From the NCBI GenBank assembly GCA_002700365.1, contig PADB01000012.1, positions 434,001-498,000 of the forward strand: 64,000 nt of DNA, read 5' to 3'. The notes below the pieces were generated by a model, which worked only from the letters and a program-made list of their open reading frames with translations, was not told the origin of the DNA and did no database searches. A program made the position numbers and the translations under genes. This DNA is from Kordiimonas sp. (GTDB taxonomy: Bacteria > Pseudomonadota > Alphaproteobacteria > Sphingomonadales > Emcibacteraceae). Shown here piece after piece: positions 1-64,000 of the stretch. How positions within the stretch are numbered: the first letter of the stretch is position 1; every line of letters begins with the position of its first letter.

Positions 1-212
1 GCATTGGAATTGCACTGCGGTTGGCACAACGCATATCAGCCGGAACCGAGCGCGGTCTTAAGGCCGTAACGCTTTCTGTTACCGATGATAATATAATTGA
101 ATTAGCCTTAAAGCCCGGGAAAGAAGACCTTATCAATGAGGTCGTTGAAAAGCGTCTGACTAATCTTGGACGTATTTTTGAAATGGAAACGCAAATTGCC
201 GAGCCAGTTTAA
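1..212 (+). CDS. ppx: Exopolyphosphatase Ppx/GppA family, 3' end only (partial)
   Basis: The open frame enters from the left edge (codons in phase from base 3) and stops at 212, giving about 69 C-terminal residues beginning IGIALRLAQRISAG. The pattern LRLA...SAGT followed by a short beta segment and a final helix with VVEKRL resembles the extreme C-terminus of Ppx/GppA phosphatases, which hydrolyse polyphosphate or pppGpp. The context supports this: ppx commonly sits beside rnd and aspS in alphaproteobacteria. None of the catalytic ASKHA core is visible, so the assignment rests on the tail and synteny. It converges on rnd with a 38-base gap. A TTG inside the frame at 21 is not a real start because the frame continues upstream with similarity. 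Confidence 0.6.
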   Translation, partial: IGIALRLAQRISAGTERGLKAVTLSVTDDNIIELALKPGKEDLINEVVEKRLTNLGRIFEMETQIAEPV

Positions 213-250
213 ACGGCCCCAGTTTAACGGCCAATGATAAATCTTGTCGT

Positions 251-1408
251 CTAATCACCCAGCAAAATGGTCTTGAGCTTTCCCCCACGAATAGCGAAAC
301 CTAATTCACCCCGCTTTACGGCTAACGCGTCCTGACCAAATAATTCGTATCGCCATCCCTTAAGCGCGGGAACATCCGCCTGATCATGACGGGCAATTAA
401 TTCCAAATGCTCTATCGTTGCCACTAATTTACTCGCAACCCCTGCATCCTGGCATTTTAATTTCAGCAAGACCCTTAATAATTCCACGATGGGGGCCGCT
501 TTATCATCCGGGGGACGCTTTCCTTTTGGAATTTGCGGCAATTCTTTTTCTGGTATAGCCATCGCAGCCTGCACCGCGTTCAACACCTCAGCCCCTTGTA
601 AACCCTTCTCGAAATTGGCCGGCAAACCCCGGATTTGTTTTAGTCCTGCCACATCAGTTGGGGGATGGGCTGCAATTTCAAATAATACATCATCGCGAAT
701 AATGCGATTACGGGGTACATCTTTGCTTTGCGCTTGCACTTCCCGCCATGCGGCCAAGGTTTGCACAATCGCCAGAAAACGTCTGTTGTTACTCCGTGTT
801 TTTAGGCGTCGCCATGCATCTTCCGGATGGGATATATATGTCTCTGCTGCTGTGAGAATAGCCATTTCTTCAGCTAACCAGCTTTGACGCCCGTTCTTCA
901 CCAGCATTGCGTCCAAGGCTCTGTATACATCTCTTAGATGAATAACATCACCCAAAGCGTAGTTTAGCTGTTTTTCTGTTAATGGGCGTCGCGACCAATC
1001 TGTAAAGCGGACGCTCTTATCTAATGTTGCATTGGTCAGACGCAACACTAACTTTTCATAACCTACAGACTCACCAAAACCGCACACCATTGCCGCGACC
1101 TGTGTATCAAAAAGCGGTTGTGGGACAACACCGGCTTCTTTCACAAAGATTTCAATATCCTGCCGGGCAGCATGAAACACTTTCAGCACATTTTCATTCG
1201 CCATCAGGTCATAAAACGGTTTTAAGTCCAGCCCTTCTACCAATGGATCGATCGCCCAATACTCATCCGGACTTGCAACCTGTATCAGGCAGAGTTGTGC
1301 CCAATAGGTCTTTTCACGCTTAAATTCTGTATCCACAGTAATATAAGGTGCTGTCGCCAACCGCGCGCATAAAGCAGCTAATTCATCTGTTGTTTTTATC
1401 GTAGTCAT
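251..1408 (-). CDS. rnd: Ribonuclease D
   Basis: A 3'-5' exoribonuclease of the DEDDy class, expected to trim tRNA precursors and other stable RNAs. The N-terminal exonuclease domain shows Exo I DTEF, Exo II in HAARQDIEIF and Exo III in YALGDVIHLRDVY. An HRDC domain follows (RRFLAIVQTLAAWRE...), then a C-terminal helical region. The length (385 aa) suits bacterial RNase D. I start at the ATG at 1408 (MTTIKTTDELAAL) because homologues begin right before the exonuclease domain. A GTG at 1456 would add 16 residues and has a purine-rich site too close to it. It is divergent from aspS and convergent with ppx. Confidence 0.92.
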   Translation of the reverse strand: MTTIKTTDELAALCARLATAPYITVDTEFKREKTYWAQLCLIQVASPDEYWAIDPLVEGLDLKPFYDLMANENVLKVFHAARQDIEIFVKEAGVVPQPLFDTQVAAMVCGFGESVGYEKLVLRLTNATLDKSVRFTDWSRRPLTEKQLNYALGDVIHLRDVYRALDAMLVKNGRQSWLAEEMAILTAAETYISHPEDAWRRLKTRSNNRRFLAIVQTLAAWREVQAQSKDVPRNRIIRDDVLFEIAAHPPTDVAGLKQIRGLPANFEKGLQGAEVLNAVQAAMAIPEKELPQIPKGKRPPDDKAAPIVELLRVLLKLKCQDAGVASKLVATIEHLELIARHDQADVPALKGWRYELFGQDALAVKRGELGFAIRGGKLKTILLGD

Positions 1409-1463
1409 AGGGGCTCTATACACGCTTGAAGACGAAAGGTCACCCTCGTTTATCACTCCGCAC

Positions 1464-1491
1464 TTGACACAGACGGTAATAGGCTTAACAA
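1464..1491 (+). promoter_or_regulatory. Probable sigma-70 promoter of aspS
   Basis: TTGACA at 1464-1469 and TAACAA at 1486-1491 are separated by 16 bases and lie about 40 bases before the aspS ATG. The -10 is weak, but the -35 is consensus. A short inverted repeat, AGGCT-N7-AGCCT (1481-1497), overlaps the -10. Whether it is an operator or chance cannot be told from one sequence. Confidence 0.4.
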
Positions 1492-1531
1492 CAGCCTAAA
1501 CTTTTTGTTCACAACCAGTGAAATATACATC

Positions 1532-3313
1532 ATGCACCAATATAGAACACATACATGCAACGATTTAGGCCAGGAACATGTAGGGCAGGAGATACGCCTT
1601 TCAGGTTGGGTACACAGGAAACGTGACCATGGCGGTCTTCTGTTTATAGATCTGCGTGACCATTACGGTATTACGCAATGTGTAATTGATGTCGATAGTG
1701 AACATTTCACCGCCGCAGAAGGAGCACGCCCGGAAAGTGTTCTGCAAATCACCGGAAAAGTCGTTTCCCGTTCTGAGGAAACCATAAATGCCAATCTGGC
1801 CACCGGGCATATCGAAGTTCAGGTCCAGCACATGGAAATTCTGTCTCAGGCTGCGGAATTACCGATGCCTGTGTTCGGCGATCAGGAATACCCTGAAGAT
1901 ACGCGCCTACGTTATCGCTATCTTGATCTGCGGCGTGAAAAAGTGCATCAAAACATAGTATTGCGATCCAAAGTCATATCCAGCCTGCGGCAACGTATGA
2001 CGGCACTTGGCTTCGGTGAATACCAAACACCGATTCTAACAGCCAGCAGCCCCGAAGGCGCGCGTGATTTTCTGGTTCCCAGCCGTCTGCATCCAGGGAA
2101 ATTCTATGCCCTGCCACAAGCCCCACAGCAATTTAAGCAGTTATTGATGATGGCTGGGTTCGATCGTTATTTTCAGATTGCCCCCTGTTTCCGTGATGAA
2201 GATGCGCGTGCTGACCGCTCACCGGGAGAATTTTATCAGCTTGATATCGAAATGTCTTTCGTCACGCAGGAAGACATTTTTAATACGCTTGAACCTGTAA
2301 TGGTTGGCGTCTTTGAAGAATTCACAACTAAAAAGGTTACACAAGCACCGTTCCCACGGATTCCCTATCGTGAATCAATGCTGAAATACGGGAACGACAA
2401 ACCAGACTTGCGTAACCCCATTACAATTTCTGATGTCAGCGACATCTTCCGTGGTTCAGATTTTGGTATTTTCGCCAAGGCGGTAGAGAACGGCTCTGTG
2501 GTGCGGGCAATTCCAGCACCCGGAGCAGGGGCTAGCAAGGCCCGCAGTTTCTTCGATAAAATGAATGACTGGGCACGCGAGCAGGGAGCCGCTGGCATGG
2601 GCTATGTCATTTTCAAAGATGGTGAAGGCCGCGGCCCGATTGCCAAGAATCTTGGTGAAGAACGTTTGGCCCAACTACGTGATGTGGCCGGACTAGGTGA
2701 GAATGATGGCGTCTTTTTCGCCTGCGATAAAGAAGGCGGTGCTGCAAAACTTGCCGGACTTGCCCGGACAAAAGTCGGTGAAGACCTCGAGCTGATTAAC
2801 GATGACGTTTTTGAATTTTGCTGGATCGTTGACTTCCCGATGTATGAATATGACGAGGAAGAAAAACGTCTGGACTTCAGCCATAATCCATTCTCTATGC
2901 CACAAGGCGAAATGGAAGCACTCGATACAATGGACCCGTTGGATATTCTCGGCTACCAGTATGATATCGTTTGTAACGGTATTGAGCTATCTTCCGGTGC
3001 CATTCGGAATCACCGCCCGGAAATCATGTATAAGGCATTTGAAATCGCAGGATATGACCAAAGCGTCGTGGACGAACGCTTTGCCGGTATGATTACAGCC
3101 CTGAAATATGGCGCGCCCCCCCACGGTGGAATTGCCCCCGGGGTAGATCGGATTGTCATGTTACTAGCCGATGAGCCTAATATTCGTGAGGTTGTGGCCT
3201 TCCCCATGAATCAAAAAGCAGAAGACTTGATGATGAATGCCCCAAGCCCTGCATCGCCCCGGCAATTACGTGAACTTCACCTCCGTAGTATCGCCCCGGA
3301 AGAAGAAAAATAA
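1532..3313 (+). CDS. aspS: Aspartyl-tRNA synthetase
   Basis: Class II aminoacyl-tRNA synthetase that charges tRNA-Asp, and in many alphaproteobacteria also tRNA-Asn for GatCAB amidation. The 593 residues match the bacterial long form: N-terminal OB-fold anticodon-binding domain ([19 protein letters not shown]), class II motif 2 ([10 protein letters not shown]), an inserted GAD domain in the middle, and motif 3 near the C-terminus ([14 protein letters not shown]). The ATG at 1532 (MHQYRTHTC) is chosen over a TTG at 1505 because the family starts with this sequence. It is transcribed alone and followed by a bidirectional terminator. Confidence 0.97.
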
Positions 3314-3330
3314 GCGAATATAAGCGAATA
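3311..3330. repeat. Perfect 10-base tandem repeat at the aspS stop codon
   Basis: TAAGCGAATA occurs twice in direct succession, and the first copy supplies the aspS TAA. The same 11-mer TAAGCGAATAA, read on the minus strand, also spans the pyrG stop near 47966. No function is known to me. Confidence 0.8.
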
Positions 3331-3360
3331 AACGCTAATTCTACCTTAGATTATATACAT

Positions 3361-3394
3361 AAAAAAGCGAGCCTTCTATAAGGCGCGCTTTTTT
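3361..3394. terminator. Bidirectional rho-independent terminator between aspS and the 65-aa gene
   Basis: Stem AAAAAAGCG-A-GCCTT, loop CTAT, stem AAGGC-G-CGCTTTTTT, with one internal A/G mismatch. The A run and T run at the two ends make it work in both directions, ending aspS on the plus strand and the small gene on the minus strand. Confidence 0.85.
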
Positions 3395-3411
3395 AAAAGA
3401 TTAGCGAACGG

Positions 3412-3609
3412 TCAGGCTTCGATATCAACCCGCTCTCCCACACCGGGACCAGGATCTGACTTTTCCGCTTCCTTACGTTCGTTAAAACTATCTTCCGCAG
3501 CTTTTTGCACAGACTCACGAATATTCGCGGCTGATTCTGACGAACCGGCACCACTAGTACCTGTTTGCTGTTGCGCTGCGCTATTGCTAATACCTGCAAT
3601 ATCTACCAT
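3412..3609 (-). CDS. Small polar protein, possibly YjfB-like motility family
   Basis: 65 residues, beginning MVDIAGISNSAAQQQ and ending GVGERVDIEA, with a serine/alanine-rich start and a charged helix (ESVQKAAEDSFNERKEAEKS). There is no signal peptide or membrane segment. The N-terminal M-DIA-S and C-terminal G-VD-A patterns recall the small YjfB-type putative motility proteins, but the likeness is weak. The start is the ATG at 3609 because GGAAAG lies at ideal spacing. An upstream in-frame codon at 3642 would lie inside the riboswitch. The leader looks like a c-di-GMP-I aptamer and the promoter carries a CtrA-type box, so the gene is probably tied to motility or surface life. It is monocistronic, ending at the shared terminator. 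Confidence 0.6.
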   Translation of the reverse strand: MVDIAGISNSAAQQQTGTSGAGSSESAANIRESVQKAAEDSFNERKEAEKSDPGPGVGERVDIEA

Positions 3610-3620
3610 TCTACTTTCCT

Positions 3621-3698
3621 TTACCGGTAGCCCTGCTATCAAAAATGACCAGTAGCTTTGCGACCCCTTGTCCTCAGGGGAGTGCCTTTATACAGTAC
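3621..3698 (-). ncRNA. Putative cyclic-di-GMP-I (GEMM-I) riboswitch
   Basis: Read on the minus strand, the leader of the 65-aa gene has, in order: GGCACUCC, a P2 hairpin (CCCCU/AGGGG, 3664-3680), CGCAAAGC, a P3 arm closed by GCUA/UAGC, then AGCAGGGCUACCGG. The order and wording match the GEMM-I consensus (GGCAAACC, GGGACGCAAAGC, AGC-GGG-UACCG). A P1 helix can form between UACUG (3697-3693) and CGGUA (3626-3622). The GAAA tetraloop of the best-known aptamers is replaced by a 7-base loop, so it may be a variant. It ends only a few bases from the GGAAAG ribosome site. CUAC in the 3' strand could pair with GUAG just after that site, which suggests translational control. Confidence 0.62.
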
Positions 3699-3725
3699 AG
3701 GACATATTTAACATAAGACGAGGCC

Positions 3726-3741
3726 GTTAATAATAACTTAA
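3726..3741 (-). promoter_or_regulatory. CtrA-type box, TTAA-N7-TTAAC
   Basis: On the minus strand TTAA-GTTATTA-TTAAC is an exact match to the alphaproteobacterial CtrA consensus. The second half overlaps a plausible -35 (TTAACG), and 17-18 bases further lies an AT-rich -10 (ATATGT/TATGTC, about 3701-3707). This would start the RNA near 3695, right at the 5' strand of the proposed riboswitch P1. The position is that expected for CtrA activation. AT-rich DNA gives such matches by chance fairly often. Confidence 0.45.
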
Positions 3742-3804
3742 TATGTTAATGCCGGACGAAATTCATAGTCTTCAGATACAGTCACCAACGTCGAAGGACC
3801 CCCA

Positions 3805-5223
3805 ATGCTCCCTAAAATTGCGCAGATAGATATTTCACCAATACGGCTTATATCCTGGCGACGGAATCTGCGGCAACTGGTGGCGTGTTTAGTACTTCTC
3901 AGTCTTGCGGCCTGTACATCGTCACCGAAAAGGGTTGATGGTGAAATCCCTTTTGATAAAGATTCTATGATTAATCTCGCGGACACCTTTCGCACTGCAG
4001 GCGACTATGGATCCGCGCTAAGGCTCTATCACCGTGCCGCAAAAGAAAACCCGGAAGATACACGCTCACGCCTCGCACTCGCTGACCTCTACACGCAATT
4101 GCGCACATTGGCTGTTGCAGAAAAGTATTACAAAGAGGTTCTCGCCCTTAAACCACAACATGACATTGCGACCATCGGCCTGGCACAAAGTTTAATTGGC
4201 CAGAATAAACCCGAAGAAGCAATCAGCTTACTTCAATCTATCGCCCCATCACCCCAAAATGCGATTAAGCTCTATAACAGCCGCGGCCTCGCTTATGATC
4301 TCAATGGCCAGCAGAACAAAGCACAAATGGAATATGCCCGCGGTCTGGATATTGCGCCTGACAATATTTCTATTATTAACAATTTCGCGCTGTCACTAGC
4401 CATTGAAACAGAGTACGCGCCTGCCATTCAGCTTTTAAGCCAGATAGTGAATAAAAATATGGGCAAAAACCGCGCACGTGCCAATTTGGCTATGATTTAT
4501 GTTATGTCAGGGGAGGAAGAAGCCGCGGCTGATTTAATTCGCCTAGATCACCCCGAAGAACATGTAGAACAGCAAATACAACAATATCGGTGGATTAATA
4601 CCCTAACACAGCATGAAAAAGCCCAAGCCATTTTCCTGGGTCTCAAAAATTTCAGAAAAAATCCGCAGTCAAAGGACGAAGCTCCGCAAACAGCTACATC
4701 TGAACAAAAATCTCCTGTGACAAAAACGTTGTCATCAGAACAACAAAAGCTGCTCACGCTTCTACAGGAAGAAGAAGAGATCGTCTCCCAGCCTAAGCAC
4801 GATACGACTTTGGATCAGAAGCAATCCCCGGCAGACCATAATAAACAAGAAATGCCGGCACCGGCAGATGACGATACCTTGCCGCCAAGTAGCACAGAGA
4901 TCACCTCATCGCATGGCAACAGGGTGAATACCATAGAAACTCCAATTGTTTCTCCGCCTAAAGAAGAAAATGTCTTTCTAGTACAGCTAGGTTCATACCT
5001 ATCGCAAAGCAAAGCAGAGCAGGGGTGGTTCCACCTGCAACGGAAACACGCAGACTTATTTGCAGAAAAGGCACCTTATTATAAAACCATAACTGGGAAA
5101 GACGGACAGTCCCTCATTCGGCTTTTCGTCGACGGCACAGGCCTAAAAGAAACTGCTCACAACTTCTGTCATGCATTAAAAGAAGCGGGCGGTGACTGTT
5201 TTGTTTTACTGACAACACGATAA
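3805..5223 (+). CDS. TPR- and SPOR-domain lipoprotein
   Basis: 472 residues. After a short cytoplasmic start comes a hydrophobic stretch ending LAAC, so Cys37 would be the lipidated residue. Residues about 55-265 are tetratricopeptide repeats (GDYGSALRLYHRAAKENPED, then similar units), resembling TadD-type pilus assembly or Sel1-free TPR lipoproteins. A long low-complexity Glu/Pro/Ser linker follows (about 285-390), and the end (ENVFLVQLGSYLSQSKAEQG...) is a SPOR domain that would bind denuded septal peptidoglycan. The start ATG at 3805 has GAAGGA before it. It stands alone; no tad or flp genes are nearby, so a cell-envelope or division role is likelier than pilus assembly. Confidence 0.75.
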   Translation: MLPKIAQIDISPIRLISWRRNLRQLVACLVLLSLAACTSSPKRVDGEIPFDKDSMINLADTFRTAGDYGSALRLYHRAAKENPEDTRSRLALADLYTQLRTLAVAEKYYKEVLALKPQHDIATIGLAQSLIGQNKPEEAISLLQSIAPSPQNAIKLYNSRGLAYDLNGQQNKAQMEYARGLDIAPDNISIINNFALSLAIETEYAPAIQLLSQIVNKNMGKNRARANLAMIYVMSGEEEAAADLIRLDHPEEHVEQQIQQYRWINTLTQHEKAQAIFLGLKNFRKNPQSKDEAPQTATSEQKSPVTKTLSSEQQKLLTLLQEEEEIVSQPKHDTTLDQKQSPADHNKQEMPAPADDDTLPPSSTEITSSHGNRVNTIETPIVSPPKEENVFLVQLGSYLSQSKAEQGWFHLQRKHADLFAEKAPYYKTITGKDGQSLIRLFVDGTGLKETAHNFCHALKEAGGDCFVLLTTR

Positions 5224-5400
5224 GAGTGAAGAAGGGCATCGCCATTTTTGTGCTTAATTGTTGCTAATAAATAATAAAATTGGCACCCTGTAAAAGTTAC
5301 TCATCGTTTTTTGCGTTTTGATCTGCATATACAATTCTGGCGATACGCAGTTCCTGTAAATGGTTAGCCGGACATTCAAATATAAAACGGGAGATATAAT

Positions 5401-5655
5401 ATGGATATTATGGGATTGCTTATTTTCTTAGCCATCGGTGCGGTCGCTGGCTGGTTAGCAGGAAAAATTCTTAAAGGTGGGGGCTTTGGCCTTTGGGGCA
5501 ATATGCTAATCGGCGTCATTGGTGCTGTCATTGGGGGATGGGTCTTCGGCCTTCTTGGCCTCAACATGGACGGCCTCATTGGGTCGATCATTACAGCCAC
5601 CATTGGAGCCATCTTGCTGCTGTATATAATCGGTTTCTTTAAAAAGTCTGCCTAA
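5401..5655 (+). CDS. GlsB/YeaQ/YmgE-family small membrane protein
   Basis: 84 residues, almost entirely hydrophobic, with three predicted membrane helices and the glycine-rich signature GAVAGWLAGKILKGGGFG-WGN...GVIGAVIGGW of the transglycosylase-associated (YeaQ/GlsB) family. Members are often stress-induced, but the molecular role is unknown. The ATG at 5401 follows a GGGAGAT ribosome site. It is monocistronic with its own terminator. I looked for an EcfG-type stress promoter (GGAAC-N16/17-CGTT) upstream and did not see one. Confidence 0.88.
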   Translation: MDIMGLLIFLAIGAVAGWLAGKILKGGGFGLWGNMLIGVIGAVIGGWVFGLLGLNMDGLIGSIITATIGAILLLYIIGFFKKSA

Positions 5656-5678
5656 GCACAACGTCATTTATAAACAAT

Positions 5679-5715
5679 AAAGGCCCCATGATATAAAAAT
5701 CAAATGGGGCCTTTT
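5679..5715 (+). terminator. Rho-independent terminator after the GlsB-family gene
   Basis: AAAGGCCCCAT, a 14-base A-rich loop, then ATGGGGCCTTTT. The 11-base stem is perfect and is followed by four T residues. Confidence 0.85.
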
Positions 5716-5842
5716 CCATTTCTGTCGCAAAAAAATACTTCAGACCGTTTTTTCAACACTTTTTCTTATATTCGCCTTTTCTCTCTTCCGTAAACCGCGC
5801 ATCTATCCTATTTATACGACACTTACGAACAGAGTGAAGCCG

Positions 5843-6181
5843 ATGACAACAGACGCCATACTGAAAAGACAAAACCTCCCCCATACGCAGCTCGAATGCC
5901 AGGATATGCAAGAAGTCCGTAAGGAAATAGACAAATTAGATCAAAAAATTGTTGAACTCATCAGTATCCGTCAGGGCTACATTGAGCAAGCCGGTCATAT
6001 AAAAGCAGATCGTCAGGCGGTACGTGATCCTGAGCGTGTTGAAGATGTTGTGCATAAAGCAAAACAGCATGCACAAAAAGTCGGTGCTTCACCAGAACTG
6101 GTTGAAACGATTTACCGCCCTATGATCGAATGGTGCATCAATTACGAATTCACCGTTTATGATGATAAAGAAGCCAAATAA
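5843..6181 (+). CDS. Chorismate mutase, AroQ class II
   Basis: 112 residues. The region MQEVRKEIDKLDQKIVELISIRQ...IKADRQAVRDPERVEDVV...IYRPMIEWCINYE is the all-helical AroQ fold, with the conserved Arg of VRKEID, Lys of IKADR and Arg of RDPERVE. It converts chorismate to prephenate for Phe/Tyr synthesis; a lyase acting on isochorismate is a less likely alternative. About 20 residues precede the domain. The ATG at 5843 is used; a GTG at 5834 would add three residues. It is a single gene, and its last 25 bases overlap the convergent SOS-linked small gene. Confidence 0.88.
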   Translation: MTTDAILKRQNLPHTQLECQDMQEVRKEIDKLDQKIVELISIRQGYIEQAGHIKADRQAVRDPERVEDVVHKAKQHAQKVGASPELVETIYRPMIEWCINYEFTVYDDKEAK

Positions 6182-6351
6182 GCTTGGCTCATACGCGTCA
6201 GCAGCTTCGCCTTGATAACCTGCTTTTGAACTGAAAAACGACCGCGTTTTGTCTGCATATGGTCTGACATCATTTTGATAATGTCTTTCATACCCCAAGC
6301 GATTACAAAAAGCATTAAAGGTAAAAATATCAAAATCCCAATCATATGCAT
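6157..6351 (-). CDS. Small single-pass membrane protein under double SOS control
   Basis: 64 residues: a hydrophobic helix (about residues 3-21, HMIGILIFLPLMLFVIAWG) and then a basic tail rich in Lys/Arg. The start at 6351 is fixed by GGAGGACAGG at ideal spacing; a GTG five codons earlier lies on that ribosome site. I recognise no family. The promoter region carries two LexA boxes, one identical to that before lexA. SOS-induced small membrane proteins of known function include the Caulobacter division inhibitor SidA and the enterobacterial toxin TisB, so a checkpoint or membrane-active role is a reasonable inference. The 3' end overlaps the end of the chorismate mutase gene on the other strand. 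Confidence 0.62.
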   Translation of the reverse strand: MHMIGILIFLPLMLFVIAWGMKDIIKMMSDHMQTKRGRFSVQKQVIKAKLLTRMSQAYLASLSS

Positions 6352-6375
6352 AAACCTGTCCTCCACACATCATAT

Positions 6376-6390
6376 GTTCTTTTTATGTTC
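6376..6390 (-). promoter_or_regulatory. LexA (SOS) box 1, promoter-proximal
   Basis: Read on the minus strand this is GAAC-ATAAAAA-GAAC, the alphaproteobacterial LexA direct repeat with its 7-base spacer. All 15 bases equal those of the box before lexA in this window. It lies 25 bases before the small-gene ATG and covers the expected -10 area. Confidence 0.85.
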
Positions 6391-6410
6391 CTATCATCTC
6401 ACAGAGTGAA

Positions 6411-6416
6411 TGTAAA
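6411..6416 (-). promoter_or_regulatory. Candidate -35 element between the two LexA boxes
   Basis: TTTACA on the minus strand is followed about 17 bases later by TAGGAA, which begins in box 1. The promoter would start RNA near 6381, giving a leader of about 30 bases with a strong ribosome site. The -10 is poor. Confidence 0.4.
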
Positions 6417-6431
6417 GAACAAAAACAGAAC
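6417..6431 (-). promoter_or_regulatory. LexA (SOS) box 2, promoter-distal
   Basis: On the plus strand this is GAAC-AAAAACA-GAAC, that is GTTC-N7-GTTC on the coding strand. It sits 26 bases upstream of box 1, directly before the candidate -35. A pair of exact boxes flanking one promoter implies tight, cooperative repression. Confidence 0.75.
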
Positions 6432-6446
6432 AAGAAATGAGAGGAA

Positions 6447-7226
6447 CTAGTCAGCCTTAATGAATTTCTCTATTATGTTAGTGAATTCTACAGGTTTCTC
6501 GGCATGTAGCCAATGCCCTGCGCCAGCGATGGTTTCAATGGCGGCCGCAGGAAACAAATCGTATATTGCAGGCTCATAAGCCGTGGGAATATATTCCGAA
6601 CGTCCGCCGCGAATAAACAAGGTCTTACCGTCGAATGGATATCCTTCGGGGGCTGCTGCGATGTCATCATAATGATCCGATAAGACAGGATAATTGAGAC
6701 GCCAACGGAAACGACCATCTGGATCGCAACGTAAATTACTTAGCAAAAACATACGTACGCCACTATCATCAACATAATCACGCATAATTGTTTCCGCATC
6801 GTTGCGCTTTATGATGCCCGCTTCATCAACAGCACGGAACGCCGCAAAGATTTCACTATGGTGAGGAGGGTAATACACAGGGGCTATATCCCCCACGATT
6901 AAACTGTCGATGCGATCTGGATAGGTGAGGGCGCATTGCATTGCCACCTTGCCCCCCATAGAATGGCCCAGAATATTAATTTTATCAGCCCCGATATGAT
7001 CTACCAGGCGGATCACATCTTTCGCCAAGGTATCATAGCAAATATCCTCCCCATGCGGAGATTGACCATGATTGCGTAAGTCCACACAAAAAACATGCAT
7101 GTGCGCCGCAAAAACCTTTGCAAGTGATCTAAAGTTGCTCGCCGAACCAAAAAGTCCGTGCAAAATAAATAAAGGCTTTCCTTCTCCATATTCATCGTAA
7201 TGAAGCTGCATGCTCTCTTCGGTCAT
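6447..7226 (-). CDS. Alpha/beta-fold hydrolase, YbfF-like esterase
   Basis: 259 residues with the alpha/beta hydrolase pattern: oxyanion region LHGLFGSASNFRSL, nucleophile elbow LGHSMGGKVAM (Ser), a late Asp region and the catalytic His in AGAGHWLHAEKP. The whole matches the YbfF/ABHD11 group of small esterases. The natural substrate is unknown. The ATG at 7226 is preceded by a weak GAGA site. It is separated from the Rieske gene by a terminator, so it is not clearly part of that module, although it lies on the same strand. Confidence 0.85.
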   Translation of the reverse strand: MTEESMQLHYDEYGEGKPLFILHGLFGSASNFRSLAKVFAAHMHVFCVDLRNHGQSPHGEDICYDTLAKDVIRLVDHIGADKINILGHSMGGKVAMQCALTYPDRIDSLIVGDIAPVYYPPHHSEIFAAFRAVDEAGIIKRNDAETIMRDYVDDSGVRMFLLSNLRCDPDGRFRWRLNYPVLSDHYDDIAAAPEGYPFDGKTLFIRGGRSEYIPTAYEPAIYDLFPAAAIETIAGAGHWLHAEKPVEFTNIIEKFIKAD

Positions 7227-7330
7227 TTTCTCAGTCCCTACTCTGCATAATAATACTCACGCATAAAATTTCGCTGATCATAAACGGGGCAACACCCTTT
7301 GTGCAATGATGCCCGTGAGCTCTAAAGCAC

Positions 7331-7365
7331 AAAAAAAGGAACGCCCAGATTATCTCTGGGCGTTC
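7331..7365 (-). terminator. Terminator of the receptor-oxygenase operon
   Basis: On the minus strand the perfect 11-base stem GAACGCCCAGA/TCTGGGCGTTC with a 5-base loop is followed by seven T residues (complement of 7331-7337). It lies 56 bases past the Rieske gene stop. Confidence 0.88.
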
Positions 7366-7420
7366 AGTAGGAGAATAACGCTTTATTTAGGCTATGAGCA
7401 TTACTTCACTTTCTAAAGCG

Positions 7421-8479
7421 CTACTCTGCGGCATCTGTAGACTCATGTTCTTCCTTAATCATCTTGAGCAACAAACGGCGGACCTTAACGGCCGACACAT
7501 CATTGGTCATCAACACAGGATTAAGGGAGAAGAAATCCGATGTTTCCATTTCATGCTGGACGGCTTCCACAACCGGCCCGTCTTCATTTTCGAAGGCGTC
7601 ATGCATGGCCTTAATCTTCATGGCATTAAAATCTGCATCTTCTTCATGATGATTACGGCGTGTGGCGAAGAAATAATGGCTCTTGAATTCGTCTTCTGGT
7701 GTGACGGTATGCAAGTCATACTGACTTACGTCATTCTCAAAACTGCCATTGCCATTTTGCTCAGCCCCCACAGACAGCTGAATATTCGCTGGCGGATGCC
7801 AGGTAATATCAAAGTAATGATCCGCCGCCTCTTTTGGCTCTGGCAGGAAATCTGCAAAAATCATCATTGCAGGCTGCTGTGCCCATTCCCAGCGGGCATT
7901 AATCGTAATCGGCGTTTCCTTGATATCCGGCACAATCGGGGATAATTTACCGCGGGTTGTAATGATCTCACTATGCAAATGGTCAATATGGCTAAGATCC
8001 ATCACGTTATCGATGATCAGCTCATAATTCACATTCATATGCATATATGTATGCCCGACGGCAGTGTCAGGACCGTTGTCCAGTTCGCTATAATCCGGGA
8101 ACAGGGAATAGTCTTCTGGCAGATCACCCATCCAGATCCAGATAAAACCGTATCTTTCCTCCAATGGGAAGGTGCGTACCACTGCGCCCCCCGGAATATG
8201 GCCTTGACCATGCGGGTTATGCGTACATTGGCCATTTTCATTAAAAACAAGCCCATGATAAGGGCAGGACACTGTATCGCCGGACCGTTTCCCCATGCTT
8301 AACGGAGCAAAACGGTGTGGACACCGGTCTTGCAGGGCAACAGGCGTCCCATCCTCGGTTCTGTAGATCATCACAGACAGTCCGAGAATACGGCGGTTAA
8401 ACAGCTCCGTCTCATTAACCTCCGTCGACAGGGCCGCCACATACCAAGCATTTTTCAGATATTTAACCTGGGCACTCAT
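7421..8479 (-). CDS. Rieske-type aromatic oxygenase, VanA-like terminal component
   Basis: 352 residues. The N-terminal Rieske domain binds a 2Fe-2S cluster through C53-x-H55 and C72-xx-H75. The C-terminal catalytic domain has the mononuclear iron motif D161-xx-H164-x4-H169 in NVMDLSHIDHLHS. Length and motifs match the vanillate O-demethylase/dicamba monooxygenase branch, which demethylates or hydroxylates small aromatics with electrons from a separate reductase. No reductase or ferredoxin gene is in the window, so the partner must be encoded elsewhere. It lies 83 bases behind the TonB receptor in the same direction and shares a terminator, so the two are probably co-transcribed from the sigma-54 promoter. 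The substrate is not known. Confidence 0.9.
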   Translation of the reverse strand: MSAQVKYLKNAWYVAALSTEVNETELFNRRILGLSVMIYRTEDGTPVALQDRCPHRFAPLSMGKRSGDTVSCPYHGLVFNENGQCTHNPHGQGHIPGGAVVRTFPLEERYGFIWIWMGDLPEDYSLFPDYSELDNGPDTAVGHTYMHMNVNYELIIDNVMDLSHIDHLHSEIITTRGKLSPIVPDIKETPITINARWEWAQQPAMMIFADFLPEPKEAADHYFDITWHPPANIQLSVGAEQNGNGSFENDVSQYDLHTVTPEDEFKSHYFFATRRNHHEEDADFNAMKIKAMHDAFENEDGPVVEAVQHEMETSDFFSLNPVLMTNDVSAVKVRRLLLKMIKEEHESTDAAE

Positions 8480-8511
8480 TAATCTTATCCTTCGTTAAAC
8501 TAGCTTGATTA

Positions 8512-8541
8512 TGCAGGGCAACGTTCTGTTGTCGCCCTGCA
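8512..8541 (-). other. Stem-loop between receptor and oxygenase genes
   Basis: TGCAGGGC/GCCCTGCA, a perfect 8-base stem with a 14-base loop, sits in the 83-base gap. No T run follows, so it is not a simple terminator. It may stabilise the upstream mRNA or reduce read-through into the oxygenase gene. Confidence 0.55.
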
Positions 8542-8562
8542 CAAACTTTTGACATTCAAACC

Positions 8563-11166
8563 TTAGAATTGAACACCTACACGTGCGTACCATTCCATTG
8601 GCGAATTGTATGCGCCCTGGATGATACCACCCGTGGTTTGGTTAGTCCCTGTTGTCAGGTAACGGTCATCCAACAGGTTGGTCACGCCTACTGTGACATC
8701 CCAATGCTCATTAGGCTCCACATATTTTACACTTGCATTCATCATATGCGTCGCTGGGCGCTTCAGGGCAAAAGTACGCTCTGTATCGTTCCAGACAGAT
8801 GATGTGTAAGTATAATCCACAAGGAAAATCATGCTGCCATTGTTACCCAGCATCATTTCGTAACGTGGGCTAATGTTGATTTTCCAGGATGGCGTTTTCG
8901 GCAGTGGCGCACCTTCAAACACACCAGCCTGAATTGGATTGGTCGGCACAAGTGCATCGGCCTCAACACTTGTGTAATAAGCGTCGATATAACCGATCGA
9001 ACCGTTAATCATCAGGCCTTCAACAGGAACAGCTGTCAACTCAAGTTCCGCACCTTTAATACGTGCATCACCCGCGTTCTGGAATGTCGGGGAAACCCCT
9101 TCCAGGAAGTTCAGCTGAATGCCGCTAAACTTGGTCGTGAACACTGCCGCATTGATCTGTAAACGGTTATCAAACAGCTGAGACTTCACACCCAGTTCGA
9201 TGGTCTTGGCTTCTTCTTCATCGAAGTCAGATGCCATTGGCAGCGGGTTGGAAAGACGTGTGGTCCAGCCACCGGTCTTATAGCCTTGCGAATATGAGGC
9301 ATAAACCATCATATCGTCAGCTGGGTAGACCTGAACACCAACCTTCGGAGAGAAGTTGTTGAAGGTTTTATGCTGATCTGTCGCTGTGTGATAACGCAGC
9401 GGCTCTGTTGTTTCCGGGAAGCCCAATGCTGTTGTACATGGCTCACCAAAGACCGGGCAGTTAAACAGCTTGTAGTTAAATCCGTTCAGATCAGACTGCC
9501 CACCGTTGAAGTCTTTCGATTCATGGGTGTAGCGACCACCAACTGTCACAGAGATCAGGTCTGAAATCGCATAATCCACCTGACCAAAGAAGGCGTAGTT
9601 CTCTGTCGCCAGATCATTAGGCCCTTCGATTTGCAGCAAGCCGTTAGCAAAGTTCACATAATCAACCAGATAGCTTTCTTCCTTGAAGTAATACGCCCCC
9701 ACGACATATTTCAACCGGTCTTCTTCCATTGCGGTGCCGGTCAGCTGGAATTCCTGGCTGAACTGCCACTGTTCCAGTTCAAGGGAAATTTCAAAGCTAC
9801 GGGTTGGGGATCCATCCATATCCATGGCTGATGACCAGACAATGTCTCTGTAACCCGTAATGGATTTCAGGGTCATTTTATCCGTGACATCGAAGTCAAT
9901 CATGGATGAAACACCCCAGTTTTTCAGACGTGAGAAACTGTCGCCTGTGGCATATGACGTATCAATATCACCGGTGTCGTAACGGTCATCAAAGGGCAGG
10001 CGGTCATTAAACGGATCCGCATCCACATTGACGCTGGCCAGTCCACCGATCAACATGCCCGGGTTCAAAGGCGTACCACGCGGACCACAGAGCGCCGTTG
10101 CATTACGCCCTGCAATCTCACCGGCTGTTGAATTGATACAGAAGTTATACAATCCACCGAAGTTAAAACCGTTAGGTGGCAGTCCCGAGCCAGCATTATA
10201 TAGAGATGTCGGCCCAAATGGTGTGATGACCGCACGGTCAGGTGTCACCCCGAAAGGTCCGGGCATGTCAGATGTCACGTCCAGTACCTGGCTGGATGTA
10301 CCTTGCTGGTCCTGGTTCAGGTAATCACCTGATACTTTGATGCGCAGACGATCTGTCGGTTCCCATACAACTTTTGAACGCAGGGTCCAGTCATTCTGGC
10401 CACCTTCCTCATCGGAACTGCCTGAACCTGATGAAGAAAAACCTGAATCCGGATCAACGGCAAAGGCGCCGGCACCAGGGAAGGGTATACGTTTCAGATA
10501 ACCACCACGATCACGTGATGAAAACGTCACAGACGCCCCTAAATCATCGGTCAGGGGTGTGCTGATATATCCCATTGTGTCCAGGCGATCAAAACGACCA
10601 GTTGTCACCGCGCCTGAGAACTCAATCTCGTCGCCTGGATCTTTTGTTACGACAGAAATCGCACCACCAATGGTGTTTCGGCCAAACAGGGTACCCTGCG
10701 GGCCTTTCAGGATCTCCACTCGTTCAACATCTGGTAGGTCCAGGTTGGCACCAACTGTACGCGCCAGATAAATACCGTCCAGATAAACACCCACACCCGG
10801 GTCCAGGTTAGCGGCGAAGTCATTTTGCCCAATACCACGAATATAGGCAGCCAGAATCGCTGATGACCCCGCAAAAGGCACACCCGCATCCAGCGTCACG
10901 TTCGGCGCGATATTGGACAGGCTTGCCACACTGGCAACCGCGCGTTCACTTAGTGATGAACTTGTAAAGGCAGAAATAGCAATCGGAACACTTTGCACAT
11001 TTTCACTTCTTTTCTGTGCAGTCACCGTAATCTCTTCCAGCATTGCAATCGGCTGTTTAGCAGCCTTCTTTTCTTCCTCCGCATATACTGGATGACTTAC
11101 GGAAATAGCGAGCGCGACAGCGCTCGTCATAACGCCTCCCCGAGCAAAAAGCTTTGATTTAAGCAT
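8563..11166 (-). CDS. TonB-dependent outer-membrane receptor
   Basis: 867 residues: signal peptide (to about residue 30, ending PVYA), a TonB box-like EEITVTAQKR, a plug domain with IRGIGQNDF and ILKGPQGTLFGRNTIGGAI, a long 22-strand barrel, and the typical final motif ending in aromatic Phe (WYARVGVQF). It belongs to the large oligotrophic-alphaproteobacterial receptor family that imports siderophores, sugars or aromatic compounds. The neighbouring Rieske oxygenase and aromatic-sensing regulator suggest an aromatic or terpenoid-like substrate rather than iron. ATG 11166 is preferred because GGGAAGG lies 7 bases before it; an ATG at 11172 is too close to that site. Confidence 0.92.
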   Translation of the reverse strand: MLKSKLFARGGVMTSAVALAISVSHPVYAEEEKKAAKQPIAMLEEITVTAQKRSENVQSVPIAISAFTSSSLSERAVASVASLSNIAPNVTLDAGVPFAGSSAILAAYIRGIGQNDFAANLDPGVGVYLDGIYLARTVGANLDLPDVERVEILKGPQGTLFGRNTIGGAISVVTKDPGDEIEFSGAVTTGRFDRLDTMGYISTPLTDDLGASVTFSSRDRGGYLKRIPFPGAGAFAVDPDSGFSSSGSGSSDEEGGQNDWTLRSKVVWEPTDRLRIKVSGDYLNQDQQGTSSQVLDVTSDMPGPFGVTPDRAVITPFGPTSLYNAGSGLPPNGFNFGGLYNFCINSTAGEIAGRNATALCGPRGTPLNPGMLIGGLASVNVDADPFNDRLPFDDRYDTGDIDTSYATGDSFSRLKNWGVSSMIDFDVTDKMTLKSITGYRDIVWSSAMDMDGSPTRSFEISLELEQWQFSQEFQLTGTAMEEDRLKYVVGAYYFKEESYLVDYVNFANGLLQIEGPNDLATENYAFFGQVDYAISDLISVTVGGRYTHESKDFNGGQSDLNGFNYKLFNCPVFGEPCTTALGFPETTEPLRYHTATDQHKTFNNFSPKVGVQVYPADDMMVYASYSQGYKTGGWTTRLSNPLPMASDFDEEEAKTIELGVKSQLFDNRLQINAAVFTTKFSGIQLNFLEGVSPTFQNAGDARIKGAELELTAVPVEGLMINGSIGYIDAYYTSVEADALVPTNPIQAGVFEGAPLPKTPSWKINISPRYEMMLGNNGSMIFLVDYTYTSSVWNDTERTFALKRPATHMMNASVKYVEPNEHWDVTVGVTNLLDDRYLTTGTNQTTGGIIQGAYNSPMEWYARVGVQF

Positions 11167-11259
11167 CTGCATACCTTCCCTATACTTTCTATATTTAACT
11201 TTTTCTGTTTTTTGAGATGCCTATACAAAAATACTCCCTGACATCTCAACTCCTACACA

Positions 11260-11274
11260 GCAACAGGTATGCCA
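11260..11274 (-). promoter_or_regulatory. Sigma-54 (-24/-12) promoter for receptor-oxygenase genes
   Basis: On the minus strand TGGCATA-CCTG-TTGC fits the sigma-54 consensus TGGCACG-N4-TTGC, with the invariant GG and GC exactly spaced. RNA would begin near 11248, about 80 bases before the receptor start. The divergent gene is a sigma-54 activator, which makes this very likely to be real. Confidence 0.82.
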
Positions 11275-11343
11275 GAATTAATTTTCCCCATAAATTCAAT
11301 ATGTTATAATTTTATCGCTAATAAATATCATCATCGTTATCGT

Positions 11344-11371
11344 TTGTAATTATTCACGACTTGTATATGAT
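11344..11371 (+). promoter_or_regulatory. Candidate sigma-70 promoter of the activator gene
   Basis: TTGTAA (11344-11349), 16 bases, TATGAT (11366-11371), 34 bases before the activator ATG. The -10 overlaps the left arm of the inverted repeat, which would allow self-repression. Confidence 0.35.
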
Positions 11372-11393
11372 TGTGCAAAATTAAACACAATCA
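11368..11393. promoter_or_regulatory. Inverted repeat, candidate activator binding site (UAS)
   Basis: TGATTGTG-N10-CACAATCA is a perfect 8-base palindrome centred about 130 bases upstream of the sigma-54 start, which is where enhancer-binding proteins of the XylR/DmpR type bind. It is also only 11 bases before the activator ATG, so it could serve both directions. No second copy was seen in the intergenic region. Confidence 0.5.
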
Positions 11394-11404
11394 GGGCAGG
11401 CGAG

Positions 11405-13144
11405 ATGACAGAAAAGAGATACCCGCATCCTTATGGGAAAATGCGCAACAAAGCGATCGACGATCCATCCTCATTTAACACACCCTCTTTTGAAGACTTG
11501 CGGGCCGCAATCCAGTTCAACCCTGACAATGCGGAAATCTGGCTAGACCAGCACCGCATGGTGCTGACCGACAATAACAGCTTAGGCATTATGAAGCTGG
11601 AACTGGTACAGGCCCTGGGATATGCTCGGGCCCGCGCCCTGTTATCACGCATCGGCTATGAAATCGGCGCCAGTGAAGTCGACATCGCCCTGAAAATCCG
11701 TAAAGACAAAGATCTATTCGAAGCCTATTCCGCTGGACCGCAAATTCATGCTCTGAAAGGGTCCGTGCGGGTGGAACCCATCGTCTTTGACGTGGACAGG
11801 GACAAGGGCCATTTCTATGTGGAATACAACTGGCATAATTCCGCCGAATGTCAGGCCCATGTCAAACATCTGGGCATTGGTGCCACACCAGGCGGCTGGC
11901 AACAGGTTGGTTATGCCTCTGGCTTTACCAGCGCCTTTATGGGCTGCCCTGTAATTTATCGCGAAACTGAATGTGTCGCCATGGGGCATGACAAATGCTT
12001 CCTGGTCGGCAAAACCGCCAAAGACTGGGAAAATCCCGACGAAGAATTGCAATGGTTCAGGTCAGAAGCCTACTCAATTCGCCCCACAAAGAAGAAAAGG
12101 AAGAATACAGACATTGAAAATGACCTTAAAATCGGCAAACGCTCCATTGTCGGGGCTTCCGCCGGTTTTAACGTCTCCCTGCATCTGATTGATAAAGTGG
12201 CGCAGACAAATACACCGGTACTGTTCCTGGGCGAAAGTGGTGTCGGTAAAGAGGTCCTCGCCCAGGAACTCCATAAACGCAGCAGCCGCGCGGACAAGCA
12301 GATCATTGCCGTGAACTGCGCCGCGATACCGGACACATTGGTGGAAGCTGAATTATTCGGCGTAGAGAAGGGGGCCTATACCGGCGCAGACCGTACAAGA
12401 CCCGGTCGTTTTGAACGCGCATCCGGCGGCACCCTGTTTCTTGACGAAATCGGCACCCTTTCTCTGGCCGCCCAGGGAAAACTGCTGCGCGTCTTGCAAA
12501 CCGGCATTATAGAAAAAGTCGGCGGCACAAAAGAACAAAAGACAGACGTGCGTCTTATTGCCGCCACCAATGCAGACCTGCGCGCCGATGTTGAAGCCGG
12601 CACCTTCCGGGAAGATCTGTTTCACAGACTCAATATCTTTCCCATTCACATCCCACCACTACGGGAACGCCACGCTGACATACCGCTGCTGATAAATCAT
12701 TTTCTCAGACGCTTTTCCGACAAACATAATAAGGAAGACGTCACACTCAGCGAAGAAGCACTCAGGGCCCTGCTCACCTACGACTGGCCTGGCAATATTC
12801 GCGAATTGGAAAATATTATTGAACGGGGCGTCATCCTAGCTGACGAGGGCCATCCCATTGATATTTATCATCTGGCGATGAATATCGGCTCCATTCATGC
12901 CGGCAGCAAACGACAGGAAGATCCCTTCAAGAAGTTCATCACCCACAGTAAAAAGCATGTGCCAAATACCGACATTGGCATGCAGCTTCTGGATCAGGGT
13001 TTTTCATCTGAAGAGGTTGTCGACAATATGATCCAGGCCGCCCTGGACCGCAGCAACAACAATGTGAGCGACGCCGCGCGCCGCACCGGCATGACACGCT
13101 CCCAGATCAATTACTGGATCAAGAAACAGAGAACACAGCCATAG
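11405..13144 (+). CDS. XylR/DmpR-type sigma-54-dependent activator with V4R sensor
   Basis: 579 residues. The XylR_N/V4R sensor spans about 25-205, with NSAEC, GWQQVGYASGF and a Cys/Glu cluster (E187, C190, C198) like the zinc site of phenol sensors. A linker (about 210-245) is followed by the AAA+ core: Walker A GESGVGKE (276-283), loop 1 GAYTGA (323-328) and Walker B GGTLFLDE (341-348). A Fis-type HTH lies at about 555-575 (SDAARRTGMTRSQINYW). Binding of an aromatic effector to V4R should relieve repression of the ATPase and let it remodel sigma-54 RNA polymerase. It is divergent from the receptor-oxygenase pair. Two oddities: Tyr replaces Phe in GAFTGA, and Gly164 appears to replace a Cys zinc ligand. 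It is visibly richer in G+C than most of the window. Confidence 0.9.
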   Translation: MTEKRYPHPYGKMRNKAIDDPSSFNTPSFEDLRAAIQFNPDNAEIWLDQHRMVLTDNNSLGIMKLELVQALGYARARALLSRIGYEIGASEVDIALKIRKDKDLFEAYSAGPQIHALKGSVRVEPIVFDVDRDKGHFYVEYNWHNSAECQAHVKHLGIGATPGGWQQVGYASGFTSAFMGCPVIYRETECVAMGHDKCFLVGKTAKDWENPDEELQWFRSEAYSIRPTKKKRKNTDIENDLKIGKRSIVGASAGFNVSLHLIDKVAQTNTPVLFLGESGVGKEVLAQELHKRSSRADKQIIAVNCAAIPDTLVEAELFGVEKGAYTGADRTRPGRFERASGGTLFLDEIGTLSLAAQGKLLRVLQTGIIEKVGGTKEQKTDVRLIAATNADLRADVEAGTFREDLFHRLNIFPIHIPPLRERHADIPLLINHFLRRFSDKHNKEDVTLSEEALRALLTYDWPGNIRELENIIERGVILADEGHPIDIYHLAMNIGSIHAGSKRQEDPFKKFITHSKKHVPNTDIGMQLLDQGFSSEEVVDNMIQAALDRSNNNVSDAARRTGMTRSQINYWIKKQRTQP

Positions 13145-13203
13145 CGCCCGGTCTGCATGACCGACCCATAGAAGATAACAGGGAAAATTGGAAAAAGGTA
13201 AAG

Positions 13204-13293
13204 TGGCGGAGGGGGTGGGATTCGAACCCACGAAGGGCTTGCACCCTTGCCGGTTTTCAAGACCGGTGCATTCAACCGCTCTGCCACCCCTCC
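13204..13293 (-). tRNA. tRNA-Ser (anticodon TGA)
   Basis: The minus strand gives a type II tRNA of 90 bases. The acceptor stem is GGAGGGG/CCCCTCC, the D-loop is GCAGAGCGGTTGAATGC, and the anticodon arm has TGA at 13259-13257. A long variable arm and the T-loop GGTTCGAATCC follow. The 3' CCA (13204-13206) is encoded. It reads UCN serine codons. It sits at the right border of the accessory catabolic module, but no integrase or att repeat was found. Confidence 0.97.
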
Positions 13294-13481
13294 GCAAGGA
13301 ACAGCAAGGTGATAAACGATCACTCTCATGCCGTCAAGCCCTTAGCCGTATTTGTTTTTCATGCAACTGGTAAGGTTTATTTTATAAGAAAAAAAATTGT
13401 TGTGCCTTTATCCTGTCACCTTCTTACGTAAATAATTATATTATGGTGATGATGACCATTCTGGCTGTAAAGGGTGATAAA

Positions 13482-14576
13482 ATGTGCAGGACGATAACAG
13501 GGCCAATAGCGAATAAAATAAACTTCATGCCGTTATTCTTTTTATTATTAATTATCGCCATACTGGGACAGCCTATTGCCCATGCGCAGCCTTTATCTGA
13601 TTTTGACATCTGGTTGGAACATCTGAAAAACGAAGCCCTTAACGAAGGTATATCTGCACCAACATTGGAGTCAGCCTTATCAGGGCTAACTCCAAATCCC
13701 AAAGTCATAGAACTGGATCGACGACAGCCCGAATTCACACAGACATATCAAGACTACATCTCACGCCGCGTGAGCGAAACACGCATTGCTCGTGGACATG
13801 AGAAGATCCGGCAACATCAAGCCGCTCTTAACAAAGTCGCACAAGAATATGGCGTCCCCGGGCGTTTTATTGCGGCGATATGGGGGATGGAAACAAATTA
13901 TGGAAGCTACACTGGCGGATATAGCGTTATTCGCTCTCTCGCCACCCTTGCACATGATACACGACGTCCAGCTTTTTTCCGGGCGCAACTCATTGCCGCA
14001 CTGAAAATCATCGATCAAGGACACATCACCCAAGACAACATGAAGGGTTCTTGGGCCGGGGCCATGGGGCAGAGCCAATTTATGCCGTCCAGTTTCCTTG
14101 ACTATGCCGCCGACAATGATGGTGATGGTCGCAAAGATATCTGGACCAATGAAACAGATGTGTTTGCCTCTATCGCCAATTATCTAACCCGTCACGGCTG
14201 GCGCAAGGGAGAGACATGGGGCAGGGAAGTCCGCCTGCCGCCGGATTCAGAAGCCCTGTGGCACAAAGTCAAACTGAAAGAACAACCAAAAAGATGTCGC
14301 CGCGCCTTAAAACACCATAGCCAACAGCTTTCATTAGCCGACTGGCAAGCATTGGGCGTGCGACGTCATGATGGCGGCGACCTACCTATTGAAGCCGGAA
14401 ACGGCATTCCCGCATCTTTAATCCTCCCCGCTGGCCTGAACGGTCCCGCATACCTTACTTATCCAAACTTTAGGATGATCTTAAGGTATAACTGCTCAAA
14501 TTATTACGCGCTGGGTGTAAGCCTGCTCGCAAACGAGCTTATCCTCAAAGAAGATAACAATACACAGACCCCATAA
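13482..14576 (+). CDS. Lytic murein transglycosylase, MltB-like
   Basis: 364 residues: a signal peptide-like hydrophobic start (FFLLLIIAILGQPIAHAQ), then the SLT_2 domain with the catalytic Glu in AAIWGMETNYGSY and the motifs GSWAGAMGQSQFMPSSFLDYA and D-DGDGRKDIW. It cleaves the MurNAc-GlcNAc bond to form 1,6-anhydro ends in the periplasm. No lipobox is seen, so it is probably soluble or membrane-anchored. ATG 13482 is chosen because AAGGGTG lies 7 bases upstream; upstream in-frame starts at 13443-13452 lack a ribosome site. It heads the forward run mltB-rlpA-dacA-tmk-holB-metG. Confidence 0.88.
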   Translation: MCRTITGPIANKINFMPLFFLLLIIAILGQPIAHAQPLSDFDIWLEHLKNEALNEGISAPTLESALSGLTPNPKVIELDRRQPEFTQTYQDYISRRVSETRIARGHEKIRQHQAALNKVAQEYGVPGRFIAAIWGMETNYGSYTGGYSVIRSLATLAHDTRRPAFFRAQLIAALKIIDQGHITQDNMKGSWAGAMGQSQFMPSSFLDYAADNDGDGRKDIWTNETDVFASIANYLTRHGWRKGETWGREVRLPPDSEALWHKVKLKEQPKRCRRALKHHSQQLSLADWQALGVRRHDGGDLPIEAGNGIPASLILPAGLNGPAYLTYPNFRMILRYNCSNYYALGVSLLANELILKEDNNTQTP

Positions 14577-14589
14577 TGTAGCCGGTCAC

Positions 14590-15540
14590 ATGCAAAACCG
14601 TTTCACATATACATTTTTTCTGCTGTTTGGCTTAACGATAATCTTAACGGCCTGTAGCAGCACGTCGCAAAAAGCAGAAAATTTACCCACCGGCAAAGGC
14701 GAATATAAAGTGGGTAATCCTTATAAGGTCAGGGGGAAGTGGTATTATCCTAAAGTACAGCCTGATTATAATGAGGTTGGAATCGCGTCATGGTATGGAC
14801 AAAAATTTCATGGACGACAAACGGCCAATGGCGAAATTTTCGACATGAATCAACTTACAGCCGCCCATACCACCTTACCAATGCCAAGCTACGTACGTGT
14901 CACCAATTTATACAATGGACGCAGCCTGATCTTGCGCGTCAATGACCGCGGCCCGTTCGCCCACGGACGCATCATTGATGTCTCCCGCCAGGCCGCCAGC
15001 AAGCTAGGTTTTTTACGGAAGGGGACACAAAAAGTCCGTGTGGAGGTTATACCCGATGCACGTATTCACCTCGCCAATAAGACAACCTCTTCAGATAACA
15101 CGACTGACCATAGGGCCGCTGCTTTAAGTAAATCGGAAACCACTCTGCCTCCGAAAGAAAATACAGAGGCATCGGCAACTGAAATCGCGGAGACTACAAA
15201 AGAGAAGAATACAGAATATCAGGCTGTGCCGATTGCAGGGCCCACCTCACCAATCAAAAATGAGGGCACAACAGATACAAAAATAACCCCACCTACAAAA
15301 ACCGCCTATTTCATTCAGGCCGGGGCATTTTCCTTAAAAGCAACGGCACAAAAGCTCGCAGATAAGCTCTCTCACATCGGCCCTTCCATCACAGAGCAAA
15401 CCCTTATTCAAGGGCGAACGCTTTATCACGTGCGCATTGGCCCCGTTGAAAAAAAACAAACCGCCGATATCCTCCTAGGCCGCATTCTTACTTATGGTTA
15501 TAATACAGCGCGTATTGTACAAGACCGATGTGACTGCTAG
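14590..15540 (+). CDS. RlpA-family septal-ring lytic transglycosylase lipoprotein
   Basis: 316 residues. The lipobox LTAC puts the lipid on Cys22. A double-psi beta-barrel follows at about 60-155 with GIASWYGQKFHGRQTANGE, the catalytic-type NDRGPF and GRIIDVSRQAA. A Thr/Glu-rich linker then leads to a C-terminal SPOR domain (about 237-316, YFIQAGAFSLKATAQKLADK). RlpA proteins bind denuded glycan at the septum and cut it during daughter-cell separation. It starts 13 bases after the mltB-like gene. This is the second SPOR protein in the window. Confidence 0.9.
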   Translation: MQNRFTYTFFLLFGLTIILTACSSTSQKAENLPTGKGEYKVGNPYKVRGKWYYPKVQPDYNEVGIASWYGQKFHGRQTANGEIFDMNQLTAAHTTLPMPSYVRVTNLYNGRSLILRVNDRGPFAHGRIIDVSRQAASKLGFLRKGTQKVRVEVIPDARIHLANKTTSSDNTTDHRAAALSKSETTLPPKENTEASATEIAETTKEKNTEYQAVPIAGPTSPIKNEGTTDTKITPPTKTAYFIQAGAFSLKATAQKLADKLSHIGPSITEQTLIQGRTLYHVRIGPVEKKQTADILLGRILTYGYNTARIVQDRCDC

Positions 15541-15587
15541 TCTGCTGCTTCTTCAACCTTTTATCATGGGCTAAAATCAGAAATCCA

Positions 15588-16763
15588 ATGAGAACCAGAA
15601 GTTTTATTAACCTGTATCATCTCTTCCTATGTGCATTTTGCCTGATGATGGGCAGTTCTTATGCCCATGCAAGCTGGAACATCACCACAGAGGCTAAGAG
15701 TGCCATTCTTATTGAAGCCAGTACGGGCGATATTCTCTTTGAAAAGAATTCTGACCAGCCTATTCCCCCCGCCTCGATGAGCAAATTAATGACGATTTAC
15801 ATCGCCATGGAAAAGCTGAAGGAAGGCAGCCTTAAACTGGAGGATGATATTATTGTCAGCGAGCAGGCCTGGCGCAACTGGCGCCTGCGGGGATCGACAA
15901 TGTTTTTAAAATCCGGGGACCGCGTCAGCGTGGAACAGCTTCTTAAGGGTATCATCGTCCAGTCTGGAAATGACGCCTGCGTGGTTCTCGCAGAAGGGTT
16001 GGCAGGCTCGGAAGAAAACTTCGTAACATGGATGAATGAGAAGGCCGCAGAATTAGGGCTTAACGAAAGTCAATTTGCGAATTCAACAGGATGGCCGCAT
16101 GACGATCAGCGTATGAGTGCCCGTGATATCGCGCGCCTTTCTCAAATCATGATCGAAAGGTTTCCCGAATACTATGCCTATTTTAAGGAAAAAGAATTCA
16201 CCTATAACAATATTCGCCAAACCAACCGTAACCCAATTCTCTATACGATGCGCGATGCAGATGGTCTAAAAACAGGTCATACGGAAGAAGCAGGCTATGG
16301 TTTGGCCTCCTCTGCCATACGGGACGATCGTCGCCTCATTCTCGTTGTCAGTGGCCTGAAAAGTAATAGGGCACGCGGGCGTGAATCTGCACGCCTACTG
16401 GAATATGGTTTTCGCAATTTTGATGTTTATCCTCTTTTTTCTAAAGGGGAAACCGTTGGTGAAGCAACTGTATGGCTTGGGCAGAAAGAAACTATTCCCC
16501 TGATTGTGAATGAAGATGTTGTTCTCAGTCTCAGCAAACAGGCCCGACAAAAAATGACCGTAAAAATCGTTTATGACGGACCCATTGCTGCACCCATTCG
16601 CCAAGGTCAGCCAATCGCGCATATCGAAATCACAAGCAAGGAAATGACGCCAATACATATTCCTCTTGTCGCTGCAGAAAATGCTGAAAAGATAAGCGGC
16701 ATCTCTCGCCTAAAGGCGGCCTTTAACTTTTTCCTGTGGGGCGCATCTGGTGATGTCCAATAA
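15588..16763 (+). CDS. dacA: D-alanyl-D-alanine carboxypeptidase (PBP5/6 type)
   Basis: 391 residues with a signal peptide (ending SYAHAS). The three serine-peptidase motifs are S63-M-S-K66, S126-G-N128 and K228-T-G230. A C-terminal PBP5-type beta domain and an amphipathic membrane-anchor helix (ISRLKAAFNFFLWGA) follow. It trims the terminal D-Ala of pentapeptides in the periplasm. The 3' end overlaps the start of tmk, so the two are probably translationally coupled. Confidence 0.95.
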   Translation: MRTRSFINLYHLFLCAFCLMMGSSYAHASWNITTEAKSAILIEASTGDILFEKNSDQPIPPASMSKLMTIYIAMEKLKEGSLKLEDDIIVSEQAWRNWRLRGSTMFLKSGDRVSVEQLLKGIIVQSGNDACVVLAEGLAGSEENFVTWMNEKAAELGLNESQFANSTGWPHDDQRMSARDIARLSQIMIERFPEYYAYFKEKEFTYNNIRQTNRNPILYTMRDADGLKTGHTEEAGYGLASSAIRDDRRLILVVSGLKSNRARGRESARLLEYGFRNFDVYPLFSKGETVGEATVWLGQKETIPLIVNEDVVLSLSKQARQKMTVKIVYDGPIAAPIRQGQPIAHIEITSKEMTPIHIPLVAAENAEKISGISRLKAAFNFFLWGASGDVQ

Positions 16764-17451
16764 AAACATAGCGGGAAACTTCATCACGCTGGAAGGCGGG
16801 GAAGGCGTTGGGAAATCAACCCAGGCCAAACAACTACAGCAGCGTCTTGCAAAAGAGGGAATACATGCAATCCTCACTCGCGAGCCCGGAGGTTGCGACA
16901 GTGCAGAAATTATTAGGCAATTATTAGTCACTGGAGCAACTGACAAATGGCTCCCACTGAGTGAGGCACTTTTGCACTTTGCAGCCCGCCATGAACATAC
17001 GGAACGCTTTATCAAGCCTGCTCTACATAAAGGTTCATGGGTTATTTGCGACCGTTACACAGATTCCACTATGGCGTATCAGGGATATGGACAGCACCTG
17101 GATCTTGGGCAAATTGAGACTTTACAAAAACTTGTTTTAGGTGATTTTCAGCCTGACTTAACATTCATTTTAGATGGCCCTGCGACCATAGGGCTGGAAC
17201 GCGCCAAAGCCCGCAATGACGAACACAGCCGGGCTGAAGCGGGCCTGCGTGAAGATAGATACGAACGCATGGGAAAAGATTTTCATGAAACTTTGCGCAG
17301 TTCTTTTCAGAAAATTGCCATGTCCTGCCCCAAAAGATGCAAAATAATTGATGCAACAGGTAGTATTAAGGATGTGCATCAGAGAATCTGGCAACATATC
17401 AAGTTAGCACGTGCTGGCTTTAGTGAGGGCGCAGATGGCAACAGAACATGA
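16753..17451 (+). CDS. tmk: Thymidylate kinase
   Basis: 232 residues. The P-loop is LEGGEGVGKSTQAKQL, the substrate motif is REPGG, the DRY-type motif is WVICDRYTDSTMAYQGYG, and the lid region ARNDEHSRAEAGLREDRYE follows. It phosphorylates dTMP to dTDP. The ATG at 16753 lies inside the end of dacA; a GTG just before it (16750) is an alternative. Its last 17 bases overlap holB, a very common tmk-holB arrangement. Confidence 0.95.
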   Translation: MSNKNIAGNFITLEGGEGVGKSTQAKQLQQRLAKEGIHAILTREPGGCDSAEIIRQLLVTGATDKWLPLSEALLHFAARHEHTERFIKPALHKGSWVICDRYTDSTMAYQGYGQHLDLGQIETLQKLVLGDFQPDLTFILDGPATIGLERAKARNDEHSRAEAGLREDRYERMGKDFHETLRSSFQKIAMSCPKRCKIIDATGSIKDVHQRIWQHIKLARAGFSEGADGNRT

Positions 17452-18568
17452 TGATAAGGGCATACCTCATCCTCGCGAGACAACAATTTTGCGAGGACAC
17501 GAAGCGGCCCAAAAAGACTTTCTAGATGCCTATAATAGCGAACGCCTTCATCATGGCTGGCTCATTTGCGGTCCGAAAGGCACCGGAAAGTCCACGCTTG
17601 CTTATCACATCGCTCGTTTTTTGTTAAAAAATCCCCCCGAACAGAATGAAGACTCCGGTCTCTTCGGTGAGGCACTCGCAAAAACACCTGTAGAATCGTT
17701 GCATGTCGATCTTGATGACCCGGTTTGCCAGCGTATTTTATCCGGCGGGCATGGGGACCTTATCACCGTTGAGAGAAGCGAAGGAGATAATGGTAAACTT
17801 CGTAACGATATTGTCATTGGTGATGTAAGACGGGTCGCTAAGTTTTTTGCCAATACATCTGCCGAAGGGGGATGGCGGGTTGCCATCATTGACAGCGCAG
17901 ATGAAATGAATCGCAATGCCGCAAATGCTCTCTTAAAAATATTGGAAGAACCCCCTCAAAACACAATTCTACTGCTTCTTGCCCACGCCCCTGCGCGTCT
18001 GCTTCCTACTATTGTGTCGCGCTGCCGTAGAATTAATCTCAAGCCTCTTTCAACGAGTGATGTTGTAAATATCCTGTCGGAATTACATCCTGATTTGGAT
18101 GACAATCAAAAATACGGCTATGCTGTCCTTTGCGAGGGTAGCCCTGGACAAGCCATTACATTGTCGTTTCATCAGGGGCTGGAGTTATTTCAGCAAATCT
18201 TAACGCTCCTCTCAAAACTGCCCGATCTTGATACGGTAACCTGTCATCGTTTTGCTGAAGAATTAGCCTCCCGACAGCAGTCGGCCCGTTATGAACTGTT
18301 CTGTGATCTTTTGGGACGTTTTCTCAACCGCATGATCCGTCATGCCAGCTTTATTCAACAGGGGCAGGTATCACCTGTGGCCACCATTATGGATGGTGAA
18401 GGGGAGCTGATGCTGCAACTGGCCACTGCAATGCCTCTTGATCGTTGGGTTCAGGTATGGGAAAAGGTGAACCAACTTTTCGCGCAAACAGACGGCCTTC
18501 ATCTTGATCGCAAACAGATCATTTTGAATGTTTTTGACTTGCTTGCCCGCTCTGTTCGCGCGACATAA
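17435..18568 (+). CDS. holB: DNA polymerase III delta-prime subunit
   Basis: 377 residues. The clamp-loader AAA+ core starts with the P-loop GPKGTGKSTLAYHIARFL. Further marks are the sensor-like VAIIDSADEMNRNAANALLKILEEPP and the SRC motif TIVSRCRRINLKPL. A helical C-terminal collar domain follows. It works with HolA and DnaX to load the sliding clamp. ATG 17435 (MATEHDDKG) follows GAGGG at good spacing. The zinc-binding cysteines of the classic delta-prime are not obvious. Confidence 0.92.
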   Translation: MATEHDDKGIPHPRETTILRGHEAAQKDFLDAYNSERLHHGWLICGPKGTGKSTLAYHIARFLLKNPPEQNEDSGLFGEALAKTPVESLHVDLDDPVCQRILSGGHGDLITVERSEGDNGKLRNDIVIGDVRRVAKFFANTSAEGGWRVAIIDSADEMNRNAANALLKILEEPPQNTILLLLAHAPARLLPTIVSRCRRINLKPLSTSDVVNILSELHPDLDDNQKYGYAVLCEGSPGQAITLSFHQGLELFQQILTLLSKLPDLDTVTCHRFAEELASRQQSARYELFCDLLGRFLNRMIRHASFIQQGQVSPVATIMDGEGELMLQLATAMPLDRWVQVWEKVNQLFAQTDGLHLDRKQIILNVFDLLARSVRAT

Positions 18569-18599
18569 CACAAAACAAAGTCTGTTGGAGTAACCGACC

Positions 18600-20156
18600 A
18601 TGACGGGCAATCCCGCCTTCTACATCACGACACCCATTTACTATGTAAATGATATTCCCCATATCGGTCATGCTTATACCACATTGGCCTGCGATGTATT
18701 AGCCCGCTTCAAACGGTTAGATGGCTATAATGTCATGTTCCTGACAGGGACAGACGAACATGGACAGAAGGTTGAAAAATCTGCTGATAAAGCAGGCATT
18801 CCACCACAGGAATTCTGTGACAACGTCTCCCAGCGCTTCCGCCATCTGGCCGAAGTCATGAACTTCTCCAATAATGACTTCATTCGCACCACCGAAGACC
18901 GCCACAAAAAGGCCTGTCAGGCCCTATGGCAGAAACTGGTCGATAACGGCAATATCTATCTGGATAAATATGCCGGCTGGTATTCCGTCCGTGACGAAGC
19001 CTTCTACGGCGAAGGTGAACTGATCGAAGGTGAGGGCGGTGAAAAACTCGCCCCCACAGGTGCACCGGTTGAATGGGTTGAAGAAGAAAGCTATTTCTTC
19101 CGTCTGTCCGCCTGGCAGGACAAACTGCTGGAACTTTATGAAAACACCCCCGACGTGGTGCTGCCTAAAAGCCGCCTGAACGAAGTGAAAAGCTTTGTTT
19201 CTGGTGGTCTGCGCGACCTGTCCGTCTCCCGCACTAGCTTCAAATGGGGTGTGCCGGTCCCTGGCAATGACAAACATATCATGTATGTCTGGATCGACGC
19301 CCTGACCAACTATCTAACCGCCCTAGGCTACCCGGATATGGACGCGGCTGATTATCAGACCTTCTGGCCGGCCTCTGTGCATATGGTGGGGAAAGACATT
19401 CTGCGCTTCCACGCCGTCTATTGGCCGGCCTTCTTGATGGCCGCTGATCTGCCGGTACCACAGCGGGTCTTCGCCCATGGCTGGTGGACCAACGAAGGGC
19501 AAAAAATCTCCAAATCGCTGGGCAATGTTATTGATCCGCTTGAAATCGTTGATGAATTCGGTCTGGATCAGGTGCGTTACTTCCTGCTGCGCGAAGTACC
19601 GTTTGGCAAGGATGGGGACTTTTCCCGCGCCAGCATGATTGCGCGCATCAACAGCGATCTGGCCAATGACCTTGGCAACCTGGCACAACGCAGTCTATCC
19701 ATGGTCTTTAAGAACTGTGATGCGGCTTTCCCAACGCCTGCTGAACTCTCGGACGCGGATAAAGAAATCCTCGGTGCTGCCGATAATCTTTTGGAAGTTG
19801 TCCGTGCCCGTATGGACCGCCAGGAATTCCATTTGGCGCTGGAAGCCATCTGGAAAGTCGTCAGCGATGCCAACGGTTATTTCGCGGCCCAGGAACCATG
19901 GGCGCTGAAGAAAACTGACCCGGAACGCATGGGCACCGTGTTGTATGTCACAGCAGAAGTCATCCGTAACGTCTCACTGCTGATCCAGGCTGTCATGCCA
20001 GAATCCGCGGCCAAACTACTTAATCTGCTTAACGTTCCTGCAGATCAGCGTGATTTCACCGCCCTTGGTGAGGCAGTCCGTATCAAACCCGGCACCGCTT
20101 TGGAAAAACCTGAAGGCATCTTCCCGCGCTACACCGCGCCCGAAGACGCAACCTAG
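18600..20156 (+). CDS. metG: Methionyl-tRNA synthetase
   Basis: 518 residues, class I synthetase. The HIGH motif is at 21-24 (NDIPHIGHAY) and the KMSKS loop reads KISKS at about residues 303-307. The anticodon-binding helical domain occupies the C-terminal third. It is the short form without the C-terminal dimerisation (tRNA-binding) domain, as in many alphaproteobacteria. It charges initiator and elongator tRNA-Met. TTGGAG precedes the ATG. The gene is richer in G+C than its neighbours, as is usual for highly expressed genes. Confidence 0.97.
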   Translation: MTGNPAFYITTPIYYVNDIPHIGHAYTTLACDVLARFKRLDGYNVMFLTGTDEHGQKVEKSADKAGIPPQEFCDNVSQRFRHLAEVMNFSNNDFIRTTEDRHKKACQALWQKLVDNGNIYLDKYAGWYSVRDEAFYGEGELIEGEGGEKLAPTGAPVEWVEEESYFFRLSAWQDKLLELYENTPDVVLPKSRLNEVKSFVSGGLRDLSVSRTSFKWGVPVPGNDKHIMYVWIDALTNYLTALGYPDMDAADYQTFWPASVHMVGKDILRFHAVYWPAFLMAADLPVPQRVFAHGWWTNEGQKISKSLGNVIDPLEIVDEFGLDQVRYFLLREVPFGKDGDFSRASMIARINSDLANDLGNLAQRSLSMVFKNCDAAFPTPAELSDADKEILGAADNLLEVVRARMDRQEFHLALEAIWKVVSDANGYFAAQEPWALKKTDPERMGTVLYVTAEVIRNVSLLIQAVMPESAAKLLNLLNVPADQRDFTALGEAVRIKPGTALEKPEGIFPRYTAPEDAT

Positions 20157-20167
20157 GAAACAGCATC

Positions 20168-20950
20168 ATGTTCGTGGATAGCCATTGTCATTTAAATTAC
20201 GGCAAAATTGCTGACGATCTGGACGGTGTTTTGGCCCGCGCCAAGGACGCCGGCGTGGACACCATGCTGGCAATTAATGCCCGGCTGAGCGAATTTGACG
20301 ACGTTCTGCGCATTGCCAAAGCCCATGACAATATCTTCTGTTCTGTCGGCAGCCACCCGCATGAGGCCGAAGCCGAACCCGGCATCACCGCCGAACAGCT
20401 CATCACCATGGCAGAAGACAAGAATGTCGTCGGTATTGGCGAAAGCGGGTTGGATTATTACTATGACCATGCACCGCGTGACTTGCAAAAGGCCAATTTC
20501 CTCGCCCATATCGCCGCCTCACGCGAAACTGGCCTGCCGCTTATTGTGCATAACCGTGAATCCGATGATGATTGCGCTGAACTTATGGCCGCAGAGATGG
20601 GGAAGGGGCGCTATCCGGCCCTGATCCACTGCTTCACGGCCACACGTGAATTTGCCAATAAGGCACTGGATATAGGATGCTATATTTCATTGTCTGGTAT
20701 CGTTACCTTCAACAGTGCCAAGGACTTACAGGCTATCGCCCGTGATCTGCCGTTGGACCGTCTGTTAATTGAAACAGATGCGCCATATCTGGCCCCGGTG
20801 CCCATGCGCGGTAAAAGCAATGAGCCAGCTTACGTGCGCCATACAGCAGAGTTTCTAGCAGAACTGCTCAATATGCCACTGGATGACCTTGCAGCCCGTA
20901 CAACAGATAACTTTTACGAACTGTTCCAGCGCGCAACCCGAAATAACTAA
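20168..20950 (+). CDS. TatD-family metal-dependent DNase/hydrolase
   Basis: 260 residues with a TIM-barrel amidohydrolase metal set: DSHCHLN at the start, GESGLDYYY, IVHNRES, LIHCFTA and ETDAPYLAP. TatD/YcfH proteins are 3'-5' DNases or D-aminoacyl-tRNA hydrolases, and the cellular role of this branch is not settled. AGGAAAC precedes the ATG, which is 11 bases after metG. The metG-tatD-MBL order is conserved in alphaproteobacteria. Confidence 0.92.
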   Translation: MFVDSHCHLNYGKIADDLDGVLARAKDAGVDTMLAINARLSEFDDVLRIAKAHDNIFCSVGSHPHEAEAEPGITAEQLITMAEDKNVVGIGESGLDYYYDHAPRDLQKANFLAHIAASRETGLPLIVHNRESDDDCAELMAAEMGKGRYPALIHCFTATREFANKALDIGCYISLSGIVTFNSAKDLQAIARDLPLDRLLIETDAPYLAPVPMRGKSNEPAYVRHTAEFLAELLNMPLDDLAARTTDNFYELFQRATRNN

Positions 20951-20965
20951 CACAGGCTGAACGTC

Positions 20966-21769
20966 ATGTCAGAACCACAGCAGGACAATATGAAAGTTAC
21001 AATTCTCGGCTGTGGGACATCAGGCGGCGTGCCGCGCATCGGTAATGTTTGGGGGGCCTGTGACCCGAACAACCCCAAAAACCGCCGCAGACGTGTTTCT
21101 ATACTTGTAGAGCAGGGAGAAAATAACCTGCTCATTGATACCTCGCCTGATATACGCGAACAATGCCTGGATGCGAATATTACATCTCTGGATGCCGTAT
21201 TGTACACCCACGACCACGCAGATCATACGCACGGCATCGATGACCTGCGGGGACTATACCAAAATATGAACCATAAGCGCCCGCGTTCACAACGTAGCCG
21301 CATACCCGTCTACGGGAATGATGTGACACTAAATATTCTAAAACGCCGCTTTGGTTATATTTTTACGCCACAGCAGGGATATCCGGCCATTTGCGATGCC
21401 CATGAAATAGATGAAAATGCCTTTGTTGCCGCAAATATGAAAATTCAGCCTATACCACTGACACATGGCAACATAACATCATTTGGTTATCGAATTGGGT
21501 CAATGGCTTATACCACTGATCTTAATGCAATACCCGAAGACTCAAAGCAACATCTGCAGGGGCTGGATTTATGGATTGTGGATGCTTTAAGGCCAGAACC
21601 ACATCCAACACATCCACATCTGGATCTGACATTATCCTGGATAGAAGAATTCAAACCCAAACACGCCATCTTGACTCATATGGCCTGGCAAATGGATTAC
21701 GAAACCTTGCGCAAATCACTGCCAGCCGGTGTTGAGCCGGGATATGATGGTATGGTCATCACCGTATAA
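20966..21769 (+). CDS. MBL-fold metallohydrolase, PhnP-like
   Basis: 267 residues. The start resembles PhnP (VTILGCGTSGGVPRIG). The metal motif is HDHADHTHGIDDLR, with later His in LTHGN and the C-terminal ILTHM. PhnP-type enzymes are cyclic phosphodiesterases, but the role of this housekeeping copy next to tatD is unknown. A second ATG at 20990 has AGGA at good spacing and could be the true start; the first is kept because it is closer to tatD in a coupled arrangement. Confidence 0.88.
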   Translation: MSEPQQDNMKVTILGCGTSGGVPRIGNVWGACDPNNPKNRRRRVSILVEQGENNLLIDTSPDIREQCLDANITSLDAVLYTHDHADHTHGIDDLRGLYQNMNHKRPRSQRSRIPVYGNDVTLNILKRRFGYIFTPQQGYPAICDAHEIDENAFVAANMKIQPIPLTHGNITSFGYRIGSMAYTTDLNAIPEDSKQHLQGLDLWIVDALRPEPHPTHPHLDLTLSWIEEFKPKHAILTHMAWQMDYETLRKSLPAGVEPGYDGMVITV

Positions 21770-22070
21770 CCAATTTCATCTGCGCTTAGACAGGCGGCAA
21801 TAGAAGCGTAGAAGCCCGCACAGAATTTTCCACAGTTAAATGCAACAGGACAATATACGCAAAGCAAGAGCAAGCCGCACAGCCATATAAGGCCCCCTCA
21901 CAGCCCATCTCAAAAGACATAAAATTTTCCATAATATAAATTATGCGTTATTTTATATGTATTCCCTGACCAACAATCCACAGTGCTCTACGGTCGCCAT
22001 ATTATCGAAAATATTAAGCCCTATCAGAAACGTACTAGAAAATTCATAAAAGCCTATTACTATCCAAAAC
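21770..22070. other. 301-base intergenic region, AT-rich
   Basis: No open frame, tRNA or clear terminator is visible. Bases 21915-21960 are strongly AT-rich (ATAAAATTTTCCATAATATA and similar) and may hold the lpxR-like promoter. I saw no SOS, CtrA or sigma-54 match. It separates the metG-tatD run from an outer-membrane gene that is not part of the conserved block. Confidence 0.5.
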
Positions 22071-23153
22071 ATGTTTAGCACCCTCACGACAGTACGCGCA
22101 CCTCGATGTAGATGGATAATTTCCCTCTTACTGATACCGTTGATTTTAGGCATAGTTTTATTCCCATCTTCCCTTGGCGCAGAGGAACAAAACGCTAAAA
22201 CATCGTCTTGCGATAAAGCCTCCAAAGAACCATGGACCTACAGCGTACAGTCTGAAAATGATTTCTACGGTGGCGGGACGGATCGCCATTATACTAATGG
22301 CTTGCTCTTTTCAGTACTCTCCCCCGACAGACGTTGCGCCAACATCATTATTAAAACCGCCCGATTGTTTATCCCGGACGATGCGAACTATCGTTATAAT
22401 TATGTACTTGGCCATACCATCTTCACCCCAAATGATATTTCCATCCGCACCCTACAACAAACGGAACGCCCGTATGCTGGGTGGCTTTATACCGGTGCGG
22501 GCGTCATCGCCATTACCGATCATAGCCTCCAACGTTTTATGGTACAGGTCGGGATCGTTGGCCCGGCAGCCTTAGGGCGTTTTGTGCAAGAAAACTGGCA
22601 TGATTTGATCGGCTCCCCTGACCCGAAAGGCTGGGACAACCAACTTCGAAATGAGCCGGGAATCGTACTTACATACGAATACCAGGCAAAACCGGCTTCA
22701 CTTGTCCGCATGCAAAAAAATAAACTGGAAATCCTTCCCCATGTTGGTTTCAGCGTCGGTAATGTTTTTACCTATGCTGCTGCAGGGGCGACGTTTCGTT
22801 TTGGCTATGATATCCCTGAAGACTATCCCCCACCACGGATTCAACCCAGTCTTCCGGGTTCTACATATTTCAATCTTTCCGATCAAAACAGTTTCTATGT
22901 CTTCGCAGGTTTTGAAGGACGCGCCGTCGCCCGCAATATATTTCTGGATGGCAATAGCTTCCGCAATAGCCACGAGGTGAATAAGAAAACCTTTGTCGGC
23001 GACATACAATTTGGCGCGGTAGCTCTTATTCGCAAACCATGGTTTCTCCCCCCATTTCGCGTGTCTTATACTTATGTGATTAGATCTCGCGAATTTGTGG
23101 GACAAACTAACAGCGACCGTTTCGGAAGCATTAATATCGCCTTTCAACTATGA
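22071..23153 (+). CDS. LpxR-like outer-membrane lipid A deacylase
   Basis: 360 residues. A signal peptide-like start (about 1-36) is followed by the LpxR-type pattern YSVQSENDFYGGGTDRHYTNG, then ERPYAGWLYTG, QVGIVGPAALG, and a final beta strand ending in hydrophobic residues (INIAFQL). LpxR proteins are 12-stranded barrels that remove the 3'-acyloxyacyl chain of lipid A; the Asn/Asp/His/Ser active-site residues fall in these conserved stretches. Substrate specificity here is inferred only from the family. No ribosome site precedes the ATG. It is G+C-poor and appears inserted between the MBL gene and mazG. Confidence 0.8.
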   Translation: MFSTLTTVRAPRCRWIISLLLIPLILGIVLFPSSLGAEEQNAKTSSCDKASKEPWTYSVQSENDFYGGGTDRHYTNGLLFSVLSPDRRCANIIIKTARLFIPDDANYRYNYVLGHTIFTPNDISIRTLQQTERPYAGWLYTGAGVIAITDHSLQRFMVQVGIVGPAALGRFVQENWHDLIGSPDPKGWDNQLRNEPGIVLTYEYQAKPASLVRMQKNKLEILPHVGFSVGNVFTYAAAGATFRFGYDIPEDYPPPRIQPSLPGSTYFNLSDQNSFYVFAGFEGRAVARNIFLDGNSFRNSHEVNKKTFVGDIQFGAVALIRKPWFLPPFRVSYTYVIRSREFVGQTNSDRFGSINIAFQL

Positions 23154-23166
23154 AAGAAGAAATTCA

Positions 23167-23988
23167 ATGAAAGCGGAAAACATATCCCATCTTCTCAATA
23201 TCATGGCCCGCTTACGTAACCCGGAAGGCGGGTGCGCATGGGATCTGCAGCAAACTTTTGACAGCATCGCCCCTTACACCATTGAAGAAGCCTATGAAGT
23301 CGCCGATGCCATAGAAAAGAAAGACATGGACGGCCTTAAAGATGAATTGGGGGACCTGCTCCTGCAGGTCGTCTTTCACGCACAGATGGCAAAAGAAAAG
23401 GGCTATTTTGACTTTAACGATGTTGTGGATGCTATTTCTGATAAAATGGTCCGCCGCCATCCACATGTGTTTTCCGGTGAAGAGCAACGTGATGCAGAAG
23501 CCCAAAGCAACGCATGGGAAACGCAAAAAGCGCAGGAGCGAGCGGCAAAAAACCAACATCAGGATACACCACTTTCCGCTTTAGACGACCTCACCCACGG
23601 GCTTCCAGCCCTCATGCGTGCTGTAAAACTACAAAAACGTGCGGCACGCGTTGGCTTTGACTGGCCGGAAATTTCACAAGTCCTTGATAAATTGCAAGAA
23701 GAACTGGGTGAATTAAGTGAGGAAATAGTCACCCGATCGCAAAACGGAGCCAATGAAGACCGCATTCTCGATGAATTTGGTGATGTCTTATTTGTTTATG
23801 CCAATCTTGCCCGACACCTCAACATTGATCCAGAAGCGGCATTGCGGTCAACAAACTGGAAATTTGAAAGACGGTTTCGCGCCATAGAACAATACTTATG
23901 GTCCAAAGGGCGACGTCCCGAGGATTGCAGCCTCGCGGAACTGGATCAAATATGGAACACTGTCAAAGCGGAAGAACACAAAGCATAA
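23167..23988 (+). CDS. mazG: Nucleoside triphosphate pyrophosphohydrolase MazG
   Basis: 273 residues with two MazG domains. The first has LRNPEGGCAWDLQQTF, EEAYEVADAIE and DELGDLLLQVVFHAQ; the second has LQEELGELSEEI and DEFGDVLFVYANLARHL. It hydrolyses abnormal or regulatory NTPs to NMP and PPi. The ATG at 23167 follows AAGAAG and matches the family start (about 10 residues before LMARLRNPEGG). It converges on the phosphatase gene with a short gap. Confidence 0.94.
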   Translation: MKAENISHLLNIMARLRNPEGGCAWDLQQTFDSIAPYTIEEAYEVADAIEKKDMDGLKDELGDLLLQVVFHAQMAKEKGYFDFNDVVDAISDKMVRRHPHVFSGEEQRDAEAQSNAWETQKAQERAAKNQHQDTPLSALDDLTHGLPALMRAVKLQKRAARVGFDWPEISQVLDKLQEELGELSEEIVTRSQNGANEDRILDEFGDVLFVYANLARHLNIDPEAALRSTNWKFERRFRAIEQYLWSKGRRPEDCSLAELDQIWNTVKAEEHKA

Positions 23989-24032
23989 ACATTCAACGTC
24001 CTATATATCCACGCTTTAACTTTTTGATGGCA

Positions 24033-24845
24033 TCAAACGGCCGTCCTGACAGGTGGCACAACAAAATGCTGCATTTCTTGCCATAACTCTTCTGACTGCG
24101 CCGCCATTAACCCTTCTCGCTTCTGCCAAGGATTATATCTCTGGTTATCTAGACGCGCGACATATCCACCGGCCTCAAGAACCATAAACGTCCCCGGCAC
24201 ATGATCCCAGGGAAGCGTCCTGTTATAAAGACTGAAATGCTTACGCCCCTCTGCAATTGCAATGTAATCATAGCCCGCACAATAACAGGGCTGATTTTCT
24301 TTTAGATGACTTAGGCGTTCTTCAATATATTCTTTTTCAGCAAGCGGAAAATGTCCCATATGCGCCGCCGCTGTAATTTGATCAAAAGGCAAAGGCTTGT
24401 CGGTCTTCGCCAAGACAATCCTCTGCCCATTTTTCCATAGCCCGCTACCATATTCGGCCATGACTAAACAATCTGTCTTGGGTAGATAAATCCAGCTTGC
24501 TGCAACACTGCCCTTACGCACATACGCAACCATAAGCGCAAATGGGCCCTCGCCGCGGATAAAGTTAGCTGTCCCATCAAGTGGGTCAATCAACCAAACA
24601 CTTTCTTCTGTTAAAGAGTAAAGGCTGCCTTCACCAGAATGCGAAACTTGTTCCTCACCGATAATCAGACCTTCCGCATAAGACGGCAGACTTTTTGCCA
24701 AAAGCCTCTCTACCTTTGTATCTACCGATGTAACCCATTCACCGGGTGTTTTTTCACGGATATCATCCTGCGCTAAAACCTGAAAATGCGGCATGACATG
24801 TTCCAGGGCAATTTCCCGAATTAAAAAACCGACATCTTCGATCAT
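24033..24845 (-). CDS. Inositol monophosphatase-family phosphatase
   Basis: 270 residues. Metal-binding motifs: GEEQ, WLIDPLDGTANFIRG and PWDHVPGTFMVLEAGG. The family includes SuhB, CysQ, histidinol-phosphatase and archaeal-type FBPases. I cannot choose among them from motifs, and the weak link to sulphur or histidine genes gives no help. Its ATG immediately follows the hflX stop (TAG-ATG), so it is translated in the hfq-hflX operon. Confidence 0.88.
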   Translation of the reverse strand: MIEDVGFLIREIALEHVMPHFQVLAQDDIREKTPGEWVTSVDTKVERLLAKSLPSYAEGLIIGEEQVSHSGEGSLYSLTEESVWLIDPLDGTANFIRGEGPFALMVAYVRKGSVAASWIYLPKTDCLVMAEYGSGLWKNGQRIVLAKTDKPLPFDQITAAAHMGHFPLAEKEYIEERLSHLKENQPCYCAGYDYIAIAEGRKHFSLYNRTLPWDHVPGTFMVLEAGGYVARLDNQRYNPWQKREGLMAAQSEELWQEMQHFVVPPVRTAV

Positions 24846-26267
24846 CTAGATATTCGTTGCGGTCAATCCGCGTTTTTCAAGCCGCCCGACTTCTGCTTCC
24901 CCCAAACGCACACTCAAACGTATCTTATCTTCATCATCCTCACGCGACACGACATCACCATGGGCATATAACCACGCCAAATCGGCACCTTGATCATGGC
25001 GCAGGGAAAAGTCCAGAATCTGCTCCCCATCCGATAAGCTCTGATCAATTATATCTAAGAGATGGGCACACCCATCCCCTGTAACCGCAGATAAAGACAG
25101 CACATTTTCTTTTGCTTTTCCGCGTGTTGTCACCTCGGCATAAGTTTCGGCTGGTAAAAGATCAATTTTATTCCAGACTTCGATTATTTTGCGGTCTTCA
25201 CGCTCTTCCACACCTAATGATTTTAACACATCTAGCACATCTTCTTTTTGCGCCTCACTGTCAGCATGGGCAATATCACGTATATGCACTATTATGTCCG
25301 CTTCAATCACTTCTTCCAATGTTGCCCTAAAGGCTGCGACTAAATCCGTGGGAAGTTCAGAAATAAACCCGACCGTATCCGATAAAATAACTTTTTTACC
25401 AGATGCGAGAGGTAACACCCGCATTGTTGGATCCAATGTTGCGAATAGCAAATCTTCTGCCATCACGTCCGCCGCCGTTAGCCGATTAAAAAGTGTTGAT
25501 TTGCCCGCATTGGTGTAACCAACAAAGGCCACGATAGGATAAGGCACCTTTTTACGGCTTTTACGGTGTAATGCCCGCGTACGTGTGACATCCTCTAGTT
25601 GACGTCTGATTTTTGCAATGCGTTCGCCGATCATACGCCGGTCCGCTTCGATCTGCGTCTCCCCCGGCCCGCCCAAAAAGCCAACCCCGCCTCTTTGACG
25701 TTCCAAGTGCGTCCAGGAGCGTACTAAACGACTTTTCTGGTAATTTAGGTGCGCTAATTCTACTTGTAATGTCCCTTCCCGGGTTTGGGCGCGTTCACCA
25801 AAAATTTCTAAGATAAGCCCTGTACGGTCAATAACTTTAACGCCTAGGGCTTTCTCCAAATTGCGCTGCTGGATAGGCGAAAAACTACAATCGCCAACGA
25901 CCAGTTCAATGTCGTGGGCGTGTATATAGTCAGATAGCTCATCCAGCTTACCCTTACCGATATAAGTAGCAGGCCGAATAGCCGGCAATGCAATCGTCAC
26001 AGCCTGAATAACATTAAGATCGATGGCCGCGGCAAGCGACACAGTCTCCTCCAGACGGGCTACCGGTCCTCTCTTATAAACAGCGGTCGACGCCGCAGAC
26101 GCTTCTCTTTGTCCCCGGAGCTTATGTTTCAGATAAGGATGCAGAATAAGGGCCCTAGCACCAAAATGCCCTTCTGATATACCCTCTAATTTTTCATTGT
26201 TCTCCCAAAGGGAAAGCAATGTTTTTTTACGTCTCAGATTTTCTGGTGCCCCGTGAGATGAACTCAT
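24846..26267 (-). CDS. hflX: Ribosome-associated GTPase HflX
   Basis: 473 residues. An N-terminal HflX domain contains the glycine-rich GGPGETQIEADRRMI. The G domain follows with G1 GYTNAGKST (250-258), G3 in LSDTVGFI and G4 WNKIDL. It splits stalled or stressed 70S ribosomes. The ATG lies 9 bases after the hfq stop with no ribosome site, so initiation probably depends on coupling to hfq. The hfq-hflX pair is conserved. Confidence 0.95.
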   Translation of the reverse strand: MSSSHGAPENLRRKKTLLSLWENNEKLEGISEGHFGARALILHPYLKHKLRGQREASAASTAVYKRGPVARLEETVSLAAAIDLNVIQAVTIALPAIRPATYIGKGKLDELSDYIHAHDIELVVGDCSFSPIQQRNLEKALGVKVIDRTGLILEIFGERAQTREGTLQVELAHLNYQKSRLVRSWTHLERQRGGVGFLGGPGETQIEADRRMIGERIAKIRRQLEDVTRTRALHRKSRKKVPYPIVAFVGYTNAGKSTLFNRLTAADVMAEDLLFATLDPTMRVLPLASGKKVILSDTVGFISELPTDLVAAFRATLEEVIEADIIVHIRDIAHADSEAQKEDVLDVLKSLGVEEREDRKIIEVWNKIDLLPAETYAEVTTRGKAKENVLSLSAVTGDGCAHLLDIIDQSLSDGEQILDFSLRHDQGADLAWLYAHGDVVSREDDEDKIRLSVRLGEAEVGRLEKRGLTATNI

Positions 26268-26276
26268 CGGCCGCGC

Positions 26277-26528
26277 TTATTCACCTGACTGTTCATCTTC
26301 TTCTGTTTCATAGAGCTGAACAGGTCCGGCAGGCATAATTGTTGAGATCGCATGCTTATAAACCAGCTGTGACATACCATCGCGCCGTAGGAGAACGCAG
26401 AAGTTATCAAACCAAGTAATCACGCCTTGAAGCTTTACGCCATTCACAAGAAAGACTGTTACCGGCGTCTTGCTTTTACGTACGTGATTTAAGAAAACAT
26501 CCTGTAAGTTATGGTTTTTATCGGACAT
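26277..26528 (-). CDS. hfq: RNA chaperone Hfq
   Basis: 83 residues, Sm-like fold. Sm1 contains [20 protein letters not shown] with the proximal-face Gln, and Sm2 is [10 protein letters not shown]. It forms hexamers that pair small RNAs with mRNAs. The short acidic C-terminus is typical of alphaproteobacteria. GGAAC precedes the ATG. Confidence 0.97.
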
Positions 26529-26615
26529 TATATTGTTCCATTTTTATCATTTTTATCAGCGATGCTGAATATTCTGGGACTTATTGTAGAAAGCCCCTGT
26601 TATAGTGACGGCATT

Positions 26616-26644
26616 CATAATGCTATAAAACATTATCCAATCAA
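26616..26644 (-). promoter_or_regulatory. Possible hfq promoter
   Basis: TTGATT, 17 bases, ATTATG on the minus strand, about 90 bases before the hfq ATG, in the 193-base gap after trkH. Both hexamers are imperfect. Confidence 0.3.
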
Positions 26645-26721
26645 ACACAGCCGTTATGGCCAATATCTTTCTTGGTTACCGACTGGTACATAATACGCTG
26701 AAAGAAAATAGTTCTCAAACT

Positions 26722-28191
26722 TTAATTCTTCCAAAAAGCTGGCGTGAACAATAATAGTATCATGACAATTTCTAAACGCCCTACCACCATCGCTGCGGTC
26801 ATTAACCATTTTACCGGCAATGATAAACTGGCATAACCAGCAAAATCCGGCGCAAGAATTTGTATGAGGGGTCCCGCATTGCAAATATTTGTTACCGCCA
26901 GACTTAAGGCAGTCTGAAAATCAAATCCTAACGCCCCCAGAATGATCGTCACAACAGCAATAGCACTAAGAAAAATATAAAAAATTCCCCAAATTGACGC
27001 CAATGTATCATTTGGCACCACATGTTGCGCATAATGAATGGGCACAACGCCGCTGGGGTATGACAAACGCAATACTTCACGATTACTGTGACGCATTAAA
27101 AGTTTCAACCGCATCATTTTCAAACCGCCTGCGGTGGATCCGCTTCCCCCACCTATAACGACTAAGACCAATAAGATAAAAATGACAGCTAGTGGTAATT
27201 GCCCTATTTCGTCTGGCACAAACCCCGTTGTACTTATTGCAGAAATAACTATAAACAATGCATTACGGAAATCGCCGCCCCATGACCCGTCACCCATATC
27301 AGATGAGTTTGCAACCAAAAAGGCGATAAATACCAACACAGTTGAAAGTATAATAGTTACGCTAAAATAGCGCCATTCTGGGTCTCTTTTATAAACTTTC
27401 AATTTTCCTTGAGCCCAAAACCCCCAGTGAAACGTCATATTTGTCGATGCGATAATCATGAAGGGAATTAAAGCCATTTCCGCCCAGTGATTATGTAGAC
27501 TGGCAATAGAACCATCACGTGTTGAGAAGCCCCCTGTAGACAACGTGGCCATAGCATCACAAAGCGATTCAAACAGTGGTAAACCGGAAGCCCATAGCAG
27601 GCCAGCACAAGCAAAAGTCAAAATAGTATAAATCAAAACCAAAGGGAAGAACGCTGATTTAACTCGGCCTGTAAGGCCCTCACCCTCTCCATGGGGCAGC
27701 ACACTATAAAAAAGGTCCATTCCGCCCAAGGCAATCATCGGCATAATAGAAATGGCCATGATAAATACCATGATACCCCCAATCCATTGCAATAATGATC
27801 GCCAAAATAAAATCGTTTGCGGCATCAGCTCTATGGGGGTAATCACCGAGGATCCGGTTGTTGTCAGTGCAGACATTGTTTCAAAATACGCATCAGTGAA
27901 GCGCGTCAACACACCGGTTGTCATAAAAGGCACACAGGCAAACAGCGGCAAGATCAGCCAGACACAAACCAACAGTAAAATCGCCTCTTGTTTGCGGAAT
28001 TTCCGTGGCACATCTCGCAAACTGACAAAAAGTGCCCCACCCGCAAAGGCGGTTAATAAGGCCGAAAATAGAAATGATGGAAAAAGATATAGTTCATCAT
28101 AAATCAGTGCCACAACACCGGGAAGCAGCTGGCCGCCAGCCAGAAGCAATAATAAAGAGCCCAGAAGAGATCCCAAATAAGGTGGTATCAT
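26722..28191 (-). CDS. trkH: Trk potassium uptake channel subunit TrkH
   Basis: 489 residues, polytopic, with four pore-loop repeats: ALTTTGSS (about 107), TLSTGGFST, ISTTGF and ICNAGP, each with the filter glycine. It moves K+ across the inner membrane with TrkA as gating ring. The ATG is two bases after the trkA stop, so the two are coupled. Confidence 0.95.
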   Translation of the reverse strand: MIPPYLGSLLGSLLLLLAGGQLLPGVVALIYDELYLFPSFLFSALLTAFAGGALFVSLRDVPRKFRKQEAILLLVCVWLILPLFACVPFMTTGVLTRFTDAYFETMSALTTTGSSVITPIELMPQTILFWRSLLQWIGGIMVFIMAISIMPMIALGGMDLFYSVLPHGEGEGLTGRVKSAFFPLVLIYTILTFACAGLLWASGLPLFESLCDAMATLSTGGFSTRDGSIASLHNHWAEMALIPFMIIASTNMTFHWGFWAQGKLKVYKRDPEWRYFSVTIILSTVLVFIAFLVANSSDMGDGSWGGDFRNALFIVISAISTTGFVPDEIGQLPLAVIFILLVLVVIGGGSGSTAGGLKMMRLKLLMRHSNREVLRLSYPSGVVPIHYAQHVVPNDTLASIWGIFYIFLSAIAVVTIILGALGFDFQTALSLAVTNICNAGPLIQILAPDFAGYASLSLPVKWLMTAAMVVGRLEIVMILLLFTPAFWKN

Positions 28192-28193
28192 CC

Positions 28194-29570
28194 CTAGAAA
28201 AACTCCAGACGGACAGAAAAGTAACTTTCAACTTTTTTGACCATATTCGACAAGGCAAATATTATAACCTTATCCTCGCTTTGGATAACGGTTCCTCCTC
28301 GTGGCACAACAACTTCGCCGTCCCGGACAATCGCTCCAACCATAATCCCGTCAGGAATTCGAATATCTCGCAGCGGCTTGCCGACTAACGGCGATGTTTC
28401 CAAGGCCTCTGCTTCAATAATCTCCGCCATACCACCAGCAAGATTCTGCAACCCACGAATACGTCCCCGGCGGATATGTTGCAATATCGAAGATACAGTT
28501 GTCTCACGCGGATCAACATAGGCATCAATACCCATTGACTTCATCAAATGCCCAAAATTCTGATTATTCGTCAAGGTAATAGCCCGGCTACATCCCGCCT
28601 GCTTGGCCAGCAATGAAGATAGAATATTAACTTCATCATCGTTTGTGACCGCAATGACCGTTTCCGCTGATTGCACGTTCGCCTCATTCTGCAGTTCAGT
28701 ATCCAACGCGTCCCCTTGCAATACCACGGCTTTTGGTAAACGTTCCGCAATAGCTTCTGCGCGATCCGCATTAGCCTCAATAATCTTAATATGAAACTGC
28801 GAAGAACTCGCCAACAAGTGTTCCGTTAGGAAAACAGATACATTCCCCCCTCCAAAAATCACGATACGGCGGGCCGCCTGTTCTTCATGGCCAAACACCG
28901 CCATGGCTCTTTCCATATGTTCGGTATCTGTCACCACATAAATATCATCCCCCACCAACAACTGATCATCCCCCGAAGGCACAATCATTTTATCACCGCG
29001 GCTGATCCCGCATACAACCACGCTCATATCAGGGAATAGCTCTGTAAGCTGCCGCAAGGGAGTATTCACCAAAGGACAATTTTCATCCAACCTAATCCCC
29101 AGGAGCCGCACCGCATCATCAGCAAAGGGTATCATGTCAAATGCGCCAGGCACTTCCAGGCGGCGCATAATCGCGCGCGCTACTTCAACCTCAGGGGAAA
29201 TAATAACGTCAATCGGCATATTTTCGCGACTGAACAAATCTTGCCATATTGGCTTTAAATAACTTTGGCTGCGGACACGCGCCACTTTCGTCGGCACAGA
29301 AAAAAGTGAATGGGCAACCTGGCACGCCATCATGTTCACTTCATCAAACAAAGTGACAGCAATAATCATATCAGCATCACGTGCCCCAGCCTGTTCCAAT
29401 ACATCCGGGTGGGACGCATAGCCGACCAATGCCTGTACATCCAAAACATTACCAATTTTACGGATCAACTTCGGGGAACGATCAATGACTGTCACATCAT
29501 TTTGTTCAGCAGCCAACTGTTTGGCAATATTGAAGCCCACCTGCCCCGCACCGCAAACGATAACTTTCAT
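28194..29570 (-). CDS. trkA: Trk potassium transport regulator TrkA
   Basis: 458 residues with two RCK units. Each has a Rossmann NAD-binding start (MKVIVCGAGQVGFNIAKQL; RIVIFGGGNVSVFLTEHLL) and a TrkA_C domain. It forms the cytosolic ring that gates TrkH in response to nucleotides. The second motif, GGGNVS, departs slightly from GxGxxG, as in many TrkA proteins. It lies downstream of ntrX in the conserved ntr-trk order. Confidence 0.95.
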   Translation of the reverse strand: MKVIVCGAGQVGFNIAKQLAAEQNDVTVIDRSPKLIRKIGNVLDVQALVGYASHPDVLEQAGARDADMIIAVTLFDEVNMMACQVAHSLFSVPTKVARVRSQSYLKPIWQDLFSRENMPIDVIISPEVEVARAIMRRLEVPGAFDMIPFADDAVRLLGIRLDENCPLVNTPLRQLTELFPDMSVVVCGISRGDKMIVPSGDDQLLVGDDIYVVTDTEHMERAMAVFGHEEQAARRIVIFGGGNVSVFLTEHLLASSSQFHIKIIEANADRAEAIAERLPKAVVLQGDALDTELQNEANVQSAETVIAVTNDDEVNILSSLLAKQAGCSRAITLTNNQNFGHLMKSMGIDAYVDPRETTVSSILQHIRRGRIRGLQNLAGGMAEIIEAEALETSPLVGKPLRDIRIPDGIMVGAIVRDGEVVVPRGGTVIQSEDKVIIFALSNMVKKVESYFSVRLEFF

Positions 29571-29630
29571 GACGCATAAACCTTAGTGATTTGAATAAAA
29601 CATGCTGACGTAAATAAAAGTTGTAACACG

Positions 29631-31004
29631 TTACTTCCCCCGTACCGTAATGGATACGCCCAACCCTTTTAACTTTCGATGTAGCGCAGAACGTTCCATT
29701 CCCACAAATTCCGCTGTGCGGGATATATTTCCCTGAAAGCGTATAAGCTGTGCCTTCAGATACTCACGTTCAAACTTTTCTCGCGCCTCACGTAACGGCG
29801 ATGATAAATAATGCTGGCTTTCCTGCTCAGCCATCTGATAGGGGCCAGACAATAATTCGCCGGGTAACTGTTGTGTGGTAATTTCTTCATGATCTGCCGA
29901 CAGAATGAATATCTGCTCCACAATGTTGCGTAACTGCCGCACATTCCCCGGCCATTCATAAGATTTAAGTACATTCAGAACGTCTTCATTGACTTTTTTC
30001 TGGGCTCGCCCCGTTGCCACAGCCACCTGACGCATAAACTGGTCTACTAATAAAGGAATATCTTCACTACGCCGCGATAACGGCGGCACGTCAATCGGGA
30101 CCACATTCAGACGATGATATAAATCCTCGCGAAAACGCAAAGCCGTTATCTCCTCACGTAAATCACGATTACTGGCACTAACAACACGTACATCCACCCT
30201 GACACTTTTACCGCCACCCACACGTTCAAATGTCTGATCTGTCAACAGACGTAATATTTTCGCCTGGCTGGCCATAGGCATTTCAGCCACTTCATCAATA
30301 AATAAGGTGCCGCCATGCGCCTTTTCAAATAACCCTGTTTTGGTGACTTTCCCTTCTTCCTCCACGCCAAATATTTCGCGCTCCATTGTTTCTGGCTCAA
30401 TCGTTGCCGCATTGATCACAACAAACGGCCCCTCAGAACGCGGCGAGTAATTATGGATCATACGTGCCACCAGTTCCTTGCCCGATCCTGGCGGCCCTGA
30501 AATCAGCACACGACTACCACTGGGGCCCAGCCTCTCAATCATTTGTCTCACTTGATTAATGGCATTCGAAGTCCCCGTCAGCCCATCGTCATAACCCACT
30601 TTTTCTTTTAGGGCCTCATTCTCCCGACGCAGCCTTTCCGTTTCAGTCGCACGCGAAACCAGAACAAGAAGCTGTTCCGTTTCAAAAGGCTTACCTATAA
30701 AATCATATGCACCCCGTTTAATAGCGGCTACGGCAGTTTCAATTGTGCCATGACCGCTAATAATAATGACAGGTAGATCAGGGTGTTGCTGCTTGATGAT
30801 ATCCAGTAGCTCCAGCCCATCCAAACGGCTTCCCTGTAGCCAAATGTCAAGTATCAGCAAAGAAGGACGACGAGCCTCAATTTCAGCTAAAGTGGTGTCA
30901 CTATCGCCTGCAGAACGGGTTTCATAACCCTCGTCCTGCAAAATACCGCAAATCAGCTCACGAATATCTTCTTCGTCATCAACAACCAGAATATCTAAGG
31001 CCAT
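29631..31004 (-). CDS. ntrX: NtrX response regulator, sigma-54 activator-like
   Basis: 457 residues. Receiver domain with the phospho-acceptor Asp53 (LLILDIWLQG), AAA+ domain with Walker A GPPGSGKE (170-177) and Walker B GGTLFIDE, and a C-terminal Fis HTH (ISRTAEFVGMERSALHRKLKGLG). NtrYX controls nitrogen, redox and envelope genes in alphaproteobacteria. The GAFTGA loop that touches sigma-54 is missing: residues about 213-223 read GVEEEGKVTKT. It therefore may act as a DNA-binding regulator at sigma-70 promoters, as found for some family members. Confidence 0.94.
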   Translation of the reverse strand: MALDILVVDDEEDIRELICGILQDEGYETRSAGDSDTTLAEIEARRPSLLILDIWLQGSRLDGLELLDIIKQQHPDLPVIIISGHGTIETAVAAIKRGAYDFIGKPFETEQLLVLVSRATETERLRRENEALKEKVGYDDGLTGTSNAINQVRQMIERLGPSGSRVLISGPPGSGKELVARMIHNYSPRSEGPFVVINAATIEPETMEREIFGVEEEGKVTKTGLFEKAHGGTLFIDEVAEMPMASQAKILRLLTDQTFERVGGGKSVRVDVRVVSASNRDLREEITALRFREDLYHRLNVVPIDVPPLSRRSEDIPLLVDQFMRQVAVATGRAQKKVNEDVLNVLKSYEWPGNVRQLRNIVEQIFILSADHEEITTQQLPGELLSGPYQMAEQESQHYLSSPLREAREKFEREYLKAQLIRFQGNISRTAEFVGMERSALHRKLKGLGVSITVRGK

Positions 31005-31014
31005 AATTGTCCTT

Positions 31015-33246
31015 TTACTCTACATCAACAGGCGAACGACGTTCGGAAACGTCCATCAAAAACTTTAAGCGTGCGCACGCCCCCTTACCACCATCGTTAT
31101 TCACAATTTCCAATACGCCCCCATGATCTTTCATAATTTTCTTTACGATTGCCAGGCCCAAACCCGTTCCCTTCTTTCGCGTGGTCACATAGGGTTCGGT
31201 TAAACGATCGCGCATATCTTCCGGAATGCCTACACCATTATCGCGCACTTCGATCAGCACATTTTGCTCTATTACGCTCAATCTCACATGGATACAGCCA
31301 TCTTCGCCCGTTTCATTAATAGCACGGATTGACTGCGCCGCATTTTTCAGCAGATTGGTCAATGCCTGCCCGATCTGCCGGCCATCACAATTTGCATTTA
31401 AGGGTCCATCGGGCAATGACATCTCGAATGTAATATTCGCATATGTGACTTCCATCATGAAAACAGCACGCTTTACCACATCAATCAGGTTCTCCAACTG
31501 AAACACCGGGGTGGGCATTCGTGCAAAAGAAGAAAACTCATCTACCATTCTCCGCAAATCACGGACCTGACGGATGATTGTGTCTGTACATTGTTGAAAA
31601 GTGGCTGGATCTGACGCAATTTCATCGCCATATTTTCTCTTCAAGCGCTCGGCAGATAACTGGATAGGGGTCAACGGGTTTTTAATTTCATGGGCAATTC
31701 GCTGCGCTATATCAGCCCATGCCGCGGTCCGCTCCGCCACGACTTGTTCTGTAATATCATCGAACGTCACCACATAACCTTCTACAGTCTTTTCCTTCAA
31801 TTCAACCGTAATACGCACCAGAAAATTCAACGTAACATCGCCATACTTCAGAACAATCTGATCCACTACGCCGTCGCCACCACCGTTAATCACATTTTCA
31901 AATAGTGCCGCCATCTCAGGGACCGCATCATGCAATTTTTGCCCGATCAGCTCATCACTCCCCTTCCCTAAAAGCAACATTGCCGATTTATTAGGAAGAT
32001 TAATGATACCTTCACGGGTAAGCCCCAGCACCCCGGCAGATACCCCGGACAGTACGGCCTCTGTAAAACGGCGCCTTTCATCTAGCTTCATGTTTGTTTC
32101 CAGCAACTCCCCTTGTTGCTGTTCCAGTTTCGTTGCCATGCGGTTAAAAGCGCGGGTCAATCCTCCCAATTCATCCAATTTATGATCAATGGGCACATTA
32201 ACTGAAAGATCGCCCTTTCGGATACGTTCAGCGGCACTGACCAATTGCCGAATGGGGATCATTAGCTGTGTGGATAACCCAAGTCCAGTCCACACAGCGG
32301 CAAACAAAATCAACAAAGCGACGAACATAAACGTCAGGTTAAACCACAATCTATATTGTGATAAATCAGCCAGTACCTGCTCATAATCCGCCTTGGTTGC
32401 TGAAGTCCTGTCAACCAGCGCCAAAGCACGCGCATCCACATACCGGCTGATGTAAAGATATTGGTCTATATAGCCGTCTAACTTTACCAAAGCCCGGATC
32501 CTGTCATCATCTTTACTGGTCAGGAAGACGACTTTACCTTTCGCTGCCTCTAACAATGCCGTATTAGGCAGATACTCGCTATTATCAATATTAAATGTTG
32601 AGGTTGAGCGCGCCAGTACGTTACCAGTACCGTCAAATACCATCGCCTCAGAGAGAGACAATAAGCGTGCCTGAAGTGAAATGGCCTGTTCCAGTAATCT
32701 TTCATTACGTGACAGAAGATAAGCTTCTGCATTGATATCTTTTGCCATCCCCAGAATATCAGCCTTAATGACGTTACGGTGTTCGTCAATATACGCTTCC
32801 GCAACACTTTGCGAATTATCCAATACGGTCTGGACTTTATCGCTAAACCAAGCCTGAAGACCAAATTCAAAGAAAAGTGAAGAAAATATCGCAACAATAA
32901 TTGTTGGGACAATCGCCACCATACTGAACAAGGTCACTATGCGCCCATGCAACCGTGACCCCGCGGCACCTTTACGCCGGGCCATCCACAATCGCACCAA
33001 TTGTCGTGCAACCAATGCTCCTAAAGCCAGCAGTAAGACGAGATTAAAAAGCAGAAGAACATACAAGGTCGATGGTGTAGGTTCAAACGGCCCAACATTC
33101 GAAAATGTTGCATAAGTAGCCACACCGGAAAGAACCGCCCCAAGAGCCAACCCCACGGCCGACTTATTGGCTAGCCCGACCCGTCGCGCCCAAAGGACAA
33201 GACGATTGACCTGTTTAGCACGGCTATATTTGTCCGATGATTTCAT
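31015..33246 (-). CDS. ntrY: NtrY membrane sensor histidine kinase
   Basis: 743 residues: several N-terminal membrane helices, a periplasmic region, a HAMP linker, a PAS domain, HisKA with the phospho-acceptor His in [21 protein letters not shown], and HATPase with NLLKNAAQSI, DNGVGIP and GTGLGLAIVKKI. It pairs with NtrX. I use ATG 33246, with AAGG upstream. A TTG at 33330 also has a good site (AGGGAT) and would add 28 residues, mostly Ser/Glu-rich. Confidence 0.93.
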   Translation of the reverse strand: MKSSDKYSRAKQVNRLVLWARRVGLANKSAVGLALGAVLSGVATYATFSNVGPFEPTPSTLYVLLLFNLVLLLALGALVARQLVRLWMARRKGAAGSRLHGRIVTLFSMVAIVPTIIVAIFSSLFFEFGLQAWFSDKVQTVLDNSQSVAEAYIDEHRNVIKADILGMAKDINAEAYLLSRNERLLEQAISLQARLLSLSEAMVFDGTGNVLARSTSTFNIDNSEYLPNTALLEAAKGKVVFLTSKDDDRIRALVKLDGYIDQYLYISRYVDARALALVDRTSATKADYEQVLADLSQYRLWFNLTFMFVALLILFAAVWTGLGLSTQLMIPIRQLVSAAERIRKGDLSVNVPIDHKLDELGGLTRAFNRMATKLEQQQGELLETNMKLDERRRFTEAVLSGVSAGVLGLTREGIINLPNKSAMLLLGKGSDELIGQKLHDAVPEMAALFENVINGGGDGVVDQIVLKYGDVTLNFLVRITVELKEKTVEGYVVTFDDITEQVVAERTAAWADIAQRIAHEIKNPLTPIQLSAERLKRKYGDEIASDPATFQQCTDTIIRQVRDLRRMVDEFSSFARMPTPVFQLENLIDVVKRAVFMMEVTYANITFEMSLPDGPLNANCDGRQIGQALTNLLKNAAQSIRAINETGEDGCIHVRLSVIEQNVLIEVRDNGVGIPEDMRDRLTEPYVTTRKKGTGLGLAIVKKIMKDHGGVLEIVNNDGGKGACARLKFLMDVSERRSPVDVE

Positions 33247-33427
33247 CGCAGCCTTATGTGAATGCTGCTTTTCAGAACCCGACGTCAGTGACGAAGACTC
33301 AGGCGTTTCTGACTGCTCTGCAAATTGCAAACCGATCCCTAACGTTTATTCAACGTAATAACCTAGCATATCTCTATAGAGACATGTTGCAAATTTGCAT
33401 CAGTTTACCCGAAAGAACAATTAAAAA

Positions 33428-34867
33428 TTATGTGCCCCGCACAATTTCAATACCCAATTCCCGAATTTTTTTTCGTAACGTATTACGATTAAGCCCTAAC
33501 ATTTGCGCGGCTTTTATCTGATTACCGCGCGTTGCCATCAAACTTAGCGTAATCAGCGGGCGTTCGACCTCTTTTAAAATGCGATCATAAAGTCCTGGCG
33601 GCGGTAATTCATGCGGATGAGCATCAAAATATTTTTTAAGATGGCGCGACACGGCATCTTGAAGACTCTCATCTATTTCTTCCGATAACTCTTCCATATG
33701 TACGGGTTCGGAAAGTTCACCACGCACAATCTCTAATGTCACCACTTCTTCGGTATAAAGCGCGGACACCCGCCGTATTAAATTCTCTAATTCCCTGACA
33801 TTTCCCGGCCAGTTATATTGCTTGATGTATTCTAGGGCCTGATTATCCATTAATTTAGGAGTGCGCCCTTCTTCCAAATCCTTATTAAGAAAGTGACGGG
33901 CCAGGTCTGGAATATCGTCCTTGCGTTCACGCAATGGCGGTAAGCGAAGAGGAACAACGTTTAAACGGTAATACAAATCCTCACGGAATAATCCCTGTTT
34001 AATAAGCTGTTTTAAGTCTTTATTGGTCGCCGCAATAATACGCACATCAGTTTTGATCGGTGTATTACCCCCAACCGTAGTGTATTCCCCTTGTTGCAGA
34101 ACCCGTAGCAAACGCGTTTGCGCATCCATTGGCATATCACCAATTTCGTCCAGAAATAGCGTTCCCCCCTGGGCCTGCTCAAAACGGCCTGTACTTTTGC
34201 TGCTCGCCCCAGTAAAGGCCCCTTTTTCATGACCGAACAATTCACTTTCAATCAATTCACGGGGAATCGCCGCCATATTAACCGCCACAAACGGGGCATT
34301 TCGTCGTTTTCCCAGATCATGAAGCGCACGGGAAACCAATTCCTTACCTGTGCCGGACTCACCTGTAATCATGACCGTCAGATCCGTGGTCATCAGGCGT
34401 GCCATAACACGATACACTTCCTGCATCGCCGGTGACCTGCCGATTAAGGGAATATCGTCTGACGACTGATCCTGATGCCCCTTATCATAGGCACTGGTAT
34501 CTTTCGGCTGGCTTAACGCGCGTTGGACAACGGTTTTTAGCTCATTAAGGTCGAAAGGCTTTGGCAGATAATCATATGCACCGCGCTCAGTCGCTTTTAC
34601 CGCTGTAATCAGGGTGTTCTGCGCGCTCATAACAATAATAGGCAGGTCAGGTCTTATTTTCTTGATCCGGGGCAGTAGGTCCAATCCATTTTCATCGGGC
34701 ATCACAACGTCGGTAATGACCAGGTCCCCTTCACCATTAGATACCCAACGCCATAGCGAAGATGCATTACCGGTATTCTTTACATCAAACCCTTCCCGGC
34801 CCAATGCCTGCGTTAAAACCGTCCGGATTGCCCGGTCATCATCTGCTATTAGAATTGTTCCTGCCAC
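33428..34867 (-). CDS. ntrC: NtrC nitrogen response regulator
   Basis: 479 residues. Receiver with Asp53 ([11 protein letters not shown]), AAA+ domain with Walker A GESGTGKE, an intact sigma-54 contact loop GAFTGA and Walker B GGTLFLDE, and a Fis HTH ([20 protein letters not shown]). It activates nitrogen-scavenging genes when phosphorylated by NtrB. It is the only one of the three activators here with a consensus GAFTGA. Confidence 0.96.
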
Positions 34868-34894
34868 TGTTACATACCCTTAGTCTACCTGTTA

Positions 34895-35995
34895 TCAGCC
34901 TAACTCGCTTGGCAATAACACTCTAAAAACCGTACGTTTAGGTACCGATTCACATTCGATAACACCACCATGATCCCCAATAATTTTAGCCACTAAAGCA
35001 AGCCCTAATCCTTTTCCTTGCGCCTTTGTTGTCACAAACGGATCAAACAAATGCTCTTTGAGGTCTTCTGGCACACCCGAACCGTTATCGATAACACAAA
35101 CTTCCAACGGAAGGTGGACCCGTTCCTTCGATCCCGGTAAGGCAAAACGCACACCATGTCTGTAGGCTGTTGTCAGTGTGATATCGCCCCCCTCTTCCGG
35201 AACAGCCTCAGCCGCATTTTTGACCAAGTTCAAAAAAACCTGAATAAGTTGCGACCTATCGCCCAACGTATTCGGGATTGATGGATCATAATATTCATGA
35301 AACTTTATTTTTGACGCAAAACCATTTTCTGCCAGCTTCCGCACATGTTCCAATACACTGTGCACATTAACGGGCTCAACTGATAGTGGCTGGTTACTGG
35401 AAAATGTTTCCATGCTATCAACCAAGGCACAAATTCTATCAGTTTCCTCACAAATAAGCTGCGTAAGCTCACGCTCATCATCTGTCGCATCATGTTCCAG
35501 TAATTGCGCTGATCCGCGAATACCTGAAAGCGGATTTTTGATTTCATGGGCCAATACCGCCGCCATACTTGTGACGAGCCGCGCCGCGCCCCGGTGTGTT
35601 AATTGCTGATCAATCTTATGGGCAATTCCCTGTTCCTGTAACTGCAATAAAAGGAAATCCGGCTCATCTACCAATGGCCCCACATGAATATCAACCGTTT
35701 TACGCGACACTTTCGGGTTACCAATATCAACATCGTATTCGGCAATACGAATTCCTCTCGTCCGCGCCTGGTCAATCAAGGCTAGCAAGGGACTATCATA
35801 TGGCACTAGCTCATTTATCTTCTGACGGGATAATATACCAGCACCGGCAGCAAAAAAGTTTTCCCCCGCCGAATTGACATACACAATTCTGTTATCTGGC
35901 CCCACCAGCAAAATACTGTCGCCTAGTGAATTGAGAATTGCGTCATGTCCAGGCACATGGTGGCTATGGTGACTATGACGAACTGTGTCCCCCAT
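34895..35995 (-). CDS. ntrB: NtrB nitrogen sensor kinase
   Basis: 366 residues, soluble. N-terminal PAS domain, HisKA with [20 protein letters not shown], and HATPase with [17 protein letters not shown] and [13 protein letters not shown]. It phosphorylates NtrC under nitrogen limitation through PII. The ATG at 35995 lies within TAGTGATG at the dusB stop; a GTG at 35998 overlaps that stop. Coupling with dusB is almost certain. Confidence 0.94.
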
Positions 35996-35997
35996 CA

Positions 35998-36984
35998 CTA
36001 TGCCGCCTGTCTTTCCAATAAAGGTTCGAAAAACCCTTCCAAAGCGGCATACACATCAACAGGATCATCTAACTGATTAACACGGTTTCTAAATTCCGCA
36101 GATCCATGCAATCCCTTTGTATACCAGGACAAATGTTTCCGCGCGACCCTCAGGCCCGTATGCACACCATAATGATCCAACATTTCCTGATAATGTGACC
36201 TAAGTGTTTCATATTGCTTTAACAGTGGCGGCTCCGGCAATTCTTGTCCCGTACGCAGGTAATGTATGATCTGCCCTAAAAACCATGGGCGGCCATAACA
36301 GCCCCGTCCCACCATCACGCCATCTGCGCCTGAGACTTCCCTGATCCACCGGGCATCTTCCATGGTTACAACGTCACCATTTGCAATAACCGGAATAGAA
36401 ACGGCCTCTTTAACCTGCCTGATGAACGCCCAATCAGAAGACCCGCGATAAAACTGACAACGGGTACGCCCATGAACTGTGACCATTTTAATACCGGCGC
36501 TTTCAGCGATGCGGGCCAGCTCCGGGGCATTACGACTATTATCATCCCACCCCGTACGCATTTTTAAGGTCACCGGAACATCAACTGATTTTACTGTTTT
36601 TTCAATAATTTCTGCCGCTATCTTAAGGTCTTTCATTAAGGCCGATCCTGCATAACCATTAACAACCTTTTTGGCCGGGCAACCCATATTAATATCAATG
36701 ATCTTCGCCCCAAGATCCACATTCATTCTGGCTGCCTCAGCCACCATATCCGCGTTACATCCTGCAAGCTGCACTGACATTGGAAACACATCATCACTAC
36801 CAGACGCCATCTTGACCGTACGCCGGTTAGAATGCACCATCGCCTGACTGGCGATCATTTCCGATACCACAAGGCCAGCCCCGAATTTCTTTACCGTCCG
36901 ACGAAAAGGCAAGTCAGTAACACCCGCCATAGGAGCCAGAATAACAGGATCTGAAATAGATATATCACCAAGCTGAATGGTCAT
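35998..36984 (-). CDS. dusB: tRNA-dihydrouridine synthase DusB (NifR3)
   Basis: 328 residues, FMN TIM barrel. [13 protein letters not shown] and the catalytic Cys loop [20 protein letters not shown] are diagnostic, with [12 protein letters not shown] at the FMN phosphate site. It reduces uridines in the tRNA D-loop. It is the first gene of the dusB-ntrBC-ntrYX run, the arrangement that gave the old name nifR3. Confidence 0.95.
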
Positions 36985-37035
36985 TTAATAGGCACCAATT
37001 TGCATTGATTAATAATTAAGCAGAAATACGTCCGC

Positions 37036-37064
37036 ACTATAGCCTAACTTCTGCTGATGGTCAA
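37036..37064 (-). promoter_or_regulatory. Sigma-70 promoter of the dusB-ntr operon
   Basis: On the minus strand TTGACC, 17 bases, TATAGT, with a start near 37029 and a leader of about 45 bases before dusB. It is one of the best housekeeping promoter matches in the window. Confidence 0.6.
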
Positions 37065-37130
37065 AACAGTTGATCTTTTTTTCCATACAGGACACAAAAA
37101 GCATCAACCTTATTATTTAGGGATCTGATA

Positions 37131-38291
37131 ATGACAATTGCCGCACTTATTGTTGCTGCCGGACGCGGCCATCGCGTTGGTGGAAATATACCAAAGCAAT
37201 ATTTGCCGTTAGGTGAGAAAACCGTTCTCTATCACACGATTTCTTGTTTCCTCAATCATCCTGAGATCACTCATGTTCAGGTCGTTATACATCCTGATGA
37301 CAATGCACTGTATGAAAAGTATATAGATGGGCTTTGCCTAGCGCCTCCTGTCCACGGTGGTCAAAGCCGACAAGAATCGGTCCGATTTGGCCTTGACGCA
37401 TTGACGCCCATGTCACCTGATATTGTTCTCATACATGATGCTGCCCGCCCTTTTTGTAATGATAAATTGATTTCTGACGTTATCGAAAAGGTGCGGACTA
37501 ACCGTAACGCAATTCCCGCAATGCCGATTGTTGATACTCTCAAACGTGCCGAAGGCGGTGTTATTACAGCGACGGTTAATCGGGAGCAACTCTATCGCGT
37601 GCAGACACCACAAGGCTTTATGTACAAAGACATCTGCGCTGCGCATCATGCAACGACAAAACTGGACCTCACTGATGATGCGGCAGTAATGGAAAATGCG
37701 GGTTATACATTACACATTGTGACCGGGCACCAGGACAACTATAAAATAACAACGTCAGAAGACCTTATGAAAGCCCAAGACTTTATGCGGATATGCCAAG
37801 AAACACGTACGGGCATGGGCTATGATGTCCACGCGTTCGAACCGGGAAATCAGGTAACCCTTTGCGGTGTGACCATCAACCATGACAAAAGTCTTAAGGG
37901 ACATTCAGATGCCGATGTGGCCATGCATGCCTTGACCGACGCCCTTTTCGGCGCATTGGGCGCAGGCGATATTGGGGATCACTTCCCCCCCTCCGATGCT
38001 AAGTGGAAGGGGGCCCCGTCAGAAATCTTCCTGAAAAAGGCTATCGACCTGGTACGCGCGCACCAAGGTCAGATTAACCATGTTGACCTGACTATCATCT
38101 GCGAAGCTCCGAAAATCAGCCCGCATCGTGATGACATGCGTGAACGCCTCAGTGAAATCATGTCCCTGCCTGTGGGCAGGATCAGCGTCAAGGCAACAAC
38201 AACAGAACGCCTCGGCTTTACGGGACGAAAGGAAGGTATAGCTGCGCAGGCTATTGCCACCATCCAGCTTCCCCGACCAAAGGATAAATAG
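37131..38291 (+). CDS. ispDF: Bifunctional IspD/IspF of the MEP isoprenoid pathway
   Basis: 386 residues. IspD part (about 1-220): AALIVAAGRGHRVGGNIPKQYLPL, LIHDAARPF and TDDAAVMENAG. IspF part (about 225-386): TGMGYDVHAF, HSDADVAMHALTDALFGALGAGDIGDHFPPSD and the C-terminal TTERLGFTGRKEGIAAQA. It carries out the CTP-transferase and cyclodiphosphate synthase steps. The IspDF fusion is characteristic of alpha- and epsilonproteobacteria. AGGG lies before the ATG. Confidence 0.96.
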   Translation: MTIAALIVAAGRGHRVGGNIPKQYLPLGEKTVLYHTISCFLNHPEITHVQVVIHPDDNALYEKYIDGLCLAPPVHGGQSRQESVRFGLDALTPMSPDIVLIHDAARPFCNDKLISDVIEKVRTNRNAIPAMPIVDTLKRAEGGVITATVNREQLYRVQTPQGFMYKDICAAHHATTKLDLTDDAAVMENAGYTLHIVTGHQDNYKITTSEDLMKAQDFMRICQETRTGMGYDVHAFEPGNQVTLCGVTINHDKSLKGHSDADVAMHALTDALFGALGAGDIGDHFPPSDAKWKGAPSEIFLKKAIDLVRAHQGQINHVDLTIICEAPKISPHRDDMRERLSEIMSLPVGRISVKATTTERLGFTGRKEGIAAQAIATIQLPRPKDK

Positions 38292-38293
38292 AT

Positions 38294-38788
38294 ATGAACG
38301 CCTCCCCTTCCCAATGGCCCAGTGCCTATCGTCACCCGGCATTTTGGTTTGCCACTTGGTTTGGTGCTGGCCTCACCCCCAAAGCCCCAGGCACTTGGGG
38401 GTCTCTTGCAGCCCTACCTTTCGCCTGGGTCATTATGGAACAGGGCGGACATTACGCTCTCATGATCGCGATAACCCTTGTTTTCTTCATCGGCCTTTGG
38501 GCCAGTAAAGTCTTTATGAAAAAAACTGGTCAAAGTGATCCCGGACAGATCGTGATCGATGAAGTCGTCGGCCAATGGATAGCATGCTTACCGATTGCCT
38601 CAGGCCCCAACCTCCCCGAATTTGTGTTAGCTTTAGTATCATTCCGTATGTTTGATATATACAAACCTTGGCCAGTTTCTATTTTTGACAAAAAAGATCA
38701 TAGTGCCTTTGGCGTCATGATGGATGACGTGATTGCCGGATTCATGGCGGCACTGGTAATGGTAGGTTTTTATGTCTTTATTCGATAA
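38294..38788 (+). CDS. pgpA: Phosphatidylglycerophosphatase A
   Basis: 164 residues, membrane enzyme. FGAGLTPKAPGTWGSLAALP at the start and VIDEVVGQWIA, with a later SFRMFDIYKPWP, match PgpA. It dephosphorylates PGP to phosphatidylglycerol. It follows ispDF by two bases with AAGGA as ribosome site, and its end overlaps the next gene. Confidence 0.94.
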   Translation: MNASPSQWPSAYRHPAFWFATWFGAGLTPKAPGTWGSLAALPFAWVIMEQGGHYALMIAITLVFFIGLWASKVFMKKTGQSDPGQIVIDEVVGQWIACLPIASGPNLPEFVLALVSFRMFDIYKPWPVSIFDKKDHSAFGVMMDDVIAGFMAALVMVGFYVFIR

Positions 38789-39287
38789 TGACATTATTAA
38801 GCAGGCCGATACAGTTTTACGTATGGCCCGAAAAGCGAAACTGTCAATTGCGACCGCAGAATCGTGCACGGGAGGCTTGATTATTGGCTGTCTTACGGAA
38901 ATCCCCGGCTCATCCGATGTCGTGCAAGCAGGTCTTGTGACTTATTCCAATCATGCGAAAACCACACTTTTAAATGTTTCGCCCGCCTTAATTGATCATC
39001 ACGGCGCTGTCAGTAAAGAAGTCGCCCTGGCTATGACCGAAGGTGCCTTAAATCAGACAACTGCGGATCTTGTCATCGCCGTTACAGGAATTGCCGGGCC
39101 AGGCGGGGGAAGTGCTGATAAGCCAGTCGGACTAGTGCATTTTGCTGCGCAACGTCGCGGACACCCGCCGCAACATAAGGCTGAAATTTTTTCTGATCAG
39201 TCTCGCATGGATGTTCGGCTGGAAACAGTGAGGGCATCCCTAATGATGCTCACATCGTTAATCGATCACACAGATGTGTCGCCATAA
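38772..39287 (+). CDS. pncC: CinA C-terminal family, nicotinamide-nucleotide amidase
   Basis: 171 residues, only the CinA C-terminal domain: IATAESCTGGLIIGCLTEIPGSS, TYSNHAKTTLL and VTGIAGPGGGSADKPVGLVHFA. The Ser of ESCTGG is the likely nucleophile that deamidates NMN to NaMN. It overlaps pgpA by 17 bases and ratA (convergent) by 22 bases. Confidence 0.9.
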   Translation: MSLFDNDIIKQADTVLRMARKAKLSIATAESCTGGLIIGCLTEIPGSSDVVQAGLVTYSNHAKTTLLNVSPALIDHHGAVSKEVALAMTEGALNQTTADLVIAVTGIAGPGGGSADKPVGLVHFAAQRRGHPPQHKAEIFSDQSRMDVRLETVRASLMMLTSLIDHTDVSP

Positions 39288-39706
39288 AGAACTGCGGCGC
39301 GATCTTCAAAGGCCTTAACCATACGATGCACGGCTTCCGTAAATAAGCTGCCGACAAGTTTTTCAAACATCTTATTTTTAAATTCAAAATCGACCATAAA
39401 ATCTACTGTCGTACTACCGTCTTCATTTTCATCAAATATCCAACGGTTCTGCAGATATTGTAACGGACCCTTGACGTATTCAACGTCAATTCTGTTGGGA
39501 CTAAACGTAACATGAGATGTAAAACGCTCACGAAACAGCTTAAAACCAATCACTAGGTCTGCATGCAGACTGTTTCCTTGACGACGCAAAATACGCGACC
39601 CAAGGCACCACGGCAGAAATTCCGGGTATTTTTCCACATCCGACACTAAATCAAAAAGCTGTTGCGATGTATATGGCAACACCTTGACTTCTTTATGTTG
39701 GGGCAT
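39266..39706 (-). CDS. Coenzyme Q-binding COQ10/RatA-family START protein
   Basis: 146 residues with the START/COQ10 pattern: LPYTSQQLFDLVSDVEKYPEFLPWC near the N-terminus and FEFKNKMFEKLVGSLFTEAVHRMVKAFEDRA at the end, which I cite by its key part KMFEKLVGSLF. The family binds lipids such as ubiquinone; Escherichia RatA can inhibit ribosome joining. Its place after lipA is conserved in alphaproteobacteria and favours a ubiquinone role. The last 22 bases overlap pncC. Confidence 0.9.
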   Translation of the reverse strand: MPQHKEVKVLPYTSQQLFDLVSDVEKYPEFLPWCLGSRILRRQGNSLHADLVIGFKLFRERFTSHVTFSPNRIDVEYVKGPLQYLQNRWIFDENEDGSTTVDFMVDFEFKNKMFEKLVGSLFTEAVHRMVKAFEDRAAVLYGDTSV

Positions 39707-39713
39707 GGAACTT

Positions 39714-40709
39714 TTATTCCTCAGGAGGGATAATCTTCAGATCTTCAACCAAGATCGGCGCATCCGGCTGATGTAGCGCAGACGCCCCCTCTACCGCAAG
39801 CTTTTCTTCCCGTGCGGCCTTTAATTGTTGGAAATCATCTCCAGCTAAATAGGACGAACGGGTAAGCGGTGACGCAGAGACCATCAAGAAGCCCTTGGCT
39901 CTTGCCATTTTTTCATAGGAAGAAAATTCATCCGGTGTGACAAAACGCGCCACCTTCGCGTGACGTTTTGTCGGTTGTAGATACTGGCCGATGGTCAAAA
40001 AATCGATATTGGCAGAACGCATGTCATCCATAACCTGATGCACTTCCTGCTTTTCTTCACCCAATCCCACCATAATGCCGGACTTTGTAAAGATAGCTGG
40101 ATTAACCTGCTTGACGCGATCCAGCAACTTCAGAGAATGATAATAACGCGCACCGGGGCGGATTGTTGTATAGAGCCGTGGTACAGTTTCCAGATTATGG
40201 TTATAGACATCCGGCCCGGCCTCAACGACTTTTTCCATCGCACCCGGCTTATTGCGGAAATCAGGCGTTAGAATTTCAATAGTCGTGTCAGGCGTCAACG
40301 CCCGCAACCGTTGAATAACTTTTACAAACTGTGATGCCCCACCATCATCCAGATCATCCCTGTCCACAGATGTAATAACAATATGCTTTAACCCCATCTC
40401 AGCCGCGGCAGCGGCTACGTGCTCCGGTTCTAATGGGTCCACAGGCCGGCCCATACCGGTTTTAATGTTACAGAAGGCGCAGGCACGTGTACAAACATCA
40501 CCCAAAATCATAACAGTGGCGTGCTTCTGGCTCCAACATTCCCCAATGTTCGGACATGCAGCTTCTTCACAGACCGTATTCAGTTTCAGACCACGCATCA
40601 AATTACGGGTCTCGTGATATTGCTTTGACACAGGTGCCTTGACACGTATCCAATCAGGTTTACGCAAAGGCGCATCCTTATCATCGCGTATCGGCCTTAC
40701 ATCACTCAT
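39714..40709 (-). CDS. lipA: Lipoyl synthase
   Basis: 331 residues, radical SAM enzyme with two 4Fe-4S clusters: the auxiliary [12 protein letters not shown] and the SAM cluster CTRACAFC. It inserts sulphurs into octanoyl-E2. Right upstream are the PDH genes that carry lipoyl domains, so cofactor and apo-enzymes are co-located. The start is ATG 40709 ([10 protein letters not shown]); ATG 40727 and 40745 are in-frame alternatives with equally modest ribosome sites. Confidence 0.96.
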
Positions 40710-40770
40710 GCCTGTTCTTTCTTTCATTACGCCTGCCAATACCACCTAGAGCGTGGTGTTTCTTGACCGC

Positions 40771-42192
40771 TTAAAAATGCAGTGCTTTCCCATAAGCATC
40801 AAGGACGGATTCATGCATCATTTCAGATAATGTCGGATGTGGGAAAACCGTATGCATTAATTCTGCTTCCGTAGTCTCCAAAGTACGTGAAATCGTATAG
40901 CCTTGGATCATTTCTGTTACTTCAGCACCAACCATATGCGCCCCTAACAATTCGCCTGTTTTGTCGTCAAAAATCGTTTTCACCAAACCTTCAGGCTCAC
41001 CCAGCGCAATCGCCTTACCATTACCCATGAACGGAAAACGACCAACACGGACTTTATAGCCCTGCTCCTTGGCTTTGGCTTCAGTCAGCCCAACACTCGC
41101 GACCTGTGGCCGGCAATAGGTACAGCCCGGAATATTGCCCTTATCCAAAGGATGCAGGTCTTTAATTTCTTTATTACCTGCATCTTGTGCAATTTTCTCC
41201 GCTACAATCACACCTTCATGGCTGGCTTTATGAGCCAACCATGGTGCTCCCGTCAGATCACCAATGGCGTACAGGCCCTTAACACCCGTAAAGCCCCACT
41301 CATCGGTAACAACGTGACCACGGTCGATTTTTACACCGGCTTCTTCCAGACCTAAGTCCTCAACGTTACCAGTAATCCCGATCGCGAGAATAACCCGGTC
41401 AACTGTAATCGCCTGTGTCTTGTTATCCTTGGTCTTCACCGTACAAGCTACAGAATTAGAGCCCTTTTCCAGTTTTTCAACCGTGGCATTAGTTAAAATG
41501 TTCATGCCTTGCGCCTTGAAGGACTTCTCCGCAAAAGCAGAAATCTCTTCATCTTCCACAGGCATAACACGGTCCATCATTTCAACAACCGTCACATCCG
41601 CGCCCAGTTCATTATAGAAACTGGCGAATTCAATGCCAATAGCACCAGAACCAATCACAAGCATGGATTTTGGCATATCATCCGGGACCAGTGCGTGCTT
41701 ATAGGTCCAAACCAGTTTACCATCAGCCTTTAGATGTGGAAGTTCACGGGCCCGCGCACCAGTGGCCAGAACGATATTTGCGCCCTCCACATCAGCGACT
41801 TTCTTACCGTCCTTCTCCACAACCAGCTTGCCTGCACCAGCCAGCTTCGCGGCCCCTTCAATCACGGTAATTTTATTCTTCTTCATCAAATGGCCAATAC
41901 CACCACTTAACTGCGAAGCAACACCACGACTGCGCTTTACGACTTTTTGCAGGTCAAAACTGACCCCATCAGCACTCAGACCATAATCCGCCGCATGCTT
42001 CATGTTGTGATAAACTTCAGCCGATCGCAGCAGAGCCTTCGTCGGGATACACCCCCAGTTTAAGCAGATGCCGCCCAGATGTTCACGCTCAATAACAGCC
42101 GTTTTCATGCCTAACTGGGCAGAACGGATCGCCGCAACATAACCCCCTGGGCCACCGCCCACGACAACAGTATCAAATTTTTGTACAGACAT
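40771..42192 (-). CDS. lpdA: Dihydrolipoyl dehydrogenase (E3)
   Basis: 473 residues. FAD site VVVGGGPGGYVAAIRSAQLG, redox disulfide GGICLNWGCIPTKALL, NAD site GSGAIGIEFASFYNELGADV, and the C-terminal HPHPTLSE with the active-site His. It reoxidises dihydrolipoamide in PDH. ATG 42192 has GGGGGA six bases upstream; a TTG two codons earlier is less likely. No lipoyl domain is fused to this E3. Confidence 0.96.
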   Translation of the reverse strand: MSVQKFDTVVVGGGPGGYVAAIRSAQLGMKTAVIEREHLGGICLNWGCIPTKALLRSAEVYHNMKHAADYGLSADGVSFDLQKVVKRSRGVASQLSGGIGHLMKKNKITVIEGAAKLAGAGKLVVEKDGKKVADVEGANIVLATGARARELPHLKADGKLVWTYKHALVPDDMPKSMLVIGSGAIGIEFASFYNELGADVTVVEMMDRVMPVEDEEISAFAEKSFKAQGMNILTNATVEKLEKGSNSVACTVKTKDNKTQAITVDRVILAIGITGNVEDLGLEEAGVKIDRGHVVTDEWGFTGVKGLYAIGDLTGAPWLAHKASHEGVIVAEKIAQDAGNKEIKDLHPLDKGNIPGCTYCRPQVASVGLTEAKAKEQGYKVRVGRFPFMGNGKAIALGEPEGLVKTIFDDKTGELLGAHMVGAEVTEMIQGYTISRTLETTEAELMHTVFPHPTLSEMMHESVLDAYGKALHF

Positions 42193-42203
42193 ACTCAATC
42201 CCC

Positions 42204-43496
42204 CTACAACAACATCGTCAGCGGTTCTTCCAAGAGCTGTTTCAGTACACCCAAATACTCAGCCCCTACAGCCCCATCAAGTGCCCGGTGATCCAATGAC
42301 AGTGTGCATGTCATCACGGTTGCAACCGCGACAGCCCCATCACGAATAACAGCACGCTGTTCGCCGGCACCTACGGCCAGAATTGCCGCTTGTGGTGGAC
42401 TAATCACAGCATCGAAATGCTTGATGCCGAACATCCCGAGATTAGACAGAGAAAATGTGCCGCCTTGGTATTCCTCAGGCATGAGCTTACCGTCACGAGC
42501 TTTCATCGCCAGCTCTTTCATTTCCGCAGAAATTTCAGCTAAGCCCTTGCCATCAGCTCCTTTAATAACAGGAGTAATAAGGCCACCATCAATAGCAACG
42601 GCCACTGAAATATCCGCGCGTTCGAACTGATAAATCTTGTCGCCCGCATATTGCACATTAGCCGCGGGCACTTTTTTCAATGCCAAGGCGGAGGCGCGTA
42701 TAATAAAATCATTCACGGACAGCTTATACTCATCTGTACGGCTGTTCAGTTCTTTACGTAGAGCCAACAGATTATCTAGCTCCACATCTATATTCAGATA
42801 GAAATGCGGAACAGTTTGCTTGGATTCCGTCAGGCGGCGCGCAATCGTCTTACGCATATTATTCAGCTTGACTTCAGTGTATGGAACATCGGCGGGTGGT
42901 GGTGCAATATCACCAGAAGCCGCAGGTGCAGCAGTCGCCACAGACTTCTCAACCGTCGTCGCGGTAGCAGCTTCGGCTGCGGAGGCAGAAATACCTTCAA
43001 CATCACGTTTGATAATACGGCCATACGGACCGCTACCTGTGACACCGGACAGGTCCACGCCCTTTTGGCTCGCAATACGCCGCGCTAGCGGAGAAGCAAA
43101 AATACGCGCACCATCCGCCGCATCTACAGATGCAACAGCTGGTGCGGTCGGTGCAGAGGCTGCCGCCGCAGGAGCCGTTTCTGCGGGTTCAGCTGCGGCT
43201 GGCTGTGCCGGTGCGGCACCCGCACTATATCCTTCTAGCGCAGAAGCATCTTCACCTTCTTCAAGAACCAAAGCGATAAGCTCACCGACAGCCACATCCT
43301 CTGTCCCTTCAGTAATCAGGATTTTACCCATCTTACCTTCATCAACAGTTTCAAATTCCATTGTCGCCTTATCGGTTTCAATCTCGGCGATAATATCACC
43401 ACTCGTAATTTCATCGCCTTCCTGAACAGACCACTTCGCAAGTGTGCCGGACTCCATCGTCGGAGACAAAGCTGGCATACGAATTTCTATTGGCAT
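42204..43496 (-). CDS. pdhC: Pyruvate dehydrogenase E2, dihydrolipoamide acetyltransferase
   Basis: 430 residues. One lipoyl domain (1-80, lipoyl Lys43 in ETDKATMEF), an Ala/Pro-rich linker, the peripheral-subunit-binding domain ([19 protein letters not shown]) and the catalytic domain ending with the active-site motif DHRALDGA. It moves the acetyl group to CoA and builds the complex core. The lipoyl domain is nearly identical to the one on PdhB. Confidence 0.95.
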
Positions 43497-43511
43497 TTCT
43501 TTATCCCCACA

Positions 43512-44888
43512 TTAATCGACATAACAAACGGCTTTCGCCGCCTTAACGACGTCATCAACCTTGACCAATGCCAATTTTTCTAGATTCGCGGCATAAGGCA
43601 TCGGCACATCAACGTTGGTCACACGCGTCACTGGCGCATCCAGATAATCAAAGGCACGTTCCATCAGACAGGCTGAAATTTCAGAACTGACTGAACATGT
43701 AGGCCAACCTTCTTCCACACAAACAATGCGATTTGTTTTCTGCACCGATGCAATAACCGTATCGATATCCAAAGGTCGGATTGTCCGCAGATCGATAACT
43801 TCTGCACTAATACCTTGTGCTGCAAGTTCTTCAGCCGCTTTCAGCGCAAAACCAACCGCGATAGAGTAAGACACCAGCGTCACATCCGTCCCTTCACGGA
43901 CCACTTTGGCCTTACCAATAGGGACCGTGTAATCTTCAACTTCTGGCACATCGAACTTCTCACCATAAAGCAGTTCGTTCTCCAGGAAGATCACTGGGTT
44001 TGGATTACGTATCGCTGATTTCAACAATCCCTTTGCGTCAGACGCTGAATAAGGCGACAAAACAATCAAACCCGGTACATGGGCATACCATGAAGCATAG
44101 TTTTGTGAATGCTGGGCACCCACACGGGATGCGGCACCGTTCGGGCCACGGAAGACGATTGGCGCCTTGATCTGGCCACCTGACATATAAAGCGTCTTGG
44201 CGGCTGAGTTGATGATCTGGTCAATCGCCTGCATGGCGAAATTAAAAGTCATAAATTCCACTACAGGTTTTAGCCCCGCCATGGCGGCCCCTACGCCTAA
44301 TCCTGCAAAACCATGTTCTGTAATCGGTGTGTCAATAACCCGCCGGTCGCCGAATTCTGCCAATAGACCTTGCGTGACTTTATAGGCCCCTTCGTATTCG
44401 GCAACTTCTTCACCCATTACAAAGACATTTTCATCCGTACGCATTTCTTCTGCCATGGCATCGCGCAAGGCTTCACGTACGGTGATATTGGCGAATGTTG
44501 TCCCTTCCGGCAGGGCTTCATCGGCCGCCGGGGTCAGAACGGCAGGCACTTCAGCCGGGGCCGCGGCAACAGGCTGTGCAACATCATTATTTACAGGTGC
44601 CGCAACAGCCGGGGCCGCCGCACTATCGATGGCAGACGCATCTTCACCTTCTTCTAATAGCCAGGCAATAAGTTCCCCAACAGGCACATCCTCGGCCCCT
44701 TCGGAAATTAAAATTTTGCCGATCTTGCCTTCATCCACAGCCTCAAATTCCATTGTGGCTTTATCGGTTTCAATTTCTGCAATGATGTCACCACTGGTAA
44801 TCTCATCGCCTTCTTTTACATTCCATTTTGCCAGCGTTCCGGACTCCATCGTCGGGGACAAGGCAGGCATACGAATTTCAACAGGCAT
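43512..44888 (-). CDS. pdhB: Pyruvate dehydrogenase E1 beta with fused lipoyl domain
   Basis: 458 residues. An N-terminal lipoyl domain (1-80, Lys43) and a linker precede the transketolase-type E1-beta body ([19 protein letters not shown]..., [17 protein letters not shown]) and the C-terminal [14 protein letters not shown]. The lipoyl fusion is typical of alphaproteobacterial PdhB, and ordinary E1-beta lacks it. It lies between pdhA and pdhC with short gaps. Confidence 0.95.
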
Positions 44889-44923
44889 AATACGTTCCTA
44901 TTTATTCTTCATCAATTCAGGGA

Positions 44924-45985
44924 TTAATACGCAGTCAGAACTTCGGTATAAAGTTCCGCCGGATCCGGCTCAGGACTTTCCTGCGCGAAGGTTGCTGCCT
45001 CCGCGACGATGGCTTTGACTTCTTTGTCGATGGCCTTCAGTTCATCTTCAGTGGCGTCCTTCCCATCCAATAGGCGTTGTTTCACCTGATCTATAGGGTC
45101 ATGATCGGCCCGCATTTTCTGAACTTCTTCTTTAGAGCGGTATTTCGCCGGGTCAGACATGGAATGCCCACGATAACGATATGTTTTCATTTCCAGCAAT
45201 ATCGGCCCCTTACCTTCACGACACCATGCAACGGCACGGTCAGCCGCTTCTTTCACTGCCAGAACATTCATACCGTCAACAGCTTCACCCGGAATACGGA
45301 AACTTTCGCCACGACGGAAAAGTTCAACTTCAGAAGAAGAACGCTTTACAGATGTCCCCATGGCATATTGATTGTTCTCAACAACAAAAATCACAGGCAG
45401 GGCCCATAAAGACGCCATATTAAAGGCTTCGTAAATCTGACCTTGGTTAGCCGCACCGTCACCGAAATAGACCACACTCACATTATCTGTACCATTATAT
45501 TTGTTAGCGAATGCCAGGCCCGCTCCCAAGGGAACCTGCGCACCCACAATGCCATGGCCTCCGTAGAAGCTATGTTCCGTACTGAACATGTGCATGGAGC
45601 CGCCTTTACCTTTGGAAATACCCGTTGCACGGCCTGTCAATTCGGCCATCACGGGCTTGGGGTCAATTCCACAGGCCAGCATGTGAGCATGGTCCCGATA
45701 ACTGGTAATGACCTGGTCACCTTTTTTCAGAGCCGCCTGGATACCGCAGACGACCGCCTCTTGACCTATGTATAAGTGGCAAAAGCCGCCAATAAGTCCC
45801 ATTCCATACATTTGCCCCGCTTTTTCCTCAAAACGACGCATTAAGAGCATTTCACGGTAATATTCTAACAGCTCTTCTCCGGTTGCCTTTAACGCTTTCG
45901 CCCTAGGCAGTTTCGGTAATGCTGATGATGTAGATGCTTTTGCCTTCCGTGAAGACGAAGAATTACTTGCAGTTTGCCTTGCCAT
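44924..45985 (-). CDS. pdhA: Pyruvate dehydrogenase E1 alpha
   Basis: 353 residues. ThDP motif GDGAANQGQIYEAFNMASLW and the phosphorylation-loop-like YRYRGHSMSDPAKYRSKEE. It decarboxylates pyruvate with PdhB. A 40-residue Ser/Lys/Ala-rich start precedes the domain. The ATG at 45985 is used; the frame is open to 46057, but those codons lack family similarity and a ribosome site. It is the first gene of pdhABC-lpdA-lipA-ratA. Confidence 0.94.
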   Translation of the reverse strand: MARQTASNSSSSRKAKASTSSALPKLPRAKALKATGEELLEYYREMLLMRRFEEKAGQMYGMGLIGGFCHLYIGQEAVVCGIQAALKKGDQVITSYRDHAHMLACGIDPKPVMAELTGRATGISKGKGGSMHMFSTEHSFYGGHGIVGAQVPLGAGLAFANKYNGTDNVSVVYFGDGAANQGQIYEAFNMASLWALPVIFVVENNQYAMGTSVKRSSSEVELFRRGESFRIPGEAVDGMNVLAVKEAADRAVAWCREGKGPILLEMKTYRYRGHSMSDPAKYRSKEEVQKMRADHDPIDQVKQRLLDGKDATEDELKAIDKEVKAIVAEAATFAQESPEPDPAELYTEVLTAY

Positions 45986-46150
45986 GTTCAACCCGACCCT
46001 ATGAATGGATATCCCAAAAGTGAATATATCTGATATTTTTGCCCCCAGCATCAGCAATTTTGCTGCACCAAGTGACTAAGATCATCGCTTATAGACAAGA
46101 GAAAACAAGAACTTTTTGCAAATTAACCTAAATTGGAGTAATTGCATAAA

Positions 46151-46171
46151 ATTAACAAAAACAATGTTAAT
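46151..46171. repeat. Inverted repeat upstream of pdhA, possible operator
   Basis: ATTAACA-N7-TGTTAAT is a perfect 7-base palindrome in the 249-base AT-rich gap between ftsB and pdhA, about 170 bases before the pdhA start. The spacing (TTAA-N11-TTAA) does not fit CtrA. It may be a regulator site for the PDH operon, but no regulator is nearby. Confidence 0.4.
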
Positions 46172-46234
46172 ATTTACTGCAGTGCGCCAAATTATAAAAT
46201 ACGCAGCAGAAGTGAATTATTATTGCGCAAAACG

Positions 46235-46552
46235 TTATTGAACTGCATCTAACAGCACAACATCGTCCCGATGCGCATATCCCAGGGTATCCCGAACACG
46301 TTCATCCAAATAATCAATATCCAGACTATGGGGGTGCAGCATAGCAACTTTAGACGCCAATAATTCTTTTTCCTGACGAATCAATGCAGCGCGCAGCTCT
46401 AATGCTGCGATATCCTCTGTAAGCTGAACCTTCGCTTTCAAACCGTTATTACCCTGCACGGCATGATACGCAAAATAAGTCATCACGCAGACCGCAATAA
46501 CAGGAAGGGCAATCTGACTCGCCCGCATATTTATTTCAGCAAGAATTTTCAT
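46235..46552 (-). CDS. ftsB: Cell-division protein FtsB/DivIC family
   Basis: 105 residues: a single N-terminal membrane helix (LPVIAVCVMTYFAYHAV), a coiled coil (about 35-75, LTEDIAALELRAALIRQEKEL) and a short end DERVRDTLGYAHRDDVVLL typical of septum-formation initiators. It links the FtsQLB complex to septal wall synthesis. Its place between eno and pdhA is conserved in alphaproteobacteria. Confidence 0.9.
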   Translation of the reverse strand: MKILAEINMRASQIALPVIAVCVMTYFAYHAVQGNNGLKAKVQLTEDIAALELRAALIRQEKELLASKVAMLHPHSLDIDYLDERVRDTLGYAHRDDVVLLDAVQ

Positions 46553-46603
46553 ATGTATAGCGAATCATAGCCAGGTATTTTGGTCAAGCCTTTTTCATAC
46601 TCA

Positions 46604-46633
46604 AAGAAAAAAAGGCCGGAAATTCCGGCCTTT
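46604..46633 (-). terminator. Terminator after eno
   Basis: AAAGGCCGGAA-A-TTCCGGCCTTT (46611-46633) is an 11-base perfect stem with a one-base centre. On the minus strand it is followed by a T-rich run (complement of the A run at 46604-46613). It separates eno from ftsB. Confidence 0.85.
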
Positions 46634-46661
46634 AAATGTTTTATTGTAACAAGAGCCCCTG

Positions 46662-47957
<1,296 letters not shown>

Positions 47958-47965
47958 TTATTCGC

Positions 47966-49624
<1,659 letters not shown>

Positions 49625-49702
49625 CTATGTAATAAAGTATTCCGCCAGTGCAAAATACAAAGAATGAATATTATGCTCTGGCCTGTGGCCGAAACAAAAA
49701 AA

Positions 49703-50029
49703 TTATTGTTCTGAAAATGGAACAGCCGGTGCTTTAGGCAAGACGGGCTCTGTCCGCGGGGCTTCTTCTTCCGTTACAGGCGCATCCAACAAGGAAGCAT
49801 CAGATGCATCCCGCGTCGCCAAAACTGTAAGAGTTAAGCTTGTGACAAAGAAACATGCCGCCAGAATAGCTGTTGTTCTCGTCAATAAATTTGCTGCGCC
49901 ACGCGCAGAGACCAAACCGCTTGGCCCACCGCCAATCCCTAAAGCTCCACCTTCAGAATGTTGCAACAAAACCGTCACCACAAGGGCAATAGCAATAATC
50001 AAATGGATGACAAGAACAATTTCCTGCAT
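49703..50029 (-). CDS. secG: Preprotein translocase subunit SecG
   Basis: 108 residues: two membrane helices, the pattern VLLQHSEGGALGIGGGPSGLVSARGAANLLTRTTAI (key part LLQHSEGGALG) and a Pro/Glu-rich tail. It is an accessory subunit of SecYEG. It lies downstream of tpiA beyond a probable terminator. Confidence 0.94.
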   Translation of the reverse strand: MQEIVLVIHLIIAIALVVTVLLQHSEGGALGIGGGPSGLVSARGAANLLTRTTAILAACFFVTSLTLTVLATRDASDASLLDAPVTEEEAPRTEPVLPKAPAVPFSEQ

Positions 50030-50049
50030 TTTTAGCTCTTAATTTATAT

Positions 50050-50071
50050 ATAAAATGGCCCCTAACGGCCA
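50050..50071 (-). terminator. Probable terminator between tpiA and secG
   Basis: On the minus strand TGGCC-GTTAGG-GGCCA is followed by TTTTATATATAA. The stem is only five base pairs, so some read-through into secG is likely. Confidence 0.5.
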
Positions 50072-50139
50072 CACCGATTGACGTCTTTATACATCATTTC
50101 GAACGCTTGGCTAGTCCCCAGAACATGAATAAATACGGT

Positions 50140-50913
50140 TTATGACGAATATACTTTCAAGATACCCGTAAAGTCATCCGCCCTTAAACTCGCCCCGCCG
50201 ACTAATGCCCCATCCACATTATCTATCGCCATGAGCGTTCCTGCATTATCTGCCTTGACAGATCCCCCGTAAAGTATTCGTAACTCCTGCCCCCCATGCC
50301 CCAAGATTGATGCCAGCTCCTTACGGATCATTTGATGCACATCAGCTACATCTTTGACCTCTGGGACCTTACCTGTTCCTATAGCCCATACCGGTTCATA
50401 AGCAATGATTATTTCATTGCCCTTACTTTCAGGAGGAACTGATCCACGGAGTTGTGACGTCACGACGGTTAATGTTTGTCCCGCAACACGTTCTTCTTCA
50501 CTTTCCCCTACACAGATAATAGGGATAAGCCCTGCCTCTATAGCCGCCTTCGCTTTGGCCTGAACCATTTCATTTGTTTCATTGTGATCGCTGCGCCTTT
50601 CGGAATGACCAACAATGACATATTCGCAGCCGACGTCTTTCAGCATCTGCGCGCTAATATCGCCTGTATGCGCGCCAGAGACCGCCATATGACAATCCTG
50701 CCCCCCCAGCAATAAGGGTACCTGTCCTTCTGATACAACCGCCTCAAAGTGAGACAGCAACGTTGCGGGGGGACAAACCAACACATCACAGCCCAGCGAT
50801 ACCAAGTCCTGCAGACTGGTCTGTAGCTTAATAATTTCCTGAACAGCATTTTTTAAGCCATTCATTTTCCAGTTACCCGCCACCAAGGGCCTATTGTTTT
50901 TTACGATACCCAC
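50140..50913 (-). CDS. tpiA: Triosephosphate isomerase
   Basis: 257 residues. VAGNWKMNG (catalytic Lys), VIVGHSERR (His), YEPVWAIGTGK (Glu) and YGGSVKADNAG define TIM. It interconverts DHAP and GAP. The GTG at 50913 has GAAGGGG five bases upstream and gives the family-typical start MGIVKNNRPLVAGNW; a GTG at 50937 would add eight residues. Confidence 0.96.
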   Translation of the reverse strand: MGIVKNNRPLVAGNWKMNGLKNAVQEIIKLQTSLQDLVSLGCDVLVCPPATLLSHFEAVVSEGQVPLLLGGQDCHMAVSGAHTGDISAQMLKDVGCEYVIVGHSERRSDHNETNEMVQAKAKAAIEAGLIPIICVGESEEERVAGQTLTVVTSQLRGSVPPESKGNEIIIAYEPVWAIGTGKVPEVKDVADVHQMIRKELASILGHGGQELRILYGGSVKADNAGTLMAIDNVDGALVGGASLRADDFTGILKVYSS

Positions 50914-51180
50914 GTATACCCCTTCATTCTGCCTCACAAACTATGGCTCATGGTCCTATCAAAATACAGCGAAATTAAAAAGACCTAAAGACGATTAAAA
51001 AATCAAAAAATACCTGTAAACCATATAGGGTATTGCGGACACCAACGACGCTCTCTATCATGCCCGAAAATATCGCTGTCTTGCCATTTTTATGCATCAT
51101 AACGTCAGCACAGACATTATCGGATGTTTCAAACCAATCACCTCTTAGGTTTGCACATCCTAACAATTAGGTAGGTTTTC

Positions 51181-53109
51181 ATGCTTAGCTCATTACGCGG
51201 TGGCGCAACTTCTTTCTTTGCAATGGTGTTAATTGGTCTTTTGATCGTCAGTTTTGCAATATGGGGTATCGGCGATGTTTTTCGTATGGGCGGCAATACT
51301 GATGTCGCACAAATCGGCGAAAAGGCTGTTAAGCCATCGGATTATGCCAGAACGTTTCAGTTGTACTATAACCGTCTCCGGCAACAGTTTGGGGAAGATT
51401 TTACCATGGATCAGGCCGTACAGATCGGCTTGGACAAACGGGCTTTGCTGGACGAAGTCACCCGGCAGACCTTTAACGAAGCCGCCAACCAATTGGGTCT
51501 GCGCGCAACTGACGACCAAGTTCGGCAGCAAATTCACGAAACACCTGCCTTTCAAGACAGTCTGGGCCAATTCAATAAATTTATCTTTGAACAAAGCATT
51601 CGTTACATGGGATATTCTGAAAAGGAGTTCTTGGACATCACACGTACAGATATCACTCGCAATAACCTGATATCAGCGATGACAGACGTCATGAGTGCCT
51701 CCCGCTCACAAACAGAGCTGCTTTATAAATTCTACCGCGAAGAACGCCTTGCAAATATTCTAACTGTGCCTGCCTCTTCTATCTCCCTCACCACCGAGCC
51801 AAGCACAGATGATTTACTGGCGTATTACGAACAGAATCAGGATAGCTTTATGACCCCTGAATTGCGGGCAGTAACATATGCTATTTTGCAGCCGGAAAAT
51901 GTTCATAACAACATAGACATCACCGAAGAAGAACTTCGCCAAGCCTATGAAGAACAACCCGACCGCTTCAACACCGCACAAAAACGCAGTATGCGACAAT
52001 TCGTCCTCCCCACGAAAGCAGAGGCAGAAGACGCTGCGCAGGCCATTGCAAACGGTGAGACATTCGCAAATGTCGCTCAACGCATCGCGGGGCTTAGCGC
52101 AGATGATCTGGATTTAGGAGAAAAAACCCAATCTGATTTAGCAGAAGATTTTGACGATGACATCGCAGCAACTGTTTTTTCATTGCAGAAAAATCAGCCG
52201 TCCGCTCCTATCGAAGGCCCTTTTGGCTGGCACATTTTCATCACAGATGACATGACAGCGAGTGAGCATCGTCGCTTCGAGGATGTCCGCAGTGTCCTTG
52301 CGGCAGAGTTAAAGTCACAAAAGGCTGTGGACAGAATATATGAAATTTCCGCTGAAATAGAGGACGAGCTGGCCGCAGGAACATCTGTCATCGACATAGC
52401 CACAAAATTTAATTTGCCCGTACGCAATATTGCCGCCCTAGATGGCGTTGGCCGCGGGGCTAACGGGCAACCCGCACAGAACTTTCCTGATTATATTCCC
52501 GGCTTCCTCACGACAGTTTTTTCTATGGATGAAGGCGATGAGCCCCTCATGCATGATTTAGGAGATAACGGATACTATCTTTTATCTGTTGATAAGGTCA
52601 CACCCGAAACACAACAAAGCTTTGAAGATGTGCGCGAGCTTGTCCAAAATCTCTGGACTGCAGCACAAAAAACAAAAGCTGCAGAAACTCTGGCTAACGA
52701 CTTGATTGAACAAGCAAAAGAAACTGGTACACCGCTTAATGACTTGAATTCAAAGGTCAATAAAGGACAATTCACTTCCCTTTCATTGCGTCGCGATTCA
52801 ACTATGGAAGATACTGGCTTGGCCCAAGAATTAAAACAGGCCCTTTTCACCGCTGACGTTGGCTCTATTCTTTCCCTGAACGCGCCTAATGGTGATGGTT
52901 TTGTCATCTTAAAAATTGCAGAATCGACATTAGGCAAACCGGAAAGCGATCCTCAGGGGCTCAGTGAAATGCAAAACCAACTTAAAATAGCGCTTACAAA
53001 TGACGCTCTTAGCAGTTACCAAAATTACTTGGTTAAAACATTACCCGTTATCATCAACGGGCCTGTGGCACAGCAGGTCATCGACCAGATGGTCACCCGT
53101 GACCAATAG
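51181..53109 (+). CDS. PpiD-like periplasmic peptidyl-prolyl isomerase/chaperone
   Basis: 642 residues. A short cytoplasmic start and one membrane helix (FFAMVLIGLLIVSFAIWGIGDVF) anchor a periplasmic SurA_N-like region, a parvulin-like domain (about 250-370, MRQFVLPTKAEAEDAAQAI ... GPFGWHIF) and a long helical C-terminal region. PpiD assists proteins leaving SecYEG. AGG lies before the ATG. It is divergent from tpiA and followed at 82 bases by trpE, a known alphaproteobacterial pairing. Confidence 0.88.
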   Translation: MLSSLRGGATSFFAMVLIGLLIVSFAIWGIGDVFRMGGNTDVAQIGEKAVKPSDYARTFQLYYNRLRQQFGEDFTMDQAVQIGLDKRALLDEVTRQTFNEAANQLGLRATDDQVRQQIHETPAFQDSLGQFNKFIFEQSIRYMGYSEKEFLDITRTDITRNNLISAMTDVMSASRSQTELLYKFYREERLANILTVPASSISLTTEPSTDDLLAYYEQNQDSFMTPELRAVTYAILQPENVHNNIDITEEELRQAYEEQPDRFNTAQKRSMRQFVLPTKAEAEDAAQAIANGETFANVAQRIAGLSADDLDLGEKTQSDLAEDFDDDIAATVFSLQKNQPSAPIEGPFGWHIFITDDMTASEHRRFEDVRSVLAAELKSQKAVDRIYEISAEIEDELAAGTSVIDIATKFNLPVRNIAALDGVGRGANGQPAQNFPDYIPGFLTTVFSMDEGDEPLMHDLGDNGYYLLSVDKVTPETQQSFEDVRELVQNLWTAAQKTKAAETLANDLIEQAKETGTPLNDLNSKVNKGQFTSLSLRRDSTMEDTGLAQELKQALFTADVGSILSLNAPNGDGFVILKIAESTLGKPESDPQGLSEMQNQLKIALTNDALSSYQNYLVKTLPVIINGPVAQQVIDQMVTRDQ

Positions 53110-53191
53110 CCATAGCCTATGATAGGCACTACAAGTAAACAGAAGCAAATTAGCCAAGCGCCATTTTTACATCGTGAAATAAAGTGAAAAC

Positions 53192-54709
53192 ATGACCCCT
53201 TCGCCTGATTTTGACAGTTTTGCACAATCCTATAATCAAGGGCAGGCCCAAATCATCTGGACATCTCTAGTCGCGGATCTGGAAACGCCTATTTCTGCTT
53301 TTCTGAAACTTGCCGATGAAAAGAATTATAGTAGCTTATTGGAATCCGTCGAAGGAGGTGCCATCCGCGGGCGCTACTCTTTTATTGGCTTAAAGCCTGA
53401 CTTAGTTTGGCGGTGTCACGGCAAACAAGCCGAAATAAATCGTAATGCCTTATATGATAGTGAAGAATTTGTCGCCGAAGGAAAAACCACATTAGAAAGC
53501 CTTCGCGACCTTCTCGCTGAATCCCACATTTCTTTGCCGGATGACATGCCACCTATGTCAGCTGGTATGATCGGATATATGGGATATGATACGGTGCGGC
53601 TCATTGAAAAACTGGAGAACATCCCAGAAGATAATCTGCATTGTCCCGACGGCATGTTTATGCGCCCAACCATCATGGTTGTCTTTGATTCCGTTAAAGA
53701 CATGCTGACAATTGTCACACCTGTACGTCCACAATCCGGCGTTGATGCTAAAGCAGCATATCTTCGTGCGCAGGAAAGACTGAACGATATAGAACATCAG
53801 CTTTCCATGCCATTAAAGATTTTGTCCCATGACACCCAAAATCTTGCCGATATGGAAGAACCTACCTCAAATGTAGGAAAAGAACGCTTCTTCGATATGG
53901 TTAACCGCGCAAAAGAATATATTGCGGCAGGCGATATCTTTCAGGTGGTACTATCACAGCGTTTTTCTGCGCCATTTGCGCTACCCCCATTTGCACTATA
54001 CCGGGCCCTGCGACGGACAAACCCATCACCCTTTATGTATTATCTAAATTTTAGAGACTTTAATGTCATTGGATCCAGCCCCGAAATTCTGGTCCGCCTT
54101 CGCGATGATGAAGTGACTATACGGCCCATTGCCGGAACCCGTCCCCGCGGAAGCACGGCCGAAGAAGATCGGGAATTAGCCAATGACTTGTTGGCTGATC
54201 CCAAAGAGCTTGCCGAACATTTAATGCTCTTGGATTTAGGCCGCAACGATGTTGGGCGCGTCTCAAATGTTGGTACTGTACGTGTAACCGATAAAATGAT
54301 TATCGAATATTATTCCCATGTCATGCATATCGTTTCTAACGTTGTTGGTGAAATAAATCCTACATATGATGCGCTAGATGCCTTGGGAGCCGGCTTTCCA
54401 GCGGGCACCGTCAGCGGCGCACCAAAAGTTCGCGCCATGGAAATCATCGATGAGCTAGAGGTTTCAAAGAGGGGTATCTACGCTGGCACCGTTGGTTATT
54501 TCTCCGCAAATGGCAGTATGGATACATGTATCGTGTTAAGGACCGCTATTGTCAAAGAGGGTACGATGTATGTTCAGGCCGGTGCTGGAATAGTCACCGA
54601 TAGCGTGCCGGAAAGCGAATTCCAGGAATGCCGGGCAAAGGCCCGGGCCCTCTTCCACGCAGCGGGGGAAGCCATCCGCTTTGCCAACACGGCACGCCGG
54701 GGGCAATAA
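53192..54709 (+). CDS. trpE: Anthranilate synthase component I
   Basis: 505 residues, chorismate-binding enzyme: GRYSFIGLKPD, GDIFQVVLSQRF, IGSSPEILVR, RPIAGTRPRG, ELAEHLMLLDLGRNDVGRV and FPAGTVSGAPKVRAMEII. With TrpG it makes anthranilate. No TrpG domain is fused. It is parted from trpG by two genes on the other strand. I saw no Trp-rich leader peptide in the 82 bases upstream. Confidence 0.97.
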   Translation: MTPSPDFDSFAQSYNQGQAQIIWTSLVADLETPISAFLKLADEKNYSSLLESVEGGAIRGRYSFIGLKPDLVWRCHGKQAEINRNALYDSEEFVAEGKTTLESLRDLLAESHISLPDDMPPMSAGMIGYMGYDTVRLIEKLENIPEDNLHCPDGMFMRPTIMVVFDSVKDMLTIVTPVRPQSGVDAKAAYLRAQERLNDIEHQLSMPLKILSHDTQNLADMEEPTSNVGKERFFDMVNRAKEYIAAGDIFQVVLSQRFSAPFALPPFALYRALRRTNPSPFMYYLNFRDFNVIGSSPEILVRLRDDEVTIRPIAGTRPRGSTAEEDRELANDLLADPKELAEHLMLLDLGRNDVGRVSNVGTVRVTDKMIIEYYSHVMHIVSNVVGEINPTYDALDALGAGFPAGTVSGAPKVRAMEIIDELEVSKRGIYAGTVGYFSANGSMDTCIVLRTAIVKEGTMYVQAGAGIVTDSVPESEFQECRAKARALFHAAGEAIRFANTARRGQ

Positions 54710-54836
54710 AGGTCGGTTTTTAACAGAAAGCTCAGTAGCATACACTTAGTGACATAACCTTAAGTGAATATATGGAAAGCTACCTTTTTATAACTGGTCC
54801 TATTTGAACAGACCTAACCGATGAAAACAGAAACGC

Positions 54837-55895
54837 CTATTTCTGTACAACCTCGATAGCTCCCCCTCCATAGCGAAGTTCGATAAGACGGCTAAGCGGT
54901 ACTAATTTAATACCTTTCGTCTCTAATTTAGACAGCCAATCTTCCACAACAGCAATCGTTTCCGGATAAGGATGGCCTATTCCAATCGCTTCACCGCGTC
55001 GTATTGCCAGTGCTTCCAGTTTTTCTAACTGACGGCGTATCGCCGCGGGGCTACGACTATTATCTAAAAAGACATCGCGCTGTATCACTGGCACCGCATA
55101 TTCTGCTGCTAATTTCGGACCTACACTTCTGCCTGATGTCCGGGAATCAAGAAAAAACACACCCTCCCTTGCCAGGGCCTCAAAAACGGGGCGCATCAGA
55201 CTTTCCTTCTCTGTAAAAAGGCTCCCCATATGGTTATTAATGCCCACAAACCCCCGAAAGCGGCTAAGATTATACTCAATGTAATGTCGCAATTCTTCCG
55301 GCTGCATATGCGTGAGCAAAGCACTCGGCCCGGGGTCGGCACCTGTATTCTTTGGCTCCATGGGTAAATGCACCATTAATTCATGCCCTCTCGACCATGC
55401 CTCGCTTGTCTGTGCAGGTAAAGCCTTAGCGTAAGGCAGATAGGATAAAGTCAACGGCCCCGGTAGTCGCACCATTTTCTCTGATAACTGTCGCGCTATG
55501 CCCATATCATCTATAACCAACGCAATCTTGGGCTCATTCCTCTCCACATCAGAACCCACAGCAAATCTCTGCCATTTTGGTTCCCTTACGCGCGATAAGG
55601 GAGGCACAGACAAAACTTGTTCCTGGATACTTTCTATCTCTTCCTCCCGAACAAGTTTAGAAAGCTGATGGTCAGGCACCACCTCTATGTCCTTCACAAG
55701 CGTGGAATCGATCGCAGATTTTTCGCTGTTTAATGTTTTTGCGGCTTGGCCGGACATGCTTCCCCATACGCCCCCAATAGCAACACCCACAATCAAGACA
55801 TAACCACACATCATCAGATGTTTGATGACATTTCTCCCCCCTGATGTGCCACGCGCCTTTGGGACACCAGCGATAATTTCATTCTTACGGCTCAC
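54837..55895 (-). CDS. Divergent polysaccharide deacetylase (YibQ family)
   Basis: 352 residues: an N-terminal membrane anchor (MCGYVLIVGVAIGGVWGSM), a linker, then the DUF610/YibQ domain beginning IALVIDDMGIA, with HLPMEPK, GINNHMGS and FFLDSRTS. The fold is NodB-like; the substrate is unknown, probably an envelope glycan or lipid. Its ATG overlaps the symporter stop by four bases (ATGA), so the two are translated together. Confidence 0.9.
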   Translation of the reverse strand: MSRKNEIIAGVPKARGTSGGRNVIKHLMMCGYVLIVGVAIGGVWGSMSGQAAKTLNSEKSAIDSTLVKDIEVVPDHQLSKLVREEEIESIQEQVLSVPPLSRVREPKWQRFAVGSDVERNEPKIALVIDDMGIARQLSEKMVRLPGPLTLSYLPYAKALPAQTSEAWSRGHELMVHLPMEPKNTGADPGPSALLTHMQPEELRHYIEYNLSRFRGFVGINNHMGSLFTEKESLMRPVFEALAREGVFFLDSRTSGRSVGPKLAAEYAVPVIQRDVFLDNSRSPAAIRRQLEKLEALAIRRGEAIGIGHPYPETIAVVEDWLSKLETKGIKLVPLSRLIELRYGGGAIEVVQK

Positions 55896-57163
55896 GTAAT
55901 GTCCTGTCTTTCATTCCAATCATCACCATGGTCGTCTTCGTGTATATAGCGGTGCATCACCGCTGCCCCCACGGAATCCCCCCAGACATTAATCGTTGTC
56001 CGGAAACGATCAAGGAACCAGTCAACCGCTAATAGCAGCCCTATTCCCTCCATTGGCAAGCCAACAGAACGTAATACGATCACCATAGTAATAAGTCCTG
56101 CTTCAGGGATACCAGCCGCACCAACCGCCGCCAAAGTCGCAGTGACAAAAATCACCGCCTGCTGTCCCATGCTGAGATCTATACCATAGGCCTGAGCAAT
56201 AAACATAGCCGCGACAGCCTCATACAGGGCCGTTCCATCCATATTCACTGTACTACCCAAAGGCAAAACAAAACGTACGGAACGATCGCTAACCCCTGCC
56301 TCACGCGCGCATTCCATTGTTAATGGCAACGTAGCAGAAGAGCTCGCGGTGCCAAATGCCGTCAATAAGGCCCGCATCATAGATAACAAATACCCAACCC
56401 CACGCCGGGCCAAAACCATCAACAAAAAGAATAAGACCATAAAATGGATAGCTAAACCCGTTATCACCGTAACGACATACAGTCCAACAGCCTGGATCTC
56501 TGCCCAAAACGCCTCACCACCGCCCGCTTGCCCCAAACGCGTTGCAACCAATGCAAAAATACCGAAAGGGGCAAAATACATCACCCATGTAACCAACATC
56601 ATCATGGCTTCATTAATGCCATTAAACAGATCAAGGACCGGCCGCCCCTTTGCACCCAAAGTGCTAACAGCAGCCCCAAAAAGAATGGCAAAAAAGATAA
56701 TGGGCAGCAATTGTGTTTCTGCCGCAGATGCAATTAAATTCGGCGAAATCAGCATCAGGACAATGTCACTTGCACCGATGTCTTTTTTCTCTGTAATCCG
56801 CTCTGTCAATTCAGGTGCGGTGAATTCCAGTCCACTTCCAGGCGCAATAATATTGACGACAATCATTCCTGTCAGCACTGCCAAAGCCGTTGTCGATGTA
56901 TAAAACAGTAATGTCCCTCCGCCTGTGCGCCCTAGCCGCCTGACATCCCCCAAAGACGCAATCCCCGTTATAACCGCTGCGATAACCAACGGGATAATCA
57001 TCATTTTTAAGGCATTTAGAAATAAGGTTCCAATCCATGAAATAATCAGGACCTTCTCACCCCATATACCCCCGGCGAAAATTGCGGCAATCACAGCAAT
57101 AATAATTCCATAAAGTATATAGACGGCATGTTTATGTGACATTTTGATATGACATGCGCACAT
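55892..57163 (-). CDS. Dicarboxylate/amino acid:cation symporter (DAACS)
   Basis: 423 residues, polytopic, GltP/DctA family: ALLTAFGTASSSATLPLTME is the HP1 serine-rich loop, PLGSTVNMDGTALYEA is TM7 with the NMDGT sodium motif, and AAVGAAGIPEAGLITM is HP2. It imports glutamate, aspartate or C4-dicarboxylates with Na+ or H+. The ATG at 57163 has AAGGGGG upstream; ATG 57142 has none. It is divergent from trpG. Confidence 0.93.
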   Translation of the reverse strand: MCACHIKMSHKHAVYILYGIIIAVIAAIFAGGIWGEKVLIISWIGTLFLNALKMMIIPLVIAAVITGIASLGDVRRLGRTGGGTLLFYTSTTALAVLTGMIVVNIIAPGSGLEFTAPELTERITEKKDIGASDIVLMLISPNLIASAAETQLLPIIFFAILFGAAVSTLGAKGRPVLDLFNGINEAMMMLVTWVMYFAPFGIFALVATRLGQAGGGEAFWAEIQAVGLYVVTVITGLAIHFMVLFFLLMVLARRGVGYLLSMMRALLTAFGTASSSATLPLTMECAREAGVSDRSVRFVLPLGSTVNMDGTALYEAVAAMFIAQAYGIDLSMGQQAVIFVTATLAAVGAAGIPEAGLITMVIVLRSVGLPMEGIGLLLAVDWFLDRFRTTINVWGDSVGAAVMHRYIHEDDHGDDWNERQDIT

Positions 57164-57299
57164 GTCCCCCTTGAACCGGTAATCTTTTTCCTGTCAGGCT
57201 AGACTATCAGTAAATATAGTATGGCAGAAGATGTAAAGGTCATGTAAAAGAGATAAAAAATAAGACACATAACGATCAACAAAATCTAGCAGAAGTTGT

Positions 57300-57881
57300 A
57301 TGTTTCTCCTTATCGATAATTATGACAGTTTCACCTATAACCTCTATCATTATCTAGGGGAACTGGGCGCCAAGGTTGACGTCAAACGCAATGACCAGAT
57401 TACTGTGGATGACGCATTATCCATGAAACCGGAAGGTATAATCCTATCTCCCGGCCCCTGCACCCCTGATGATGCAGGCATATGCCTCGACCTTGTGACC
57501 GCTGCGTCAGAAAAGAAAATCCCATTAATGGGTGTATGTCTTGGACACCAGTCCATTGGTCAGGCATTCGGCGGCAAGGTTGTCCGTGCGCCTGTCTTAA
57601 TGCATGGAAAGGTCAGTCATATACACCATAATGACACCAGCCTTTTTAAGGGCTTAAATACACCCTTCAGGGCAACTCGCTACCATTCCTTAATAGTGGA
57701 ACGTGATAGCCTGCCCGACTGCCTGAATATCACCGCATGGACTGAAGACGGCCTTATAATGGGGCTTTCACATAAAGAACTGAATATTCATGGTGTACAA
57801 TTCCACCCGGAAAGTATTGAATCCCAATACGGCCATGCCTTACTGAATAATTTTATCCATTTGGCTCAGGATGACACATGA
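57300..57881 (+). CDS. trpG: Anthranilate synthase component II (glutamine amidotransferase)
   Basis: 193 residues, class I amidotransferase: [34 protein letters not shown], the nucleophile in [15 protein letters not shown] and the His/Glu pair in [13 protein letters not shown]. It supplies ammonia to TrpE (it may also serve p-aminobenzoate synthase). Its TGA overlaps the trpD ATG by four bases. Confidence 0.95.
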
Positions 57882-58903
57882 CATCAGACTTAAAACCCAC
57901 CCTACAGCTAATTGCCGATGGACATCATCTGACACGTGAACAATCACGCGATGCCTTTGAAATTATTATGCGCGGTGATGCCAATGAAGCCCAAATCGGG
58001 GCTTTCCTCATGGGGTTACGAATGCGCGGAGAAACAGTCGACGAAATTACAGGTGCAGTAGAGGTCATGCGGAGCAAAGCGATCAGCATCAAAGCACCTG
58101 AAAATGCCATTGACCCTGTAGGCACTGGTGGCGATGCCCATGGCACGTATAATATTTCCACTACAGTTGCCATTGTCCTTGCAGCTTGTGGTGTTCCTGT
58201 CGCAAAGCACGGTGGCCGTGCTGTCTCGTCCAAATCTGGTTCAGCCGATGTATTAGAAAGCCTTGGCATCAACCTTGAGCTAGAAAGGCCTGTTATTGAG
58301 GAAGGACTAAGAACGCTGAACATCGGCTTCTTCCTCGCCACACGCCACCATAATGCTATGCGACATGTCGCCCCCACACGCGCGGCACTGGGTATGCGGA
58401 CGATCTTTAATTTACTGGGCCCCCTGACGAACCCTTCCGGGGCCAAACGAAATCTTATCGGCGTATATGATAAAAAGTGGCTAAAACCTCTGGCTACTGT
58501 CTTAGCCCAACTCGGATCAGAACACGTATGGGTTGTACATGGCAGCGATGGTCTGGATGAATTGACGACTACAGGTCCCTCTTATGTTGTCGAATACAAA
58601 AACGGGCAATTTACTGAATTTGAAGTCCATCCCGAACAACTTGGCCTGCCATTAGCCCAACTGGATAACATCAAGGGCGGGGATGCAGCTCATAACGCGG
58701 CTGCTATGCGGGACCTCTTTGCTGGAAGCCCTTCGGCGTATCGCGATATTGTGATTTTGAATAGTGCCGCCGCACTTGTGGTAGCTGGTAAGGTTAACAG
58801 CCTTGAGGATGGAATGATTGCCGCCGCCGAAGCTATAGAGACTGGAGCCGCCCTGCAAAAACTACAACAATGGGCCTCATACACGCAAAGTCACGCACAA
58901 TAG
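57878..58903 (+). CDS. trpD: Anthranilate phosphoribosyltransferase
   Basis: 341 residues: [20 protein letters not shown] at the PRPP site, [18 protein letters not shown] and NLLGPLTNP. It joins anthranilate to PRPP. It overlaps trpG and precedes trpC by 24 bases. Confidence 0.97.
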
Positions 58904-58927
58904 GCCCATGTGAATTGAAGAAATTTT

Positions 58928-59725
58928 ATGCCAAACACACTCGAAAAAATCTGTTCTGATAAACGCGATCATGTTGCTAACTGCAAAAGGCAAACCCCTT
59001 TGTCAACATTGGAGCAACAAGTCAATAGTGCTACCCCACCACGTGGCTTTTATAATGCCCTAAAAAATGCGCTTGCAGAAAAGCGTTATGGCCTGATTTG
59101 TGAAATTAAAAAGGCCAGTCCGTCTAAAGGCTTGATACGAGAAGATTTTAATCCTCCTGTGCTGGCAAAAGCCTATGAAGATGGCGGTGCGACTTGCCTC
59201 TCAGTCCTAACTGATGTGTCTTATTTCCAAGGACGGGATGACTTCCTTATCTCAGCGCGCAATGCCGTCTCTCTGCCCTGCTTACGTAAAGATTTTATGA
59301 TCGATACATATCAAGTCACAGAAGCCCGCGCCTTAGGTGCTGACTGTATCCTCATTATAATGGCGGCATTAGAAGACAGCCTCGCACAAGAATTAGAAGA
59401 TGCCGCTTTCCACTATGGTATGGATGTTTTGATCGAAGTTCATAATGCCGATGAACTGGAAAGAGCCCATAAATTAAAAAGCCCCATGATCGGCATCAAC
59501 AACCGTAATCTCAAGACCTTTGAAACAACCTTGCAAACGACCATAGACTTGACCCCCCATGTGGAAAAAAATCGAATGGTCATTGGAGAAAGTGGCCTCT
59601 TTACACCAGAAGACCTGGCTTTGCTAAAGACCGCAGGTGTCAATAGCTTCCTCATTGGTGAATCCCTCATGCGCCAGGACAACGTAAGCGCAGCGACACG
59701 CCACCTACTTGAGGGCACAATATGA
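58928..59725 (+). CDS. trpC: Indole-3-glycerol phosphate synthase
   Basis: 265 residues, TIM barrel: [19 protein letters not shown] with the catalytic Lys, [42 protein letters not shown] and [10 protein letters not shown]. It closes the indole ring. TrpF is not fused. It overlaps moaC by four bases. Confidence 0.97.
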
Positions 59726-60207
59726 CAGAACAAAAGCCCCTATCCCATATCGGTGACGATGGAAAAGCCCGCATGGTTGACGTCAGCAAAAAGGCGGAAA
59801 CTCACCGCATAGCTACAGCCAAAGGCCGCATCTATATGCAGCCTGAAACATTAAACCTTATTCAGGACGGCGGCATGGCCAAAGGGGATGTCTTTTCCGT
59901 TGCCCGCATCGCCGGGATTATGGCGGCCAAGCAAACAGGTACACTTATCCCTCTCTGCCATCCATTACCTCTGCAAAACATCCAGATTGATTTCACTCTC
60001 AACCACGATGAAAACTACATAGAGATTACGGCAAGTGCCAGCCTGGTGGGCCGCACCGGTATAGAAATGGAAGCCCTTAGTGCTGTTAGCATTGCAGGCC
60101 TCACTATTTACGATATGTGTAAGGCGGCGGATAAAACAATGAAGATCAGCGATATCCGTTTGACATACAAGTCCGGGGGGAAGTCGGGTATTTTTCAAGC
60201 GGATTAA
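59722..60207 (+). CDS. moaC: Molybdopterin cofactor synthesis protein MoaC
   Basis: 161 residues: [37 protein letters not shown] and [26 protein letters not shown] (key part [17 protein letters not shown]). It makes cyclic pyranopterin monophosphate with MoaA, which is not here. It is coupled to trpC by an ATGA overlap, as in many alphaproteobacteria. Confidence 0.97.
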
Positions 60208-60278
60208 CCTGTTTTTTTTCACATCACGCGTTTAACAGGAAATGCCGTATAATGGATAACGCGGATTAATATTGTTGT

Positions 60279-60292
60279 ATGGCCGTCGCCAT
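60279..60292 (+). other. Small stem-loop in the moaC-moeA gap
   Basis: ATGGC-CGTC-GCCAT, a perfect 5-base stem in a 150-base gap that also has a TATAAT at 60248-60253 without a good -35. The gap is too short and too unlike the consensus for me to call a molybdenum-cofactor riboswitch. Confidence 0.35.
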
Positions 60293-60357
60293 GGAAATTG
60301 GTGTAAATATATCATCTTAGTCTGCGGCAATGATCATTGATCCTAAAAGGGAATATC

Positions 60358-61578
60358 ATGTCAAAAGCATCTTTGCTTAACGTAGATACAGCACTATCGC
60401 AAATGCTGGGCCGCCTCTCCCCTATTGGCACAGAAGTCATCCCCACGACAGAAGCACTGGGGCGCGTCACACGTACCAAGATACGTGCCAACCTTTCACA
60501 ACCGCCTTTTCATGCGTCTGCTATGGATGGCTATGCCGTTCGTCACGAAGACATACAAAACTTGCCTGCTACCTTAACAGTTATTGATGAAATTCCTGCG
60601 GGTGTTATCCCGACGAAATCTATAACCACCGGGCAAGCCATGCGTATCTTTACAGGAGCCCCCCTTCCCGACGGTGCCGACACCGTCATAATGCAGGAAA
60701 GCACTACCTCTACAGGACAACACGTCACTATCCATAAGGGTGCTGATCTGGGGTGCAATATACGACGATGTGGCAATGATTTTGCAAAAAACGAAATGCT
60801 TATTGCCGACGGGCATTATCTGCAACCGCGGAATTTGGGCCTTATTACAGCCGCCAATGTCCCTCATGTGACCGTTACACGAAAACCACGCGTAGCTTTA
60901 TTAGCTACTGGTGACGAACTGGTGCCTCTGGGCCAACCAGCGGGTCCCGGTCAGATCGTTAGCTCAAATACTATCCTGCTCACTGCCTTGCTCAATGCAC
61001 AGGGAGCAGACGTAATTGATCTTGGCATCGCCCCTGATGATGAGGACGGCCTCCGTATCATGAGCCGCGATGTTCGCGATGTTGATCTGTTTGTCACAAT
61101 TGGCGGGGCCTCTGTCGGCGACCATGACTTAGTCCAAAAAGTACTCAAAGGTGAAGGTCTAGACGTTGACTTCTGGCGCATTGCAATGAAACCCGGTAAG
61201 CCGCTCATTTTTGGACACTTCCGCGACATTCCTATGCTGGGCCTTCCCGGCAATCCAGCCTCAGCATTTGTTTGTGCACTTATTTTTCTCTTACCCGCCT
61301 TGTTCAAAATACAAGGTCGCATGGATACCTCCTTACCCATCCATTACTATCCTTTAGCACACGACTTGCCTGAAAACGGCCCCCGTCAGGATTATAAACG
61401 CGGCCAACTACACCCAAGTGTAGATGGTCACGCAGTCGTTCACACGGCGGCGCAACAGGATAGCGCAAAACTATCTGTTGTTTCAGCCGCCGATTGTCTT
61501 GTGATCCGTCCGCCCCATGCGCCCGCCGTCGTCGCCGGCACCATGGTCCCCGTTATTCCATTTGACGATCTCATATAG
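60358..61578 (+). CDS. moeA: Molybdopterin molybdenumtransferase MoeA
   Basis: 406 residues: SQPPFHASAMDGYAVR, FTGAPLPDGADTVIMQE, VALLATGDELV, GGASVGDHDL and FGLPGNP-type GLPGNPASAFV. It inserts molybdate into adenylylated molybdopterin. ATG 60358 has AAGGGA upstream; a TTG at 60337 is in frame but unlikely. Confidence 0.96.
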   Translation: MSKASLLNVDTALSQMLGRLSPIGTEVIPTTEALGRVTRTKIRANLSQPPFHASAMDGYAVRHEDIQNLPATLTVIDEIPAGVIPTKSITTGQAMRIFTGAPLPDGADTVIMQESTTSTGQHVTIHKGADLGCNIRRCGNDFAKNEMLIADGHYLQPRNLGLITAANVPHVTVTRKPRVALLATGDELVPLGQPAGPGQIVSSNTILLTALLNAQGADVIDLGIAPDDEDGLRIMSRDVRDVDLFVTIGGASVGDHDLVQKVLKGEGLDVDFWRIAMKPGKPLIFGHFRDIPMLGLPGNPASAFVCALIFLLPALFKIQGRMDTSLPIHYYPLAHDLPENGPRQDYKRGQLHPSVDGHAVVHTAAQQDSAKLSVVSAADCLVIRPPHAPAVVAGTMVPVIPFDDLI

Positions 61579-61581
61579 TTC

Positions 61582-61587
61582 TTGACA
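61582..61587 (+). promoter_or_regulatory. -35 element of the lexA promoter
   Basis: Consensus TTGACA lies 17 bases before GAACAT, the first part of the SOS box, so LexA bound there would cover the -10. Confidence 0.55.
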
Positions 61588-61604
61588 TACGCGACAGAAA
61601 ATAC

Positions 61605-61619
61605 GAACATAAAAAGAAC
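61605..61619 (+). promoter_or_regulatory. LexA (SOS) box of lexA
   Basis: GAAC-ATAAAAA-GAAC matches the alphaproteobacterial LexA direct repeat with its 7-base spacer and lies 38 bases before the lexA ATG: classic self-repression. Confidence 0.92.
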
Positions 61620-61656
61620 AAAAGAGGAATTATAATACAACATATGGCAAATTAAG

Positions 61657-62370
61657 ATGCTCACCCGCAAACAACATGACCTGCTGATTTTAATTAACGA
61701 CCGCCTGCAACAAACCGGGGTCGCCCCCTCTTTCGAAGAAATGAAAGATGCTGTTGGGTTAAAATCAAAGTCCGGCATTCATCGTCTTATTAACGCCTTG
61801 GAAGAACGCGGTTTTATTCGCCGCCTTCCTAACCGGGCTCGCGCTTTGGAAGTTCTACGTCTTCCCGATGCGGACACATCATCCGCCCAAAACCACACTC
61901 CCTTATCATCAGATTCTGCGGATATTTTACGTCCGGCTTTTGGGTCCTCGCCGCAACCAGTGGCCTCAACGCCAGCCCATGCAGCAACACATGTAGAAAT
62001 CCCTCTCCACGGCCGCATTGCAGCAGGCACACCCATTGAAGCCCTGGAACAAGTTGAAACCATTGATGTGCCGGCAAGCATGATTGGCAGCGGGCCTCAT
62101 TATGCACTAACCGTCGATGGTGACTCTATGGTCGAAGCCGGCATTTTGGATGGTGATACTATTGTCATCCGTCAATGTAATACGGCCAACGATGGCACTA
62201 TTATCGTTGCCTTGGTCGATGGCGAAGAAGCAACTCTTAAAACTCTTCGCCAGTCAGATGGACGTATCTTATTAGAACCGGCCAATCGTGACTACCAAAC
62301 ACAAATTTACCGCCCTGAGCAGGTGCAAATCCAAGGGAGACTTGTTGGTCTGCTTCGCCAATATCACTAG
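61657..62370 (+). CDS. lexA: SOS repressor LexA
   Basis: 237 residues. The winged-helix DNA-binding domain ([42 protein letters not shown]) is followed by a linker longer than in Escherichia and a self-cleaving S24 domain: cleavage bond Ala123-Gly124, Ser157 (DGDSMVEAG) and Lys195 (ATLKTL). RecA-triggered cleavage lifts repression of damage genes. It converges on comEC. Confidence 0.97.
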
Positions 62371-62426
62371 CTTACTGGCAAAAACCCCACCTGAACATTT
62401 TCGTTTCGCAGCCATAATACGAAATA

Positions 62427-64000
62427 TTAATAACGGTGATTAGCCCATGGCCAATCACCGCGGGTGTCCTTCACCGTTTTCCACTCTATATGGTATGGCC
62501 CTTTGGGCGTGTGCGTTATCCATAAAGCATATGAGCCGTTTTGGCGAAAATCATTGAGACCCAAAACCAATTGCGGCTGCTGACACAATTCCTTTGGAAC
62601 ATAGAAAGAGGCAATGACAACCGCTGTTTTTGCACAATCTTCCACCATGCCATCCATCTCTGACGTAAAAGCCACGGATACTCCTTTGACATTCATGATG
62701 CAGCCCAGGTTATCGCAACGATAACCATTATTATGAACTAATTGCGCAGGCTCCTCTTGTCCCGCCTTACGCACCCAATCGCGTACTACTCTCTTCTGTC
62801 GGGCCGCCTGCGGTGAAAATTCTAGGGCTCCTGTCCCATCTCGCACAGCATAAAGTGTTCCTTTTGTTCCTATCAGGATATCGCTTGCATGCTTTTTTGG
62901 CAGTAGAGCTAACACTGTTAAAGCAACAACACACCCTAAATAGCGCGCTTTCCCTCGCCATAAACACAGCCATAAACCCGCAAAAATAATAATCAAAAAT
63001 GTTATGAAAGACGGACTTTCATAAACCCCGGTTGCCCCGGGAAGCCCCGCAACCCAACTTGCCGTACTTATAATGATCTCAATACCGAATTTCAGAATGG
63101 GTATAATTACCCCTTCCATCTGCAGGGGATATAACAAACACAACATAAGAAGGCATGGCATAACCCAAAACACCATGATGGGCATCGCAATCGCATTTGC
63201 CAATAAACCGTAATGTGCCAGAATGTTAAAGTGATACAGCGTGATGGGGGCCAGCGCCATTTCCGCGACAATTGTCGTACCTAAAACAGCCAGCACATAA
63301 AACGCAAGCTTATCCCCCCACCCCCGGCCAAGCCACCATGACTTCATCCGACGCTCAAATTGGCTATAGATTGCTATCAGGGCTGTCACTGCTGCAAATG
63401 ACATTTGAAAACTGACCGATAAGATGGACTCCGGCCAGATAAGCAGTATCACAGTAGCGGCAACTGCCACGAGCCTTAATGTCATTGCCCGACGATCCAG
63501 GACCACAGCGCATAGAACAATGCCTGCCATAATAAAAGCCCGAACCGTTGGCAAGGAGGCTCCACTGACTAACAAATATGCCAACCCACCAGCCATAGCC
63601 ACTATCGCAGCAACTTTTTTAATATGTAAAGTGAGAGCTAATGAAGGAAGTGCTGCCATCGCTGCCCTAGAGGCAAAAAATATTGCGCCAACCATAAGCC
63701 CCATATGCAAACCTGATATCGCTAATAAATGCGCCAACCCCGCATGACGTAAATCAGTCACCACATATTGTGGTATCTCACCCCGCAATCCTGTTAGCAA
63801 TGCCACCATAACAGTTCCGGCAGTAGAACCGCCCGCCTGTGCCAGTAATCGTGCTGATATATCTAATCGCCACTGATATAAACGCGGCCTAAAATTATGA
63901 TTTGGGGCGGATGCCATGATCTCTATAGGTGCTTTTGCATAGCCCACGCCCCCTACTCCAGAAAACCACAGCGCACGGGCATAGTCATATCCACCGGGCA
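62427..64000 (-). CDS. comEC: ComEC/Rec2-family DNA uptake protein (5' end off the window)
   Basis: About 524 residues are visible. The frame stays open to the right edge, with PGGYDYARALWFSGVGGVGYA at the entry, so a GTG at 63947 is not the start. The competence domain with many membrane helices is clear (GLRGEIPQYVVTDLRHAGLAHLLAISGLHMGL). The C-terminal part has RCDNLGCI but no HxHxDH metal motif, so the MBL nuclease of classical ComEC seems degenerate, as is common in this branch. Role: DNA passage across the inner membrane. Confidence 0.92.
   Translation of the reverse strand, partial: PGGYDYARALWFSGVGGVGYAKAPIEIMASAPNHNFRPRLYQWRLDISARLLAQAGGSTAGTVMVALLTGLRGEIPQYVVTDLRHAGLAHLLAISGLHMGLMVGAIFFASRAAMAALPSLALTLHIKKVAAIVAMAGGLAYLLVSGASLPTVRAFIMAGIVLCAVVLDRRAMTLRLVAVAATVILLIWPESILSVSFQMSFAAVTALIAIYSQFERRMKSWWLGRGWGDKLAFYVLAVLGTTIVAEMALAPITLYHFNILAHYGLLANAIAMPIMVFWVMPCLLMLCLLYPLQMEGVIIPILKFGIEIIISTASWVAGLPGATGVYESPSFITFLIIIFAGLWLCLWRGKARYLGCVVALTVLALLPKKHASDILIGTKGTLYAVRDGTGALEFSPQAARQKRVVRDWVRKAGQEEPAQLVHNNGYRCDNLGCIMNVKGVSVAFTSEMDGMVEDCAKTAVVIASFYVPKELCQQPQLVLGLNDFRQNGSYALWITHTPKGPYHIEWKTVKDTRGDWPWANHRY

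Follow-up and report, generated by a model that had tools for sequence, protein, structure and literature searches.

The idea of an SOS checkpoint on division has entered the textbooks, but its effector has been identified in just a handful of model species. SulA, which blocks division during the SOS response, is a soluble inhibitor of FtsZ. YneA of Bacillus, SosA of Staphylococcus, and ChiZ of Mycobacterium are SOS-induced, small, single-helix division inhibitors, with a LysM or an extended extracytoplasmic part of their own. SidA of Caulobacter crescentus is a 29-aa, SOS-induced inhibitor in the inner membrane that binds FtsW, and mutations in FtsW or FtsI overcome both SidA and DidA (PMC4211646). 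DidA of Caulobacter is likewise a small, damage-induced membrane inhibitor of division; it acts on FtsN (PMC4211646), is independent of the SOS response, and is controlled by DriD. The helix of YneA binds FtsW TM7, and AlphaFold 3 models of ChiZ, SosA, and SidA point, with low confidence, to FtsW TM7 too (PMC13396833).

The gene considered here lies in a window of 64,000 nucleotides, the whole stretch of DNA that was analyzed, from Kordiimonas sp. of the family Emcibacteraceae (contig PADB01000012.1, positions 434,001 to 498,000). The original prediction had likened its product to SidA. In control and build the likeness stands: both are very small, single-helix inner-membrane proteins, with one copy per genome and, for the window protein by prediction from sequence, LexA control within the SOS response. 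It does not extend to membership in the SidA family, which is not supported, given the lack of sequence similarity and the different locus. The window gene lies next to a chorismate mutase gene, whereas SidA-like genes lie before dnaE; the window protein has a longer, variable tail, and its helix is N-terminal, whereas that of SidA is C-terminal. When the window family was compared to SidA-like proteins (not Caulobacter SidA itself), the hhalign probability was 0.5% and the HMM score was not significant. Profile comparison of the window family with the Kordiimonas, SidA-like, and Rhodobacteraceae proteins described below gave no detectable homology.

SidA-like proteins of 34 to 37 aa were found in two genomes of the class, each gene having one LexA box and lying directly before dnaE; sidA of Caulobacter itself presumably lies upstream of dnaE as well. 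A search with the Robiginitomaculum protein described below returned mostly noise; three hits were SidA-like genes that have a LexA box, and of these, two lie before dnaE. The protein of locus L152 (MSLLPLIILAAAMTLAYYGFKDMF), which comes from another family and sits at the Kordiimonas locus, is at best a weak bridge to the window family. With YneA, SosA, and ChiZ, which belong to different phyla, no homology was seen. SulA shares with the window protein the role that we hypothesize for the latter, an SOS block of division; its family (Pfam PF03846) had no match over the cutoff in any of the 32 Emcibacteraceae genomes, including that of the window. Our literature search found nothing on LexA in Kordiimonas, and the two papers that name Emcibacter alongside the SOS response do so, judging from their abstracts, in passing only.

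The small gene and its promoter

Read on the minus strand, the order of elements is distal LexA box, -35 hexamer, a spacer of 17 bp, -10 hexamer, proximal LexA box, GGAGG, and ATG (Table 1). The original prediction was of two exact LexA boxes flanking the only plausible promoter, the nearer one identical at all 15 bases to the box of lexA. This is what we find: both are perfect alphaproteobacterial boxes, they bracket TTTACA-N17-TAGGAA, and the 15-mer of the proximal box occurs at just two places in the 2.4-Mb genome, before the small gene and before lexA.

Table 1. Features of the small gene, its putative promoter, and lexA in the window
Feature	Position	Strand	Remarks
Chorismate mutase type II gene, convergent neighbor	5834..6181	plus	Pfam PF01817; synteny; conserved locus marker
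Predicted small membrane protein gene	6157..6351	minus	64 aa; ATG 6351, stop 6157-6159
Shine-Dalgarno sequence GGAGG	6360..6364	minus	8 nt 5′ of ATG 6351; from sequence
Proximal LexA box GAACATAAAAAGAAC	6376..6390	minus	Same as lexA box; conserved in relatives
Predicted -10 hexamer TAGGAA	6388..6393	minus	Overlaps proximal box; TAGAAC in most relatives
Predicted -35 hexamer TTTACA	6411..6416	minus	Directly abuts distal box; TTGAC- in relatives
Distal LexA box GTTCTGTTTTTGTTC	6417..6431	minus	Conserved in relatives; within the window's family, one mismatch is frequent
LexA box of lexA	61605..61619	plus	Same 15-mer as proximal box; 38 nt 5′ of lexA
lexA	61657..62370	plus	Pfam LexA_DNA_bind and Peptidase_S24

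The number of boxes by itself was rejected as evidence, because there is no enrichment over controls in either the window (three exact boxes versus 1.37 expected) or the genome (39 versus 44 for the reversed control pattern). That the box motif is the right one for this organism is shown by its occurrence before lexA, before a Y-family polymerase gene (an exact box), and before recA (a box with one mismatch) in the same genome. Judging from the hexamers, transcription would start inside the proximal box and give a leader of about 30 nt. The distal box is 15 bp from the upstream gene. As in operators of the LexA regulon, boxes of the form GAAC-N7-GAAC/GTTC-N7-GTTC overlap the promoter and are conserved upstream of the orthologs. 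LexA (SOS) control of the small gene is well supported, and we strongly infer it from these sequences.

The predicted ORF of 64 aa with a strong ribosome site was also borne out. A GTG start at 6366, in frame and giving 69 aa, is not favored, since it overlaps the ribosome site, which serves ATG 6351. A transmembrane helix is predicted at residues 3 to 21 (hydropathy 2.48 over those residues); the conserved residues are Pro11, Gly20, and Asp23-Ile24, and a basic, variable tail follows. The membrane nature of the protein is well supported, and we strongly infer its insertion into the membrane. From the basic C-terminal side of the helix, a cytoplasmic tail is weakly suggested, and other members of the family show the charge bias faintly or not at all. 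The predicted topology, with the tail inside, may be the opposite of that of SidA-like proteins. The AlphaFold2 model, one long helix spanning residues 2 to 63 (pLDDT 77, pTM 0.38), adds little. Searches of the window family against Pfam, NCBIfam, PHROG, and PADLOC, and a profile search of PDB, gave no significant family match. The family is undescribed, but its functional kind is known: like the class of SOS-induced small membrane division inhibitors, the gene combines LexA control, at the level of sequence, with small size and a single transmembrane helix.

The small gene and the chorismate mutase gene are convergent and overlap by 25 bp (6157-6181), and pairing of their transcripts at the 3′ ends is possible. 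A terminator-like hairpin at 6190-6171 lies within the small ORF and has a poor T-run.

Conservation of the locus and of the double-box promoter

When the 64-aa protein was searched against 60 relatives, the matches were only weak (E values of 0.004 to 0.6), and most of those to short ORFs had GTTC-N7-GTTC and/or GAAC-N7-GAAC boxes in the same place. An HMM of the first 40 residues found orthologs in 27 of 32 Emcibacteraceae genomes, one in each, and three further orthologs in a second family of the order; the five Emcibacteraceae genomes with no match are drafts of 64 to 90% completeness. With the window protein left out of the model, an HMM still recovers it, with an E value of 1.3e-9 at Z=1000. 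In the HMM search over the class, matches outside the window's genome were mostly parts of long ORFs and were discarded as false positives, and six matches in family f6 of the order were treated likewise.

The locus is the same in all 20 loci fetched from two families, with the chorismate mutase gene adjoining in 18 and a TPR/SPOR gene in 2. The upstream gene varies (a hydrolase gene in the window, an enoyl-CoA hydratase gene in L133, and a GGDEF gene in L156), which argues that the small gene is on its own promoter. No division gene is linked to it. Close pairs of relatives give a dN/dS of 0.10 to 0.48, with in-frame indels, and by this comparison the ORF is under purifying selection in the relatives. 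The conserved part is limited to about 30 N-terminal residues, M(D/E)xLLHxxGLxFIPxMxxxLxxGxxDI, with tails that vary in length and sequence. Two genomes have a complete version of 32 aa, MDILLHxAGLAFIPIMxYILVLGFQDLYRLSA, ending right behind the helix, and one has a version of 43 aa. Given the variable tails and these naturally short versions, the helix and Asp-Ile are the core of the protein, and the short versions show that this core is enough for the gene to be retained.

The original prediction had asked for a search of related genomes for the protein and its upstream boxes, and would have been undone by close relatives lacking the boxes and the open frame. The orthologs keep both. The box tally was made by hand and covers the 27 Emcibacteraceae loci in which the start or the boxes could be located by script: allowing one mismatch at most, 26 have a distal box and 24 a proximal box (20 of them exact). 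A -35 element lies just behind the distal box in nearly all of them, and the common promoter of the family reads box-TTGAC-N17-TAGAAC-box, with the start codon close behind. A strict double-box pattern (box, TTGAC, spacer, box) was found in 25 of 198 genomes of the order, at exactly one site each, and the reversed pattern in none; every one of the 25 sites precedes a single-helix ORF of 43 to 74 aa. Because of this difference from the reversed pattern, and because the boxes recur upstream of the family orthologs, the pair of boxes with its putative promoter is beyond chance. When 385 genomes from across the class were sampled, a relaxed pattern was found in one, at a site in a GC-rich stretch that is unlike a promoter.

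A scan of 84,980 named genomes for the promoter only gave 33 sites. Five of them precede recA or imuAB, with the recA assignment for L142, on a truncated contig, resting on shared neighbors. The other 28 precede a single-helix ORF of 34 to 74 aa, and they come from Emcibacteraceae, Kordiimonadaceae, Rhodobacteraceae-labeled and similar genomes, and one Robiginitomaculum (Caulobacterales-like). In the Kordiimonadaceae, the small gene is divergent from ppx-rlmE-guaB; at the Rhodobacteraceae-labeled and similar sites, proteins of 38 to 41 aa are encoded, mostly 3′ of recG; and the Robiginitomaculum site, with a full double-box promoter, precedes a SidA-like 34-aa ORF before dnaE (the names ppx, rlmE, guaB, recG, and dnaE are our reading of the translations). 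A phage origin was rejected: the double-box promoter had no match in viral contigs, and PHROGs gave nothing significant.

A putative division inhibitor and its alternatives

We think it fairly probable, by analogy, that the window gene is the SOS division inhibitor of its lineage, with a helix that acts on the septal wall synthase (FtsW/FtsI/FtsN). Without DNA damage, LexA dimers would occupy both boxes, one abutting the -35 hexamer and one covering the -10 hexamer and the start region, and would shut out RNA polymerase. RecA on single-stranded DNA would then bring about LexA cleavage and open the promoter, and we imagine that the mRNA, with its short leader, would be translated efficiently. 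The helix, with its conserved Pro, Gly, and Asp-Ile, would insert in the inner membrane and most likely bind the septal peptidoglycan synthase complex (FtsW, or FtsI/FtsN), keeping the complex inactive; division would be delayed until LexA returns. The septal synthase is the most likely target since SidA binds FtsW, mutations in FtsW or FtsI overcome SidA and DidA, and the YneA helix binds TM7 of FtsW. Both the division inhibition and the FtsW target are proposed solely by analogy to SidA and YneA, and in view of the lack of sequence homology to the SidA-like, Rhodobacteraceae, and Kordiimonas counterparts, a shared target is unproved.

SOS control through two boxes, a small product, and one hydrophobic helix would also suit a membrane toxin of the TisB/DinQ type, which would depolarize the membrane and promote dormancy, and tight double operators would befit a harmful product. 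TisB and DinQ of E. coli are themselves SOS-induced single-helix membrane peptides, DinQ being toxic (PMC3567139). However, they are restrained by antisense RNA on longer leaders, whereas at the window locus the short leader and the nearby upstream gene leave no room for an antisense-RNA gene. With no Rfam match either, we rejected control of this kind, and the analogy to TisB made in the original prediction is weak. The helix is plainly hydrophobic, and a gene that nearly all of the family has and that is under purifying selection is more like a checkpoint gene than a toxin-antitoxin module; a toxin therefore seems improbable to us. Many small single-helix proteins regulate larger membrane proteins, and one can envision the window protein as an SOS-induced adaptor or regulator of some other inner-membrane machine (a protease such as FtsH, a transporter, or a respiratory or lipid enzyme) that has no direct effect on division. 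This would agree with the lack of a linked division gene, and the window protein has a basic tail with which it could bind a partner. Yet the tail is not conserved and is missing from the 32-aa members, and division is what the characterized single-helix proteins of the SOS response (the SidA, YneA, SosA, and ChiZ type) act on, making such an adaptor unlikely. Finally, an ORF and boxes that arose by chance would be in keeping with exact boxes being no commoner in the genome than the reversed control. We give this practically no weight, as dozens of genomes keep the locus, the promoter, and the reading frame, which refutes it.

The window gene is an effector candidate for families with no recognizable SulA, and one pinned by its promoter rather than by its sequence. 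The same promoter rule finds counterparts in Rhodobacteraceae and in the Caulobacterales-like genome, and it offers a simple route to candidate division inhibitors that homology searches miss. We suggest, tentatively and with somewhat less confidence than for the window gene itself, that many Alphaproteobacteria have one LexA double-operator gene each for a tiny single-helix protein, and that these proteins were repeatedly exchanged for others or diverged past recognition, with the promoter design and the target in division remaining constant. Emcibacteraceae would have the gene by the chorismate mutase gene, Kordiimonadaceae opposite ppx, and Rhodobacteraceae after recG, with the genes for the SidA-like proteins lying before dnaE. 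Were this so, the checkpoint would be one of rapid turnover, and the window gene would be an undescribed analogue of SidA, one among several. It raises the question of whether unrelated helices of 30 residues converge on one face of FtsW.

Further observations lie outside the window. An exact LexA box, GTTCTGTTTATGTTC, lies at G000 C4:149806-149820, 289 bp 5′ of mraZ, with which the division and cell-wall cluster begins. Two Kordiimonadaceae genomes and one genome of another family also have exact boxes 220 to 238 bp 5′ of mraZ, and such a box is absent from most Emcibacteraceae; the GTTCTGTTTATGTTC box may serve a divergent gene instead of mraZ. At six of the Rhodobacteraceae-labeled loci (L131, L137, L139, L144, L151, and L160), the ORF of 38 to 40 aa may encode the SOS inhibitor of division in that group. 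In L137, three GTTC half-sites spaced 7 bases apart, making two overlapping boxes, lie 5′ of the -35 element of the 39-aa ORF, hinting that more than one LexA dimer may bind there.
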